Positions 1 to 52,491 of a DNA stretch of 52,491 nt are shown piece by piece; the first letter of the stretch is position 1, and each line of letters starts with the position of its first letter. The notes below the pieces were generated by a model that worked only from the letters and a program-made list of their open reading frames with translations, had not been told where the DNA came from and ran no database searches. The translations under genes were made by a program, and so were the position numbers. Origin of the DNA: a virus. The stretch lies in the IMG/VR virus record IMGVR_UViG_3300044470_000064, positions 1 to 52,491 of that record; one strand, 5' to 3'.

Positions 1-174
1 GAGCGACTTGTCTCCCCGCTGTGCCCGGAGGCAAGCGAGGGTGTGCGAGATGAGAAACGGGCTGTTCCCGTTCCGGGTCGCGAACCGTGGGCACGCGCAC
101 TCCTGCACCCACCGCGCCTGATCCCAAGTTGCCTCGACCTGTACCATTCCAGTCTCCTGAGTGGTGATCTCCAT
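1..174 (-). CDS. Small hypothetical protein, runs off left edge
   Basis: Open reading frame of 58 codons from an ATG at 174 that reaches base 1 without a stop. It contains a Cys-x-Cys and a further Cys (ECACPRF, LACLRA) but no family I recognise. If base 1 is joined to base 52491, the next codons on this strand are CTC TAG, so the protein would end at about 59 residues. This fits a circular or circularly permuted genome. A possible -10 (TAATCT) lies exactly six bases before the ATG, so the gene may have its own leaderless promoter. Confidence 0.55.
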   Translation of the reverse strand, partial: MEITTQETGMVQVEATWDQARWVQECACPRFATRNGNSPFLISHTLACLRAQRGDKSL

Positions 175-180
175 GCCCGA

Positions 181-186
181 AGATTA
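181..186 (-). promoter_or_regulatory. Candidate -10 box of a leaderless promoter
   Basis: TAATCT on the minus strand, six bases before the ATG at 174. The spacing matches other lone genes in the window (14282, 16660, 22668). The upstream TG is not in the extended -10 position and no good -35 is visible, so this is the weakest member of the set. Confidence 0.3.
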
Positions 187-227
187 CACCCCCCGAGGAT
201 GCCGTGCGGTAACAGGTTGGTTACGGT

Positions 228-599
228 TCACGGCTCGCTGATCTCGACCCGGAGCCCCGGTAGCCGTCCCTTCTCCTGCTCCATCGGCAGGAGCGTCAGC
301 CAGGCGGGGGTGTCGTCAACCAGCCATCCCGCATCCCGCAGCCCGTCGACGGCCGGTTTCATGGCCGCGGTGACGTTGTCCGCGTCCATGATCTTGTGCC
401 GGGCGGAGTAGATGCGCGTGAGTTGCACCGTCCGGGGCGTTGCGGCTTTGTCGAGGTCAAGCCGGTTGCGCTCGCTCCGAGCTGCGAGGGCCACGATCTC
501 GCGGGCCTGCTTCACCCGCCGGGCTCGCTCTGCCCAGTGGATGCGCGAATTTGGCGACGGCAGCGAGGCGGGAAGTGGGACGGTGAATGTCCAGGTCAC
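228..599 (-). CDS. RusA-like Holliday junction resolvase
   Basis: A 123-residue protein of typical RusA size. The acidic signature is visible: MDADNVTAAMKPAVDGL (D72, D74, D85) followed by GWLVDD (D95, D96), matching the metal-binding aspartates of the RusA family. The N-terminus has the usual PxPASLPSPNSR asparagine-containing loop. RusA enzymes resolve four-way junctions during phage replication and recombination. The GTG start overlaps the stop of the methyltransferase gene (GTGA), so the two are probably translationally coupled in the leftward operon. Confidence 0.82.
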   Translation of the reverse strand: MTWTFTVPLPASLPSPNSRIHWAERARRVKQAREIVALAARSERNRLDLDKAATPRTVQLTRIYSARHKIMDADNVTAAMKPAVDGLRDAGWLVDDTPAWLTLLPMEQEKGRLPGLRVEISEP

Positions 600-1591
600 A
601 TCTCCCCCTCACGCTCGGCCCACTCCTCATCGGGGGCGAACAACTCGGCCTGACTGCCATCCTCGCGGTCGATGGTGGCGAGGTTCTTGATGGTCTGGCG
701 GTAGTAACTGGCCTTCAACTCTACCCCCACCCCGAACCGCCCAGAGCGCACAGCCTCGTACACCTCGGACCCCACCCCCATGAACGGGGTAAACACACGC
801 TCGCCGGGGTTGCTCCACAGTTGCAGCGCCCGCTGGATCACGTCAAGCTGTAGCGGGTGCATGTGCTTCTCGTCCTCCTCGTCCCGCGAATCGCGGAAGG
901 GGAGCACGCGGCCGATGCGGACATCATCCCAAAACGCCGAGGCATACTGCCGCCATATCCACTGGGAATAGCGGTTCTCGATCTGGTTGCCCTTCCACTC
1001 GCGGTAGTGCTCCAACTCGGAAGGCACCCGGCGCTCCCCGGCGTACTCGGTTAGCCCGTGAGGGTGGGCGATGGGTACAGGGTTGTCGCCGTGCTTACGA
1101 AACACCAGGAGATAGTCGGCCGAGGCAACGGTGCATCGGGACGAATCGTCCACGATGGTCTTGTGCGCCAGGTTCTTTGCCATCGTCCGGTTGCGGACGC
1201 CTAGCGGCTCCTTCCAGATGTGATAGCGGGCAATGTAGTCGAAACCAAGAGGGCGGTGCAACCGGATGATATCGCCAGGCAGGTCCGTCAATGTGTCGCG
1301 GCCCGTGTTCCCCGAGCGCACGTCCATGCAATGCACGCACGTCACTCGCCCCGGCATGGTCAGGCGGTGGAGTTCCCGAATCACGTAGCCGTAGTGCTCT
1401 AGGAACTCGTCGTAGTTGCGTGCGTTGGACAGGTCGCGCTCCGACGAACTGTAGTGGTACAGGCCGGCGAAGGGCGGGGAGTAGACCGATAGGTGGATGG
1501 ACTTGTCAGGCAGGGATGGCATGACCTCCATGCAGTCCCCCTGGTACACGGCGTAGCGGTCGGTTACCTCCTGGGCTTCTACCTTAGCCAC
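596..1591 (-). CDS. DNA methyltransferase (N4-cytosine/N6-adenine type)
   Basis: A 331-residue SAM-dependent DNA methyltransferase. The catalytic motif SPPF is near residues 38-41, after an N-terminal QGDCMEVM motif. The SAM-binding motif PFMGVGSEVYEA and GVGVELKASYY are near the C-terminus, giving a beta-class order. SPPF is commonest in N4-cytosine enzymes; N6-adenine is possible. The start chosen is a GTG at 1591 with GGAGG seven bases upstream, overlapping the end of the helicase gene. The open frame extends further upstream but only antisense-like arginine-rich sequence lies there. Probable roles are self-modification against host restriction or epigenetic control. No cognate nuclease is adjacent. 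Confidence 0.85.
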   Translation of the reverse strand: MAKVEAQEVTDRYAVYQGDCMEVMPSLPDKSIHLSVYSPPFAGLYHYSSSERDLSNARNYDEFLEHYGYVIRELHRLTMPGRVTCVHCMDVRSGNTGRDTLTDLPGDIIRLHRPLGFDYIARYHIWKEPLGVRNRTMAKNLAHKTIVDDSSRCTVASADYLLVFRKHGDNPVPIAHPHGLTEYAGERRVPSELEHYREWKGNQIENRYSQWIWRQYASAFWDDVRIGRVLPFRDSRDEEDEKHMHPLQLDVIQRALQLWSNPGERVFTPFMGVGSEVYEAVRSGRFGVGVELKASYYRQTIKNLATIDREDGSQAELFAPDEEWAEREGEM

Positions 1592-2964
1592 GCCGGCACC
1601 TCCATATCGTTTGCGGTGGCATAGGGGTGTCTGACCCCTAGCGCATCGTTCATGTAGCGGAGCAGCGCATCGAACATCGCGTCGGCGCGCTCGGCCTTGC
1701 GTTGCAGGTTGGCCAGGGCGTGTGTGCCGCCCTCGGTGGTCAGGATATCCACGCTCACCGGGGACCTCTGCCCGAACCGCCAGCACCGTCTCACGGCCTG
1801 ATAATACTGTTCGTAACTGTGCGACGGGAAGAAGGCGATGCGGTGGCAATGCTGCCAGTTTAGCCCCCACCCGCCGATCTTGGGCTTTGTGATGAGCACC
1901 CGCGTTTGCCCGGTGGAGAACGCGCGCAACTTCTCCTCTTTCTCCTCTATCTCGTCAGCCCCGCTCACCTCGACAGCATCCGGGATCATGCGGCGCAACC
2001 TGGCGCCCTCGTCATTGAGGTTGCACCAGACCACCACCGCCTCTGTCCCACCGGAAACCTCAGCAGCAGCCTCGCATCTCTCGTCAATGGTACGTCGCAA
2101 CTCCTCGCGCTCCTCGTGCAACCCGATGGCTGGCATGTCGAACAGGTCACCCTCCCGGAGCGTCTTGGCCTTGACGATATGTGTGTTCGTGGTCAGCGGC
2201 GGCAAGATGAACCCATCATCCTCGAACCCCATGTCCGAAGGCTTGCGCATGGCCCGCGCCCACGAGGACACCCAGCGCCAAAACGCCTCCTGCGCGTGGC
2301 CCTTGAACCGCCATCCGGTTTTCTGCCCACCGATCCCCTTGCCGTGGTACTTGCCCCGCACGTCACTGGTTCGCTGGTCGTTGATAAAGAAGCGGTTGAG
2401 CATGTCCATGAACCCGAGTTGCCCGAGCGCCTCGCTGGCGGTGCCCAGTTCGATGTAGTCGTTCGGCGCAGCGGTAGCCGTGCCCAACAGGCGGTAGGGT
2501 ATCTCGCGTAGAAACTCCGTCACGATGGCTCGCCGCACCCCGTCAAAGGACTTGATGGCGCTGGATTCGTCGCACACCACCCCGCCGAACTTCGACGCGT
2601 CGAACTTCTCTAGGCGTTCGTAGTTGGTAATCGTGATGGGTGCGGTGACCTTCCCGTCGCGAGAGATGGCGGCCTCCTCGTGGAACTTGACCGCCTCAGT
2701 GGCGGTCTGAAACCCCACGGCCAACGGGGTCACGATGAGGACCGGCTTGCCCGTGTGGCGGTGGACGTTATCCGCCCATACCAGTTCCATCGGTGTCTTG
2801 CCGAGCCCGCAGTCAGCGAACAGTCCCGCGCGCCCTTGCCGGATGGCCCACTCGGTGAGCGCTCGTTGAAACGGGAACAAGAAGTCCGGCAGCGACACAG
2901 GCTCGAACCCGCCGGCGTCCGCGAGTTGACGCTTGCTCTCCAGGAAGGATGCGTACTCGCTCAC
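1579..2964 (-). CDS. SNF2/DEAD-box family helicase (SF2)
   Basis: A 461-residue superfamily 2 ATPase. Walker A is DCGLGKT (about 51-57), the motif II equivalent is CDESSAIKS, and motif III-like GTATAAPND follows. The C-terminal lobe has a GGWGLNWQHCHR segment and motif VI QAVRRCWRFGQ, which is typical of SNF2-type phage helicases. The start is a GTG at 2964 overlapping the stop of the small membrane gene (GTGA) with GGGGAG upstream. The longer open frame to 3156 is a shadow. Phage SNF2-like helicases are usually placed with replication and recombination genes, as here. It may act in origin melting or fork restart. Confidence 0.88.
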   Translation of the reverse strand: MSEYASFLESKRQLADAGGFEPVSLPDFLFPFQRALTEWAIRQGRAGLFADCGLGKTPMELVWADNVHRHTGKPVLIVTPLAVGFQTATEAVKFHEEAAISRDGKVTAPITITNYERLEKFDASKFGGVVCDESSAIKSFDGVRRAIVTEFLREIPYRLLGTATAAPNDYIELGTASEALGQLGFMDMLNRFFINDQRTSDVRGKYHGKGIGGQKTGWRFKGHAQEAFWRWVSSWARAMRKPSDMGFEDDGFILPPLTTNTHIVKAKTLREGDLFDMPAIGLHEEREELRRTIDERCEAAAEVSGGTEAVVVWCNLNDEGARLRRMIPDAVEVSGADEIEEKEEKLRAFSTGQTRVLITKPKIGGWGLNWQHCHRIAFFPSHSYEQYYQAVRRCWRFGQRSPVSVDILTTEGGTHALANLQRKAERADAMFDALLRYMNDALGVRHPYATANDMEVPAWLR

Positions 2965-3200
2965 AGCATCTCCCCTATATGGGCAACAAGCCACCAGATG
3001 CCGAAGAACAGCACCAGCCACCCCACGGCTCCGGCGAGGACACACAGCAGCAGCGTGAGCGGCGTCATCCCGGCCAGGGCGCGCTCCTCGTCGGGCCGGC
3101 CGAACGTGGGCGGCACCCAGGACGTGGCTCCGTCCCAGCGCGTCAGCTTGCGCCATCCTGCCCAGTGACGAGGGCGACGGGTGATCGGGTACTGGCTCAC
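2961..3200 (-). CDS. Small membrane protein
   Basis: A 79-residue protein with an arginine- and tryptophan-rich N-terminal half and one long hydrophobic segment (about 45-75, TLLLCVLAGAVGWLVLFFGI), so probably a single-pass membrane protein with its N-terminus inside. It overlaps both neighbours by four bases. I do not recognise a family. It is unusual to find a membrane protein between a helicase loader-like gene and a helicase gene. Confidence 0.65.
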   Translation of the reverse strand: MSQYPITRRPRHWAGWRKLTRWDGATSWVPPTFGRPDEERALAGMTPLTLLLCVLAGAVGWLVLFFGIWWLVAHIGEML

Positions 3201-3817
3201 AGGATGCCTCCCTTCGGGGCGAGAGTGATGGTGTCGCGATGCTCTCCCCGGAGCGCAGCGGCGAAGTCTGCCAACGTCTCGTACCAGCGGTGGTCCGAGA
3301 GTACCTTGTCGCGTAACCTTGACTTAGCGGCGTCGTTGGTAAAGGTTCCGAAGCTCATCTCCCGCCAGCGGACCACGGGGCCGATCCGATCAGCCTCCGC
3401 CATCATCCGCGCTAGATGCTCGGGCGTCCAGTCCTGCCGGCGGGCGACGGTGGCAAGCTCGGCCATCCTCCCCTGCTCCCAGGAGTTCGGCCCCCAGCCG
3501 TCGCGTTGCTCTCGCAGCCCCGCCAGGCGGTCCTCCCGCGTCTCGGGGACCTTCGGGGCGGGCAGGAGGGCGCGGGCCTGGTTCTCCAGCGCCATGTCAT
3601 GCTCATACCCCCGGAGGACTTCCGCAAACTGGGCGATGCTCGGGAAGCGCGGCGAACTCATTGAGAGCGTGTCGATGGCGGCCTGCATCATCCCGGGATC
3701 GTGGCGTCCCAGAGCACGTCGGTACATCGTATCCACGGCGGGGTCTACGATGGCACGGTCATGGGGCCAGGCGGCACGCATCGCCGTCAGCATCGCGGCC
3801 CATTCCTGGTCGGTCAT
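3197..3817 (-). CDS. Putative replicative helicase loader (G39P-like)
   Basis: A 206-residue protein. The N-terminal region has a helical pattern ending in SSPRFPSIAQFAEVLRG, resembling the N-terminal domain of phage helicase loaders such as SPP1 G39P, where a proline-x-(I)-A-E/Q segment follows several helices. The C-terminal half is charged and helical. The start chosen is the ATG at 3817, which overlaps the stop of the upstream gene (ATGA); an open frame extends 16 codons further. It lies in the same operon as a replication initiator-like gene and a helicase, which supports a replisome-loading role. Similarity is weak and the call is tentative. Confidence 0.5.
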   Translation of the reverse strand: MTDQEWAAMLTAMRAAWPHDRAIVDPAVDTMYRRALGRHDPGMMQAAIDTLSMSSPRFPSIAQFAEVLRGYEHDMALENQARALLPAPKVPETREDRLAGLREQRDGWGPNSWEQGRMAELATVARRQDWTPEHLARMMAEADRIGPVVRWREMSFGTFTNDAAKSRLRDKVLSDHRWYETLADFAAALRGEHRDTITLAPKGGIL

Positions 3818-4149
3818 ACCGTAAGCTCCGCAACGCGAGGCTCTTGCTTGAGTACCCATAGGCACTCAGGGCAGGTGATGGGGTCAGTCGTATGCAGCCA
3901 CGCCCCCGGAGGTGGTTCAACGATCCCAGGCAACCACGGCTCCCAACGCACTGTGACCATGGAACAGAGGGTATCGCGCCAATGACCATAGGCCCTACAT
4001 TCCCCCACCCAACCACGCTCTGCTAGTAGGCGCTGGCAGACCTCACGGCGACACCGACCATCCGTGCCGTGGACGACCCCAACGGGGGACCGTAGGCGCT
4101 CTAGGACGCGTTCCATGTGCCGCTCGGGCTCAGGGATGCGCTCATCCAT
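3814..4149 (-). CDS. Hypothetical protein with a possible zinc site
   Basis: A 111-residue protein with several cysteines (C33, C38 and a later TCPEC motif near the C-terminus) and a tryptophan-rich middle. It could bind one zinc ion. No family is recognised. It overlaps the upstream membrane gene by eight bases and the downstream gene by four, consistent with a single polycistronic message. Confidence 0.6.
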   Translation of the reverse strand: MDERIPEPERHMERVLERLRSPVGVVHGTDGRCRREVCQRLLAERGWVGECRAYGHWRDTLCSMVTVRWEPWLPGIVEPPPGAWLHTTDPITCPECLWVLKQEPRVAELTV

Positions 4150-4297
4150 GTGGCCTTCCCTCCGTGCTCCAATCCAACCCGATGAACAACGCCGCCCCTA
4201 CGAGCACCGCTATCACCAGGAGCGCAGTCGGAGCCAGGATGAGCACTACCGTGGCCGCAGCGATGAGCAGGATGGCGAGCACAGCGAGGGCGTTCAT
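4142..4297 (-). CDS. Tiny membrane protein
   Basis: A 51-residue protein that is almost entirely hydrophobic from residue 2 to about 40 (MNALAVLAILLIAAATVVLI, then a second segment), so one or two transmembrane helices. The start is the ATG at 4297, which overlaps the stop of the preceding gene (ATGA). A longer open frame upstream is a shadow of that gene. The function is unknown. Confidence 0.6.
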   Translation of the reverse strand: MNALAVLAILLIAAATVVLILAPTALLVIAVLVGAALFIGLDWSTEGRPHG

Positions 4298-4485
4298 GCG
4301 TCGTGGTCCAATGCATCTTCGATCTCGCCGGCAAGCTCCCGCATCGACGGGGGAAATACACCGGGTCCGCCCCACAGGACCATCCCTTCTAGGCCACCCT
4401 CCCATTCCATCTTGGCTAGGAACTCGATGCGGGTCCACTCCTGTCCGTCCTCCGCGGTCCAGCGATCCTCAACTATGGCGGGCAT
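4294..4485 (-). CDS. Small acidic hypothetical protein
   Basis: A 63-residue acidic protein with a Trp/Glu-rich middle (EWTRIEFLAKMEWEGG) and a C-terminal helix. It overlaps both the upstream gene (17 bases) and the downstream membrane gene (4 bases). No family is recognised. The compact overlapping layout supports it as real. Confidence 0.55.
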   Translation of the reverse strand: MPAIVEDRWTAEDGQEWTRIEFLAKMEWEGGLEGMVLWGGPGVFPPSMRELAGEIEDALDHDA

Positions 4486-4642
4486 CGGAGGTCTCCACGG
4501 CCGATGCTACGATGGCATTGGCGAGTTTCTCGACGGCTTCGGATGTAGCGGCGATGAGGGTGTCCCCTTCGTCGGTGGTGTCCGCCAGATCGCGGAGACG
4601 CTCCACGAACTCTACTACGGCGGTGTGTATGCGCTCGCTCAC
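4469..4642 (-). CDS. Small helical hypothetical protein
   Basis: A 57-residue protein from a GTG at 4642 that overlaps the replication gene stop (GTGA), with a GGAGGG ribosome-binding site. The sequence begins MSERIHTAVVEFVERLRDLA and reads as two amphipathic helices with many acidic residues. Its short length and GTG start make it easy to miss. The function is unknown. Confidence 0.6.
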   Translation of the reverse strand: MSERIHTAVVEFVERLRDLADTTDEGDTLIAATSEAVEKLANAIVASAVETSDARHS

Positions 4643-5412
4643 GTCGTACCCTCCATATCCACGACTATACCACCTCCTGCGTAGCGCTGGGCAATCGTCT
4701 CCCGGTCCCGCTCCTGTTGGGTCTGCGGGGGCTTGACGTCACCGAGCGCCCCCCAGTGCTTCGCCAGCGCCGAGGGCGTTAGCCTGGCGTTCGGCAGATA
4801 GTCTGCCCACGCGGCGGCCCGACGCCTCACCTCTTCAGGGGTAGCTCCCACGGCCGCCAGGTCGCTCTTGGCCTTATTCGCCGCCCCTCTCCCTGCTGGG
4901 GTCAATTCTCGCCAGTTTACCTGGCACCCCTCGCAGATAGCCTCAAACAGCTCATCCCTTCGGGCCACTTTTGCAGGTACGTTAGTACCTGTTATGTTCT
5001 GTTCCGTCTCCGTTACTTCGGGGGCGTTCGTAGGAGCCGTCCGAACGCCGTTCGAACGCGGTTCGGGTTGGGCCGATCCATACTTGGCGCGGCGCTTCTC
5101 AGCCGAGCGCCGGCCCATCTCGGAGTAGTCCGGGGGCTCGCTCTGGTGGGCCTCCCAGTCGTGCATCTGATAGCCTGCGGGTACGATGTCCCACAGATGC
5201 CGCGCGATGAGCGCCGAGATGGTCTCCTGTTCGAGCGGCCCGGTACAGCCCAGGCCGTGCTCGATGAAACTGATCGGGATAAATCCGCCCGTGTGGTGGA
5301 GTTTGGTATAGAGCAGCCCGGAGATCCAAAGACCCCGGCTGGCAAGGGTCAGCCCGAGCCACTTGTCATGCCCCGCTAGGTCAGTGGCGACTTTGGCGTA
5401 GGTTTCGGTCAC
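4639..5412 (-). CDS. Replication initiator / replisome organiser-like protein
   Basis: A 257-residue protein. The first 100 residues have the pattern HDKWLGLTLASRGLWISGLL, then a TGGFIP segment, which is the winged-helix N-terminal pattern shared by many phage replication proteins (DnaD-like or replisome organisers). A variable linker rich in Thr/Pro/Asn follows, then a helical C-terminal domain (ELFEAICEGCQVNWRELTPA onward). The start is the GTG at 5412, overlapping the previous stop (GTGA); codons upstream to 5481 are shadow sequence. It probably binds the phage origin and recruits the putative loader encoded downstream. Confidence 0.65.
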   Translation of the reverse strand: MTETYAKVATDLAGHDKWLGLTLASRGLWISGLLYTKLHHTGGFIPISFIEHGLGCTGPLEQETISALIARHLWDIVPAGYQMHDWEAHQSEPPDYSEMGRRSAEKRRAKYGSAQPEPRSNGVRTAPTNAPEVTETEQNITGTNVPAKVARRDELFEAICEGCQVNWRELTPAGRGAANKAKSDLAAVGATPEEVRRRAAAWADYLPNARLTPSALAKHWGALGDVKPPQTQQERDRETIAQRYAGGGIVVDMEGTT

Positions 5413-5582
5413 GCCATCGCCCTCCGACGTAGCCTGCGGTACTCGACCTTCGTCTCCCTCGACAGGTGCCACAGGCCGCAAGCGGCACAGCGATACCTTC
5501 TCAGCGGGGAGCCGATGGTGGCGCGTCTAGCTGCCTCGCTATCGGCATAGGGAACCTTCCGACTGACGCATCCCTCGCTCAT
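5409..5582 (-). CDS. Small zinc-ribbon-like protein
   Basis: A 57-residue basic protein starting at the ATG at 5582 (ATGA overlap with the upstream gene). It contains YRCAACGLWHLSRET, a CxxC-x(3)-H arrangement seen in many tiny phage proteins that follow an arginine-rich helix. It may bind nucleic acid. No exact family is known to me. Confidence 0.65.
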   Translation of the reverse strand: MSEGCVSRKVPYADSEAARRATIGSPLRRYRCAACGLWHLSRETKVEYRRLRRRAMA

Positions 5583-5956
5583 GCGCTTGCCCCCCAGTTG
5601 TAGACCTGCTGGACGCTGGACGCGCTCCGAGGCCCGCCGAAGCCTCGGATGGGGGTGCTGGCCTCGTCCGCCGTTCTCTCGCCGAGGATGAACTCCCCCC
5701 AGACGGTATGCCCGGGGTGGGCAAGTTCGTACTCGCATACCCAGCACAATTTCATCTCATTCAGTTGGTGGCGCATCCCACAGAGAGCGCAGCGGTGCCA
5801 ACTGGCGGGGAGGGCGTTGCGTAACCGACGGTAGCCCGTCTGCTGCCGCGTAGCCGCTTCGGAGGCCACCCGATGCCGACAGGGAGGGCAGAAGCGCGCT
5901 CGGCCTTCGGGGATCATGGTGGGGCAGGTTTGGCAGGCGTGGGGATGGTACCTCAC
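5579..5956 (-). CDS. Four-CxxC zinc-finger protein
   Basis: A 125-residue protein with four CxxC pairs (ACQTC, FCPPC, RCALC, LCWVC), enough for two zinc ribbons. The start is a GTG at 5956 whose bases overlap the stop of the first gene of the operon (GTGA). Downstream it overlaps the next zinc-ribbon gene. A much longer open frame upstream (to 7096) is antisense to the DUF4406-like gene and is rejected. The likely role is nucleic-acid binding in early regulation or replication. Confidence 0.65.
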   Translation of the reverse strand: MRYHPHACQTCPTMIPEGRARFCPPCRHRVASEAATRQQTGYRRLRNALPASWHRCALCGMRHQLNEMKLCWVCEYELAHPGHTVWGEFILGERTADEASTPIRGFGGPRSASSVQQVYNWGASA

Positions 5957-6120
5957 GGGTAGAGCCCCAGCTTGACGGCGCGGTCCAGCCGGCGCTTCGC
6001 CACCCTCTCTGGGACGTTCAGGACGGCCCCGAGCTGGGCGCAGGTGGGTGTGACCCCATGGTGTACGTTGAACCAGATGGCGGCTGTGGCGGCCCTCTGG
6101 GCGTTTCGCTTCCCGAACAT
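5953..6120 (-). CDS. Small HTH-like protein, first gene of leftward operon
   Basis: A 55-residue protein from an ATG at 6120 with a clear GGAGGG site. It begins MFGKRNAQRAATAAIWFNVH, then VTPTCAQLGAVLNVPERVAK, which reads as a helix-turn-helix (replacement of one turn by the LNVPE segment), and ends in a basic tail. It is the promoter-proximal gene of the leftward operon, a common place for a regulator. It is too short to assign a family. Confidence 0.6.
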   Translation of the reverse strand: MFGKRNAQRAATAAIWFNVHHGVTPTCAQLGAVLNVPERVAKRRLDRAVKLGLYP

Positions 6121-6150
6121 AGCTCCCTCCATCTGGTCGGCTCTGGGGGT

Positions 6151-6159
6151 AGTCTAGCA
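6151..6159 (-). promoter_or_regulatory. Leftward operon promoter, extended -10
   Basis: TGCTAGACT on the minus strand gives an extended -10 (TGn-TAGACT) about 30 bases before the first ATG of the leftward operon. The same nine bases occur in the promoters at 14267 and 22675. The -35 is poor, as expected for extended -10 promoters. A perfect palindrome lies directly upstream of it. Confidence 0.6.
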
Positions 6160-6171
6160 CCCCGCGCGGGG
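6160..6171. promoter_or_regulatory. Candidate operator palindrome CCCCGCGCGGGG
   Basis: A 12-bp perfect palindrome directly abutting the extended -10 of the leftward promoter, within the divergent control region. Its position would let a bound repressor block the leftward promoter. It could be the target of one of the small HTH proteins. No second copy was seen in the control region. Confidence 0.35.
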
Positions 6172-6188
6172 AATTGTGCGGGGATGGG

Positions 6189-6217
6189 TTGCACGGGTGT
6201 TCGGGACGTGGTAGGAT
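6189..6217 (+). promoter_or_regulatory. Rightward promoter in the divergent control region
   Basis: TTGCAC at 6189-6194 and TAGGAT at 6212-6217, separated by 17 bases, with TGG just before the -10. Transcription would start near 6224, which is itself a GTG in frame with the DUF4406-like gene, so the message may be leaderless or carry a 90-base leader to the stronger ribosome-binding site at 6302. Confidence 0.6.
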
Positions 6218-6313
6218 GCGGGTGTGAGTACGGGAGCCGCCCCGAAGCGCGCCAAACGTCCCCCCAGCGATGGGGCGGTTCCCGCATCCCACATCCCCAC
6301 TGGAGGTAAGCGC

Positions 6314-7282
6314 GTGCCCAAGAAGGACCCCCGTCGGAGCATTTACATTGCTGGCAAGATGAGGGGGTTGCCGCTCTACGGGTTCCCCGCCTTCGACGCA
6401 GCAGCCGAACGGCTCACCGCCGAAGGGTGGATTGTCCACAGTCCCGCAGACCACGATCGCTCGCTGGGATTCGACCCCGGCGGGCCGATGTGCGACGCTG
6501 AGACACTGGCTGCGATGCATCGCTGGGACATGCAGACCATCACCGAGAGTGACGCGATCTACATGTTGCCGGGGTGGGAGGACAGCGACGGGGCGACCCG
6601 AGAGCTGGACGTGGCGCGGGTGTGCGGGCTGGACGTGTATTGGGCAGACGATGCCACGCCGCCCTACGAAGCGGACGAACGGCCAGCTCCGCGTCAGTGG
6701 GAATACCCCACATGTACGTCCCACCCGACCGCCGAGCGTACCCACTGGAACGGCACCACCTGGACGGAGCCCCCATCTCCCGAAGCTGAGGCGACACTGG
6801 CGGAGTGGCAGCGCAAGTTGGACGCGTTGCCGCCGTACGTTCCAGGCGCGAAACTGCCGGTAGAGCCTCCAGACGGAGAGGCCATGGAACCGCGCCCGAC
6901 GTGGACGGTGACGCAAGAGGCGCCAGCCGTCAGTCGTCACGCCTTCAACCGCGCCGTGGATGCGAGCGTAGCGCGGACCCAGGCGATCAGCGGACAGCGG
7001 GGGGAGACCTATCAAGATACCTGGAGCGAGGCCAACCTTCGGACGTCGTTTCTGGACGCGACGTTGCGGAGTATCGCGGAGCAACAGGGCCACCACGGTG
7101 CCGACATCGAACTAGCGGCCCTGACGCCCGCCGAGAGGCGCCTGATCGTGGTCGCCTCCCTGTGTGACGTGAAGCTCTCGCGGCTCATCGGGGAGTGGAA
7201 GCAGGACCACGTAGACGACCTGGAGAACTACGCCGGCGCGTGGAACACCTGGATGGGGGAATACCTGGAGGGTAAGGCGTGA
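6314..7282 (+). CDS. DUF4406-like protein with C-terminal phage domain
   Basis: A 322-residue protein. The N-terminal half (SIYIAGKMRGLPLYGFPAF, then HRWDMQTITESDAIYMLPGW) matches the DUF4406 / nucleoside deoxyribosyltransferase-like fold, in which a Rossmann-like domain binds a nucleotide or sugar. The C-terminal part (RGETYQDTW, then WKQDHVDDLENYAGAW) resembles a small phage domain often found alone, so this looks like a fusion. The start chosen is a GTG with GGAGGT seven bases upstream; an in-frame GTG at 6224 sits at the predicted transcription start and would add 30 residues. It may act in nucleotide metabolism. The substrate is unknown. Confidence 0.65.
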   Translation: MPKKDPRRSIYIAGKMRGLPLYGFPAFDAAAERLTAEGWIVHSPADHDRSLGFDPGGPMCDAETLAAMHRWDMQTITESDAIYMLPGWEDSDGATRELDVARVCGLDVYWADDATPPYEADERPAPRQWEYPTCTSHPTAERTHWNGTTWTEPPSPEAEATLAEWQRKLDALPPYVPGAKLPVEPPDGEAMEPRPTWTVTQEAPAVSRHAFNRAVDASVARTQAISGQRGETYQDTWSEANLRTSFLDATLRSIAEQQGHHGADIELAALTPAERRLIVVASLCDVKLSRLIGEWKQDHVDDLENYAGAWNTWMGEYLEGKA

Positions 7283-7950
7283 CCGTTGGGGAGGACGGCA
7301 GCCAGGTACGGGCGGTGGGCTCCCTGGCTCCGTCCCCTCCAGTGCGTCCATGGCCTGAGGACACCCGGTTGAGCCCCTACGATGGTGGCGGGGTGCCGGT
7401 TGCCCCTGGGGCCGCCTACAGGGGGATGCCAGACGATGTGGCACTGGCCGCCGCTGTCTGCGATGCGCTCATTTGGGGCCGGGATAGCTGGCCCGCCGAC
7501 GTACAGGCGTATCAGGATGCCCCTCCGCCGATCCTCATGTCTAGCGACAATGAGCGGATCATGGCCGAGCATGGCTGGCGGGACGCTGAGGACATCTACG
7601 AGGCCGCCGGGGTTACCGAGAAACAGCGCCAGGCGGTATCCCTGTACCTGCTCGGTTGGGCTGGCCCGGCCATTGCCGATGAGATGCGGACCTCTCGCTG
7701 GAATGCCAACTCTCACGTTCGCCGAGGGCTGGACAACCTACACAGATTAGTAGGCCACCAAAAAGTGGTAGTTAGTGAGGGAGCTCCTTGGGCGCCGCAA
7801 GTTACATATACGCGGCCCAAGCCTCCCTACCTAGTACTCACCGATCGCCAGATGCGTAGTCGGAGGGAACGCGAGATCGCTGCCGGTATGGACTTCGAAG
7901 CGATCCCCAGTGCGGGACGGGAGAAGAGTGGCCGCCGTCTGGCCCGGTGA
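7279..7950 (+). CDS. Sigma region 4-like HTH protein
   Basis: A 223-residue protein. Residues about 110-155 (GVTEKQRQAVSLYLLGWAGP, then IADEMRTSRWNANSHVRRGL) form a sigma-70 region 4 / LuxR-type helix-turn-helix, as seen in phage transcriptional activators. The N-terminus is proline-rich and the C-terminus basic. The GTG start overlaps the previous stop (GTGA). It is a candidate activator of late transcription. Binding target unknown. Confidence 0.55.
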   Translation: MTVGEDGSQVRAVGSLAPSPPVRPWPEDTRLSPYDGGGVPVAPGAAYRGMPDDVALAAAVCDALIWGRDSWPADVQAYQDAPPPILMSSDNERIMAEHGWRDAEDIYEAAGVTEKQRQAVSLYLLGWAGPAIADEMRTSRWNANSHVRRGLDNLHRLVGHQKVVVSEGAPWAPQVTYTRPKPPYLVLTDRQMRSRREREIAAGMDFEAIPSAGREKSGRRLAR

Positions 7951-8395
7951 ACGGTTCCGAACTGCGGACCATCATGGTGCCTCAGTGCCATGTGGCCAAG
8001 TGGTTGATCCCTGGCCGCCAGAGCGGGAGGACTATCTCTCCGCTAGGTGGCGAGCCTGGATGGCCTATGACGAGGCGATTTTCGAGGCTGAGGAAGCCTA
8101 CCACGATGCAGTCGGGGACCTCGATCCTGACGGCCCCGGCAGCCCCGATGACCTAGCCGGGATGGACGACCTGGAGTATTCGGCCTGGGACGTCCGCGAA
8201 GCGGCAGACGAAGAGATGACCGATCTCGACGTCGCTGAGATGCGGGCCAATGCCCAGATTCTCGCCTTGGCCCGCGAGGCGTATGATGGGAAGGTGCAGC
8301 AGGCCGAAGAGACCTACGACGCCGCAGAGAGGGTCGCTCGTGATGTTTACCACGCTGGTGGCACGGCGACCCGGGCGGCGGTGAAGGGTGATTGA
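7910..8395 (+). CDS. Acidic coiled-coil hypothetical protein
   Basis: A 161-residue protein (155 if it starts at the GTG at 7928, which has GGGAG close upstream). The body is strongly acidic and helical, with repeated A/E/Y heptads (FEAEEAYHDAV, VQQAEETYDAAERVA), suggesting a coiled coil. It overlaps the HTH gene in a different frame. No family is recognised. Confidence 0.6.
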   Translation: MRDGRRVAAVWPGERFRTADHHGASVPCGQVVDPWPPEREDYLSARWRAWMAYDEAIFEAEEAYHDAVGDLDPDGPGSPDDLAGMDDLEYSAWDVREAADEEMTDLDVAEMRANAQILALAREAYDGKVQQAEETYDAAERVARDVYHAGGTATRAAVKGD

Positions 8396-8756
8396 CGTGC
8401 GCGACGCTCCGGCCTCGCGACCCCTCGCACTAGGGGATGCACTCTCACCCTCCCGCCGCCTCTCTATGCCACACCCCTGCGTCACTGACGGGCGCCAACA
8501 TCGCGACGGGGGTATTCCGCGGCGTCAAGGGCCGGGGGAGCGTGTGGGCAACACCCCGGCCCGCTTTCTCTTGGGCAGGGTTCTTGCTCAGGTTGGCCAT
8601 CGCCAGTGCGACGTTATCCGGCGTAAGCCCGGAATCGGCTGGGGCGGCACCAGAGGCCAACCGACCCTCCCTAAGTGGCATGAACTTGCCACCGTTTATG
8701 CGGTTTGCCACCTTGCCAAACCATGGCAATCCCGGCATTCTAGGCAAGGCGCGTGA
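8388..8756 (+). CDS. Hypothetical protein (uncertain)
   Basis: A 122-residue frame from a GTG at 8388 overlapping the previous stop. Its own stop overlaps the GTG of the next gene (GTGA), the coupling pattern used throughout this genome. Arginine-rich, with no recognisable domain. Two other open frames cover the same stretch (one on each strand), so the assignment rests mainly on the start/stop overlaps. Confidence 0.4.
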   Translation: MIDVRDAPASRPLALGDALSPSRRLSMPHPCVTDGRQHRDGGIPRRQGPGERVGNTPARFLLGRVLAQVGHRQCDVIRRKPGIGWGGTRGQPTLPKWHELATVYAVCHLAKPWQSRHSRQGA

Positions 8757-8947
8757 CCACCTTCCCATCCCCGCAGGGAACGTGCCAGCATGGCAAGCGG
8801 CTGAAGTTCGACTCCTGTACCGACTGCCTACTAGAGATGGCGGCGGCCAAGGTTTACGACCTGTCGTCCACGGTCGAGGGACCGCCGCACGGCGACGGCG
8901 GGAAGTTCGCTGACCCGGCATATCGGGGGGTCGAGCATGGAAACTGA
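8753..8947 (+). CDS. Small Cys/His-containing protein
   Basis: A 64-residue protein with CQHGKRLKFDSCTDC near the N-terminus, a C-x-H and CxxC arrangement that could bind zinc. It is coupled to neighbours on both sides (GTGA upstream, overlap with the next ATG). The function is unknown. Confidence 0.6.
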   Translation: MTTFPSPQGTCQHGKRLKFDSCTDCLLEMAAAKVYDLSSTVEGPPHGDGGKFADPAYRGVEHGN

Positions 8948-9164
8948 CCTCAAGGCCATCCATGAAGCCGACGAGCGGCAGACCCGGCGAGACGTCCGCA
9001 AGCACGACATAGGCGAGGCCAATCTAGCCGGTCGGATGACGGGAGCGTTCATCCGGGGGATGCACTCCGAGGACAAGAAGATCACCGAGGGTGAGCTTGC
9101 CGCCGCGCTGGACGATCGGATGGCGCACACCTTCGGCTGTCAGTGCGATGGGGATGGAGTATGA
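8937..9164 (+). CDS. Small charged hypothetical protein
   Basis: A 75-residue charged helical protein ending in CQCDGDGV. It overlaps the previous gene by 11 bases and the next by four (ATGA). No family is recognised. Confidence 0.55.
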   Translation: METDLKAIHEADERQTRRDVRKHDIGEANLAGRMTGAFIRGMHSEDKKITEGELAAALDDRMAHTFGCQCDGDGV

Positions 9165-9379
9165 ACCTCGCCGAGTTCGCCAAGGCCGAGGGGAAGTCGC
9201 CGGGAGGCTGCAAAGTCTGTGGCCATCCCCGCAGCGTCGAGATCAACGAGGCACACGCCAAGGGCGTATCTGCCGCTGCGATCGGGCGTTGGACTTCGCA
9301 GGACCCGGACGGAGCGCCGAGGGTGAGCGACACCACGGTAGCGCGCCACTTCTCGGAGGGGCACCACAAGCGTGGGTGA
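9161..9379 (+). CDS. Zinc-finger plus HTH protein
   Basis: A 72-residue protein that combines CKVCGHPRSVEINEAHAKGV with a short helix-turn-helix (VSAAAIGRWT, then VSDTTVARHFSEGHH). The CxxCxHP-HTH-xRHxxxGH pattern is common in tiny phage DNA-binding proteins. The start is the ATG overlapping the previous stop; the frame extends six codons upstream but without a site. It is a likely DNA-binding accessory protein next to the phosphoesterase gene. Confidence 0.6.
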   Translation: MNLAEFAKAEGKSPGGCKVCGHPRSVEINEAHAKGVSAAAIGRWTSQDPDGAPRVSDTTVARHFSEGHHKRG

Positions 9380-10379
9380 TCTCGTTGAGTTCTCCGAGAT
9401 CGAGGAACTCCGCAACAGCAACCGGAGCCTGGAGCGACGCCTCCGCAAGTCCCAGACGCGCCTAGACGAACTGGTAGCCGCCTGCTATGCGGGTGCCCGC
9501 GACGCATACGCGTCCCTGGTGATTCAACCGCCCGTCGTGACGCCCAAGGTGGACATGCGGCGCAAGAGTGCCGAGGTGGCGCTGTGGTGCATGGGTGATT
9601 GGCAAGGGGCCAAACTCACCACCAGCTACAACAGCGAAGTGATGCGCGAGCGCGTGATGCGCTTCGCCAAGGTGGCCGAGCAGATCACGAACATCCAGCG
9701 GGCCGACCATCCCGTGAAGGATTGCACGATCCTCTTCGGCGGGGATATGGTCGAGGGCCTTTTCCAGTTCCCGACGCAGCCCTTTGAGATCGACGCCACC
9801 CTGTTTGGGCAGTTTGTCACAGTCTCCCAACTTCTCATCGACACGGTACGCGAGGCGCTCCGCATCTATGAGCGGGTCCAAGTGGTGGCCGAGTGGGGCA
9901 ACCACGGTCGGATAGGGAGCAAGCGTTCCACCATCCCCAAGGGCGACAACTTCGACCGGATGTGCTACGAGCACGCTCGACGCATGATGGCGGGCGAGAA
10001 GCGGCTCCGCTGGGAAGATTGCCCCGAGGACATCCAACGGGTGGAGATCGGCAACTATCGGGCGCTCTGTCTGCACTCCGACGAGATCGGGCGCAACGGA
10101 TTCGCCGCTCCTTCCACCATCGTGAACTACATCAACCGGCTCCGGTCGGGGGCGTATCGCTGGGACTTCCGGGACGCCTACACGTTCCACTATCACACCC
10201 ACGCTGAGTGGCCCCTTGCCAACGGTGAGGGCGCGATCTATCAGACGGGCTCAACCGAGAGCGACAACCGCTACGCACGTGACACCATGGCATCGTCGGC
10301 CATCCCGAGCCAGCGGCTGCACTTCGTAGACGGAGACAAGGGCCGCGTGACGGCTCAGTACAAGATTTGGTTGGCATAG
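9372..10379 (+). CDS. Calcineurin-like metallophosphoesterase
   Basis: A 335-residue protein. After an N-terminal coiled coil (about 8-40) the metal-binding motifs appear in the usual order: MGDWQ, ILFGGDMVEG, EWGNHGR and, late, FHYHTHAEW. These correspond to the GDxx, GDxx(D/E), GNHx and GHxH blocks of the calcineurin-like fold. Phages use such enzymes as nucleases (Mre11/SbcD-like) or nucleotide phosphatases. The first block has Trp in place of His (GDWQ), a common phage variant. The GTG start overlaps the previous gene by eight bases. Confidence 0.75.
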   Translation: MGDLVEFSEIEELRNSNRSLERRLRKSQTRLDELVAACYAGARDAYASLVIQPPVVTPKVDMRRKSAEVALWCMGDWQGAKLTTSYNSEVMRERVMRFAKVAEQITNIQRADHPVKDCTILFGGDMVEGLFQFPTQPFEIDATLFGQFVTVSQLLIDTVREALRIYERVQVVAEWGNHGRIGSKRSTIPKGDNFDRMCYEHARRMMAGEKRLRWEDCPEDIQRVEIGNYRALCLHSDEIGRNGFAAPSTIVNYINRLRSGAYRWDFRDAYTFHYHTHAEWPLANGEGAIYQTGSTESDNRYARDTMASSAIPSQRLHFVDGDKGRVTAQYKIWLA

Positions 10380-10395
10380 GGAAGGGATAACTATC

Positions 10396-10542
10396 ATGCG
10401 TAAGCTTCGGAAACTACTGCCCAAGACATTCTGGACCACCTACGGCAACATGGACGGTTCACGCACGTTCACGATCTGGCGCATGTGGTTCGGTCGCTGT
10501 TACGACGTGACCCGCATCCCTGCGGGCCAGTGGGAGGCATGA
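10396..10542 (+). CDS. Tiny basic hypothetical protein
   Basis: A 48-residue protein beginning MRKLRKLLPKTFWTTYGN, with an aromatic core (FTIWRMWFGRCYDVTRIPAG). The upstream sequence has GAAGGGA at a good distance. Its stop overlaps the next ATG (ATGA). No family is recognised. Confidence 0.55.
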   Translation: MRKLRKLLPKTFWTTYGNMDGSRTFTIWRMWFGRCYDVTRIPAGQWEA

Positions 10543-10982
10543 CCGTGCGCGCAGCTCTAGCCAAGACGTTCTCGGTATACGCTCTGCTCTCGCTGGTTGT
10601 GGGGGCGCAGGCTGCCATCCTCGTTTTCGTGCGGGGTTTCGGCAATTCCAAGGCTGACGTGATCGCGGGGTCCATCCTCGGTTTCGTCGCGCTCGTGGCG
10701 TTCGTCGGGCACACCCTACTTGCCAACTGGACGATCACCGTCCCCGGGAGTGTGGTCGGTGTGTTGACGTGGGTCAATGGGGTCGCCGTGGCTCTGGTGG
10801 CTGCGGGTGGGATGATCGTGCAGTACGTCGGCACCGTCTCACCGACGCTGACGCCGTGGGTCGCCGTGGCGCTCCAGGGTGCTGCGCTGGTTGGCTCGCT
10901 GATCGCTGGGCTGTTCACTGCGTCGGTTGCGCGTCGGGTTGCGCCGCGTGGCCTGCCGTTCGACGCGAGAGCCGCCAGGTGA
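10539..10982 (+). CDS. Four-helix membrane protein, possible holin
   Basis: A 147-residue protein with four hydrophobic segments (about 8-30, 40-62, 67-92, 100-125) and a basic C-terminal tail ending RRVAPRGLPFDARAAR. The size and topology resemble small phage holins, but the gene lies far from the endolysin gene and next to other tiny membrane proteins. It might instead remodel the host membrane early. The ATG is coupled to the upstream stop. Confidence 0.55.
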   Translation: MTVRAALAKTFSVYALLSLVVGAQAAILVFVRGFGNSKADVIAGSILGFVALVAFVGHTLLANWTITVPGSVVGVLTWVNGVAVALVAAGGMIVQYVGTVSPTLTPWVAVALQGAALVGSLIAGLFTASVARRVAPRGLPFDARAAR

Positions 10983-11104
10983 CCATCCCAGTGACGATCC
11001 TCGTCTGGGTGGGCGTCGTCGCGGCCGTGGCTGTCGCCTTGTTTCTGCTCTCGGCCGCCGTAGTTGGAAGCTTTGAGGGCATACGTCGGGCAGTCAAGCG
11101 ATGA
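10979..11104 (+). CDS. Tiny single-pass membrane protein
   Basis: A 41-residue protein from a GTG (GTGA overlap): hydrophobic residues 2-28 (VTILVWVGVVAAVAVALFLL) followed by a basic tail GIRRAVKR. It probably has one transmembrane helix with its C-terminus in the cytoplasm. The function is unknown. Confidence 0.55.
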   Translation: MTIPVTILVWVGVVAAVAVALFLLSAAVVGSFEGIRRAVKR

Positions 11105-11184
11105 CCGACGAGGACCTCCCCGTCATTACCCAACCGCCCGAACCGGACGACGAGGACGAGCAGGAAGCGTGGGGGCCTGACTGA
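11101..11184 (+). CDS. Very short acidic ORF
   Basis: 27 residues, rich in Asp, Glu and Pro (PPEPDDEDEQEAWG). The ATG overlaps the previous stop and its stop overlaps the next ATG (TGATG). These couplings support translation, but such a short ORF may only link ribosomes between neighbours. Confidence 0.4.
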   Translation: MTDEDLPVITQPPEPDDEDEQEAWGPD

Positions 11185-11456
11185 TGAGCGATCTCGATAA
11201 GCAGACGGATGCGGTGACTGAGCCTGCCAAGGTCTGTCCTACGTGTGGCCGTTGCCCAACGTGCGGCAGGTCGGACGCGCAACCGTTCTATCAGTGGCCG
11301 TACCCAGCGCAGCCTATCGTCCCCAACGCTCAACCCTACCCGGTACTGCCGTGGGGGCCGTGGTACTTCGGGACGGGCGGAAACATATGCGAGGTCCACG
11401 CCACGGCCAATGGCACCTCCGTGGCCTCGGGCGGCATGGTAAGCGTTAGCCTCTGA
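11184..11456 (+). CDS. Small double-CxxC protein
   Basis: A 90-residue protein with two adjacent CxxC pairs (VCPTCGRCPTCGRSD), a proline/tyrosine-rich middle and a small beta-rich C-terminus (VHATANGTSVASGG). It could hold one zinc. The remainder resembles short decoration-type sequences, but no family is recognised. Confidence 0.6.
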   Translation: MSDLDKQTDAVTEPAKVCPTCGRCPTCGRSDAQPFYQWPYPAQPIVPNAQPYPVLPWGPWYFGTGGNICEVHATANGTSVASGGMVSVSL

Positions 11457-11467
11457 GGGGAGACCTG

Positions 11468-11761
11468 ATGCGGAGGGAAGGCGCGGAGGCGTGGCTCGCC
11501 TGGTATCGCAAGGCTGAGGATGCCTACGAGAAGGCGGGTGAGCACGCTCTGGGCCTCTGGATCAGGGAAGGAAAACCGAGCGAAGCGTACCTAGAGGCGG
11601 TCGAGGCTGCCACCGTCGCTCGCTGGCGTTGGCACGCTGCGCTACAGGCGCTGAACGGTTTTATGGAAAACGAAGCGGCCCACCCGGCCCCGCCCCGGCG
11701 TAATCCGGACGGCTCGGACTGGTGGAACGTGGACTGTGGAGGGATAGAGGATGACCGATAG
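11468..11761 (+). CDS. Helical hypothetical protein
   Basis: A 97-residue protein rich in Ala, Trp and Glu (EAWLAWYRKAEDAYEKAGEH), predicted to be largely helical, with a disordered C-terminus. A GGGGAG site precedes the ATG. It overlaps the next gene by 11 bases. No family is recognised. Confidence 0.6.
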   Translation: MRREGAEAWLAWYRKAEDAYEKAGEHALGLWIREGKPSEAYLEAVEAATVARWRWHAALQALNGFMENEAAHPAPPRRNPDGSDWWNVDCGGIEDDR

Positions 11762-12584
11762 TTTCCCGAAGAGGGTAGCTGGCAAGCGTGGCCTCCGTGA
11801 ATCCCATGAGCCGCGACTGGCCCTCTCGCGCTTCAAGCGGACGGTACGCACCGAACCTCTGCCCACCAGTTGGGACGGCACCCACGGCATCACCGCGTGG
11901 GGCATGGACGGCAATGACCGCTATGGCGACTGCGGAGCCGCCGCGACCGACCACTACAACATGGCGAAGGCTGGCAGCACCAGCGTCGAGGATACCCTCG
12001 GGGAGCCCAAGTACGCGGGAACGGTGGCGACCTACTTCGCCTATGGCATCGCGCAGGGCGAGCCTGGGCCGAACCCTGACGAGGGCGTGGACAATGCGAC
12101 CTGGCTTGGCTTCCTGTGGAAGAACGGCATCATCGACGGGTATGCCGAGGTGGACTTGGCCGACGTCAAGGCCGCTGCGGTGGAGTTCAACGGGGTCCTG
12201 GTGGGATGCCTGCTGGGTGACGACGCGGAGGCCAACTTCGAGAAGGGGCTGCCGTGGGACAACCCGCCGGCACCCGACCCGAACGATGGGCACGACATCC
12301 TGTTCATCGGCTGGGACCCGAGCTGGTCCTGGTATGTGACGTGGGGCGCGTTGCAATGGGTGACCCCCTCGTGGCAGGCAGCCAACCCCACCGACGCCTG
12401 GGTCATCCTCGACGCCGACGACCCGAGCGTGAACTGGCCGGCGCTGATTGCCGAGCTGACCGCGCTGCACGGCACCGTGCCGTCTGTTACGCCGCCGGCA
12501 CCCGTCCCTACGCCTGCCCCGACGCCCACCCCGGTGACCTCTAGCGGCTGCTGGGGGGCCATCCTGCGGTTGTTCGGGCGATGA
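11751..12584 (+). CDS. Papain-like-fold protein with Pro-rich tail
   Basis: A 277-residue protein. RYGDCGAAATDHYN (Cys near residue 62) and GHDILFIGWD (His near 181) followed by an aromatic region and DAWVIL give the Cys...His order of papain-like (C1/C39-type) peptidases. Related proteins without a known role occur in actinobacteriophages. The C-terminus is a linker of alternating Pro/Thr/Val and a short hydrophobic SSGCWGAILRLFGR end, similar in style to the endolysin gene at 49860. It may be a host-directed peptidase or a catalytically idle binding protein. No signal peptide is visible. Confidence 0.55.
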   Translation: MTDSFPKRVAGKRGLRESHEPRLALSRFKRTVRTEPLPTSWDGTHGITAWGMDGNDRYGDCGAAATDHYNMAKAGSTSVEDTLGEPKYAGTVATYFAYGIAQGEPGPNPDEGVDNATWLGFLWKNGIIDGYAEVDLADVKAAAVEFNGVLVGCLLGDDAEANFEKGLPWDNPPAPDPNDGHDILFIGWDPSWSWYVTWGALQWVTPSWQAANPTDAWVILDADDPSVNWPALIAELTALHGTVPSVTPPAPVPTPAPTPTPVTSSGCWGAILRLFGR

Positions 12585-12703
12585 ACGTCTGGGCGTGGGC
12601 CGTTATCGGCTTCGTGGTATTCGTCCTCGGGGTTGCCGGTGCCGCGGCACTTGCCCTCTACATCCTCGCCCGAGGGTGGGTGAAGTCTGACGAGGACCAG
12701 TGA
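12581..12703 (+). CDS. Tiny single-pass membrane protein
   Basis: A 40-residue protein, almost all one transmembrane helix (VWAWAVIGFVVFVLGVAGAA), ending in an acidic tail KSDEDQ. It overlaps the previous stop (ATGA). The function is unknown. Confidence 0.5.
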   Translation: MNVWAWAVIGFVVFVLGVAGAAALALYILARGWVKSDEDQ

Positions 12704-12888
12704 GGGTCCGACTTATCCCCCGTGACGCGCACTACCTGGCGGAGCTACAGGCGACGGTCCCTGATCTCCCCGGCGATCTCATCGTGGACGTTCAACCCGA
12801 TGGGCAGTGGGAAGAGATGGAGGCTGACCTCTCCGTGGTGGGCGGCATCCTCCGGGACGGAGTGGCGTGGAAGCGCTGCCCTATCTGA
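12700..12888 (+). CDS. Small acidic hypothetical protein
   Basis: A 62-residue protein beginning MRVRLIPRDAHYLAELQATV, probably an alpha/beta fold. The GTG start overlaps the previous stop (GTGA). No family is recognised. Confidence 0.5.
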   Translation: MRVRLIPRDAHYLAELQATVPDLPGDLIVDVQPDGQWEEMEADLSVVGGILRDGVAWKRCPI

Positions 12889-12947
12889 TCGTGGTCCTGT
12901 GTCTGGTTACCCTCTGGGTGATCGGCAGGGAGATGGGCGCTGAGTAG
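12867..12947 (+). CDS. Possible 26-residue membrane peptide
   Basis: From a GTG at 12867 with GGAG close upstream: a hydrophobic stretch (LPYLIVVLCLVTLWVI) followed by GREMGAE. It overlaps the upstream gene. Short and without homology evidence; included because three other tiny membrane proteins occur nearby. Confidence 0.35.
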   Translation: MEALPYLIVVLCLVTLWVIGREMGAE

Positions 12948-13092
12948 CAGCGAGGGGCCAGAGAACTGTTCGCGTACATGACATGGCGCTGAGCACCGGC
13001 CCTGAACCGCGTCTTCCGGGAGACGATAGGATCGTCCGCAAGTCCCCACGGGCGGTTCCCCGGGTCCAACGGTAGCGTAACGGCTGGTCTGG

Positions 13093-13101
13093 TGGTACAC
13101 T
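13093..13101 (+). promoter_or_regulatory. Candidate extended -10 promoter
   Basis: TGGTACACT lies in the 156-base gap 12948-13103, which holds no convincing gene. It ends two bases before the ATG at 13104 and eight before the in-frame ATG at 13110, so transcription would begin at about the second ATG. A weak TAGCGT at 13073 is 17 bases upstream. It belongs to the same motif family as the promoters at 14267, 16667, 20585 and 22675. Confidence 0.45.
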
Positions 13102-13103
13102 AG

Positions 13104-13469
13104 ATGCCAATGGGCGAGCAGCTTACACCGAACGCCGTCGTACTTTCCCTGATGGAGTTGGGCCGGCAACTGGACGCAGCGGTCAAGACGCTCCGCGAGG
13201 CCGAGATGGCGGCGGTGCGAACGCGGCACGCGGCGGACCTCGCTGAGGCTCAAGCCTACATGGAAGTGAAGGGGCCAGTCGAGGAGCGCAAGCGGGCCGC
13301 GCTGATCGCCTCCACCGAGTTCGAGGATGAGGCGCTCGTCGCGGAGGCTACGTTACGCTGGCTACGTGCCAGGATTAGGGCTCTGGATACGCGTATCGAG
13401 GTGGGTCGCAGCATGGGAACTTCTCTTCGGGCTGAGCTGAAGATGCTGCCCTACTCGGATCAGCCATGA
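13104..13469 (+). CDS. Coiled-coil phage protein
   Basis: A 121-residue, nearly all-helical protein: LSLMELGRQLDAAVKTLREA, then AYMEVKGPVEERKRAALIA and later LRARIRALDTRIEVGRSM. The pattern (Leu-Asp-x-Ala, then a K-G-x-V-x-x-R segment) recurs in unassigned phage proteins near early genes. ATG 13104 and 13110 are both possible starts; the second lies at the predicted transcription start. Confidence 0.6.
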   Translation: MPMGEQLTPNAVVLSLMELGRQLDAAVKTLREAEMAAVRTRHAADLAEAQAYMEVKGPVEERKRAALIASTEFEDEALVAEATLRWLRARIRALDTRIEVGRSMGTSLRAELKMLPYSDQP

Positions 13470-13669
13470 GCCGCGAGGACAAGGCCATCGCCGCCGAGAT
13501 CGAGCGCGCCAAGCAGATCAAGGCATACCAGGACGAACTCGCCCACCAGGCGATCATCCGCAAGGTGCTCGCCAAGAAGCGCTCCCTACTTTCGCCTACG
13601 ATTCCGAGCCAGTCGAGTTCACCGCCTGCGGTATCGTCGGAGAAACTAGGGCATGCCTACCCCCACTGA
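13466..13669 (+). CDS. Small basic helical protein
   Basis: A 67-residue protein with a charged helix (DKAIAAEIERAKQIKAYQDE) and a serine/proline-rich tail. It is coupled upstream (ATGA) and overlaps the next gene by 17 bases. The function is unknown. Confidence 0.5.
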   Translation: MSREDKAIAAEIERAKQIKAYQDELAHQAIIRKVLAKKRSLLSPTIPSQSSSPPAVSSEKLGHAYPH

Positions 13670-13880
13670 GCGGCTCTGGATAGAGCGTCGGTGTGTGGAG
13701 TGCGGCTCTCCGATAACGGTCCTGCGGATGACGCCCAGCCCGATCTGCTCGGCAGCGTGCTACGCCAAGGTTCACGCTCCCCGGCCTACGGTGTGCCATC
13801 GGTGCGGCAAGACCTACGGTCGGCCCGCTTCGCTGGTCTCGGAGTTCTGCTCGGTCGAGTGTGCTAGGGAGATCGAGTGA
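13653..13880 (+). CDS. Multi-Cys zinc-finger protein
   Basis: A 75-residue protein with CVECG, CSAACY, CHRCG and CSVEC, enough ligands for two zinc sites of the treble-clef type that phages use for DNA or RNA binding. It overlaps both neighbours. Confidence 0.55.
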   Translation: MPTPTERLWIERRCVECGSPITVLRMTPSPICSAACYAKVHAPRPTVCHRCGKTYGRPASLVSEFCSVECAREIE

Positions 13881-14050
13881 GCCGTACCCGTCGATCCTCC
13901 TGGCGCCACCAGACAGTACCGCATGGGCCGACGTTCGCGGAGCCGTTCTCTGGCAACCGCATCACGGTGGGGGAGGCCGCAAAGCCGCAAAGCCGCGAAG
14001 CTGCTAGGCCGTGGCGTGAGGCTCCGCCGAAGTTCCACGGGACGCGATGA
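13877..14050 (+). CDS. Small basic hypothetical protein
   Basis: A 57-residue protein from a GTG overlapping the previous stop (GTGA), ending at a stop overlapping the next ATG (ATGA). It is rich in Arg, Pro and Ala and probably disordered. No homology evidence. Confidence 0.4.
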   Translation: MSRTRRSSWRHQTVPHGPTFAEPFSGNRITVGEAAKPQSREAARPWREAPPKFHGTR

Positions 14051-14253
14051 CCCCCTCGCCGACTTACCGCACCCCCCCGACAGGAGCCCGGTGCTCCGGC
14101 CAGAGGGTAGGCCCCGGCCTGATCCTCGGTGGATGCAAGGCTCCCGCCGTCGTCCAGCACACCCTCTGGGGGGTGCAAGTGCTCTCCTGCGCCGCTCATT
14201 TCGAGGCAGGGGGCGGGAGTCCTTCGGCGATCCCGGTGGGGGAAGTTGCGTAG
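14047..14253 (+). CDS. Small hypothetical protein ending in repeated motif
   Basis: A 68-residue frame with a few Cys and His. Its coding potential is uncertain, but both ends are informative: the start overlaps the previous stop, and the stop (GCG TAG) lies inside the repeated element at 14248-14265. Confidence 0.4.
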   Translation: MTPSPTYRTPPTGARCSGQRVGPGLILGGCKAPAVVQHTLWGVQVLSCAAHFEAGGGSPSAIPVGEVA

Positions 14254-14275
14254 CGGTCCGCATCCGTGCTAGACT
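14246..14275 (+). promoter_or_regulatory. Promoter with leaderless start
   Basis: TTGCGT (14246-14251), 18 bases, then TGC-TAGACT (-10 at 14270-14275). The ATG of the next gene begins six bases after the -10, at the expected transcription start, and no ribosome-binding site is present, so the transcript should be leaderless. The -35 overlaps the stop-codon repeat element. Confidence 0.6.
14248..14265 (+). repeat. Gene-end repeat element, copy 1
   Basis: GCGTAGCGGTCCGCATCC; the TAG is the stop codon of the upstream gene. Three further copies end other genes at 15289, 16310 and, on the minus strand, 16350-16366. Confidence 0.6.
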
Positions 14276-14281
14276 GAGGGC

Positions 14282-14731
14282 ATGAGACAACGTGCCCTCC
14301 CCAAGCCAACCCCGAAAGGATGCCCCGAGTGCGGGGCACAGGAGACGCGAGGGACGGTACTCCACCGTCCGACATGCTCTCGGAAGCCCACCGTGAGCGA
14401 TGGCCGTCCGTACCCGTTGATCGGCCCCGACGATCCCCTGGCGATCATAGGGCGCGAACTGATCGAGCGGGCCGCGAAACTGCCTCCGCTGGGGGGCGAC
14501 GCCGTGGAGCCCGTCGAGACCCACTACCACCCTAGTCAGACTTACGACGAGTTCGTCGCGCAGACGTTCGCGGCGGATAATCAGCGGATCGTCCTCGTGG
14601 AATCCGTCGAGACCGCCGTCAGTCTCGGCCGCAAGGGAGGCCAGTCTCGTGCCTCCCGTCTGTCCCCTGAGCAACGGAGCGCATCTGCCCGGAAGGCCGC
14701 CAAGGCACGCTGGGGGAAAGCCGATGCCTGA
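14282..14731 (+). CDS. Zinc-site protein with basic C-terminal tail
   Basis: A 149-residue protein. It starts with a zinc site (CPECGAQETRGTVLHRPTC, CxxC...H...C), has an acidic middle, and ends in GRKGGQSRASRLSPEQRSAS, then ARKAAKARWG, a tail like those seen in small DNA-binding proteins. There is no ribosome-binding site; the promoter placement suggests a leaderless message. Confidence 0.6.
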   Translation: MRQRALPKPTPKGCPECGAQETRGTVLHRPTCSRKPTVSDGRPYPLIGPDDPLAIIGRELIERAAKLPPLGGDAVEPVETHYHPSQTYDEFVAQTFAADNQRIVLVESVETAVSLGRKGGQSRASRLSPEQRSASARKAAKARWGKADA

Positions 14732-15038
14732 CACGCTGTGCATACTACAAGCCTCTGACCTATCGCCAGAGATGAGCGTGCGCGTTGCCGTGGCCAAGTT
14801 TCGGCCCGTCATGGAAGCAGTTGGCAAGGCGTTCGCCCTGGTAGCCGACTTCTGCCAGCGCGCCATCCGAGCGATCGCTGAGTTCCTGGCCCCCTTCGAG
14901 TTCGGCCGGTGCTTCCACAAGACGCGCCGTGGTGAGAGATGCCGCCGTAGGGTCCTTACTGACGTCTGGTGCTCCTGCTGGCAACACTGGAGGGTCGGCG
15001 GCATCCACTGGCAGGCCCCCGAGGTGACCTATGCCTGA
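14724..15038 (+). CDS. Hypothetical protein with Cys-rich C-terminus
   Basis: A 104-residue protein from the ATG overlapping the previous stop. The N-terminal half is helical (VRVAVAKFRPVMEAVGKAFA). The C-terminal half has C-x(11)-C then CSCWQH, a possible zinc site. A frame extending upstream is a shadow. The function is unknown. Confidence 0.5.
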   Translation: MPDTLCILQASDLSPEMSVRVAVAKFRPVMEAVGKAFALVADFCQRAIRAIAEFLAPFEFGRCFHKTRRGERCRRRVLTDVWCSCWQHWRVGGIHWQAPEVTYA

Positions 15039-15294
15039 CGTATCCCGACTGAGGGAACTGCTGGCGGTGCCTCTCTGCCTGCGTTCGAGGGCGGAGGACG
15101 ACGAGGTGGAGGCTGCTCTCCCGAAGCTCCTGGACGAACGAGAGCAGATCCGAGAGGCGGCGGGAATTGCTCAGGGTATCCTCGCCGCCCGGCTTCAATC
15201 CATCGATCCCGGCGCTGCCGGTCCGCTGATGAGCGCCGAATCGGTACTCCGCCACGCTCTAGCGTCCCTGGAGAACCCATCGCCGCAAGCGTAG
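15031..15294 (+). CDS. Small helical hypothetical protein
   Basis: An 87-residue helical protein (SRLRELLAVPLCLRSRAEDD) overlapping the previous gene by eight bases. It ends ...QA at a GCG TAG stop inside the second copy of the repeated element. No family is recognised. Confidence 0.55.
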   Translation: MPDVSRLRELLAVPLCLRSRAEDDEVEAALPKLLDEREQIREAAGIAQGILAARLQSIDPGAAGPLMSAESVLRHALASLENPSPQA

Positions 15295-15306
15295 CGGTAC
15301 GCATCC
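15289..15306 (+). repeat. Gene-end repeat element, copy 2
   Basis: GCGTAGCGGTACGCATCC, with a perfect GCGTA-GCGG-TACGC hairpin across the stop codon. The following gap to 15444 has no gene that I can support; it has a further partial copy (GCGTAGCGG at 15338). Confidence 0.6.
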
Positions 15307-15444
15307 AACTGAACCGGACCAACCACCGGGGACCACAGCGTAGCGGGGTCCACCCTAAGACCGACAGTCGGCGCGCCAGGGAGAAGCGGTCCGATGCGCC
15401 GCCCCGGTGGCCGGGATGCACCTAGGGGAACGGGAGGATAGGAC

Positions 15445-15657
15445 GTGGCTAAACTTGAACCGATCACGGTGGAACTCAAACTTACTGGGGATGTGGTCAA
15501 GGCGATCGAGGATATCGTGGACGCCAAGATCGCTGAGCGGGAGGCTCGGACTGAGGATCTGGTTCGCGAGATGCTGGGGCAGCAAGACCAGGCTATGGTG
15601 CAGCAACTCAGGAACCACTGGCGACCTCTCCAGGCGTTCCTACAAACCCTACCTTGA
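15445..15657 (+). CDS. Small helical protein upstream of terminase
   Basis: A 70-residue protein from a GTG with GGGAGGAT upstream. It has a beta strand, then a helix (VVKAIEDIVDAKIAEREART) and a second helix rich in Gln, as in small dimeric phage proteins. It lies directly before the terminase small subunit gene. Confidence 0.6.
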   Translation: MAKLEPITVELKLTGDVVKAIEDIVDAKIAEREARTEDLVREMLGQQDQAMVQQLRNHWRPLQAFLQTLP

Positions 15658-15683
15658 CAGACCTGACCCATGAGTTGTCAAGG
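15652..15683. promoter_or_regulatory. Inverted repeat between genes, possible operator
   Basis: CCTTGACA (15652-15659) and its exact reverse complement TGTCAAGG (15676-15683), 16 bases apart, span the stop of one gene and the ribosome-binding site (AAGGAG) of the terminase small subunit. It lacks a T-run, so it could be an operator or a translational control hairpin that hides the ribosome-binding site. Confidence 0.35.
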
Positions 15684-15697
15684 AGCCTTACCAACCC

Positions 15698-16315
15698 ATG
15701 AGATGTACCGCTACCCAAAAGGCGGACGGAACGCCATTGAAGCCCCACTGGGCGATCAAGGGTGGGACAGTCTGCAATCACCATGGCGGAGGCGCTCCGC
15801 AGGTTCGGGCGGCGGCCAACGCTCGGCTTACCGAGGAGAAGGCCCGCAAGGCTCTGCACATCTGGGCGACCGATCCCAAGGCCGTTGAATCGGCAGACCA
15901 TCCTGGCGACGTACTCTTGGAGGAGTTGGCCCGGACGGTCTCGGTGGTTCGGAAGCTGCAGCTCAGGATCACCGAAGAGGACCCCGACGCTCTGGTATGG
16001 GGGGTGAGTTCGGCCGACGCCGGCACGGTGGCTGACGCTCACGGGGGGACTGTGGAGGTCGCCTCGATCCGGAAGGAGGCCAAGCCGTCCGTCTGGCTCA
16101 ATCTCTACGGAGAGGAGCGGGACCGACTGCTGGGGATCTGCCGAGTGGTCGCCCAGTTGAACCTAGACGAGCGTCGGGTGAGGCTAGACGAGCGCACCGG
16201 GGACATGATCGCCCAGGTAGTGCGGCAGTCGTTCATCGCGCTGGGTGTCGATCCTGAGCCGTTGGCTGTCCGCGAGGTGGTTGAGGCTCAGTTGATGATC
16301 GCGGGGAGTGCGTAG
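15698..16315 (+). CDS. terS: Terminase small subunit
   Basis: A 205-residue protein. It begins with a Cys/His-containing segment (RCTATQKADG, then GGTVCNHHGGGAPQVRAA), a pattern common in terminase small subunits of actinobacterial and related phages. A helical part follows and a C-terminal WLNLYGEERDRLLGICRVVA, then LNLDERRVRLDE. Small subunits recognise the packaging site and regulate the large subunit. The ATG has AAGGAG upstream. The stop lies in the repeated element, copy 3. The packaging site cannot be located from sequence alone. Confidence 0.8.
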   Translation: MRCTATQKADGTPLKPHWAIKGGTVCNHHGGGAPQVRAAANARLTEEKARKALHIWATDPKAVESADHPGDVLLEELARTVSVVRKLQLRITEEDPDALVWGVSSADAGTVADAHGGTVEVASIRKEAKPSVWLNLYGEERDRLLGICRVVAQLNLDERRVRLDERTGDMIAQVVRQSFIALGVDPEPLAVREVVEAQLMIAGSA

Positions 16316-16323
16316 CGGTACGT
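16310..16323 (+). repeat. Gene-end repeat element, copy 3
   Basis: GCGTAGCGGTACGT, where TAG is the terS stop. It faces the oppositely oriented copy 4 across about 26 bases, so a convergent intergenic region is bracketed by two copies. Confidence 0.6.
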
Positions 16324-16349
16324 AGATGCCGGGCGCTAGGCACCGCTCT

Positions 16350-16366
16350 GATGCGGAGCGCTACGC
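16350..16366 (-). repeat. Gene-end repeat element, copy 4 (inverted)
   Basis: On the minus strand GCGTAGCGCTCCGCATC, one base different from the first 17 bases of copy 1. The TAG is the stop of the minus-strand gene at 16361-16660, preceded by CAA GCG as in copy 2. Confidence 0.6.
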
Positions 16367-16660
16367 TTGAGAGGCCAATGTCGCTAGGAAGGCGCGGACG
16401 CGATCCTGGTTGATTCCGTTGGGGTGATCGTAGAGGTCTCGCAGCAGCGCCACGGCCGCTTCGTACTGCTTCCTGAGTTGGAAACAGTCGCCGAGAGCAT
16501 GGTGCCACCCGCGTTCCGCGCTGTCCTCGTTCCAGACGGGGCGGCGGGAGATGTTCTCAAGGTTCGCGTCTGGCAGGGTCCGATGGTGAGCGATCAGTCC
16601 GTCAGTGGTGGTCAGGTCGATCTCGTTCATCTCAGTGGCTCCTGTCGTTGCGGTTCCCAT
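16361..16660 (-). CDS. Lone antisense gene between terminase genes
   Basis: A 99-residue protein from an ATG at 16660. The body is helical (HHALGDCFQLRKQYEAAVAL, then LRDLYDHPNGINQDRVRAFL). No family is recognised. It is convergent to terS and divergent from the large subunit, with its own extended -10 promoter six bases from the ATG, no ribosome-binding site and a palindrome overlapping the promoter. This is a typical arrangement of a moron or an insertion cassette. An alternative start at 16630 is possible. Confidence 0.65.
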   Translation of the reverse strand: MGTATTGATEMNEIDLTTTDGLIAHHRTLPDANLENISRRPVWNEDSAERGWHHALGDCFQLRKQYEAAVALLRDLYDHPNGINQDRVRAFLATLASQA

Positions 16661-16666
16661 GACTGA

Positions 16667-16687
16667 AGTATACCACCGGCACGGTGG
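16667..16687 (-). promoter_or_regulatory. Extended -10 promoter with operator palindrome
   Basis: TGGTATACT on the minus strand (16667-16675) ends six bases before the ATG. The palindrome CCACCG-GCA-CGGTGG (16673-16687) abuts and partly overlaps the -10, so a bound protein would block transcription. The absence of a leader predicts a leaderless message. Confidence 0.6.
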
Positions 16688-16720
16688 AAAGGGTACCCTA
16701 CGGGGGATCGTTACAACACT

Positions 16721-18286
16721 GTGACCTCGAACCCCTGGACCGTGGCGGCCCGCCACTTCGTCCCGCCGACCGTGCGCTCCCGCTGGTACTGCCACCGCCC
16801 AGAGTGTGACGGCAAGCCCCACGATGGCTGGCAGGCCCACGCCCGCACCGCCCAGCGCCCTCCGGTGGGAGACTGGTTCGTTTGGCTCATGCTGGCTGGC
16901 CGAGGGTTCGGCAAGACCCGCGCCGGCGCCGAGTGGTTGGCAGAGCAGGCCCGGACCCACACGAACTCCGCATGGGGGCTGATCGCCCCGACGTGGTCAG
17001 ACGTGCGGAAGTGCGTCCGCGACCCCGAGGCGGGGCTGCTGGACTGCCTGGGCGCTGATCTCGGGGTCCACAACATCACCACTGGCACGGTAACCCTGAA
17101 GAACGGGTCGATCATCCACTGTGTCTCCGCCGACCAACCTGACCGTCTGCGAGGCTACAACCTCTGGGGCGCGTGGGTGGATGAGCTTTCGTCCTGGCGC
17201 AACCCCGAGGCGTGGTCCACGATGGTGCCGGCCTTGCGTGTGGGCTCACACCCGAGGATCGCTGCCACCACGACCCCCAAGGCGGTGGCGCTGATCCGCG
17301 ATCTTGTAGGGCGTCACGATGGCTCCGTGGTGATTGTCCGCGGCTCGACGTGGGATAACGCCGACAACCTCGCCCCGTCGGCTCTGGCTGAACTTCGCAC
17401 CCGGTATGAGGGGACGCGGATCGGCCGGCAGGAGTTGGAGGGCGAGTTGCTAGAGGACGTCCCCGGCGCCCTGTGGACCCTGGAGCTGTTCGAGGATCGT
17501 GAGATCAAGGGCGCGGACGGACAGGTCGAGCGCAGCCTAGCGGGACGCGCTGAGATTACACCTGAGTTGCGGCGGCTGGTGGTAGGTGTGGACCCGACCG
17601 GGGCCGACACGGGCAACCAGGACGAGTGCGGCATCGTGGTGGCCGGCAAGGGTGTCGATGGCCACGGGTACGTCCTCGCCGATCGGACATGCACGGCATC
17701 CCCCGCCGAGTGGGCTCGCAGAGCCGTGGCAGCCTACCGCGAGTTCGGCGCCGACAAGATCGTGGCCGAGGGCAACTTCGGCGCCCAGATGGTAGTCGAT
17801 ACCATCAAGACCGCCGACAAGTCCGTACCCGTCGAGATCGTCACCGCATCCCGATCCAAGCGCCAGCGGGCCGAGCCGGTGGCGGCTCTTTATGAGCAAG
17901 GACGCATACACCACGTCGGCCAACTGGCCAAGCTAGAGGACGAGCTGATCTCATGGACCCCCGAGAGCGGGTGGTCACCGGGACGCATGGACGCCCTGGT
18001 GTGGGCGATCTCGTGGCTCAACCTCGCCGGAGGGCAACTGGACACGCTCTGGCAGCGAGAACTCGACGCATCGCCCACTGTCGTGGCTGGCGGGTGGGCA
18101 GACGTTCCCGGCGAGGGATGCCCGCAGAGTGACGATGGCAGGCACTTCTGGAACGACGGCTTCTGCGTCCACTGCCGGGCGCCCCAGCGGCCAACCGTCG
18201 CCGTGCCCAGCGGACCCGGGTCAGCGTGTAGTCACTATCGGCGGCGCAACGGCGTGTGCATGCTCTGTGGCAAGGAGGCAGCGTGA
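16721..18286 (+). CDS. terL: Terminase large subunit
   Basis: A 521-residue ATPase-nuclease motor. Walker A-like AGRGFGKTRAGAEW is near residues 59-72, the acidic Walker B is in GAWVDELSSW (about 150), and the RNase H-like nuclease has VVGVDPTGADTGNQDECG (about 288), IVAEGNFGAQM and a MDALVWA aspartate. After the nuclease there is an extra Cys/His tail (GFCVHC, CSHYRR, CMLCGKE) of about 60 residues, probably zinc-binding and not usual in the family. The GTG start has only a distant GGGGGA. The enzyme packages DNA into proheads via the portal. Confidence 0.92.
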   Translation: MTSNPWTVAARHFVPPTVRSRWYCHRPECDGKPHDGWQAHARTAQRPPVGDWFVWLMLAGRGFGKTRAGAEWLAEQARTHTNSAWGLIAPTWSDVRKCVRDPEAGLLDCLGADLGVHNITTGTVTLKNGSIIHCVSADQPDRLRGYNLWGAWVDELSSWRNPEAWSTMVPALRVGSHPRIAATTTPKAVALIRDLVGRHDGSVVIVRGSTWDNADNLAPSALAELRTRYEGTRIGRQELEGELLEDVPGALWTLELFEDREIKGADGQVERSLAGRAEITPELRRLVVGVDPTGADTGNQDECGIVVAGKGVDGHGYVLADRTCTASPAEWARRAVAAYREFGADKIVAEGNFGAQMVVDTIKTADKSVPVEIVTASRSKRQRAEPVAALYEQGRIHHVGQLAKLEDELISWTPESGWSPGRMDALVWAISWLNLAGGQLDTLWQRELDASPTVVAGGWADVPGEGCPQSDDGRHFWNDGFCVHCRAPQRPTVAVPSGPGSACSHYRRRNGVCMLCGKEAA

Positions 18287-20874
18287 GAATCGGCCCCATG
18301 GAGATCAGCCGCGTCCACAAGGCGGCCGACTATCCGATCCCGTCGCCCGTGAACGGCACGAACGCGCCCCCGAACATCGAGCAGTCCCTACAGAACCAGG
18401 GCATGGGCTGGCAGCTTCCGTTCCCGCCAGGCCATCCGCTCTACCCGTACTTCGGCTATGGCGCGGAGCCGCGGCAGTTCGACTACCAGACCGGTGCCAA
18501 CATCACCGTCCGCCCTCGGTCGGGCAGGATCTCGTTCGACACGCTCCGGGCCTTCACGACCACTTGGGACGTGGCCAGGATGTGCATCGCCCACCGCATC
18601 AACTCGATCCGGTCGTTCGACTGGGCGATCGTCCCCGCCGACGGTTCGGAGGGTGACAGCGACATCGGCCTGGCGCTGGAGACTGGACGGAAGGCCATCG
18701 AGAAGCCTGACGGTAGGCTGCCCTACAAGCGGTGGCTTGCCAAGGCGCTGAACTCACGTCTCCGTTATGACGCCCTGACGCTCTACAAGCGACGGGACAT
18801 GCTCGGACGTGTGATGGCGCTAGAGGTCATCGACGGGACCACCATCGCCCCGATGTTGGACTACTACGGCCGTCTGCCGGTGGGTGACGCCCCGGCCTAC
18901 CTCCAGTTCGCCAACGGCGTGCCGTGGGACTGGCTGGCTGACCGGGACGTCATCTATGCGCCCTACTTCCCGCAGGAGGATTCGCCTTACGGCTGGGCGC
19001 CGGTCGAGGACGTGATCGCCGTCGCCAACATCGACGAGCGGATGACGCTCCATCTGTTGGAATACTGGAACACGTCGAACCTACCCGCCGGCTGGCTGGA
19101 GGCTCCGCCCTCGTGGGACGACCCCGCCAAGCTGGACGACTTCCAGGCGCGGCTGAACGCCAAGCTCATGGGCGACCAGCAGAAGAAGGTGCAGGCTCAC
19201 GTCGTGCCACAGGGGACGAAGTTTACCCCGATCCGTTCGGAGTCGTTCGACACGGACGCCTACCTCTGGGGTTTCAGGAAGGGATGCGCTGCCTTCGGGG
19301 TGGTGCCGCAGGACCTCGGGGTCACGCTAGACATCAACAAGGCCACGGGGGAGACGCAGATAGACGTCCAGTCCCGGATCGCTGATCGTCCGATGTGTGA
19401 GGATCTCGACGGGCTCATCACCAGTTACCTCCAGGACGACCTGGGGCTGCCGGTGAAGATGCAGACCTCCTACTCGGCCGAGAAAGAGGATCGCGTCGCT
19501 GACGCCAATGTGTGGAAGATCGGCACCGAGGGCGGGGCTGTCACCGTGGACGAGTGGCGCTCCGAGATGTTCGGGCTGGAGGTCGATTCCGACCGGCCCG
19601 TGCCACGGTTCATCATGTCCTCTCGGGCGGGGCCGATCCCGCTGGCCAACCTGTTCGCCATCTCCGGCCCGATCAACCCCGCCACAGGTGGGCCGCTGGA
19701 CACGACACCGCTGGTGGACACCGGTAAGAAGCCCTTCGAGGCTGCCGCCGGCGTGGCTCCCGGAAAGACGCTCAACACTCCCGGCGCGCTCGTCTCGACG
19801 TTCAACCCTGATGAGCCACAGTTCCCGCAGGACGAGCTGTCTGCCACGCCTGCCCCCACCACGATCGCCGCAGTGGCCAAGAGCGAGACTGAGGGCATCA
19901 CGTCCGAGACTGGCCTAGTGGGTTACGACGAGTTCAGAGCCTCGCATCCTGAGCTAGACGACGACGAGGACGACGAGGACGACCGGGTGGCAATCCAGAA
20001 GGAACTCGGCCGCTGGCGTGACTTCGCCCGCAACCGCGTCAAGACTGGCAAGCCGCTCCGGGCCTTCGCCTCCACGGTGATCCCCGCTGATGTGTCAGAG
20101 CACATCACCAAGGCACTCGCTGGCTGCACCACGCGGGCTCAGGTTGACGCCGCCTTCGCGGAGGCCGCCAAGAGCGCCGATTTTTTTCTAGGTGACGTAG
20201 CGCCCGTTCACAAGGCGCATCCCCTTGTTCCATCCGCCACCGTGGGGAGTATTCCTGCCCTTGGCGTACATGTCCGCGATGTTGTCCTTTTGGGTCCCCA
20301 GGAAGAGATGGTCCGGGTTCACGCAGCCCCGGTTGTCGCAGTGGTGCAGAACCAACAGACCAGCGGGAATCGGCCCGTGGAAGAACTCCCAGGAAACCCG
20401 GTGGGCAAGGCGAACCCCATGAGGGTCGCCGCGGCGCCAGCGTCCCCGATGCACCCCGACGAGCGTGTGGAAGTACCCGTAGCCCCCTTTGAGGGCGCTG
20501 CTCGTTTGGGCACCAAGCCAGTTCCAACACCCGTCACCAAAAGAAACCCTGCCCCAGAATCGCAAGAACTCTTCCATAAGACCCATTATACCACCTCGCG
20601 GGCTAACCCTACTGCGGCAGTAGCCTACCCGGTCAGGAAGGCCAAGCACCCCACCGATGCCCTGCTCGACCAGATCGTGGGGCACTACGCCCCGCTGGTT
20701 GGCCAGGCGCTTGCCAGTGCGTTGCCATCACAGTCCCGGCTCGCCCAGGGGAACCTGACGCCCGCCGACCTCGACCTCTCGCAGCTACAGGCGGTGCTCA
20801 CCGAGGCCACCACGGATGCGTGGGTCGGCGGGGCGCTGATCGCGGCCGATGCCGTGACCAACCGCAGGGGCTAA
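18283..20874 (+). CDS. Portal protein with N-terminal half of a MuF domain
   Basis: An 863-residue protein. Residues about 60-450 have the portal pattern ([20 protein letters not shown], then [18 protein letters not shown], then [20 protein letters not shown]). An acidic stretch (DDDEDDEDD) follows at about 560. The last 95 residues ([20 protein letters not shown], then [20 protein letters not shown]) match the first part of the MuF head domain that is often fused to portals. The matching second part is in the next plus-strand gene at 22698. Residues about 635-765 are read through the antisense HNH gene and are probably not ancestral portal sequence. The GTG start overlaps the terL stop. Confidence 0.85.
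20188..20577 (-). CDS. HNH homing endonuclease antisense to portal
   Basis: A 129-residue HNH enzyme: [16 protein letters not shown], then [38 protein letters not shown] and [14 protein letters not shown]. The HHCDN, CVNPDH and following residues are the H-N-H metal site of phage homing endonucleases. It lies entirely inside the portal frame on the opposite strand, where the portal frame stays open. Its ATG at 20577 follows a consensus TATAAT by seven bases, with no ribosome-binding site. Such enzymes cut intronless or empty target alleles to spread their gene. The region directly after its stop has a run of seven A on its strand. Confidence 0.88.
20585..20593 (-). promoter_or_regulatory. Extended -10 promoter of the HNH gene
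   Basis: TGGTATAAT on the minus strand: a consensus -10 with an extended TG, ending seven bases before the ATG at 20577. No -35 is evident. It lies inside the portal gene. Confidence 0.65.
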
Positions 20875-21180
20875 AGCCCCGCCCCGCCACGCCCAACCGC
20901 GCCTCACCCGGCCTTGCCTGCCACGCCATGCCAGACCCAGCCATGCCACGCCCGACCCAGCCCAGACTTGCCGGCCTAGCCTGACCGCGCCTAGCCTAGC
21001 CACACCTGCCCCGCCATGCCCTGCCTCGCCCGACCCCGCCATGCCGCGCCTCGCCTGCCACGCCGAGCCGCGCCCGGCCGAGCCGCGCCTTGACCCGCCT
21101 TGCCTGCACCGCCATGCCCCGCCCCGCCACGCCCAACCGCGCCTCACCCGGCCTCGCCTAGCCGCGCCTGCCAATAACGC
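20875..21180. repeat. C-rich degenerate pentanucleotide repeat tract
   Basis: About 305 bases after the portal stop with GCC recurring every five bases (NNGCC units, few slips), for example CGCCACGCCC, CATGCCATGCC and AGCCTAGCC. A 39-base stretch at 20876-20914 is repeated exactly at 21116-21154, a shift of 240 bases, equal to 48 units. Both strands are open in some frames but encode only low-complexity Arg/Gly/Ala or Pro/Ala sequence, so no gene is called. The tract lies between convergent genes. Confidence 0.8.
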
Positions 21181-21184
21181 GATT

Positions 21185-21682
21185 TTAGTTGGTCTCCCTC
21201 TCTACAGCATCGAGCGCTTGCCAGACGGGCGCCAACTCCTTGAGTGACTGATAGCGACGACGGAAGCCCTTGAGCGCCGCCAACGCCTCGCGGAGCACGT
21301 AACTCCGCTGACCTGGCTCTGCCAGGGCCACGGTGAGCAGAGAGTACCCCTCGCTCTGGCCGTCGTCAGGGGCCGCCATCACGACATGCACGAACGCCGG
21401 GGCATCCTCGCGGGTGCCTTCCGCATCAACGCATCGAACGGAGTTGATGATCTGACGGGCCTGCTGGACGCGCCACGCCTCAGCACCCACCCGATCATCC
21501 CACTCCAACGTCGGGTGCAGGGGGCTGTCCTCCGGCCGAGCGACGTCCACATAGGTCGCGGGGGCACAGACCCCCTCTCGGGCGGCGATCTCTGCCACCG
21601 TCTCTCCCACGACCTGAGCGGAGACGGTGCAGCCCGGACCATGTCCCGACCAAACGTAACGGGTCGCTGTAGCAAGGGTCAT
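21185..21682 (-). CDS. Conserved-looking phage protein of unknown function
   Basis: A 165-residue protein. The pattern YVDVARPEDSPLHPTLEWDD, then EAWRVQQARQIINSV resembles a family of unassigned phage proteins that share an SPLH...EWDD motif followed by an arginine-glutamine helix. The ATG at 21682 overlaps the stop of the upstream gene (TGATG). It belongs to a two-gene minus-strand unit between the two halves of the MuF domain. Confidence 0.6.
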   Translation of the reverse strand: MTLATATRYVWSGHGPGCTVSAQVVGETVAEIAAREGVCAPATYVDVARPEDSPLHPTLEWDDRVGAEAWRVQQARQIINSVRCVDAEGTREDAPAFVHVVMAAPDDGQSEGYSLLTVALAEPGQRSYVLREALAALKGFRRRYQSLKELAPVWQALDAVERETN

Positions 21683-22275
21683 CACACCACCTCGAACAGA
21701 CCGAACTGTCCGTCCTTCTCGGGGCGCCACTCGCCGATCCCCACCGCGAAGCCTGCCAGGTTGAGCAGGTTCACGATCTGATCGACGGAGATCGAACGGG
21801 CGTTGAAGATGATCGGCAGTTTAGCCGACCACTCGGGAAACTCGGCGCGGTAGCGGATATCAGCCGTTCCCATGCCGACCCTGACCATGTCCTCCCGACT
21901 GTGGGGTGTCCCCTCGATCTTGACCATGTCACCGAGGATGTGGAAGGCGCCGCGCAGGAACGTCATCTTCATGTCGCAGTAGGTTCCCGCCCGCACGGCG
22001 GCACCCTTGAACGCGACGGACGGGAAACCGTAGCCCCCACCGGGGTACGGGTAGAGCGAAGCCTGATAGTCGGCTTCGGGGTCCTTGGCCTCCTTGGCCT
22101 GCTTGGCCGCCTTGGTCTGCTTGTCTAGCATCTGCCGCTTGGCCTTCTCCGACCAGCGGTGACAGATCAGCGGAGACAGCCCCCGCACGGTCAGCTCGAT
22201 CCGCTGAGTGTCTAGTTCGACCCGCTGCACCACGGCGGTTTCCTCTGGTGCCTTCGTCGTTGTCGTGCCGGTCAT
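21682..22275 (-). CDS. Conserved phage protein, SPLI...GxGEWRPEK family
   Basis: A 197-residue protein. The motifs TVRGLSPLICHRWSEKAKRQ, then YPYPGGGYGFPSVAFKGAAV and, at the end, GFAVGIGEWRPEKDGQFGLF recur in phage proteins of unknown function; the glycine-rich end is reminiscent of RAMP-like folds, but that is only a resemblance. The ATG has GAGGAG upstream. Together with the downstream gene it forms an island transcribed against the head operon from the promoter at 22333-22362. Confidence 0.65.
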   Translation of the reverse strand: MTGTTTTKAPEETAVVQRVELDTQRIELTVRGLSPLICHRWSEKAKRQMLDKQTKAAKQAKEAKDPEADYQASLYPYPGGGYGFPSVAFKGAAVRAGTYCDMKMTFLRGAFHILGDMVKIEGTPHSREDMVRVGMGTADIRYRAEFPEWSAKLPIIFNARSISVDQIVNLLNLAGFAVGIGEWRPEKDGQFGLFEVV

Positions 22276-22332
22276 AGCCGCTCCTCTCGGCCGTCGGGCC
22301 GTTACAAGACCCCGGCGGCCGAATACTTCCCT

Positions 22333-22362
22333 ACTATACGCGTCCCGCTACGGGAAAGTCAA
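22333..22362 (-). promoter_or_regulatory. Consensus-like promoter for the two-gene island
   Basis: On the minus strand TTGACT (22357-22362), 18 bases, TATAGT (22333-22338). The spacer contains the palindrome CCCG-TAG-CGGG (22344-22354), a possible operator, which resembles the core of the gene-end repeat. A leader of about 50 bases with GAGGAG precedes the ATG at 22275. Confidence 0.65.
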
Positions 22363-22412
22363 GGAGGGCAGATGCCAGGCCCCACCACTCTGACGGCCCC
22401 CGCCCAGTCGGC
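22362..22412 (+). repeat. 51-bp direct repeat, left copy (duplicated MuF gene start)
   Basis: Exactly identical to 22688-22738. It contains the AGGAGG ribosome-binding site, the ATG and first 13 codons of the MuF gene. In this left copy the frame continues from the ATG at 22372 to 22650 but is antisense to the gene at 22432 and is probably non-functional. Confidence 0.85.
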
Positions 22413-22431
22413 GCAGTCACACGGGCAGCAC

Positions 22432-22668
22432 TTAGACATCTCTGATTTCCCTCCGGTGGATGCGGGCAATTCGTTCCACCCTCTTGCAGAAGGGCGAGGT
22501 CAAGTCCTCGGAACCGCAGACCCCCTGGGGAAGCCCGGCGTCGAGGCGGTCGAACAGATCGTCCCAGTCAATGGGATATTCGGAGTACCAACCCTCCACG
22601 ATGGATTCGATGTCCTCCCGGAGCGCATCGGCCTCCGCAGCCGTCTCTAGGAACCACCAATCGCCCAT
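22432..22668 (-). CDS. Lone antisense gene between direct repeats
   Basis: A 78-residue acidic protein (GDWWFLETAAEADALREDIE, then GWYSEYPIDWDDLFDRLDAG). No family is recognised. It has its own extended -10 (TGCTAGACT) six bases before the ATG and no ribosome-binding site. It is bounded by two identical 51-bp copies of the MuF gene start, so it appears to be an inserted cassette. Its acidic, Asp/Trp-rich composition would suit a nucleic-acid mimic or a small inhibitor, but this is speculation. Confidence 0.6.
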   Translation of the reverse strand: MGDWWFLETAAEADALREDIESIVEGWYSEYPIDWDDLFDRLDAGLPQGVCGSEDLTSPFCKRVERIARIHRREIRDV

Positions 22669-22674
22669 AGCGCC

Positions 22675-22683
22675 AGTCTAGCA
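22675..22683 (-). promoter_or_regulatory. Extended -10 promoter, leaderless
   Basis: TGCTAGACT on the minus strand, identical to the extended -10 at 6151 and 14267, with six bases (GGCGCT) to the ATG at 22668. Confidence 0.6.
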
Positions 22684-22687
22684 CAAC

Positions 22688-22738
22688 AGGAGGGCAGATG
22701 CCAGGCCCCACCACTCTGACGGCCCCCGCCCAGTCGGC
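22688..22738 (+). repeat. 51-bp direct repeat, right copy (functional MuF gene start)
   Basis: Identical to 22362-22412. Here the ATG at 22698 leads into the complete MuF C-terminal gene. The last bases before the repeat belong to the promoter of the antisense gene. Confidence 0.85.
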
Positions 22739-23261
22739 ACTGCCCGCCTCGATGCAGGACACGGCATGGGGAGACTGGACGCCCGGTTGGGCTGGCGCGG
22801 CGGCCACGATCAGCGACCCTGGCCTGGACGCGGTGCTCTCGGGCCTCGGGTTCACCCTGAAGGGCCTCGCCTCGTCCACCATCGACCAGATCGGCTCCCA
22901 GATCGCTCAGGGGGTCGCCTCTGGCGCCTCGATGGATTCTATCGCCATGGGTCTCCGGGATTCGTTGGGCGGGGACGCCTCGCGGGCCTACACCATCGCT
23001 GACACCGAGTGCGCCCGTGCCGCTCAGGATGCGAGCATGCAGACCTACCAGGCCAACGGCATCGAGATGCTCGACTGGCTCGTGGCAGATGATCCCTGTG
23101 ACGACTGCCAGGCGAACGCCGACGGTGGTCCGTATGCGACGGCCGACTTCCCGGACTTGCCAGCTCATCCGAGATGCCGGTGTGCATCGTCCCCGAACAT
23201 CGAATCGCTGACTGGCGGGACCTCCGACGACACCACCAATGACACAGACCAGGGAGAGTAA
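22698..23261 (+). CDS. MuF-like minor head protein, C-terminal half
   Basis: A 187-residue protein with [20 protein letters not shown], then [40 protein letters not shown] and [11 protein letters not shown]. The T-E-x-x-R-A helix and the closing PAHPRCRC signature belong to MuF-type head proteins. The first helices of the domain are missing here and are found at the C-terminus of the portal gene, so the domain is split. AGGAGG precedes the ATG. Whether the two halves associate, or only one acts, is open. Confidence 0.82.
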
Positions 23262-23263
23262 CT

Positions 23264-24739
23264 ATGGTCCGACGCGTTCTCGCTGTCCTTACCGCGCTGG
23301 CGGTCGCAGCCCTTGGGTTGTTCGCGCTGGGCTCGTCCAACCGCGTCTCGGCCGCCCCCCTGCCTGGCCTCAGCGTATCTGGTAACCACCTGGTGAACGC
23401 CTCCGGGCAGACCGTCGTGCTGCACGGGGTCGACCGGTCGGGCACCGAGTACATGTGCGTCCAGGGCGGCGGCATCTTCGACGGCCCGTCCGATGCCACC
23501 TCGGTGGCCGCGATGGCCTCGTGGGGGATCAACGCCGTCCGCATCCCTCTCAATGAGGACTGCTGGCTGGGCATCAACGGAGCCAACCCGGGCGGCGCCA
23601 TCTATCAGTCGGCGATCGAAGCATACGTCACGCTCCTGCACTCGGCCGGGATATACGCGATCCTGGACCTCCAGTGGACCGCCCCCGGTTCGGTCGAGGC
23701 GACGTACCAAGAGAACATGGCCGACTACAGCAACTCGGTGCCCTTCTGGGCGTCTGTTGGCGCCGCTTTCAAGAACGACCCGGCGACCCTCTTTGACCTC
23801 TTCACCGAGCCGAACAACATCGGCATCGTGGGTTGTGTGGCGGGCGCTCCTGCCGGTTGTGCTACCGCCGTCGCCGAATCCGCCGCCGGCAACGGTGAGG
23901 GCGCCTTCTGGTGGTGCGCCTACGTAGGGACAGGCTGCATCGCCAACCAGAACTCGGCCAAGTTCGGGAACTGGCAGATCGCCTCCATGCAGGACATGCT
24001 TACCGCCGTCCGCGGTGCCGGAGCATCCAACGTCGTCATGGTCGGGGCCGACCAGTTCGCCAACGACCCGAGCGCATGGCTGGCGAATGTGCCGGTCGAT
24101 CCTGACCATCAGCTCGCCATGAGTTTCCACGTGTACAACTTCAACTACCCCTGTGTGAGCCTCGCCTGCTGGAACTCCGAGCTCCTGCCCATCGCCGCCT
24201 CGTACCCGATCATCTCGGGTGAGATCGGCGAGAGTGACGGCAGTGCGAGCTTCATCGACGGCTACATGGCTTGGGCGGATGCCAACGGGGTCTCGTACCT
24301 CGCGTGGACCTGGGACACCTGGGGTTGCGGAGATTCGGCCGTGCTGATCTCTTCCTACACCGGAACCGCCTGTGCCGGGTATGGCGCTGGATACCAGGCG
24401 CACCTGGCCACGCTGGCTGGCAGCACCCCAACACCGACGAGCACACCGACGGCGACGCCGACCAGTGGACCAACGTCCACACCTACCCCTAGTCTGCCGA
24501 CACCCACCCCCACGTCCACACCTACGGCAGTGCCGACCCCGACACCCACGGCGGTGCCGACGGCCACCCCCACGCCACGTCCGACGAGCACGCCGCGACC
24601 AACTGCTACCCCGCGGCCGAGCGCGACGCCTACACCTACTCCGACGCCGGAGCCGAGCTTCACCGAGACGATCACCGTCAACGGACACACCTGCACGATC
24701 ACCGTGACTAACGGCGTGGTTAGCGGGACTTGCACATGA
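23264..24739 (+). CDS. Secreted glycoside hydrolase family 5-like enzyme
   Basis: A 491-residue protein. Residues 1-31 form a signal peptide ([20 protein letters not shown], cleavage after VSA). Residues 32-385 follow the GH5 barrel: [30 protein letters not shown], an acid/base candidate in DLFTEPNN (E182), MSFHVYNF (H289) and a nucleophile candidate in IISGEIGE (E320). The usual Asn before the acid/base is Thr here. A Thr/Pro linker (387-464) joins a small beta-rich C-terminus ([18 protein letters not shown]). GH5 enzymes cut beta-1,4-glucans or mannans. Set two bases after the MuF gene and overlapping the next gene, it is clearly part of the phage head operon, not host flank. Confidence 0.85.
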
Positions 24740-24927
24740 CGGACGCTGAAGTCATGGCCTCTCTGCGGGGCCATATCGAGAGGTACGGTGAGGATGGGGC
24801 GAGCCTGACCTATGAGGACGGCCAACCCGTGATCCATATCGAGGACCGCAAGAAGATCGTCCACTGGTTCGCCGGGACGGGCTCAACGCACTGCGGATTC
24901 CCAACCCCAGACGGTAGCTGTACATGA
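24736..24927 (+). CDS. Small hypothetical protein
   Basis: A 63-residue protein ([20 protein letters not shown], then a short strand-rich end). Its ATG overlaps the GH5 gene stop (ATGA) and its stop overlaps the next ATG. It is coupled to the head operon; the function is unknown. Confidence 0.55.
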
Positions 24928-25178
24928 CGATCGCTGCCCGCCGTCTCGTTACCGTTGCCATCCCCGACATGGATGGCTGCGAGCGCACCCTGCGCTATGC
25001 CGCCGAGCGGATGTGCCAGGGGACGGACGTCATCGTCGTGGATCGGCACCCGCTGATCCCTGACGCGGTGATGCCGGAACTCTTCGCCAAGCTCACCGAG
25101 GTGGTCCGGGATGCCGCCGGGCAGGCCCGCCATCACATCGACAAGCACCTTTCAGCCACCTACTCACGAGGATACTGA
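24924..25178 (+). CDS. Small hypothetical protein
   Basis: An 84-residue alpha/beta protein (RLVTVAIPDMDGCERTLRYA, then a strand DVIVVD). No family is recognised. Coupled by ATGA overlap upstream. Confidence 0.55.
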   Translation: MTIAARRLVTVAIPDMDGCERTLRYAAERMCQGTDVIVVDRHPLIPDAVMPELFAKLTEVVRDAAGQARHHIDKHLSATYSRGY

Positions 25179-25179
25179 C

Positions 25180-25401
25180 ATGGGAGACGCTCTAGCTGTC
25201 GCTCGGGCGGCAGTCGATCAAGCTCACGCCGCCATGGTCGAGGCCAAGAAACTGTGTGTGAATTGCGGCGGGCCAGACGACGTACCCGCTGCGGGCGAGC
25301 GCTTTGGTGCCGTCCATGCCCCTCACGCCGCCGAGGTTGAGGCAGCCCATGCTGCACTCCAGCAGGCCACTGCGGCCCAATTCCTGGTGGAAGGGAGCTG
25401 A
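25180..25401 (+). CDS. Small Cys-pair helical protein
   Basis: A 73-residue protein: a helix (ALAVARAAVDQAHAAMVEAK), then LCVNCGG and a second Ala/His-rich helix. The single CxxC and flanking His residues might bind zinc. No family is recognised. Confidence 0.55.
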   Translation: MGDALAVARAAVDQAHAAMVEAKKLCVNCGGPDDVPAAGERFGAVHAPHAAEVEAAHAALQQATAAQFLVEGS

Positions 25402-25402
25402 C

Positions 25403-25873
25403 ATGGGAATGTCTCAGGCACTTCAGTTGAACATCCTCGACGCCATCTTCGGCGGTGGGGCCTCCCAGTCGGCATGGACCGGCGTCGCCACCGTGTACTG
25501 TGGTGTCTCGACCTCGACGTACTCCGTCACCCTGCTCGACGCCACCATCATCGCGGCCGAGCCATCCTCGACGGGAAGCTATGCTCGGATCGTCATCACC
25601 AACAACTCGACCAACTTCCCGGCCTCGACCACCAGCACCGCGACAGGCACCAAGAAGCTGCACGTCGCCTTCTCCTTCACCACCTCGACGGCGGCCTGGA
25701 GCACCGGCGCGACTGCGCTGGCGTCCTTCTTCTTCTCCAGTGTGACCACACTCGCCACCGGCCCAGTGATGTACATGGGCGCTCTCTCCCCGGCCACCGA
25801 CATCGTCAATGGAACGGGTGTCACCTTCACCTTCGCCATTGACGCGCTCCAGATGACCCTCGCTCCCGCGTAA
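25403..25873 (+). CDS. Decoration or fibre protein (short beta-rich)
   Basis: A 156-residue beta-rich protein. MSQALQLNILDAIFGGGASQ, then TVYCGVSTSTYS, AEPSSTGSYARIVITNNSTN follow a pattern seen in short phage proteins annotated as head fibre or tail fibre proteins (LxNxLLDxxFGG...YVGLST...EPxxxxYARVxVTN). It is probably exposed on the virion. The start chosen is the ATG at 25403, just after the previous stop. Confidence 0.6.
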   Translation: MGMSQALQLNILDAIFGGGASQSAWTGVATVYCGVSTSTYSVTLLDATIIAAEPSSTGSYARIVITNNSTNFPASTTSTATGTKKLHVAFSFTTSTAAWSTGATALASFFFSSVTTLATGPVMYMGALSPATDIVNGTGVTFTFAIDALQMTLAPA

Positions 25874-25885
25874 GGAGCCTGAGCG

Positions 25886-27676
25886 ATGGCGATTGCCCTC
25901 GCCCAACAGGTAGGTGGTGGCGCCACCGTTACTGGGCAGACTACCTGCACGCCTGTGATCTCGTCGTCGGCGGGCAACCTGCTTGTCCTTATCGTCACCT
26001 GGTCCAGTTCGGGCCTGGGTACCAACGACAGCATCGCCGTCAACACAAACGGCGGTACCTGGGTCGGCGGCACCAATGTCGCCAACACGTCCCCGAACGG
26101 TTGCTCGTTCTCTGCCTATCTGCCCAATAACGCGGGCGGATCGCTGTCGTGGACGGCAACCTTCACCCCCGGCTATGGCAACACTACTCTCGGATGGACG
26201 TGGAACATCCTGGAGTTCTCCGGGATCGCCACCTCCTCGCCGCTCGACCTGGCGATGGTGTACAAGACCAACACCGCCCAGACGGCGTGGACGACCACGG
26301 CCGCCTCGGGGACGACGGTCTCCACCGATCTGCTGGTGGCCATCTATGGTGGGCACATCAGCTCGACCCTGACCTTCACGGCCAACGCCTCGGGGTCGTT
26401 GCCGTCGTCGGGGTGGGCGAACACCACACAGGTCGTCGCCGCGCTGGGCGGCGCCGCCAACTGTCACAACATCGGCTCGTACGTCGTCCCTGGCGCCACT
26501 GAGACCTCGCCGGTCTGCGTCATCACATGCTCGGCTTCTGTCACCTATGAGGGATTCCTCTGGACCTTCAAGGTCGGCGGCACCACTGACACCCCGACCG
26601 GCACTGGTGCAGAGACCGCCGCATCGACAGCCAGCCTGACGAGCGGCCAGGCCCTCACCTCTACCGCAGGCTCTACAGGCGCAGCCACCGCGAACGTCAC
26701 GACATCCCAGGCCCTCACCTCGACTGCGGCCGAGACGGGCGCATCCACGGCGAATGTCACCGCAGCGCAGACGCTATCCTCGACAGCGGCGGGCACGAGC
26801 GCCTCGACTGCTAACCTGACGAGCGGGCAGGCGCACACATCCACGGCGGCGAGCACTGGGGCTTCGACAGCCAACCTCACCGTCTCCCAGGCCCTCACCT
26901 CGACTGCGGCCGATGTTGGGGCTTCCACCGCCAACCTCACTGTCGCGGTAACGGCGACGGGCTCCGCCGCCGAGACAGGGGCCTCATCCTCCACTCTGAC
27001 GGAGGTTGCGGCTCATACTGGCGTCGCAGCGGAGATAGCAGCAGCGAGCGGCGCGCCGAGCGTGGCCAGCGGGGTTAGCCCGACTGGTACGGCCTCGGGC
27101 ACCAGTGGCGCTACAGCCAACCTTACGGTCTCTCAGGCGCTGACGAGCACGGGCGCAGAGATGGGCGCCTCGACCGCGAACCTGACCGAGACGGCGCTCC
27201 ACACCTCGACTGCGGCTGAATCGAGCGCTGCGAGCGGCGTCCCCAGCATCAACGCTGCGCCTGTTACCCCAACGGGAACGGGTGCGGGCACCAGTTCCGC
27301 GACCGCGAACCTATCGGTCACCGTCCTGCTGGTAAGCCTTGCCGCTGGGGTGGGCGACTTGGCGGCGAGCCTCACGCAAGCGGCGACCCTCGCTGGCATC
27401 GCACTCGGGACTAGCGGGGCAAGCGGCCTACTCTCCACGTTGCAGCAACTCGCGGGAACGGGTGCGAGCGTCAGCGGTGCATCGGGTACCCCGGCGCTCC
27501 TCATGCTGGCCGCCGCAGTCTACACGGCCACCGTCCGCAGCGGACAGGGATTCACCAGGGCCAGGACCGGCGCAACGGTCGCAACGTCCAGGACTGGCCA
27601 GGGCAATACCAGGGCGAGGACGGGAACGGTGACAGATACAGTCCGCACCGGCGATCTCACCGTCCACGCTCGATAG
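25886..27676 (+). CDS. Repetitive Thr/Ala/Ser-rich surface or fibre protein
   Basis: A 596-residue protein. Residues 1-232 form a beta-sandwich-like domain (AGNLLVLIVTWSSSG, then SLSWTATFTPGYGNTTLGW). From about 236 to 500 follow roughly thirteen copies of a 20-residue unit around TSTAAETGASTANLTVSQAL, encoded by a 60-base period. The C-terminus is basic with RTGQGNTRARTG motifs. Such low-complexity repeats are typical of extended fibres or adhesins. It follows the decoration-like gene and precedes the prohead protease, so it is probably a head-associated fibre. No signal peptide. Confidence 0.65.
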   Translation: MAIALAQQVGGGATVTGQTTCTPVISSSAGNLLVLIVTWSSSGLGTNDSIAVNTNGGTWVGGTNVANTSPNGCSFSAYLPNNAGGSLSWTATFTPGYGNTTLGWTWNILEFSGIATSSPLDLAMVYKTNTAQTAWTTTAASGTTVSTDLLVAIYGGHISSTLTFTANASGSLPSSGWANTTQVVAALGGAANCHNIGSYVVPGATETSPVCVITCSASVTYEGFLWTFKVGGTTDTPTGTGAETAASTASLTSGQALTSTAGSTGAATANVTTSQALTSTAAETGASTANVTAAQTLSSTAAGTSASTANLTSGQAHTSTAASTGASTANLTVSQALTSTAADVGASTANLTVAVTATGSAAETGASSSTLTEVAAHTGVAAEIAAASGAPSVASGVSPTGTASGTSGATANLTVSQALTSTGAEMGASTANLTETALHTSTAAESSAASGVPSINAAPVTPTGTGAGTSSATANLSVTVLLVSLAAGVGDLAASLTQAATLAGIALGTSGASGLLSTLQQLAGTGASVSGASGTPALLMLAAAVYTATVRSGQGFTRARTGATVATSRTGQGNTRARTGTVTDTVRTGDLTVHAR

Positions 27677-27685
27677 GGAGACAGT

Positions 27686-28000
27686 ATGGCAGGCATCACG
27701 CCCTGGGCGACCGGGCAACTTCTCCCGACGTGGGTGATCTCGCTGGTGGACGACAACGGCAACCCCGTCAACCTGACGGGTGCTACGTCTGCCGCGCTGA
27801 GTTTCCTACAGGGGAACAGTGCCTCTGTCGGCGCCGGTGTGGCCGCGGTCGCATCCCCGCCCACGCTGGGACAGGTGACCTACGCGCCAGCAACGGCCGA
27901 TGTCGTCTCGCCGGGAACCTACAAGGTATTCGTGAACGTGACGTTCCCATCGGGGGTCCTCACGAGCGATCCGCTGCCATGGATTCTCGTCCAGTCATGA
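27686..28000 (+). CDS. BppU-like small beta protein
   Basis: A 104-residue beta protein: ITPWATGQLLPTWVISLVDD, NLTGATSAALSF, then PGTYKVFVNVTFPSG and DPLPWILV. The pattern resembles the N-terminal domain of phage receptor-binding and baseplate BppU/DUF2479 proteins, which here would be a stand-alone fold on the head surface. Confidence 0.55.
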   Translation: MAGITPWATGQLLPTWVISLVDDNGNPVNLTGATSAALSFLQGNSASVGAGVAAVASPPTLGQVTYAPATADVVSPGTYKVFVNVTFPSGVLTSDPLPWILVQS

Positions 28001-28173
28001 AACCCGAGTTCCGGTTTGAGATCGTCTGCCGTGACCACGGTGGGTGCGAGTTCACCCAGCACATCACCGCTACGGACGTCGAGAACGTCAACGGCAAGCT
28101 GATCCTGCGGATTGGCAAGCGGAAGGTCGCCATCTTCCCGCCCGACCTCTGGGTCAGCTACAGGCCACTCTAG
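27997..28173 (+). CDS. Tiny hypothetical protein
   Basis: A 58-residue protein (FRFEIVCRDHGGCEFTQHIT...), mostly beta strands with Cys/His. Coupled by ATGA overlap. No family is recognised. Confidence 0.55.
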   Translation: MKPEFRFEIVCRDHGGCEFTQHITATDVENVNGKLILRIGKRKVAIFPPDLWVSYRPL

Positions 28174-28181
28174 GAGACGCG

Positions 28182-28664
28182 ATGTTCTGTTCTCTCTGCG
28201 GCCAGGTGATGCCGGTCATTGCGGCCGTCGTTGAGCCTGCGCCTGTCCCCGACGAGGCTGTCGTCACGAAGCGGCTGTCGGTGCCCGACAATCCCAAGCG
28301 CTACGTCTGGGGCGTCGCGTATCCCTCTGAGCGCGCAGACGGCCATCACGAATGGATGAGTGCCGACGAACTGGAGCGGACCGCTTGGGACTTCTGCCGC
28401 AAGGGGCGCCGGATCGGCTTCTACCACGCGGACGGGACGATGGGTCACGGGACGGTCGTGGAGACGGGCATCTGGCGCGGCCCAGACTGGGAAACCACCG
28501 ACATCTACGGTAACTCCCAGGTCATCAAGACCAACGATTGGACCATGGGTATTGAACTGGACAACATCGGTTTTGAGCAAGTCATCGACGGGAACGCGGA
28601 CGGGCTCAGTATGGATGGTGTCGCCAAGAGACGCATTCGGCGCTTGCCGACTGGGGATAACTGA
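28182..28664 (+). CDS. XkdF-like prohead protease
   Basis: A 160-residue protein. After a CSLCGQ N-terminus, VWGVAYPSERADGHHEWMSA, DELERTAWDFC, IGFYHADGTMGHGTVVETGI and NDWTMGIELDN match the XkdF putative serine protease family, which is found between portal/head genes and the capsid gene. The family is thought to process the scaffold and capsid. Its position before the scaffold supports this. The catalytic residues cannot be assigned with confidence. An upstream extension of the frame overlaps the previous gene and is rejected. Confidence 0.72.
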   Translation: MFCSLCGQVMPVIAAVVEPAPVPDEAVVTKRLSVPDNPKRYVWGVAYPSERADGHHEWMSADELERTAWDFCRKGRRIGFYHADGTMGHGTVVETGIWRGPDWETTDIYGNSQVIKTNDWTMGIELDNIGFEQVIDGNADGLSMDGVAKRRIRRLPTGDN

Positions 28665-30190
28665 TGGATGACGAGTTCGGCCTGACCGACGAGGAAGAGG
28701 AGCCGATCTTCAAGGAGATGTTCGCCGCCGACATCCCCCGCATGGATCTCGTGAAGAGACCGGCGTCGGGGATGCTCTTCACCATCATGAAGTCCAACGA
28801 CCCGCAGGACCCACTCAGCATCGCGCTGATGAAGCGTCCCCCGCAGCACCCCTCGCTAGTAGCTAAGGCCGCCAAGGCCGCCAAACCAAAGGAGCCGCAA
28901 ATGGCGAACCTGAACGAGGCGCCGATTGCGGCGCCACCCGAGACCCCCGTTACAAAGGCTGACGGAGACGTGGCCGACCTCGACGCTGGCGAGATTCTCG
29001 TCGGCAACCCGGCCACCAGCGCCACCTCTACCCCCGCCAGTCCTGGCTGGGAGCAGATGGACGCCGACACCGCCCAGAAGTGGACCACCATCCTGACCCG
29101 GGCAGACATCGCCCTAGAGACCCTCTCTGATCGTGAAGCCCAAGAGGCCGTCTCGCCGGAAGGCAACGATACGGACTTTGACAACTCCTACGATCTCGCC
29201 AGTGCCCGGGAGGCGGTCCAGTGGGTCATCGGTATCCTCGCCGCCTATGCGGTGGGCGAGCAGACCGAGGCTGACGAGGTCTCCGATGGCGTGTTCAAGG
29301 CGCTCCAGTCGCTCGACCCTGTCAAGGTCGGTGCCGACGCCGATGTGATCCTGGGGCTGCGCGCCGTCAAGAAGGCGGGGCGTGTCCTGTCCGGCTCCAA
29401 CGAGCAGGCCATCCGGGACGCCATCGCGTCTCTTACCAACGTACTCGCCACTCTACCTGCGGCCCCCGTCGAGGACGCCGTTGTGAAGGCCCAGGAGGTG
29501 CCCACCTTGCCCCAGACGCCCAATGAGCCGCTGATCGCGGCATACGACCTCTCGCACGCTCCCATCGGCGTGACGGTGGCATCCAAGATGCTCTCGTTCG
29601 ACCAGGCCAAGGAACGCGTCACCAAGGCCAAGGGTGACCCGATGGTTGCCTGCTACAACGCCAACGGCGACCTGATCGGCGTGGTGGACCCCGACGACCT
29701 CGTGACCACGGCCGCCGGGAAGCCCGCCGAGACTGCGGACGCCGCCCCTGCGCCGGCGGACGGCGACGGCGCTCAGCCCCCGAACCCTGACGTGGCCGAC
29801 GCGGCTGCGGCCAATGCTGCGACTGCCGCTGCGGCACCTACGGCACCCGTGGCCCCCGTGGCCAAGGCACTTGACAATATGGCAGAGACGGTCCGTAAGG
29901 CCGTGGCCGATGCGATCGAAGCAGCGGAAGAGGGCCACCAGAAGGTGGTCAAGTCGCTGGAGGATCGTTTGGCCAAGGTGGAGACCAGCCCTGCCCCCGG
30001 TGGACCGCTCCTGAGTGACCGCCCGCACGGCGGACCCGAGAGTGGCGCACATCTTCGCGACCAGGGAGCCGGATCGAACCCGGCGCTGGAGTTGGTGGAG
30101 AAGCAACTCGCAGTTGCCACCGACCCCTCAGAGCGGACGCGACTTCAGAGGCTCGCGTTCCTCGAAACCCTCAAGCCGCGCTACCAGTAA
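28664..30190 (+). CDS. Scaffold / head assembly protein
   Basis: A 508-residue acidic, Ala-rich protein in front of the capsid gene. It has three helical blocks (about 120-270), an Ala/Pro-rich linker (about 340-400) and a coiled-coil C-terminal region (MAETVRKAVADAIEAAEEGH, then KSLEDRLAKVE) followed by a disordered tail. This resembles phage scaffold proteins. The ATG overlaps the protease stop. The likely role is guiding capsid assembly and being removed by the protease. Confidence 0.68.
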   Translation: MDDEFGLTDEEEEPIFKEMFAADIPRMDLVKRPASGMLFTIMKSNDPQDPLSIALMKRPPQHPSLVAKAAKAAKPKEPQMANLNEAPIAAPPETPVTKADGDVADLDAGEILVGNPATSATSTPASPGWEQMDADTAQKWTTILTRADIALETLSDREAQEAVSPEGNDTDFDNSYDLASAREAVQWVIGILAAYAVGEQTEADEVSDGVFKALQSLDPVKVGADADVILGLRAVKKAGRVLSGSNEQAIRDAIASLTNVLATLPAAPVEDAVVKAQEVPTLPQTPNEPLIAAYDLSHAPIGVTVASKMLSFDQAKERVTKAKGDPMVACYNANGDLIGVVDPDDLVTTAAGKPAETADAAPAPADGDGAQPPNPDVADAAAANAATAAAAPTAPVAPVAKALDNMAETVRKAVADAIEAAEEGHQKVVKSLEDRLAKVETSPAPGGPLLSDRPHGGPESGAHLRDQGAGSNPALELVEKQLAVATDPSERTRLQRLAFLETLKPRYQ

Positions 30191-30226
30191 GCCTCCCACC
30201 TCACACCTAAAGGAATCTACTTCCAC

Positions 30227-31732
30227 ATGGACCTCCAGAACATCAGCGAAGAGACCATCGGCTCGGTCAAGAAGGCCCTGAGCACCACTGGCTGGACTTC
30301 CGGCCTCGGTGTCGTCGGCTATGACCTCGGCCCCGTGGTCACCCTGCTCCCGAAGTTCACGCCCCTGCGTGACCAGCTCCCCCGCGTCAACTCGACCGAG
30401 GGCGCCAAGTTCACGGTGTGGCGCACTCTTCTCAACGTCCTCGATTCGCAGCCCTCGATCTTCCCCGGCTTCGACACGGCAGGTAACATGGTGGTTGTCG
30501 ATGAGATCGACAGCTTCTCCAACTATGTGCCGATCGAACTGAAGGGCATGATCACCCAGGACTCGATCGACATCGCCAAGGGCTACGCCGACGCCCACGC
30601 GCTCATGGTCGCCCAGGTTCTCACCAACCTGCTCAACCTTGAGGACCGCGCCCTCGGGGCCGGCGCCCAGAACTACGCTCTGCCTGCGATCGGGACCGTC
30701 GTGGTCTCCGCCGGCACCGCGGCTAACGGCATCTCCGGCAAGACCACGGGCGGCTCCATCGGCCCTGCTGCCGGTGTCCACGTGCGGTGCGCGCCCATCT
30801 CGGGATGGAACTACTACAACGGCGGCTCTGGCCCCGCTTCGGCAGATGCCACCGTGACCACTGGTAGCACCAGCTCCACCAACGCGGTCGGCGCCTTCGT
30901 GCCTGCCGTCAAGGGGGCTGTCGGCTACATCTGGTTCGTCGGGAATTCGTCCTCGAACCAGGTCTACTTCACCACGACCACGACCAACACGGTCCTGATC
31001 ACGAGCGTCCCGACCACGGCTTGCGCTCTTCCGACGTACGAGGTCCCGGACCTCTACCCGGTCGTGCCGACCATGACCACCGTGGATACCTCGTACTCGC
31101 CCCTCGTCTTCAACTCGATGCTTGCCACCATCCTCGGTGACTACGGACCTTCCGGTGTTGTCACTCCTGGACAGGGTACCAGCTCGGGTGCGACTTGGGT
31201 CTCGGCAGACGGTGCCACGCTGAGCGTGAACGGGTCGAGTGTTGCGCTGTTCGATCAGCTCAACCTCTCGATCTACAACTCGATCAAGCAGTCGCCGACC
31301 GCCTACATGATGAACGCCCAGCAGGCGTCGGACCTCGGTGGTGGATTGCTGGCCAGCCCGGCCGCGACCCTCTACCTCCAGCCGAACGGTGATGGACGCT
31401 CCAACATCTTCGCGTCTGGTTTCATCGGAACCTACCTCAACAAGGCGCTGAGCGGTGCTCCGATCCGGATCGAAGTTCACCCGAGCGTTCCCCCGGGAAC
31501 CGTCATCGCCAGGTCCGATGTCCTGACGAACGTCCCCGGCTCGGACGTCGGCAACGTCTTCGAAGTCCGCACCCACCGGGACTACGCTGAGTTCCCCTAC
31601 GCTGCGACGGACAGCCCGGCCTCTGGCCCGAGCGGACCGCGTGAGATCTGGGGCATTCGGTCCCTGGAGACCCTGGTCAACCGCGCTCCCGTGAGCTGCG
31701 GCGTGATTAGCAACATCGCGGCTTCGGAATAA
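30227..31732 (+). CDS. Major capsid protein (HK97-type)
   Basis: A 501-residue protein. The N-terminal region, then QDSIDIAKGYADAHALMVAQ, AYMMNAQQASDLGGGLLASP, LNKALSGAPIRIEVHPSVPP and FEVRTHRDYAEFPYAA read as an HK97-fold capsid with an inserted beta-rich region (about 150-290). It forms the icosahedral shell. Good AAAGGA-like site before the ATG; the coding bias is strong, as expected for the most abundant protein. The insertion may be a surface domain. Confidence 0.85.
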   Translation: MDLQNISEETIGSVKKALSTTGWTSGLGVVGYDLGPVVTLLPKFTPLRDQLPRVNSTEGAKFTVWRTLLNVLDSQPSIFPGFDTAGNMVVVDEIDSFSNYVPIELKGMITQDSIDIAKGYADAHALMVAQVLTNLLNLEDRALGAGAQNYALPAIGTVVVSAGTAANGISGKTTGGSIGPAAGVHVRCAPISGWNYYNGGSGPASADATVTTGSTSSTNAVGAFVPAVKGAVGYIWFVGNSSSNQVYFTTTTTNTVLITSVPTTACALPTYEVPDLYPVVPTMTTVDTSYSPLVFNSMLATILGDYGPSGVVTPGQGTSSGATWVSADGATLSVNGSSVALFDQLNLSIYNSIKQSPTAYMMNAQQASDLGGGLLASPAATLYLQPNGDGRSNIFASGFIGTYLNKALSGAPIRIEVHPSVPPGTVIARSDVLTNVPGSDVGNVFEVRTHRDYAEFPYAATDSPASGPSGPREIWGIRSLETLVNRAPVSCGVISNIAASE

Positions 31733-31783
31733 CCTGAACTGATCGGGTGAGGGCCTCTGGCCTTTAGCCCGGACAACGCCGTG

Positions 31784-31807
31784 GCCCCGAGGCGTCAATA
31801 TCGGGGC
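31784..31807 (+). terminator. Hairpin after the capsid gene
   Basis: GCCCCGA-(10)-TCGGGGC with ACTCTTTCT following: a 7-bp perfect stem and a weak T-rich tail. It could attenuate transcription between the capsid gene and the glycan cassette. Confidence 0.45.
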
Positions 31808-31828
31808 ACTCTTTCTGGGAGGGAAGCG

Positions 31829-32461
31829 TTGCGCGTCGTCTGTCCCTTCACTGGCATCTACCCGCAGGTAGACGCCGCTCTCAACGCTCACGCCCCAACA
31901 TGCGAGCGCATCAAGGCTGCACGGTGTGATCTCCCCGCCGACTGCGGGGTCATCAACTGTAACGACCAGCGCCGGCACTGCCACCACCGGGAGTGTGAGG
32001 ACGTCTATTTCGACACGGTAGCTGCCCTATGGAGTGGCGGCGAGGACTTCATGCTCATTGAGCACGACATCGAGATCAGGGCGGGCGTCGTCGAGGAGTT
32101 GGCCGCCTGCCCCGAGCCGTGGTGCCTGTTCCCGTTCCCCGGGCCAGGGTTCAGCGCTGAGGGTGGCAACCTCCTGACGATCTCGCTGGGATGCACTCGG
32201 TTTCGATCCGAACTCCTCGCCGCACAGCCTGACCTCATGGGGGCCGTGGACGGTCGCTGCCAGGTTCACCGTAGCGGGAGCACCCGCGACTGGCACCGCC
32301 TCGACGTGACGATGGTGTCGGTACTCCGCGAGCGCGGGTATCCTGACCCTCACATCCACACGCCCCCCGTGATCCATCATCACATGTACCCCTTTGAGGG
32401 CTGCGCCTGCGGCGATCCTGACTGCCGCCCGCCCACCGAGTGGCACGTCACCCGCCCATGA
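31829..32461 (+). CDS. Glycosyltransferase-like protein A
   Basis: A 210-residue protein from a TTG at 31829 with GGGAGG upstream. The core DFMLIEHDIEIRAGVVEELA, then ACPEPWCLFPF is shared with the gene at 36682 (YSVEHDVIVRP...EACPEPWCGFLLPY). An EHD acidic triad at the end of a strand resembles the metal-binding DxD of GT-A glycosyltransferases. Cys/His-rich segments (CNDQRRHCHHRECED) are unusual. It is the first of nine glycan genes; the last is its paralogue. Confidence 0.55.
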   Translation: MRVVCPFTGIYPQVDAALNAHAPTCERIKAARCDLPADCGVINCNDQRRHCHHRECEDVYFDTVAALWSGGEDFMLIEHDIEIRAGVVEELAACPEPWCLFPFPGPGFSAEGGNLLTISLGCTRFRSELLAAQPDLMGAVDGRCQVHRSGSTRDWHRLDVTMVSVLRERGYPDPHIHTPPVIHHHMYPFEGCACGDPDCRPPTEWHVTRP

Positions 32462-33081
32462 TCTCGCACTTCTACCACGTATACGCTGTCGGAGGATGGC
32501 GGGACGTGGTGGCGGAGCACCTGGACGCCGTGGTGGGCAGTGGCCTGCCGATCGCCGTCATCAACTTGGGTGTCGTCGGGACGCCCGAGGCGCAGGAACA
32601 GGCGTGTGCTCTGGTCAGATCGCGAATCCCGGTTAGGGTCGTGGCCCGCGCCGAACAGGGTGCTGAGGAGATCACCCTCGCCGCGCTCTGGCGTGAATCC
32701 CCACCCATCGTGTTGTATGCCCACACCAAGGGCGTTCACGTCGCCACGGCGTTCAACGCGGCTTGGCGGCGCAAGATGACCCGGAGCCTGGTGTCGGGAT
32801 GGCGCGACTGCCTCCCCCTGTTGGACGGCCACGATCTGGTCGGTTGCCACTGGCTCTCGCCCAGTTCGCTGGAGGCGTACGGGAACGGCCCGAGCACTCC
32901 CTGCTTCGGCGGGAATTTCTGGTGGGCCACCCGAGATTGGCTGGCCACACTGGGTCCTCCCCGGCAAGACGGCACCCGTTTCGACGCTGAGACATGGATC
33001 GGTGGCGGTGGGAATCCAGAAACACCGCCGCGCGTAGCAGACCTGAATCCTGGATGGCCCGCCATGGAGTTGTTTGGATGA
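32458..33081 (+). CDS. Glycosyltransferase-like protein B
   Basis: A 207-residue protein. YHVYAVGGWRDVVAEHLDAV, VLYAHTKGVHVATAFNAAWR, GGNFWWATRDWLATLG and FDAETWIGGGG match a group of small capsule-type glycosyltransferases (YxHTKG, GNFWWA, DxExWIG). It overlaps the previous gene (ATGA). Confidence 0.65.
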   Translation: MISHFYHVYAVGGWRDVVAEHLDAVVGSGLPIAVINLGVVGTPEAQEQACALVRSRIPVRVVARAEQGAEEITLAALWRESPPIVLYAHTKGVHVATAFNAAWRRKMTRSLVSGWRDCLPLLDGHDLVGCHWLSPSSLEAYGNGPSTPCFGGNFWWATRDWLATLGPPRQDGTRFDAETWIGGGGNPETPPRVADLNPGWPAMELFG

Positions 33082-33581
33082 TGCGATTGAACTTCGGCTG
33101 CGGTGAGTTCTACCAGGAAGGCTGGACGAACATCGAGCTGGTGGACGACGGCACCTATCGTGCTGACCTGTACGCCGACGTCCGCCACCTCGACCTCCCC
33201 GATGAGTGCGCCGAAGCCGTCTACGCTGGCCACGTCCTGGAGCACATCGCCCTGGAGGACGCCGAACAGGTGCTCTCCGAGGCTTGGCGGCTGCTCGTCC
33301 CCGGCGGAAGGCTGTGCGTAGTCGCCCCGGACCTTGACCGTGTGGACCCCAACAACAAGGGATTGGTCGATGCGGTGGTGATCGGCGGTCGTCCGGGTGT
33401 GGACGGGCATGACTATCCATCCACCATGCACCACTGGACTTGCACCGAGGCCAAGTTGCTCCCCATCGTGCAGGGGGTGTTTCCCAACGCCCACCCGATG
33501 CCCAGCGTCGGCCTGGGCCAGCGTGGATGGCCTGTGGTGGCTGAGGTGGACTGGCAGTGCGCCATAGAGGCGACCAAGTGA
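33078..33581 (+). CDS. SAM-dependent methyltransferase
   Basis: A 167-residue class I methyltransferase. SAM-binding motif I is MMRLNFGCGEFYQEGWTNIE, motif II D-loop DADLYADVRHLDLPDE, and EVYAGHVLEHIALEDAE, then WRLLVPGGRLCVVAPD are typical. Short form without a clear substrate domain; may methylate a sugar. Its N-terminus is similar to the truncated domain at 35912. Coupled to both neighbours. Confidence 0.75.
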   Translation: MMRLNFGCGEFYQEGWTNIELVDDGTYRADLYADVRHLDLPDECAEAVYAGHVLEHIALEDAEQVLSEAWRLLVPGGRLCVVAPDLDRVDPNNKGLVDAVVIGGRPGVDGHDYPSTMHHWTCTEAKLLPIVQGVFPNAHPMPSVGLGQRGWPVVAEVDWQCAIEATK

Positions 33582-34258
33582 TCACGGTCGTCATTCCAGC
33601 AGCCGGGGAGGGATCGCGCTTCCGCCAAGCCGGATACACGGACCCAAAGCTCCTCATCCCCGTCCTGGGCATCCCCATGGTCTATCGGGTGCTGGCGAAC
33701 GTTACTCCAGTTCTCCGCCCCTCCCATACGGTCGTGGTCCACCGCGGAGACCTAGAGGGTTGGGTGGCCCTCGATCGCCCCACCGGCGGGGCATTGGAGA
33801 CAATCTTGCGAGCCGAGGGTCAGATCGACCCCGACGATGGGCTCCTGCTCGCCAACTGCGACCAACTCATCACTCTCGACCCTGATAGGTTCGTGGCTGC
33901 CGCAGAGCAACACGACGGAGCCGTGGTGGTGTTTCCCTCCAGCAACCCCCACCACTCCTACGTCGAGGCTGACGCTGACGGGGTCATAACCCGGATCGTG
34001 GAGAAGGAGGTCATCTCTCGTCACGCGGTCTCAGGGGTGTATTACTTCACTCGGGCCTCGGAATTTATCGCCGCTGCAAAGCGGGCCATCGCTGGCGACC
34101 AAAGGGTCAAGGGTGAGTTCTACGTGTCCACCGCCATCGGTCTGATGATCGAGGCGGGAGCGAAACTAATCCCCTATCCAGCAGACACGGCCATTCTCGG
34201 CACCCCTGACGAGTTGCAGCTTTTCGAGATGGCCGCGCGGGTTGCCGCGGATCTATGA
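33578..34258 (+). CDS. Sugar nucleotidyltransferase
   Basis: A 226-residue protein. VVIPAAGEGSRFRQAGYTDP, KLLIPVLGIPM, LLLANCDQLI and RIVEKEVISRHAVSGVYYFT follow the pattern of nucleotidyltransferases (GxGxRx(7)PKxLxPV; NCDQ in place of the common GD). It would make an NDP-sugar for the neighbouring glycosyltransferases. The GTG overlaps the previous stop. Confidence 0.8.
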   Translation: MITVVIPAAGEGSRFRQAGYTDPKLLIPVLGIPMVYRVLANVTPVLRPSHTVVVHRGDLEGWVALDRPTGGALETILRAEGQIDPDDGLLLANCDQLITLDPDRFVAAAEQHDGAVVVFPSSNPHHSYVEADADGVITRIVEKEVISRHAVSGVYYFTRASEFIAAAKRAIAGDQRVKGEFYVSTAIGLMIEAGAKLIPYPADTAILGTPDELQLFEMAARVAADL

Positions 34259-34902
34259 ACGTGCTCGTCTTCGGCGGGGGCGGGATAGCTCAGGGGATTG
34301 GGCGGGTGATGAGCGCCACCATTCTCGAACAGAGGGACGTGGACGTCCGGATGATGGGTGCGGTGGCCGCAGCCGTCCAGCAACGTCGCCCGGAAGTCGT
34401 GGTCAACTGTGCCGGCGTGTCCTACGTCCACGAGATCGGGGGTTGCCACCCCGACGCCTGGGAGCAGGATGTATTCGTCAACCTGATCGGCAGCTATCAC
34501 GTAGCGCGCGCGTGCTGCGCTTTCGGTGTCCAGACCATGATCTTCATCGCCAGCGTGGCGGGGATGTACGGCAAGCCCAACCACTCTAGCTACTGCGCCT
34601 CCAAGGCGGGGGTCATCTCGCTGGTGCAGTCGCTGGCGATGGAAGGCCACAACGCCTACGCTATCTCCCCCGGTCGGGTAGATACTCCGATGCGTGAGCG
34701 CGACTACCCAAACGACACTCCCGGCAGTCGGCTGTCCCCGGAGCAGATCGGCGGCGTGGTCCAGGAGATAATCCGCGGCGAGCACACCCCGGGCGACAAC
34801 ATCGTCATCCGCAAGCAAGGGCTGACGGAGGTCATACGCGAGGTGGACCGTGGGGGGCCGTGGCGCGAGACGCTACGGGTTGGCCAGCCGGTGACGATAT
34901 GA
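34255..34902 (+). CDS. Short-chain dehydrogenase/reductase
   Basis: A 215-residue SDR. The NAD(P) motif is GGGGIAQGIG, NCAGVSY is the NAG-like strand, IASVAGMYG holds the catalytic Ser, and YCASKAG is the YxxxK pair. The product may modify an NDP-sugar (reduction or epimerisation). Coupled by ATGA overlap to the nucleotidyltransferase. Confidence 0.82.
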   Translation: MNVLVFGGGGIAQGIGRVMSATILEQRDVDVRMMGAVAAAVQQRRPEVVVNCAGVSYVHEIGGCHPDAWEQDVFVNLIGSYHVARACCAFGVQTMIFIASVAGMYGKPNHSSYCASKAGVISLVQSLAMEGHNAYAISPGRVDTPMRERDYPNDTPGSRLSPEQIGGVVQEIIRGEHTPGDNIVIRKQGLTEVIREVDRGGPWRETLRVGQPVTI

Positions 34903-35093
34903 ACGTCCCCCAAGGCGTGTTGCGCCGCATGGCTGACAAGTACACGGCCAACTTCACCCAGGTCCGCAGGATGTCAACCTGTGCCGGGTGCGAGCGAAGG
35001 GTCGTGCGTCCCTACCATTGCTGGCTCACTGAGGGCGGCTACCTGAAGGAGCTGCACCTCTGCGGGCGATGCTGGAGACGCAATGCCGAGTAG
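34899..35093 (+). CDS. Small four-Cys zinc-site protein
   Basis: A 64-residue protein: MSTCAGCERRVVRPYHCWLT, then LHLCGRCWRR, two CxxC pairs making one zinc ribbon. It starts inside the SDR stop codon overlap and its end overlaps the next gene by 11 bases. The function is unknown. Confidence 0.6.
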   Translation: MNVPQGVLRRMADKYTANFTQVRRMSTCAGCERRVVRPYHCWLTEGGYLKELHLCGRCWRRNAE

Positions 35094-35922
35094 AGCGGTC
35101 TTTCTGGTATGCCTCTACGATACGAGAGACCACTTCCAACGCGCTGCGGCCCTGGCCGAATCTCTCCACCGTCTTAGCCCTGGCGAGGAGATCGCTGTGA
35201 TCTTCTCTAACCAAGACCACCTGGATCGGTTCCGTGCTCTCGGCCAGGACGTGATCCCGCTGCTGCTGCCCCCCGAACGGCTGGTCCATGAGCACCAGAT
35301 CACGGTCAAGAAGCTGGTGGGGGTCAAGGCGCTGTTCGAGGCCGGGTACGACTACGTCGCGGTGGTGGACGCCGAGAGTGTGTTCATCAAGCCGGTGGAC
35401 GCGGCCCTTCTCTGTGAGGAGATTTGGCAAGCCCCGATCATCGGCAACCTGCCGACCCAACTCGCCACTGATAACTTGCTAGGCACGCTGTCGGAACTGA
35501 GCCTGCCTCCGACCGATGGGTTGGCGGACTACTTCACATGGTTCAACGAGATCCCGGTCTACGAGCGGACCACTTTCCAGGGGTTTTGGGAGTGGTTGGA
35601 GCCCCGGACAGCCGGGGTCTTCGGCGGTGTCTGGAGTTCAGACTACACTCCCTACACCTTTTACCTGATGCTCCACGGAATCAAACGGGTCAAGCCCGTC
35701 GACATACGTTCCCGCTACTACGGTCTGTTGGAAGAACTTCCTTGCCGCGACGATCTCGATAGGAACGCCGTCCTGGATCAGATGGGCACACACTGGTCTA
35801 CATCGATGGTCGGTCTAGACGACAAGCCGCGTATCAAGATGCTGTTCAACATGGATCGGTTTGTCGCTGAGGCGAGCGTGAATATCAAGGCTGCTCCTCT
35901 GGGGGTGGGCAATGTCGAGTAG
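35083..35922 (+). CDS. Glycosyltransferase-like protein C
   Basis: A 279-residue protein. VFLVCLYDTRDHFQRAAALA, EEIAVIFSNQDHLDR, KLVGVKALFEAGYDYVAVVD, AESVFIKPVD and VWSSDYTPYTFYLM follow the layout of GT-A enzymes with a D-x-E (VVDAESVF) metal site. Probably transfers a sugar on a host or virion glycan. Overlaps both neighbours. Confidence 0.6.
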   Translation: MPSRAVFLVCLYDTRDHFQRAAALAESLHRLSPGEEIAVIFSNQDHLDRFRALGQDVIPLLLPPERLVHEHQITVKKLVGVKALFEAGYDYVAVVDAESVFIKPVDAALLCEEIWQAPIIGNLPTQLATDNLLGTLSELSLPPTDGLADYFTWFNEIPVYERTTFQGFWEWLEPRTAGVFGGVWSSDYTPYTFYLMLHGIKRVKPVDIRSRYYGLLEELPCRDDLDRNAVLDQMGTHWSTSMVGLDDKPRIKMLFNMDRFVAEASVNIKAAPLGVGNVE

Positions 35923-36685
35923 GCTAAACCTCGGGTGCGGGCCTGCCCCAATGGAGGGTTGGGACAATCTCGACGTGGACCCGGACATAGCTGGACTGAC
36001 GTATTGCCAGTCGGCGGTCGATCTCCCTGCGGTTCAAGCTGAAGTCCACGAAGGCCGAAGGATGAGCGACCTCGTCGTGGTTGCCGCCCACGGCTCCGAG
36101 CACATCGGCCCGTGCCTGGCGTCCCTGGGAGATCGTTACCCGATCCTGGTAGTGGACACGGCAAGCCCCGAACCGATCGTGGTCCCGGAAGGGGTGCAGC
36201 TACACCGCATGCCTTATGAGACCTATCAAACGGGCGCCTACCTCTGGGCCTACGAGAACACCGACGCCGACAACCTGATGTTCTTGCAAGATTCACTCCG
36301 CGCCCTTAGCCCCGACTACGTCGAGCCGTTCCGGGCAGGGCTGCCCGAAAGAGGCTGCGCGGCGTGGGCGATCTACTTCTCCAAGGCCAGCGTCAATCTG
36401 GACTTCGGTCAGCACTGGTTCTCGCCGCCATACAACCCGACCTTCGGGATCTTCGGCAGCATCTTCTACACCAGTCGATCCAGCCTGGACGAGTTGGCCG
36501 CACGGCACCTGTTCCCGCCGGTACCCCGCAGGAAGATCCACGACATGCAGAACGAGTGGATGTGGTCGTGGGCTTTCCACGAGGCGGAGATGGAGGTCCG
36601 GACGATCGGCGGCGAGTGGCGCCACCAGGACATGATGGACGGCAAGTTTCCTATTTTCTCCAAGGTGTGGGCCAATCGCCAGTGA
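35912..36685 (+). CDS. Fused truncated methyltransferase and glycosyltransferase
   Basis: A 257-residue protein. Residues 1-45 (RLNLGCGPAPMEGWDNLDVD) are the motif I strand-loop-helix of the class I methyltransferases, similar to the gene at 33078, but cut after the first quarter. From the ATG at residue 51 (MSDLVVVAAHGSEHIGPCLA) the protein resembles a GT, with ADNLMFLQDSLRALSPDYVE, then FGQHWFSPPYNPTFGIFGSI and HDMQNEWMWSWAFHEAEM. It may represent two genes merged by deletion. Initiation at 36062 would give the GT alone. Confidence 0.5.
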   Translation: MSSRLNLGCGPAPMEGWDNLDVDPDIAGLTYCQSAVDLPAVQAEVHEGRRMSDLVVVAAHGSEHIGPCLASLGDRYPILVVDTASPEPIVVPEGVQLHRMPYETYQTGAYLWAYENTDADNLMFLQDSLRALSPDYVEPFRAGLPERGCAAWAIYFSKASVNLDFGQHWFSPPYNPTFGIFGSIFYTSRSSLDELAARHLFPPVPRRKIHDMQNEWMWSWAFHEAEMEVRTIGGEWRHQDMMDGKFPIFSKVWANRQ

Positions 36686-37206
36686 TTGTCCTGCCGTACA
36701 CCCACATCTCCCCCGGCGTGAGAGAAGCACTCACGGCTACGGGTCGGGAGTGGCGAGAGGTGGACGTCAGCGGGTCTGACACCGCCTACTGGGAACTCCT
36801 GCGCGACCTCTGGGCCGAGGGGAAGACGTTCTACAGCGTGGAGCACGACGTCATCGTGCGGCCCGACACGTTCGCGGATCTGGAAGCCTGCCCCGAGCCC
36901 TGGTGTGGGTTCCTCCTGCCCTACCTGGGCGGCGAGTACCCCGGCATGGGGTGCGTGAAGTTCACCGATAGCATCATCGCCGCCGTCCCCGATGCCCTGA
37001 TTCAGTCGGGCCGGATGAGCAACGGCAACCACCCCCCCGGCCACTGGTGCTCACACGACCACTTCCTCCAGATGGTGGTCCTCCCCGCTGCAGTGGGGCA
37101 TTACAAGCACGTCCATGGGCCGGCACTGGGACACTATCGCGAGTACGAGGGCCTGCCCCAGCCGAGCCACGGGTGCGTCGGCTCTCGCATGAAGGAGACT
37201 GCGTGA
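36682..37206 (+). CDS. Glycosyltransferase-like protein D, paralogue of A
   Basis: A 174-residue protein from a GTG (GTGA overlap). YSVEHDVIVRPDTFADLEAC, then PEPWCGFLLPY and CVKF matches the EHD...PEPWC segment of the gene at 31829. A His-rich C-terminal region (SHDHFLQMVVLP) follows. It closes the glycan cassette; its stop overlaps the connector gene. Confidence 0.55.
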   Translation: MIVLPYTHISPGVREALTATGREWREVDVSGSDTAYWELLRDLWAEGKTFYSVEHDVIVRPDTFADLEACPEPWCGFLLPYLGGEYPGMGCVKFTDSIIAAVPDALIQSGRMSNGNHPPGHWCSHDHFLQMVVLPAAVGHYKHVHGPALGHYREYEGLPQPSHGCVGSRMKETA

Positions 37207-38096
37207 CGCCCGCCATCTTCACAAATCCCAACACGACAAGCCATCCCACCGTCGTGCCCTACGTCTCGGTGGACGACTACACGAACGCGCCGACCTCGGT
37301 GGACACGTCGCAGCTTATCCCCGGCGGGACAGCGCAAGCCAACCTCGTCGAGCTAGGCAACGTGATCCGGCGCGCATCGTCATGGGCCGACAACCTCTGC
37401 TTCCAGATCCTCGCCGCGACGCTAGACACGCAGTCTACCCCCGGCGCCGTGTTGGTGAAGGAGGACGGGCTTATCCAACTTGTCTGTGACTTCTGGCCCG
37501 TGCTAGAGGTGGACAGCCTCTCCGTGGGTACCCGCCCCTCAACGCTCGGCGCCCTCATGGACGACGCGGACATGTGGCCCGTGGGTCGCTCGGTCATCGA
37601 GGCTCGTGTCCTTGGCGTCGGTGGAGCGTACCCCGGCAGCCGCGTCTACGCTCAGTGGACCTACTGGAACGGTTGGCTACACGCCACCCTTTTGTCCAGC
37701 GTCGGCGCTGCGGTGCAGTCCCTCCCGCTGAGCACCACGCTCCCCGCCGCCGCTGCCAACCAGACGCTCATCATCTGGGACGGGGCGGACACCGAGGCGG
37801 TGACCGTGTCGGCCACGTTCACGGGCGGCACCTTGCTCCCCCTGACCGCGCCGACGCTCTACGCTCACGCGAACGTCACCCTGCCTCACTCCACATGTGT
37901 CTCGGGGTTGGAGGACGCTGCCCGGCAGGCGGTGTTCTCCCTGACCTCGTGCCTCATCAAGGTGCGCGGGACGCAGGCCATCGTGGCACCGAGCATCGGC
38001 GCGGCACCGAGCCGCGAGGCGCTCATTGAGAGCGGCGGGTTGGAAGATTTTCAGGTGGCCGTGGACCTGCTCGACCGATACAAGCGGGTCGCCTAG
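37203..38096 (+). CDS. Head-tail connector / adaptor protein
   Basis: A 297-residue protein from a GTG. YVSVDDYTNAPTSVDTSQLI, then LVELGNVIRRASSWADNLCF is typical of head-to-tail adaptors with an N-terminal helical bundle; a beta-rich insertion follows and the C-terminal helices end LEDFQVAVDLLDRYKRV. The position after the glycan cassette and before the tail terminator supports it. Function by position and style, not by strong motif. Confidence 0.55.
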   Translation: MTPAIFTNPNTTSHPTVVPYVSVDDYTNAPTSVDTSQLIPGGTAQANLVELGNVIRRASSWADNLCFQILAATLDTQSTPGAVLVKEDGLIQLVCDFWPVLEVDSLSVGTRPSTLGALMDDADMWPVGRSVIEARVLGVGGAYPGSRVYAQWTYWNGWLHATLLSSVGAAVQSLPLSTTLPAAAANQTLIIWDGADTEAVTVSATFTGGTLLPLTAPTLYAHANVTLPHSTCVSGLEDAARQAVFSLTSCLIKVRGTQAIVAPSIGAAPSREALIESGGLEDFQVAVDLLDRYKRVA

Positions 38097-38615
38097 ATGG
38101 CCAACCCCGGTCAGGCTGCCGCCCGTGCAGCGATCGTCAACTGGTTCACCGCCGCAAACATCCCCGGGCTGGCGGCGATCCACCGTTCCGTACCCAAGAT
38201 CATCAACGCGCAGGACTTCAACCTGTCGGCGGAGAACGGCTCGGGCTGCATCATCGTGGTGCATCTGACGGGGGCGAAAGAGAACCGCATCGCCATGGGC
38301 GGGGCCACGTTGGGCGAGAAGTTCAGCAAGTACGACATGGCGCTACAGGTCTACTTCCGCAGCGTCAAGACCGACGCTGAGGAGGCCCAGGACGACCAGG
38401 ATGCGGTGATCGACGCCATCTACGCTCGCTGGCGGGCCGATCGTAACTTCGGCACCGCCCCTGCCAAGTGGAACGGTACCAACGCCACCGTCTGGCAGGC
38501 TGGTGAAGGATCAGCGGGGATCACGTACGAGCAGGCCGAGCTGGTCCAAGACGGCCAGACGTCCTGTATCGACGCCGTGGTCCGCGGCGAAGTCTGGCTC
38601 TACATAGCAGCGTGA
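38097..38615 (+). CDS. Tail terminator / head-tail joining protein
   Basis: A 172-residue alpha/beta protein: AARAAIVNWFTAANIPGLAA, GCIIVVHLTGAKENRIAMGG, YDMALQVYFRSVKTDAEEAQ and VVRGEVWLYIAA. The size, fold pattern and place before the tail tube are typical of tail terminator (gpU-like) proteins. It starts directly at the stop of the connector gene. Confidence 0.55.
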   Translation: MANPGQAAARAAIVNWFTAANIPGLAAIHRSVPKIINAQDFNLSAENGSGCIIVVHLTGAKENRIAMGGATLGEKFSKYDMALQVYFRSVKTDAEEAQDDQDAVIDAIYARWRADRNFGTAPAKWNGTNATVWQAGEGSAGITYEQAELVQDGQTSCIDAVVRGEVWLYIAA

Positions 38616-38622
38616 GGACGAC

Positions 38623-38730
38623 ATGACATTGCGAACCAAGGCGGCGAAGAAGACCGCCAGCATCAAGAAGGCGGCCACGGCGAAGCGCGCCACCACCGCA
38701 ACCAAAGACCGGCGCACCGCCGCCAAATAG
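38623..38730 (+). CDS. Very basic 35-residue protein
   Basis: Nearly half Lys/Arg plus Ala/Thr (MTLRTKAAKKTASIKKAATA, then KRATTATKDRRTAAK), like the tail of histone H1. It has GAGGAC upstream and ends just before the tail tube gene with GAGGAC again as ribosome-binding site. It may bind DNA or RNA or be a ribosome-loading peptide. Found between two structural genes, it is unusual. Confidence 0.5.
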   Translation: MTLRTKAAKKTASIKKAATAKRATTATKDRRTAAK

Positions 38731-38739
38731 GAGGACACC

Positions 38740-39708
38740 ATGCCCTACCCTACCAGCCGCATTTGGCTCGGGGTCAGCGCGGCCGAGAACCCTCGGGGGA
38801 CCGCCGCTGCTCCCGCATACTTCATTCCGATCAAGTCTCCCGCATGGGAACCCCAGATCAACATGATGAAGGATTCAGGGCTCCGCGGCCAGATGAACGC
38901 GAACTACGATCAGGTCGCAGGACCGCGCTATGACAAGATGGGCTTTGACTGCGGCGTCTACGCCGACAGTTTCCCGGCGCTGGTTCGTGGTGCCTTGGGC
39001 TCGACGGACGGACTGGTCGGCACCACTGCGCCGTACAGCCACACCTTCGGTCTGCTCAACACCGGGACGGGGCAGCCCCCGTCGTACACCATCGTCTATT
39101 TCGACGGGTTGGACATGAACCAACTCGTCGCGTCTCAGGTTGACAGCCTCGTGGTCAAGTTCGATTCCGGCAGCCTCATGACTGCAACGGTGGCCTACGT
39201 CTGCAATGCCGCGGTCCCGATCACCACGGTCACCAACACCCCGACCGCACTCGAAGAGACGGCAGGCTGGCACTGCATCGTGAACGTCGGGGGCGTTCCC
39301 ATTACTCGTCTGGTGGACGGTGAGATCGACTACAAGCGCGGCACTAAGCCCATCCCGGCGATCACTGGACTGCCTGGGTACTACGCGAACTGGGCCGGAC
39401 CTCTGGATACTGCTGGCGGGAAGATCACAGTCATCATGGAGAGCGACGCCGAGCTGAACTACTTCCTCACCAACGCCAAGGGCACCGCGCTCGACCTGAA
39501 GTTCACCGACCCCGGGCTCAACACCATCGATTTCCACTTCTCCAACACGCTCTGGTCGTCTGGCAAGAAGAACCCTAGCAAGGACTGGGGCGAAGTTGAC
39601 CTGGAGTGGTGGGCACAGCCGAACAGCACTGACGTTGTGGCGGGTGGCGGCGGCGCGCTGGCCCCTGGCACCGTGACCATCACCAACGCTGTCTCAGCGG
39701 CTTACTGA
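38740..39708 (+). CDS. Major tail (tube) protein
   Basis: A 322-residue protein beginning YPTSRIWLGVSAAENPRGTA, with FALVRGALGSTDG-like beta blocks (FPALVRGALGSTDGLVGTTA), IVYFDGLDMNQLVASQVDSL and DWGEVDLEWWAQPN. The arrangement is typical of siphovirus tube proteins with a repeated beta-sandwich. It follows the tail terminator and precedes the assembly chaperones, the canonical order. Confidence 0.72.
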   Translation: MPYPTSRIWLGVSAAENPRGTAAAPAYFIPIKSPAWEPQINMMKDSGLRGQMNANYDQVAGPRYDKMGFDCGVYADSFPALVRGALGSTDGLVGTTAPYSHTFGLLNTGTGQPPSYTIVYFDGLDMNQLVASQVDSLVVKFDSGSLMTATVAYVCNAAVPITTVTNTPTALEETAGWHCIVNVGGVPITRLVDGEIDYKRGTKPIPAITGLPGYYANWAGPLDTAGGKITVIMESDAELNYFLTNAKGTALDLKFTDPGLNTIDFHFSNTLWSSGKKNPSKDWGEVDLEWWAQPNSTDVVAGGGGALAPGTVTITNAVSAAY

Positions 39709-39733
39709 GAAGCAACGGGAAGGGAGAGACATC

Positions 39734-40386
39734 ATGCGCCAAGAGACAATGCCAGATGGGGGTTGGGTCAGCCTGCGCGAGAAGGCGGACATGCGCGTCA
39801 AGCATCGCAGGGCCATCAACTCAGCGAGCATCCATGCCTTGCAGGCGATCCGCAAACTGCCGAGCAACCTGCCGACTGACGGCAAGGCGCTGACGGCCGC
39901 CGACCTCGAAAAGATCGACATGAACGATCTGAACCTCAGCGAAGAGGAGGCCGACGCGCTCCAGCGGGTGCAAGAAGCGGCCATCTGGGCGCAGCTTGCT
40001 GGGTGGTCGTATGACGAGCCGTTGCCTGTCACGTCCGCTGACGTGGGCGAGATGAACGGCGACAGGTACGACGCGCTCGCGGAGCTGACCCGTGGGCTGG
40101 CTGCGGACATCGTCAACGGCGTGGACTTCGCTCCGCCGAAGGAGGGTCCGATCAGCAAACCCGGAAACCCTACTGGGAGGCGCGCCGGCTCCGCAACGCG
40201 CTCCTAGGCTCTGGCGGGGACATCGACCCCGAGGTGTCGGTTCGGTACGACGAGTTCCGCGTCCGCAAGCTCCTCCACCTGACGCACGAGGAATACCTAG
40301 AGGAGCCGTTGGACACCGTGGACTGGACGCTGAAGTTCGCCCAGGTCGAGGCAGAAGCGGAGGCCGAGAAGAACAAGCGGGGGTGA
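39734..40386 (+). CDS. Tail assembly chaperones G and GT, -1 programmed frameshift
   Basis: The zero frame (39734-40207) encodes a 157-residue chaperone (gpG-like). A slippery heptamer A-AAC-CCT at 40165-40171 lies in the codon frame X-XXY-YYZ. A -1 shift there continues through YWEARRLRNALLGSGGDIDP, then YDEFRVRKLLHLTHEEYLEE to 40386, making a product of about 217 residues. The extension is acidic/helical as in gpT. This arrangement just before the tape measure is classic for long-tailed phages. The fusion is normally a small fraction of the chaperone. Confidence 0.82.
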
Positions 40387-40399
40387 TCCCATCGAAGGT

Positions 40400-40792
40400 G
40401 TGAGCGAGTTCGACGCGGCTATTCAGGTGCAGATCGAGGCATCGAGGGCTGCGGCAGAGCAGTTCGTGATGAAGGCGGGGCTGCTCGTGGTGGCAGCCTC
40501 GCAACGTCACGCATCGGGCCGTCCGGGTCCGAACGTAAAGAGCGGTTCGCATCGTAGGTCCTTCCACACCGAAGGCCCGAAGGACGCGAGCGCCGGCGTG
40601 GTCTACTCCGAATCTGGCCCGTCGATGATCTACTCCCGCCGGCTGGACCTCGGGTACATGAACATGACGGACAGCCTCGGCAGGTTGTACCACCAGGTTC
40701 CATACCCCGCGCTGGCTCCTGGCGTCAAGGATGCGACCGTTCCCATCTCTAACCTAGCCGAAGCCATGTTTGGCGCTGCATTGGGGGGTTGA
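40400..40792 (+). CDS. HK97 gp10-like minor virion protein
   Basis: A 130-residue protein. FDAAIQVQIEASRAAAEQFV, then HASGRPGPNVKSGSHRRSFH, IYSRRLDLGY and VPYPALAPGVKDA match the head-tail joining family represented by HK97 gp10 (R-S-GxLRxS...Y...YxRxLExG...PYPxxxP). Its location between the chaperone and tape measure genes is not the usual position near other connectors. Confidence 0.6.
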   Translation: MSEFDAAIQVQIEASRAAAEQFVMKAGLLVVAASQRHASGRPGPNVKSGSHRRSFHTEGPKDASAGVVYSESGPSMIYSRRLDLGYMNMTDSLGRLYHQVPYPALAPGVKDATVPISNLAEAMFGAALGG

Positions 40793-40795
40793 TAG

Positions 40796-43180
40796 ATGGG
40801 CATGCTTCCCCCACTGATCCAGCAAATCCTGGCCGACACCACCGAGTACAACGCCAAGCTCACTGAGGTACAGGCGAAGGGCGAAGAGACCGCCGAATCC
40901 TCCGAGGCGTCTGCCGAAGAGACGGGCAACGCATGGGCGAAGGCGGGGCTAGTTGTCGGCGCTGCGGTGGTTGCCATCGGTGCGGTCGCGGTGGACCTCG
41001 CCATGAAGTACCAGTCGGCAACGGCCAACATTGCGGCCAACGCTGACATCTCAGTCGGCGCCGCCACCAAGATCACCAATGCATTCTTGGGGCAGGCGTT
41101 CCAGACGACGTTCTCTGCCCAGGCTACGGCCGCTGCCTACGCCGCCGTAGCGGGACAAATGGGTACCCTCAACGGTCAGGCGCTCACCGCCTCCCAGTCG
41201 CTTGCGTTCATGACACAGGCCCAGGACTTGGCGGAAGCCTCCGGGACGTCACTATCGTCGGCCACGTCTGACCTGTCCACGATTATGCAGGCGTACAAGG
41301 AGCCGCTCAGTGACGCGGCCAGCGTAACCAACGATCTCTTCAACGCCAGCCGAACCACCGGGGTTCCACTCGATTCTCTGACCACCACCATGCAGAGATT
41401 GCATACGCAACTGGGCGCGTCCGCCCCGTCCATACAGGACACCAGCGGCCTGTTGCTCGACATGGCGAATCACGGTGAGACTGGGCGCGGTGCGGTCTCT
41501 GCCCTCACGGGCGCCCTCAATGGGCTGATGACCCCCAGCGCGGCGGTGTCAGCAACCCAGCAGGCCCTCGGTATCTCATTCCAGAACGCTCAGGGTCAAC
41601 TGTTGCCTCTCAATCAGATCGTGGCCATCGCCGGGCAGTCCATCGCTGGGATGGGCCAAATGCAGGCGATTGCACAACTCAAGGCAGAGGGCTTCGGTAG
41701 CTCTGCGTCTAAGCTGTACGGCGTCATCCAGTCTGGTGCCGGCGTGTTGAGCACCGACGAGGGGTTGGTCAATAAGGTTGGATCGGCGCACCAGGCCGCG
41801 TCCGATAACGCCAACACGCTGAAGGGGTCGTTCGACAAGGTTACCAGCGGCGCTCAGGACTTGCTGACCAAACTCGGCCAGTCCCTTATCCCCATTCTGA
41901 CCGACGTGATGGGTGCCATCAGCGGTGTCATCGACTGGTTGGAACAGCACAAGACCGTCATGCTCATCCTAGCAGGGGTGATCGGTGGTATCGTGCTGAC
42001 CGTGTTGGGGGCGCTAGTTCTGGCCCTCGGCGGGGTGGCCCTCGGGTGGATCGCCGCGACGTGGCCGATCCTCGCGATCATTGCCGCCATCGCCCTCGTG
42101 GTGGGCGCTTTCGTTCTGCTCTACAACCACGTCACTGGGTTCCGGGATGCCGTCAACACCTTTGTGGGAATGGTCAAGGGAGCGTTTGCCGACGCCATCA
42201 ACTTCGTCAAGCAGATCGTCGGTGATATCGCTGGATGGATCAGTGACAACTGGAACACCATCAAGACGGTCACGACTGACGTTTGGGACGTGATCTCCGA
42301 CATCATCAAAGTGGCGTGGGACGTGATCTCCACCTACATCGGTGTGGAACTCACGGTTATGATCGCCGCGATCAAGATTGCGTGGGACATCGTCTCGACC
42401 GTCATCGGGACGGCCATCACCGTGATTATCGCCGTGATCAAGGTGCTGGTCGCCATCATCGAGACCATCGTCGGCGTGGTTCAGGCTATGGTGTCGGGTG
42501 TCTCGGCAGTGATCTCCACCCTGATCGGGGTGTGGCAGAACGTGACCACCGGGATCAGCAACTTCATCAGCGGCGCGGTGGCCTTCTTTACCGGGTTGCC
42601 CGGCAAGATCATGGGGGCGATCTCAGGGATCTACAAAACGGTTGGCGGGTTCCTGTCGGGCGTGTGGAATACGATCACCTCCGACGTGTCCAAATTCATC
42701 GGCGGGATCGTCAACTTCTTCATCGACCTCCCCGGCAAGATCGCGAGCGCTATGGGTTCGATGGTGTCCGCGGTGCTCGCCAAGGTCAAGTCGGCTGCCA
42801 ACAGCATCCCCGTCATCGGCGGGGCTCTGTCGGCCATCGGGTTGGCGACGGGCGGCATCGTGACCAAGCCTACCCTTGCCCTCCTAGGCGAGACCGAGAC
42901 GGAGTACGTGCTCCCCGAGAGCCAGTTGAAGTCTGGCCGGGCGAGCGTCCAATCCCTCGCCGCCCTATCTGGGCAAGCGCCCGTTCGCTCCCTTGCGACC
43001 ACAGGGGGCTCTGGCGGGGGCGGTGGCGTCACCATCGGTCAACTAAGCATCCCTGTGACCGTCCCGCCAGGGACGACCCCTCAGATGGCCCAGAGCGTCG
43101 GCGCGGCCGTCCAGAACGCGGTCCAGACCGCCATGGCGCAGGTTGTGCGGCAACTCTCAGCGGGGGTGTACCACCCATGA
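40796..43180 (+). CDS. Tape measure protein
   Basis: A 794-residue protein. A coiled-coil N-terminus (EYNAKLTEVQAKGEETAESS), a hydrophobic helix (GLVVGAAVVAIGAVAVDLAM), a TP901-like domain (SSATSDLSTIMQAYKEPLSD) and many hydrophobic helices (about 380-620) followed by a C-terminal TLALLGETETEYVLPESQLK. Length times 1.5 Angstrom per residue predicts a tail of roughly 120 nm. It determines tail length and may help DNA pass the membrane. Confidence 0.9.
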   Translation: MGMLPPLIQQILADTTEYNAKLTEVQAKGEETAESSEASAEETGNAWAKAGLVVGAAVVAIGAVAVDLAMKYQSATANIAANADISVGAATKITNAFLGQAFQTTFSAQATAAAYAAVAGQMGTLNGQALTASQSLAFMTQAQDLAEASGTSLSSATSDLSTIMQAYKEPLSDAASVTNDLFNASRTTGVPLDSLTTTMQRLHTQLGASAPSIQDTSGLLLDMANHGETGRGAVSALTGALNGLMTPSAAVSATQQALGISFQNAQGQLLPLNQIVAIAGQSIAGMGQMQAIAQLKAEGFGSSASKLYGVIQSGAGVLSTDEGLVNKVGSAHQAASDNANTLKGSFDKVTSGAQDLLTKLGQSLIPILTDVMGAISGVIDWLEQHKTVMLILAGVIGGIVLTVLGALVLALGGVALGWIAATWPILAIIAAIALVVGAFVLLYNHVTGFRDAVNTFVGMVKGAFADAINFVKQIVGDIAGWISDNWNTIKTVTTDVWDVISDIIKVAWDVISTYIGVELTVMIAAIKIAWDIVSTVIGTAITVIIAVIKVLVAIIETIVGVVQAMVSGVSAVISTLIGVWQNVTTGISNFISGAVAFFTGLPGKIMGAISGIYKTVGGFLSGVWNTITSDVSKFIGGIVNFFIDLPGKIASAMGSMVSAVLAKVKSAANSIPVIGGALSAIGLATGGIVTKPTLALLGETETEYVLPESQLKSGRASVQSLAALSGQAPVRSLATTGGSGGGGGVTIGQLSIPVTVPPGTTPQMAQSVGAAVQNAVQTAMAQVVRQLSAGVYHP

Positions 43181-43644
43181 TCCCCACCCAACCAGTAGAC
43201 TACGCTCCGGAGTGCCCGAGCTGCCACATGGCCCTGTACCCGATCGTCCTCGACCCCGACAGCGCCCCGTGGTTCTGCGCCCGGTGCCGTCGGTCCTGGT
43301 GGGTGGCGGAGCTTCGGGAGCACGCAGCCTACCAGCCGATGCGTGACGACTTCGGCTTCGGCGAGGGGCAATGGGCGATCGACCGTGCCGTGGAGACGGA
43401 GCGCCAAGAGGCCCACGCTCGGGGGTCCTCCTGCCGTCCCGACCAACTCTCGCTCCTGTCCACCCAACTGGACTGGCTACAGGCCGCTCAGTCGGTGCTA
43501 GACCCCGAGTTCCACGCCCAGGTGATCCGCGAGGCTATCCGCAAAGGGACTGTTACCCAACCGTTACCGCCAACCATGGTCGAGCGCCTCCCGGTTAATG
43601 TACTCTCTACGGGTAGGGCAAAGACACGGAGGCCAGGATCATGA
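43177..43644 (+). CDS. Zinc-ribbon hypothetical protein
   Basis: A 155-residue protein: CPSCHMALYPIVLDPDSAPW, FCARCRRSWWV, then helices ending before a GTVTQPLPPTMVERL tail. Two CxxC pairs make a zinc ribbon. The ATG overlaps the tape measure stop (ATGA); a frame extending upstream is antisense-like shadow. Position suggests a tail assembly accessory role. Confidence 0.6.
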   Translation: MIPTQPVDYAPECPSCHMALYPIVLDPDSAPWFCARCRRSWWVAELREHAAYQPMRDDFGFGEGQWAIDRAVETERQEAHARGSSCRPDQLSLLSTQLDWLQAAQSVLDPEFHAQVIREAIRKGTVTQPLPPTMVERLPVNVLSTGRAKTRRPGS

Positions 43645-44501
43645 TTCGGAAGATCGCAGCGGCAGTCGGAATCTCGGCCGCCCTCGCGCTGGGTGCGGCG
43701 GGTGTCGCGTTTGCGGACGCCCAGCCCGTCGCCCAGATTTCGGAGGTCGCCAATGCTGACTGCACCTACACCGTCACGGCGTCGGTGGCCGGGTGGTCCT
43801 CCTCGGATTCCACAGAGTTCGGGGCGATGGTCGGCGAGGACGGTTCCGTGGTCCTCTCGGACACCGATCCTAACGCCGACTACGGTGGCCCCGTCCCCCT
43901 GAGCCAACTCGACCCGAGCGACATCTGGAGCACCACCACGGCGACCTCGTCGGATTGGTTCCGGGTCACGTTGTACGAATGGCCAGGTCCAGTGGCGATC
44001 CCCGGATCCACCGTTTCCTTGTGGCTCTCGGGCTATCAGTGCGTGGTGGCCACGCCAACCCCAGCGGCGACCGCACCGCCTACGGCCACCCCCGTTCCCA
44101 CAGCGGGGCCAACAGATACGCCCACGGCGACTGCGGTTCCCACAGCCCCGTCAGGTGACGCCACTGCGCACCCCACGGCTATCCCCGTTGGGACGGGCTC
44201 ACAGGGCGGCTCTAGCGGCTCAGGGGGCTCTCAGGGGCAGGGACGGGCAACTCTGCCCCCTACGGGTTCGGCGTCCTCTACGGCCACACCAGGGGCAGCA
44301 CCAACCGATACGCCATCGGCTACGGCTTCCCCCACGGACACCCCCAGCCCCACGCCTGACGCCGGGCTGGCCCCGGCCTCCGCTCACACTCCTACCTCGG
44401 GCGGCGATGGGCTGCTGCTCATCCTGTTGGTAGCGGCGTTCTTCGTGGTCTGCGGGGCGGCTGCCTTCGGCGGTGCCTACCTGCGGCGTCGTAGCACCTA
44501 A
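43641..44501 (+). CDS. Secreted surface-anchored-like protein
   Basis: A 286-residue protein. Residues 1-26 are a signal peptide (MIRKIAAAVGISAALALGAA, cleavage after AFA). A folded part with Cys follows (ADAQPVAQISEVANADCTYT, then WSSSDSTEFGAMV). A Pro/Thr/Ala linker (about 135-250) contains TLPPTGS, an LPxTG-like sequence. The C-terminus is a transmembrane helix (GLLLILLVAAFFVVCGAAAF) and a basic stop-transfer RRRST. Type I membrane topology with an exterior head domain is likely. It could mark or protect the infected cell surface. A weak promoter (TGTACTCT near 43600) may serve it. Confidence 0.6.
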   Translation: MIRKIAAAVGISAALALGAAGVAFADAQPVAQISEVANADCTYTVTASVAGWSSSDSTEFGAMVGEDGSVVLSDTDPNADYGGPVPLSQLDPSDIWSTTTATSSDWFRVTLYEWPGPVAIPGSTVSLWLSGYQCVVATPTPAATAPPTATPVPTAGPTDTPTATAVPTAPSGDATAHPTAIPVGTGSQGGSSGSGGSQGQGRATLPPTGSASSTATPGAAPTDTPSATASPTDTPSPTPDAGLAPASAHTPTSGGDGLLLILLVAAFFVVCGAAAFGGAYLRRRST

Positions 44502-44521
44502 CCCTTTCGGCCCTCCGTAAA

Positions 44522-44555
44522 AGGCCCCGGTCCCCCGCAAGGGGTCGGGGCTTTT
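44522..44555 (+). terminator. Rho-independent terminator
   Basis: GGCCCCG GT CCCC, loop CGCAA, GGGG T CGGGGC, then TTTT CTG: a strong GC-rich stem with a T-run. It separates the secreted protein gene from the tail tip gene downstream. Confidence 0.75.
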
Positions 44556-44584
44556 CTGTGCCCAACCCAAGGGAGGATTGCTCT

Positions 44585-47500
44585 TTGGCCACGTATGGAT
44601 CGACGCCCTCCTGGTCGAACTGGGCCTACTATGGCTCCGGTGTTGCCAACCAGGCCTCCACCGGAATCCTCACCATGCCCCAGGATGGCATCATCACGAC
44701 CGTCGTCATCTATGTCAACACCTACTCTGGCAGCACAACCTTCTATGGCTGCGTGTGGAACTCCGGCGGCGCGCTCATCTGCAATGGCAATGGTGTTGGC
44801 TCTGGCGCTGGCTCGCAGTCTGTCGGTGGCCAGAGCTGGCTGACCGATAACGTCAGTGGTGCCCCATACATCGCTGGCGGGACGCAGATACAGATAGGAT
44901 GGACACGACCCTCCGGGGCCTCGATGCTGTTCTCGTTCAACTCGGGTGGAACTGGATACGTGATGTCGGGTGGCGACCCGGGATCTACGGGTTCTTGGGT
45001 GAGCAGGGGCGCCATCGGGGCCTATATCGTCTACACCCCCATAGCCAACCCGACCGCTACGACCAACGCAGCCACTGGCGTCACGTCCACGACGGCTACG
45101 CTCAACGGCTCCGTAGGAGACGGTGGCCTTGGGGCGGCGGGCGGCGGAAGTACAACCTGCGACTTCAACATCAATACATCACCATCGGGGGGAACTCCAG
45201 TCGGAGCTTCGCCTAGTAGTTTTAGCGGTTCTGCTAATCCGACTGGTTCGGTCACTGGTCTTACGCCGAACACCACCTACTACTTCAACGTCGCAGCCTG
45301 GAACGGGGTTGGCACCACATACGGAAACTGGGTTAATTTCACCACGAACGGCCTGCCGAATGCGCCCACGCTGACAGCGCCGACAAACGGCAATGCGCAG
45401 AACTGCGTCACTGGGGGCGCCACTTTCTCGTGGACGTATCACAACGGCGGAGCGTCCGGAGCGCAGCTCGACTACTCGCTCCAAGTTACGCCACCCGGTT
45501 ACGCCGCCTACTACTGGACGGGCTCCGCATGGACCACGACGCAGACGTGGGTTTCGTCCTCGGCTGGTTCAGTGACGATCACGGCCGCCCAGTGGAACAC
45601 GCTGCCGATCGTGGTGGGGACGTTCGCCTGGACGGTGGCCAACCAGGACGCAGGAGGGGAAGGGCCGTATGCCTCGCCATTCACGCTGATCTCCGAAGGC
45701 CCCCCGAACGCCCCAACACTGGGTGTACCCGCATCTGGCACCTACCTGGATCTCTCGGGCACGCCGACATTCTCGTGGACGTACAGCCCGAGCAACGCGA
45801 CGGGCGGGCAGCTTGCTTGGGCGATGCGCCGGCGTGTTGGCGGTGGCGCCTATGTCTACTGGAACGCCGGGTCGCTGGCGTGGCAGTCCACCATCGTCTG
45901 GAACTCGGGCGCGGGTCAGTCATATACCTTCCCCGCCGCGTCTTGGACGGACGGCTCGACCTACTCATGGTCCGTCGCCAACGAGGACGCAGGCGGCGGG
46001 GGCGTGTCTCCTGCGTTTGCGGCCGACTTCTCCGTGGTGGCCATGGCCCCGCCCACCGTCTCCGTCTCTGAGCCAACAGGAACGCAAACCACACAGTCGC
46101 CCATCGCCATATGGGCCGTCACGCCCGCCACGGGGGCTGCCCAGACGGCGTGGCAAGTCAGGACATTCACCGCCGCGCAGTACGGTGCGGGTGGGTTCAA
46201 CCCCGCAACATCCGCAGCGGTGGATGATTCTGGGGTCGTATCTAACGCGAACACGAGCTACCAGATCGCTGCGGCGCTTCCCCCAGCAACCACCTACCGC
46301 AGCTACGTCAACAGCACCGAGACGGGGGGCGAGAGCAACAACTTCAACGCTTACGGTGGGTACACGGTCGCTCTGGACCTGCCGCCTACCCCGACGCTGA
46401 CGGCGACGGCTACGCAGGACACCACCTCCCTTCCCGGGGACGGGGCGATGTCGAGCTTCTACCTCCCCATGATCCAACTCGTGGCGCAGGCTTCGCTCAA
46501 CATGCTGTCGGCGGTGGATTCGTCCTTTGAGAGTGGGGTCGGTTCGTTCACCGGGACGCTCTGCACCCTAACGCAATCGGCCACGAAGTACCTGGACGGC
46601 GCCTACTCGCTGAAGATGGTGGCCAACAGCACCACGGGCTCAATGTCTGCGGCCTCGACGTACTACGCTTGCCAGCCCAACACGTCGTACACGGCGCTGG
46701 GCAGTTTCCTGCCCGGTACGACCTCCCGCGGCGTTACGCTCGGGTTGCACTGGTTCACCTCGGGCGACGTGTCCATCTCCACCTCGACGGGATCGCCCGT
46801 GACGGAGGCAACGTCTGCCGTCTGGACACAGGCGAGTGTCACTGCTGCATCTCCGGCAAACGCTGCCTATTTCCAAGTGGTCGTCTCGGTTACCTCCGTG
46901 GCCAATGCCGAGGTTCACTACGTCGATGAGGTCGGGGTGTTCCCTGGCACCGTCTCGACGTGGACCGTCGGCGGTCTGTTGGGATCGGCCGGCATCGTTA
47001 TCCTGCGCTCTGACGGTGTGTACGTCCGCAACGCCTCCGTCGCCAATCCAGCGATCATCCCATCCACGACGCAGAGCGTGGCCGTCAACGACTATGAGGT
47101 TATCCCCGGGGTCGCGTACACCTACCAGGCGCTGGTTCAGGCCACCGAGGGCAGCAGCACCGTCCAGTCTACGTACTGTGCTCCCGTGGGCGCCGCCATC
47201 TCGACGGGCCTAGGATTCTGGGAGTTCGACCCGCTCAACCCTGCCGCGTCTGCCACCCCCGCGCAACCTACGGGGTGGAACCCCTCGCAGATCATCCAGT
47301 CCACGGCCCACCCTGTGCTCGGGCAGACGACCATGAACCTCGTGCAATACGCGGTGCAGCAGCCGGACTTCTCGGCCACGTTCGAGACGTTCAGCAACGC
47401 CACGTACAACGCGTTCAAGGCGCTGACGCTTTCGCAGCGTACCGTGTTCGTCTCGCAGCCCTACGGGGAAGGACCGTACTACTTCAACCTCGCGCCCCAG

Positions 47501-47626
47501 CCTGGCGGAGGCGGAGGCGGCAGCGGCAACACCGCGCACAGCACGAACCTGTACCCATCGGCTCCGGGTGCTCCGATGCGTTCCGTGGCCGTGACTGCCA
47601 TCGGCGCGCCGAGACCAGCGGTCTAG
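44585..47626 (+). CDS. Tail tip / fibre protein with FnIII-like and carbohydrate-binding-like domains
   Basis: A 1013-residue protein. The start is a TTG at 44585 with GGGAGG eight bases upstream; the GTG at 44558 lies before the site. Residues about 160-265 are FnIII-like (TATTNAATGVTSTTATLNGS, then GLTPNTTYYFNVAAWNG). Several further beta modules repeat a PNAPTLTAPTNG / FSWTY pattern. Residues about 640-820 resemble a carbohydrate-binding module (FESGVGSFTG, then LDGAYSLKMVANSTTGS). The Gly-rich end (GGGGGGSGN) precedes a short tail. It probably contacts host surface glycans. Confidence 0.7.
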   Translation: MATYGSTPSWSNWAYYGSGVANQASTGILTMPQDGIITTVVIYVNTYSGSTTFYGCVWNSGGALICNGNGVGSGAGSQSVGGQSWLTDNVSGAPYIAGGTQIQIGWTRPSGASMLFSFNSGGTGYVMSGGDPGSTGSWVSRGAIGAYIVYTPIANPTATTNAATGVTSTTATLNGSVGDGGLGAAGGGSTTCDFNINTSPSGGTPVGASPSSFSGSANPTGSVTGLTPNTTYYFNVAAWNGVGTTYGNWVNFTTNGLPNAPTLTAPTNGNAQNCVTGGATFSWTYHNGGASGAQLDYSLQVTPPGYAAYYWTGSAWTTTQTWVSSSAGSVTITAAQWNTLPIVVGTFAWTVANQDAGGEGPYASPFTLISEGPPNAPTLGVPASGTYLDLSGTPTFSWTYSPSNATGGQLAWAMRRRVGGGAYVYWNAGSLAWQSTIVWNSGAGQSYTFPAASWTDGSTYSWSVANEDAGGGGVSPAFAADFSVVAMAPPTVSVSEPTGTQTTQSPIAIWAVTPATGAAQTAWQVRTFTAAQYGAGGFNPATSAAVDDSGVVSNANTSYQIAAALPPATTYRSYVNSTETGGESNNFNAYGGYTVALDLPPTPTLTATATQDTTSLPGDGAMSSFYLPMIQLVAQASLNMLSAVDSSFESGVGSFTGTLCTLTQSATKYLDGAYSLKMVANSTTGSMSAASTYYACQPNTSYTALGSFLPGTTSRGVTLGLHWFTSGDVSISTSTGSPVTEATSAVWTQASVTAASPANAAYFQVVVSVTSVANAEVHYVDEVGVFPGTVSTWTVGGLLGSAGIVILRSDGVYVRNASVANPAIIPSTTQSVAVNDYEVIPGVAYTYQALVQATEGSSTVQSTYCAPVGAAISTGLGFWEFDPLNPAASATPAQPTGWNPSQIIQSTAHPVLGQTTMNLVQYAVQQPDFSATFETFSNATYNAFKALTLSQRTVFVSQPYGEGPYYFNLAPQPGGGGGGSGNTAHSTNLYPSAPGAPMRSVAVTAIGAPRPAV

Positions 47627-47637
47627 GAGGAAGCACC

Positions 47638-48933
47638 ACGTTCCCGTTGAGCAACGGCTTCATCGACGCCCTCCGTTGGGGGTCCAACCTCCGGGCCGCA
47701 CAGTTGACGCTGTGGAGCAACAACGCGCTGACGACCATCACGCTGCCCGTGAGCGCGGGATCGTTCACCGCTGATCGCAACTCCGAACAGCGGCGTACCG
47801 GCTCGCTGACGGTCGAGTTCGTCCCCAGCGTACCGCCGCAACAGGTGACGCTCAACGGGACGGCGGGGAACCAGATGCCCCTTATCCCCTCGGACCCTCT
47901 GGCCCCGTTCGGCAACGAGGTGCAGGTATCCCTCACTTGCATCTGCCCCGACATCGGACAGACGGTGCAGGGCCAGAATGGTTGGGTGCCCATCGGGACG
48001 TTCCCCATCGCCACCACGACAGCGGGAGACATCGGCGCGGACTTCGCGGTGACGTTGGAACTCTACGATCGCTCGTGGCCGTTCTCGCAGTGGGCGCTCA
48101 AGAGCAACTACACAGTGCCCAACGCTGACGGCTCGCTACGCGGCGAGGTGATCGCGCTCCTATCCTCCATCTGGAACACGAACGGCCCCGGCGCGGGTGG
48201 CGCAAGCGTCCCGACATGGATCAGCGCCCCGTCCTTCTCGGGCACTAGCGCGTGGGCGTGTCCGGCGGGGGTGTACCAGCAGGGGCAGGACCCATGGAAG
48301 GCGTGTCTCGACATGGCCGCCAGCGCGGGCTACGAGCTGTTCTTCGACGTGAACGGTCTGCTCACCCTAAAGCCGACCCCGGGTAGCCCCGCAGGCGGAC
48401 TACTGAGCAACCTGTCGGTCAACTGGAACCTCAACCCGGCCGAAGTCTCCGCCAGCACGGGGGAACTTCACCCCGTCTCCGGCTCGCCCTACAGCACGCC
48501 CTCTGCCGTGACGCTCTCGATGACCCGAAACGGTATCACCAACGACGTGTTCGTCTCCGCGACGGGGCCGAACAATGCGACCACCACCACCCCGGTACAG
48601 GCTGAGGCGTTCGACAACAACCCACTGAGCCCGACGTATGTTCTCGGCGGGATGGGGGACGTGCCCAGCTTCATATCGGACAGCCTCATCACCAGTTCGG
48701 CGCAGGCGGGCGTCGAGGCGCAGTACGACCTCGCGGTGTCGTTGGCGTCTTCGCGGACGCTGACAGTGATCCTACCCCCCGTACCGCAGTTCGACATTGA
48801 CGACGTGGTGGCCGTCACCGACCCACGGCTTGCCCTCAACGCGCAGCCGTTCATCGTGGACACCCTCAGCGTGGGGTTGCACCACGCCGACACCACCACG
48901 CTCTCTGGGCGCGTCATCGTGGCAGGATCATGA
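47638..48933 (+). CDS. Tail hub-like protein, possible ACG start
   Basis: About 431 residues. LSNGFIDALRWGSNLRAAQL, DRNSEQRRTGSLTVEF, EVQVSLTCICPDIGQTVQGQ, ELYDRSWPFSQWAL and WKACLDMAASAGYELFFDVN match the DUF5047/gp27-like tail hub family. AGGAGG at 47625-47630 is seven bases before ACG at 47638; the nearest in-frame TTG (47647) is 16 bases away and no ATG or GTG lies nearby. The frame is open upstream so other starts cannot be excluded. It would form the tail tip hub. Confidence 0.72.
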   Translation, partial: TFPLSNGFIDALRWGSNLRAAQLTLWSNNALTTITLPVSAGSFTADRNSEQRRTGSLTVEFVPSVPPQQVTLNGTAGNQMPLIPSDPLAPFGNEVQVSLTCICPDIGQTVQGQNGWVPIGTFPIATTTAGDIGADFAVTLELYDRSWPFSQWALKSNYTVPNADGSLRGEVIALLSSIWNTNGPGAGGASVPTWISAPSFSGTSAWACPAGVYQQGQDPWKACLDMAASAGYELFFDVNGLLTLKPTPGSPAGGLLSNLSVNWNLNPAEVSASTGELHPVSGSPYSTPSAVTLSMTRNGITNDVFVSATGPNNATTTTPVQAEAFDNNPLSPTYVLGGMGDVPSFISDSLITSSAQAGVEAQYDLAVSLASSRTLTVILPPVPQFDIDDVVAVTDPRLALNAQPFIVDTLSVGLHHADTTTLSGRVIVAGS

Positions 48934-49712
48934 GCGCCATTGACATCGCCCGTGGACTGACGCAACTTCGCCCCGATTGGAACATCGACGGCCCGTACCA
49001 GTTCGGTGAGATTGGGGCCGTGGGGGCACACGGTGCCAACACCGTGGACGTCTACTTGGACGGCTCGACGTCACTAACCACGGGGCTACACTACAGCGCC
49101 GACTACGGCCCCCAAGTGAACGACCCTGTGATGATTGGGCGTATGCAGGGCTCGTCACAGTCGGCCCGGTTTGTGCTCGGTCCTCTGGCCCCCGGTGGAA
49201 CGATCCACGGCGGCCCACCCACTAGCACACCGTATGCAGGCGCCCGCATCTTCGACACCAAGTACGGCGTGACGTGGTGGTACGACGGGAGCGCATGGCA
49301 CGCCAACGGGCCAGGGCTCATCACGGCGAGGATGTACCTCTCCACCAACACGGCCCTGAACTACCAGACGATTCCGTTTGACCAGAGCACGTTGGGCGGC
49401 GCGTATGATCCGTTGACCCTCTGCACGACGGGAGTTGCCGCCAAGTTCACCTGCCCGATTGCAGGACAGTATCGTGTGACGGTCAACCTCGTCACAACCA
49501 CCGCCGGGAACTTCGGCGGCGCGATCTTCCACAATGGGGCTCTGGCTCAGATCGGCGGCGGCAACAGTAGTAGTACCGGGAGCACTGTCGCGGTAGCGAC
49601 CCTCACGTGTGCCGCAACAGATACGCTACAGGGTTGGATGGGTTACGCCCCCGGAACGGCCGGCGGCGGCGCCGCGTACACGAGTATGGAAGTGGAATTC
49701 GTCTCCTCATGA
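48930..49712 (+). CDS. C1q-like putative receptor-binding protein
   Basis: A 260-residue protein. Residues 1-110 contain a beta-rich N-terminal part and a Gly/Pro segment. Residues about 130-260 (NYQTIPFDQSTLGGAYDPLT, CPIAGQYRVTVNLVTTTA, GGNSSSTGSTVAVATLTCAA, YTSMEVEF) match the C1q/TNF-like trimeric fold used by phage receptor-binding tips. ATGA overlap with the hub gene. It may bind a host cell-surface glycan. Confidence 0.65.
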   Translation: MSAIDIARGLTQLRPDWNIDGPYQFGEIGAVGAHGANTVDVYLDGSTSLTTGLHYSADYGPQVNDPVMIGRMQGSSQSARFVLGPLAPGGTIHGGPPTSTPYAGARIFDTKYGVTWWYDGSAWHANGPGLITARMYLSTNTALNYQTIPFDQSTLGGAYDPLTLCTTGVAAKFTCPIAGQYRVTVNLVTTTAGNFGGAIFHNGALAQIGGGNSSSTGSTVAVATLTCAATDTLQGWMGYAPGTAGGGAAYTSMEVEFVSS

Positions 49713-49858
49713 CCACCACCGTCATGCTCGAACTCTGGGTAGACGCTTCGGGTTACCAGCCCAGCACCAACTGGGCACAGGTCAAGGCTGACGGCGTAGA
49801 CGGCGCGATCGCCAAGTGCAACGAGATGCACATTCACCACTTCCAAGGAGACCGCTAA
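49709..49858 (+). CDS. Short GH25-like N-terminal fragment
   Basis: A 49-residue frame: [20 protein letters not shown], then [12 protein letters not shown], which matches the first strand and helix of GH25/DUF1906-type lysozymes (D-x-SxYQ...W..VK..G....I.K..E). It stops after the first unit, one base before the endolysin GTG. It is probably a remnant of an earlier endolysin N-terminus, or a free peptide. Confidence 0.5.
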
Positions 49859-49859
49859 C

Positions 49860-51107
49860 GTGAACTGGATCGCTCAACTCCTCCGACTGATCGCGTCCTG
49901 GTTCACCAGGCCGACGCCGAAGCCTGCGCCAACGCCCGTTCCGACGCCAACCCCCACGCCGACGCCCACACCTGTGCCGGTGCCGGTCCCCACGCCGGTG
50001 CCGACGCCTGTGCCGACCCCCACCCCAGTGCCGACACCCGTGCCGGTCCCAACCCCCACTCCGGTGCCAACGCCCGTGCCCGTCCCTGCGCCAACGCCGA
50101 CCCCCACGCCGACCCCGGTGCCAACGCCGGTCCCCGGCGTTCCCGGCATCGACGCCGAGATGATCGACACCCTCCCGGCGGACGTTCTCGCTGAGGCGCA
50201 GGTGATCTTCTTCTACGGCTCCCCGTTCGGTTCCACGCAGGGACCGGCCCGGGTCACCCCTGCCGCCTTCGTGGCCCAGCAGGCCGCTGCTGGGAAGGCC
50301 ATCTGGGGCGGGTATTTTCCCGGATCTGACCCGGCATCTGCTCTGGCCGAGGCGGAAGCAGCGCCGCGGGACACCGGCGTGTGGGTGGACCTAGAGCCGG
50401 AGGTCGAGGCCGACGAGCAGAGCCTCGCGTGGTGCGCCGCCTTCGGTGACTTCATGCTCGCCAACGGGATGCCCTGTGGGATCTACTCGCACGAGGGCAC
50501 CTGCGCCGACCTCGCTGGCCACTTTAGCGCCCAGTGGTGGGACGGCCAGCCTCAGCCGACCAGCCTTCCCTCGGCGACCGCGATCCAGTACGGTCAACAG
50601 ACCGCGAGCAACGGGGTGCCCTTCGACCGCGACGCCTGCGACGCCTACTTCCTCGATCCCCCAGCCCCGGTCGCGACGATCCAGCAGGACCTCGTCGCCT
50701 ACGTCTCGACGCACCTCGGGACCGAGGTCGACGTTCCAGGGTGGCCCGGCCCGAATGACCCCGAGTGCACCGACTGGGCGCTCTCGTGGTTCCTGCACCG
50801 AGGTGGCAATGGTGGACTGGTTCACGGTAACGCCGTCGCGTGGGCCGGCCAGGACTGGACCGCCTCCGGTTGGGTATGGGTGGCCAACACCCCGACCAAC
50901 ATGCCGAGCATCGGCGACATCGTCACCTGGGGCCCGACCCCGAGCCTGGGGATCGGCGCCGCCGGCCACACCGGCATCGTGTACGACAACGTCACGGTGA
51001 TGAGCCTTGAGACGGCCGACCAGAACTGGGGCGCGAACCGCGACGTGGAGCTGGAGACGCACAGCTACGTCGGCGTTCTCGGCTGGCACACGCCGAGTAA
51101 GCCATGA
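49860..51107 (+). CDS. Endolysin with GH25-like and CHAP domains
   Basis: A 415-residue protein from a GTG with AAGGAG upstream. Residues 1-17 are an amphipathic/hydrophobic helix ([18 protein letters not shown]), 18-93 a Pro/Thr/Val linker, 95-268 a GH25/DUF1906-like barrel (VWVDLEPE, D177/E179; CGIYS), and about 290-415 a CHAP amidase/peptidase ([16 protein letters not shown] with C303; GHTGIVYD with H370). It cuts peptidoglycan at the end of infection. The linker is N-terminal to both catalytic units, which is unusual. Confidence 0.85.
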
Positions 51108-51595
51108 CGCAGCCCATCGGAGAGCGTGTCGCATCCCTAGAAGCGAGCGTCAACGCTTTCCACACGGTCACGGGGTCCGCCCTCCAGAAGCTCGCTGAGG
51201 GGCAGGAGGGCATCGCCAGCGAGGCGCGGGCGGCGAGCAAGGACGCCCGCCTGGCCGTGACCGCTGCGGAGAAGGCGGCCGATTCGGCGGCCAAGGCGCA
51301 CGACGTTGACCTCTTGGTCCATCAGCAAGTCCGCGAACTCAAGGTGGTCACGGCCAACGTCAAGGCGAGGATGGACGACCTCTCGCTGAACGGCCACGGC
51401 CCCGATCTCAAGGCGTTCGTCACTGATGACCTCCCGGTCGTCCGCGAACTCGTCCAGCAGGCGAAGGATCAGGCTGCCGCCAAGCGCGTTCGCGAGGCTA
51501 GCTGGTACTGGTGGGCGGCTAAGTGGACGGGCAGAGTGTTGGTTCCCGCCGCTCTCGGTGCTGGCCTGTTCGTTCTGTTCTCCCACATCCTGTAG
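51104..51595 (+). CDS. Coiled-coil and C-terminal TM protein, possible holin or lysis accessory
   Basis: A 163-residue protein: a long coiled coil ([20 protein letters not shown], then [20 protein letters not shown]) and one C-terminal transmembrane helix ([20 protein letters not shown]). XhlA-like lysis accessory proteins have this layout. It overlaps the endolysin stop and is the last gene of the rightward operon, which supports a lysis role. Confidence 0.6.
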
Positions 51596-51608
51596 TCCGC
51601 CGTCGCGG

Positions 51609-51668
51609 CAAGCCCCGAGGCTTGATTCACCCGAGTTCTAGCCTCTAGCCTTGCCCACGACCGTGGGC
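51609..51668. terminator. Two hairpins between convergent operons
   Basis: CAAGCC-CCGA-GGCTTG (51609-51624, followed by ATTC) and GCCCACG-AC-CGTGGGC (51653-51668, followed by ATTAG). They lie between the end of the rightward operon (51595) and the end of the leftward one (51699), and can act in either direction. T-runs are weak. Confidence 0.5.
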
Positions 51669-51698
51669 ATTAGTACACAACACGCACAATCCTAGCAC

Positions 51699-51956
51699 TT
51701 ATGCCCCCGTTAGCGAGCAATCGTCATATTCACGGCGACAGTGAATCATGGCGTTCCAGTGAACATGCCCTCCCTTCCCGCGGCCCTCCTGCTCAATGCG
51801 AGTGGGGGGGCCGTTTCCTGTTTCTGCCGAGTGTATCGCCTCGATGATCCTGAGCGCGTCCCGAAACTCCTTGCGCTGTTCCTCCGCGATCTCCTCACGG
51901 GTGTGGGCGTGTGGGCGTTCGGTGAGTTGCACTCCGCCGCAGGTCGGGCAGATCAT
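51699..51956 (-). CDS. Small zinc-site protein, end of leftward operon
   Basis: An 85-residue protein: ICPTCGGVQLTERPHAHTRE, then IHSAETGNGP and HWNAMIHCRREYDDCS. CxxC plus two later Cys could bind zinc. The start at 51956 is 22 bases after the previous stop. Confidence 0.55.
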   Translation of the reverse strand: MICPTCGGVQLTERPHAHTREEIAEEQRKEFRDALRIIEAIHSAETGNGPPTRIEQEGRGKGGHVHWNAMIHCRREYDDCSLTGA

Positions 51957-51978
51957 GCTTGGGTCTGATAGTCGGTGC

Positions 51979-52197
51979 TCACCAGTCTCCGCCGTCCGCT
52001 GGGATGTCGATGCGGGCGACGATGGCGTCCTGATCCATCCCCCTGTCGAGTCCGATCAGGCGCCTCCCGTCGGGGCCATACCGCATGACGCAGAGTCGGC
52101 TGTCCGCTGCGAAGACCCACAGGTCGTCACGCGGCCAGATAGCGGCTGCCTTCTCTAACAGACGAATCGCCGCCTTCCGGCGCGCTTCAGTGCTCAT
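51979..52197 (-). CDS. Small hypothetical protein
   Basis: A 72-residue alpha/beta protein (RRKAAIRLLEKAAAIWPRDD, then FAADSRLCVMRYGPDGRRLI). The ATG overlaps the previous stop (ATGA). No family is recognised. Confidence 0.55.
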   Translation of the reverse strand: MSTEARRKAAIRLLEKAAAIWPRDDLWVFAADSRLCVMRYGPDGRRLIGLDRGMDQDAIVARIDIPADGGDW

Positions 52198-52466
52198 GGT
52201 TGCTCCCGATAGTCGGTGTTGGCCGGGGGGTTATCAGCGGTCACGTTGAGACAGCCAACGTGGCCGTCACCGAGGTCTCGCTGCATCTGGGCGTCGAGGG
52301 CTCTCTCCAGCCACGCTGCGACTGTCGGGTCCTTCTCGATGCGCTCTCCGCACTCCGCGCAGAGCTGCTCACCCGCCTTCGTGTGGTACCGGCTCATCGA
52401 CTTGGTCCCGCACAGGTAGCAGGGGTCGAGATACTCGGAAGGATTCGCGACAGGCTGCGGACTCAC
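52194..52466 (-). CDS. Small zinc-ribbon protein
   Basis: A 90-residue protein from a GTG at 52466 with GGAGAC upstream. CYLCGTKSMSRYHTKAGEQL, then CAECGERIEKD are two CxxC pairs making a zinc ribbon. A helical and acidic tail follows. It would be the gene following the one that leaves the window at base 1 in a circular map. Confidence 0.6.
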   Translation of the reverse strand: MSPQPVANPSEYLDPCYLCGTKSMSRYHTKAGEQLCAECGERIEKDPTVAAWLERALDAQMQRDLGDGHVGCLNVTADNPPANTDYREQP

Positions 52467-52491
52467 GTCTCTGTCTCCAGGGACGCTAGAG

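Follow-up and report, generated by a model that had tools for sequence, protein, structure and literature searches.

An HNH endonuclease gene nested antisense and codon-aligned within the open reading frame of a phage portal-MuF gene

On the usual view, a homing endonuclease gene spares its host gene by residing in an intron, an intein or an intergenic gap. The closest known case to the locus described here is that of the ShiLan domain and the hidden HNH of Pacc40 gp60 (Arsenault, Gosselin and Gogarten 2025, PMC11855218), where HNH genes are hidden in an alternate sense frame of insertions in phage methylase genes and the host frame stays open with no splicing element. Our locus lies in a window that spans an entire virus record (52,491 bases), and here too an HNH gene fills an insertion in an open host ORF with no detectable intein or intron, modelling shows the insert as a loose excursion, and leaderless expression is plausible. 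The published HNH genes, however, lie on the same strand as their host in a shifted frame, occupy a non-essential mycobacteriophage methylase and have spread among phages, whereas the HNH gene of the window is antisense and codon-aligned, sits in a structural portal-MuF gene and is known from one copy. Because of these three differences in strand, host gene and copy number, we count it as a variant of the hidden-HNH class rather than as a member.

Other described systems share some of these properties. The HNH genes mobE, in nrdA of phage Aeh1, and mobA, in gene 60 of T4 (PMC2988022), also lie in coding sequence without a splicing element, and host function is presumed to be kept there as it is in the window, but in those phages the host protein ends up as two polypeptides, whereas the window keeps one frame. 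An endonuclease gene on the strand opposite to that of its host gene, as in the window, is also known from group I introns of nuclear rDNA (Didymium S956; cited in PMC13182076); genes of this type differ in lying in self-splicing rRNA introns, with no host reading frame at stake. WHO elements of yeast FBA1 (PMC7282813) home without splicing, and some lie opposite to the host gene, but they restore that gene by carrying the end that is replaced and have no nested frames. A similar geometry is seen in inteins in the MuF genes of L003, Snoke, Vivi2, Malisha and others, in which an antisense codon-aligned endonuclease occupies an open frame belonging to this gene family. That enzyme is of the EDxHD/Vsr/DUF559 type with a helix-turn-helix and is carried by an intein with splicing motifs, so that the host protein would be restored; the HNH gene described here is outside this class and has the geometry in common, minus the splicing.

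The host gene in the window is the first part of a portal-MuF fusion. Its portal ORF runs along the plus strand from 18256 to 20874 and encodes 872 aa, 136 of them net from the insert, with a Pfam match to Phage_portal (PF04860) at residues 150-436 (1.3e-12). A second insertion (20875-22697) lies between this part and the MuF half (22698-23261, plus strand; Pfam Phage_Mu_F, 9.7e-9) and so splits the fusion, while portal and MuF form one frame in L003, and the fusion is also found in the Arthrobacter phages Sonali and Mufasa8. A search of the genome contigs collection returned no portal relatives. Comparison with L002 and L003, whose portal DNA is 93-96% identical to the window (95-96% for L002), gave exact junctions: an inserted segment of 417 nt at 20178-20594, to which no strand applies as such, replaces the 9 nt AAACCCTTT, with a net gain of 408 nt, or exactly 136 codons. 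The empty site in these two relatives (5876-5935 in L002 and 9882-9941 in L003) reads ...AAGAGCGC-AAACCCTTT-CTCGCGGGCTAACCC..., and the more distant fusions of Sonali and Mufasa8 lack the insert too, so the occupied state is derived. Occupied and empty alleles of one site, by which homing endonuclease genes are recognised, are thus represented by the window and by L002 and L003, respectively. A preliminary description of this DNA had placed the HNH gene at 20188-20593, which is nearly right, and had expected alignment with portal homologues to show an insert of 120-140 residues; the 136 codons lie exactly there, no equivalent sequence is present in any of the four homologous portals, and the insertion of the HNH gene within an open portal frame is confirmed.

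The gene itself (20188-20586, minus strand) encodes an HNH_3 endonuclease of 132 aa (MGLMEEF...), or of 129 aa if read from the ATG at 20577. It takes up 399 of the 417 nt, leaving 10 nt between its stop and the left edge of the insert and 8 nt between its start and the right edge. The locus is known from a single contig, as a metagenome assembly artefact might be, but we find this highly improbable, since both flanks run on at 92-95% identity to the same relatives, the gene between the two edges is complete and the net length is in frame. The translated ORF matches Pfam HNH_3 (PF13392) at E 5.7e-16, with 58.3 bits against a curated cut-off of 24.8, and several PHROG HNH families, the best being PHROG 1872 (2.9e-28). 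Its closest relative is 51-53% identical, and it keeps every residue that is invariant in 31 relatives, including His81 and His93. A sequence search against solved structures gave no meaningful match; in a fold search, the AlphaFold model, which has a confident core, came closest to I-HmuI (probability 1.00, though at E 8e-3), a homing HNH enzyme. The GC content by codon position in the HNH frame, 0.62/0.47/0.77, resembles that of neighbouring genes (0.64/0.47/0.85 in the upstream portal), while in the portal frame the insert has these values in reversed order, 0.77/0.47/0.62, which shows that this stretch was shaped as a gene of the minus strand. Together with the Pfam and PHROG matches and the invariant residues, this upholds the earlier view of a convincing HNH gene that lies wholly within, and antisense to, the portal ORF.

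Peptide-pattern scans of the IMG/VR viral contigs revealed no second copy of the insert, and the HNH gene was absent from all 11 related records in which it was looked for. Among 84 HNH relatives none is nested; 11 of them have any antisense frame open, and none has a long open frame on both sides. We also considered nested HNH genes in the annotated phages cthkR962, SPN1S and LUZ24, but all of these proved to be same-strand neighbours with short overlaps. The single copy of the insert, the absence of nesting among these 84 relatives, and the finding that HNH relatives in the annotated phages that we checked are ordinary same-strand genes weigh against a homing-type gene nested in this way. 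Rather than a homing enzyme, the protein could be a domesticated phage function, for example in packaging-associated nicking, as the gene for the large terminase subunit is found a short way upstream and HNH proteins that aid packaging exist (PMC11855218). We regard this as quite unlikely, because the gene is absent from the two closest relatives as well as from all 11 related records, is of the HNH_3 type, which is related to homing enzymes, and lies antisense to late genes.

The preliminary description stated that the portal frame stays open through the insert, and this is the case: the portal and HNH frames share codon boundaries, every HNH codon, when reverse-complemented, gives a portal codon of this stretch, and the frame is kept downstream. 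Antisense is the safe orientation, because the stop codon of the nested gene reads CTA, TTA or TCA on the opposite strand. In a simulation with the codon usage of this phage, the codon-aligned antisense frame of the HNH-encoding gene was open in 30% of cases and the other four registers in 0.6-9%; of 133-codon stretches taken from genes of the phage itself, 37% have the codon-aligned antisense register open, and at most 5% any other. Homologous GC-rich portal genes have antisense frames that are hundreds of codons long. A blind insertion would combine the orientation, the register, openness and a length divisible by 3 in about 1.7% of cases (0.5 x 1/3 x 0.30 x 1/3), and among insertions that spare the host frame the codon-aligned antisense arrangement is expected in about 70% (from the ratio of open rates). 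The openness of the portal frame is by itself weak evidence and less remarkable than it looks. An in-frame antisense insert in a structural protein had been called unusual, but an open frame is to be expected in about one third of codon-aligned cases. Nor is the locus unprecedented in kind, as out-of-frame HNH genes in open host frames have been published, on the sense strand of a non-essential gene (PMC11855218).

The insert enters at about portal residue 641, well behind the portal core, in a linker that is variable among relatives and has a conserved helical stretch on one side and the first helices of MuF on the other. The insertion is in a structural gene, as had been proposed, though it falls outside the portal core, in which the PF04860 match ends at about residue 436. 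In a model of the portal tail, the insert has a pLDDT of 30-40 and no secondary structure, while the flanking helical segments reach 75-87; the underlying alignment holds only five sequences, and the model shows a lack of predicted order and no more. The portal-MuF fusions of Sonali and Mufasa8 (L015 and L016) contain a MutT/NUDIX-like segment near the linker, and one Mufasa8 record labels the fusion gene as NUDIX. Such a segment implies that the region tolerates additions.

Downstream of the insert, the portal/MuF coding sequence (20595-20874, plus strand) continues in the same frame at about 92% DNA identity to L002, as compared over 20595-20855. All seven window-specific changes at 20628-20847 are synonymous, in third positions of the portal frame, which supports reading through the insert without proving it, as some of these changes may predate the insertion. 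The portal could also be complete before the insert, with a tail that was already dispensable and decaying after the MuF split, in which case retention of the frame would need no selection. The 30-37% chance of openness in this register fits such a history, as do a separate MuF half with its own start and a portal ORF end that differs between the window and L002. A net length that is a multiple of 3, however, and a tail with this degree of identity and exclusively synonymous changes speak against it, as does L002, which is split as well and retains the same tail. We consider a decaying tail unlikely, though it deserves more weight than domestication of the HNH protein.

Removal of the insert by splicing, as an unrecognised intron or a degenerate intein, would be another way to spare the host, and splicing elements are frequent carriers of endonuclease genes. 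The preliminary description had named splicing of the portal mRNA as evidence that would overturn it, but as far as can be judged from the DNA no intron or intein is detectable. The intein families of Pfam have no match in the window portal, and the group I/II intron RNA families of Rfam have none at E<=1 over 17800-24800. By eye, the insert ends in HYTT/S rather than HN/C-S-T and has no TxxH block. The HNH gene leaves no room in the insert for a ribozyme or a Hint domain, and the portal frame is open throughout. We therefore find splicing scarcely credible here.

The signals from which the HNH gene might be expressed lie at the right junction. A putative Shine-Dalgarno sequence, GAGGTGG (20591-20597, minus strand), straddles the junction, with GAG coming from the target and GTGG from the insert; the same motif precedes a neighbouring gene start at 21682, where the minus-strand gene begins with GAGGTGGTGTGATG. 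Next to it, TGGTATAAT (20585-20593, minus strand) is by sequence pattern either a possible extended -10 element or the spacer between the Shine-Dalgarno sequence and the ATG. TATAAT occurs once in the record, where 1.5 occurrences are expected by chance, and TGnTATAAT also occurs once, where 0.04 are expected. Read as an extended -10, it would set off a leaderless transcript from the second ATG (20577). However, TATAAT overlaps the HNH start codon (20586), a few bases ahead of which GAGGTGG stands, and the same letters may merely space the ribosome site from this first ATG. The TATAAT that had been assigned to the gene as its own is thus a perfect extended -10 by pattern but ambiguous in role, since it overlaps an ATG behind GAGGTGG. 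Transcription may also arrive from upstream, where three minus-strand genes, on the same strand as the HNH gene, span 22668 to 21185. Two of these overlap (21185-21730 and 21682-22275; phrog_15946, 3.6e-26, and phrog_4652, 2.2e-30), and ahead of these cargo genes lies a predicted sigma-70-type promoter, TTGACT-18-TATAGT (22333-22362, minus strand), by consensus match only (10/12). No minus-strand terminator is predicted between this promoter and the HNH gene, and the antisense cargo genes are a possible source of read-through transcription into it.

We think it probable that the window holds a homing-type HNH gene, without intron or intein, that is kept as a tolerated antisense insert in the portal-MuF linker. 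A small gene of this type would have inserted into a dispensable, flexible stretch of the protein and become seated antisense and codon-aligned, so that its start, its stop and nearly all of its codons give sense codons when the opposite strand is translated, for which reason the host frame is usually left open. Ribosomes would then read the portal mRNA straight through, and the portal tail would gain 136 mostly unstructured residues, which we infer would be carried into virions. Minus-strand transcripts would yield the HNH protein, through a leaderless or Shine-Dalgarno-led message that starts from the extended -10 or through read-through from the cargo genes. In co-infection, it would cut the empty portal-MuF site AAGAGCGC-AAACCCTTT-CTCGCGGG, and the gene would be copied in by repair.

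This reading gains support from the sister phage L003, where another endonuclease gene has the antisense codon-aligned arrangement. The portal-MuF gene of L003 (8001-11585), in which the HNH site is uninterrupted, contains an intein in its MuF part at about 10669-11490. The intein has the motifs HPR/CLPGW...THN/CRC and matches Pfam Intein_splicing at E 2.9e-4, below the family cut-off, and within it lies an antisense codon-aligned ORF (to 10677) that encodes a helix-turn-helix and a Vsr/DUF559/MTES_1575-type nuclease domain, with matches to the latter that are weak in L003 and clearer in relatives. Relatives of this endonuclease were found in 131 phage records from many hosts. Inteins with this antisense geometry occur in phages that infect Salmonella, E. 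coli, Klebsiella, Pseudomonas, Gordonia and Mycobacterium; MuF inteins of the kind were noted in L003, L111, L112, L113, L192, L193, L197-L199 and L108-L191. In viral contigs, the endonuclease is antisense and codon-aligned within a longer open frame at 69 of 69 distinct loci, down to 41% GC, and most of these loci have intein motifs that a pattern search recognises. In annotated isolates it is antisense and codon-aligned to an annotated CDS in eight of eight cases, the CDS being of MuF type where annotated. In the records that we checked, the MuF strand alone is annotated.

Selection on both strands of these MuF-intein loci is visible in substitution patterns. Among Snoke, UPWr_S5 and ZS, substitutions in the MuF part fall mainly at MuF wobble positions, and those in the endonuclease core mainly at the wobble positions of the endonuclease, with environmental pairs being similar; in these comparisons the endonuclease core has its substitution peak at its own wobble position (29 v 14 and 24 v 7). 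Over most of the intein, Snoke and UPWr_S5 are separated by 5-9 differences per 150 bases, but in the flanks by about 29-58 per 150, as would be expected after recent homing. Of 65 sequences in which both patterns were found, 58 have the nuclease core motif VAVEV and the intein-strand motif EDFHGDG on shared codons; in the remaining seven, the simple pattern matched elsewhere in the sequence. The searchable literature, outside the scope of which lies a preprint on non-canonical actinobacteriophage inteins (bioRxiv 2025.01.02.630785), held no description of antisense endonucleases in inteins, and MuF inteins of this kind appear to be a large, undescribed group.

Taking the widespread MuF inteins and the unspliced portal HNH gene together, we lean, by a little, towards codon-aligned antisense nesting being a general means by which homing endonucleases reside within protein-coding genes. 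The window suggests a route further to intron, intein and intergenic gap, in which an antisense codon-aligned insert is simply read through by the frame of a structural gene. The register calculation predicts where hidden antisense genes should be sought, and annotation pipelines that forbid overlaps will miss nested endonuclease genes of this kind.

Other features surround the locus. The second insertion (20875-22697) contains the antisense genes at 21185-21730, 21682-22275 and 22432-22668, as well as a GC-rich degenerate repeat (20876-21169); in its place L002 has a different antisense gene (6162-6692), and L003 has an intact fusion. The small antisense gene at 22432-22668 is flanked by a perfect 51-nt direct repeat (22362-22412 and 22688-22738) that contains the MuF start with its ribosome site and resembles a duplication made by insertion. 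Between MuF and the next shared gene, about 4.7 kb of the window (23262-27950) are absent from L002 and largely from L003. This region encodes a GH5 cellulase-like protein (23264-24739; Pfam, 5.3e-21) with a hydrophobic N-terminus and a Pro/Thr-rich tail, as well as a repeat-rich protein of 596 aa. On the other side, the middle of the terminase large subunit gene (16770-18046) has no DNA match in L002 or L003, whose terminase differs, while the ends of the gene match both at about 95%; this is a gene swap in phages that are nearly identical otherwise.
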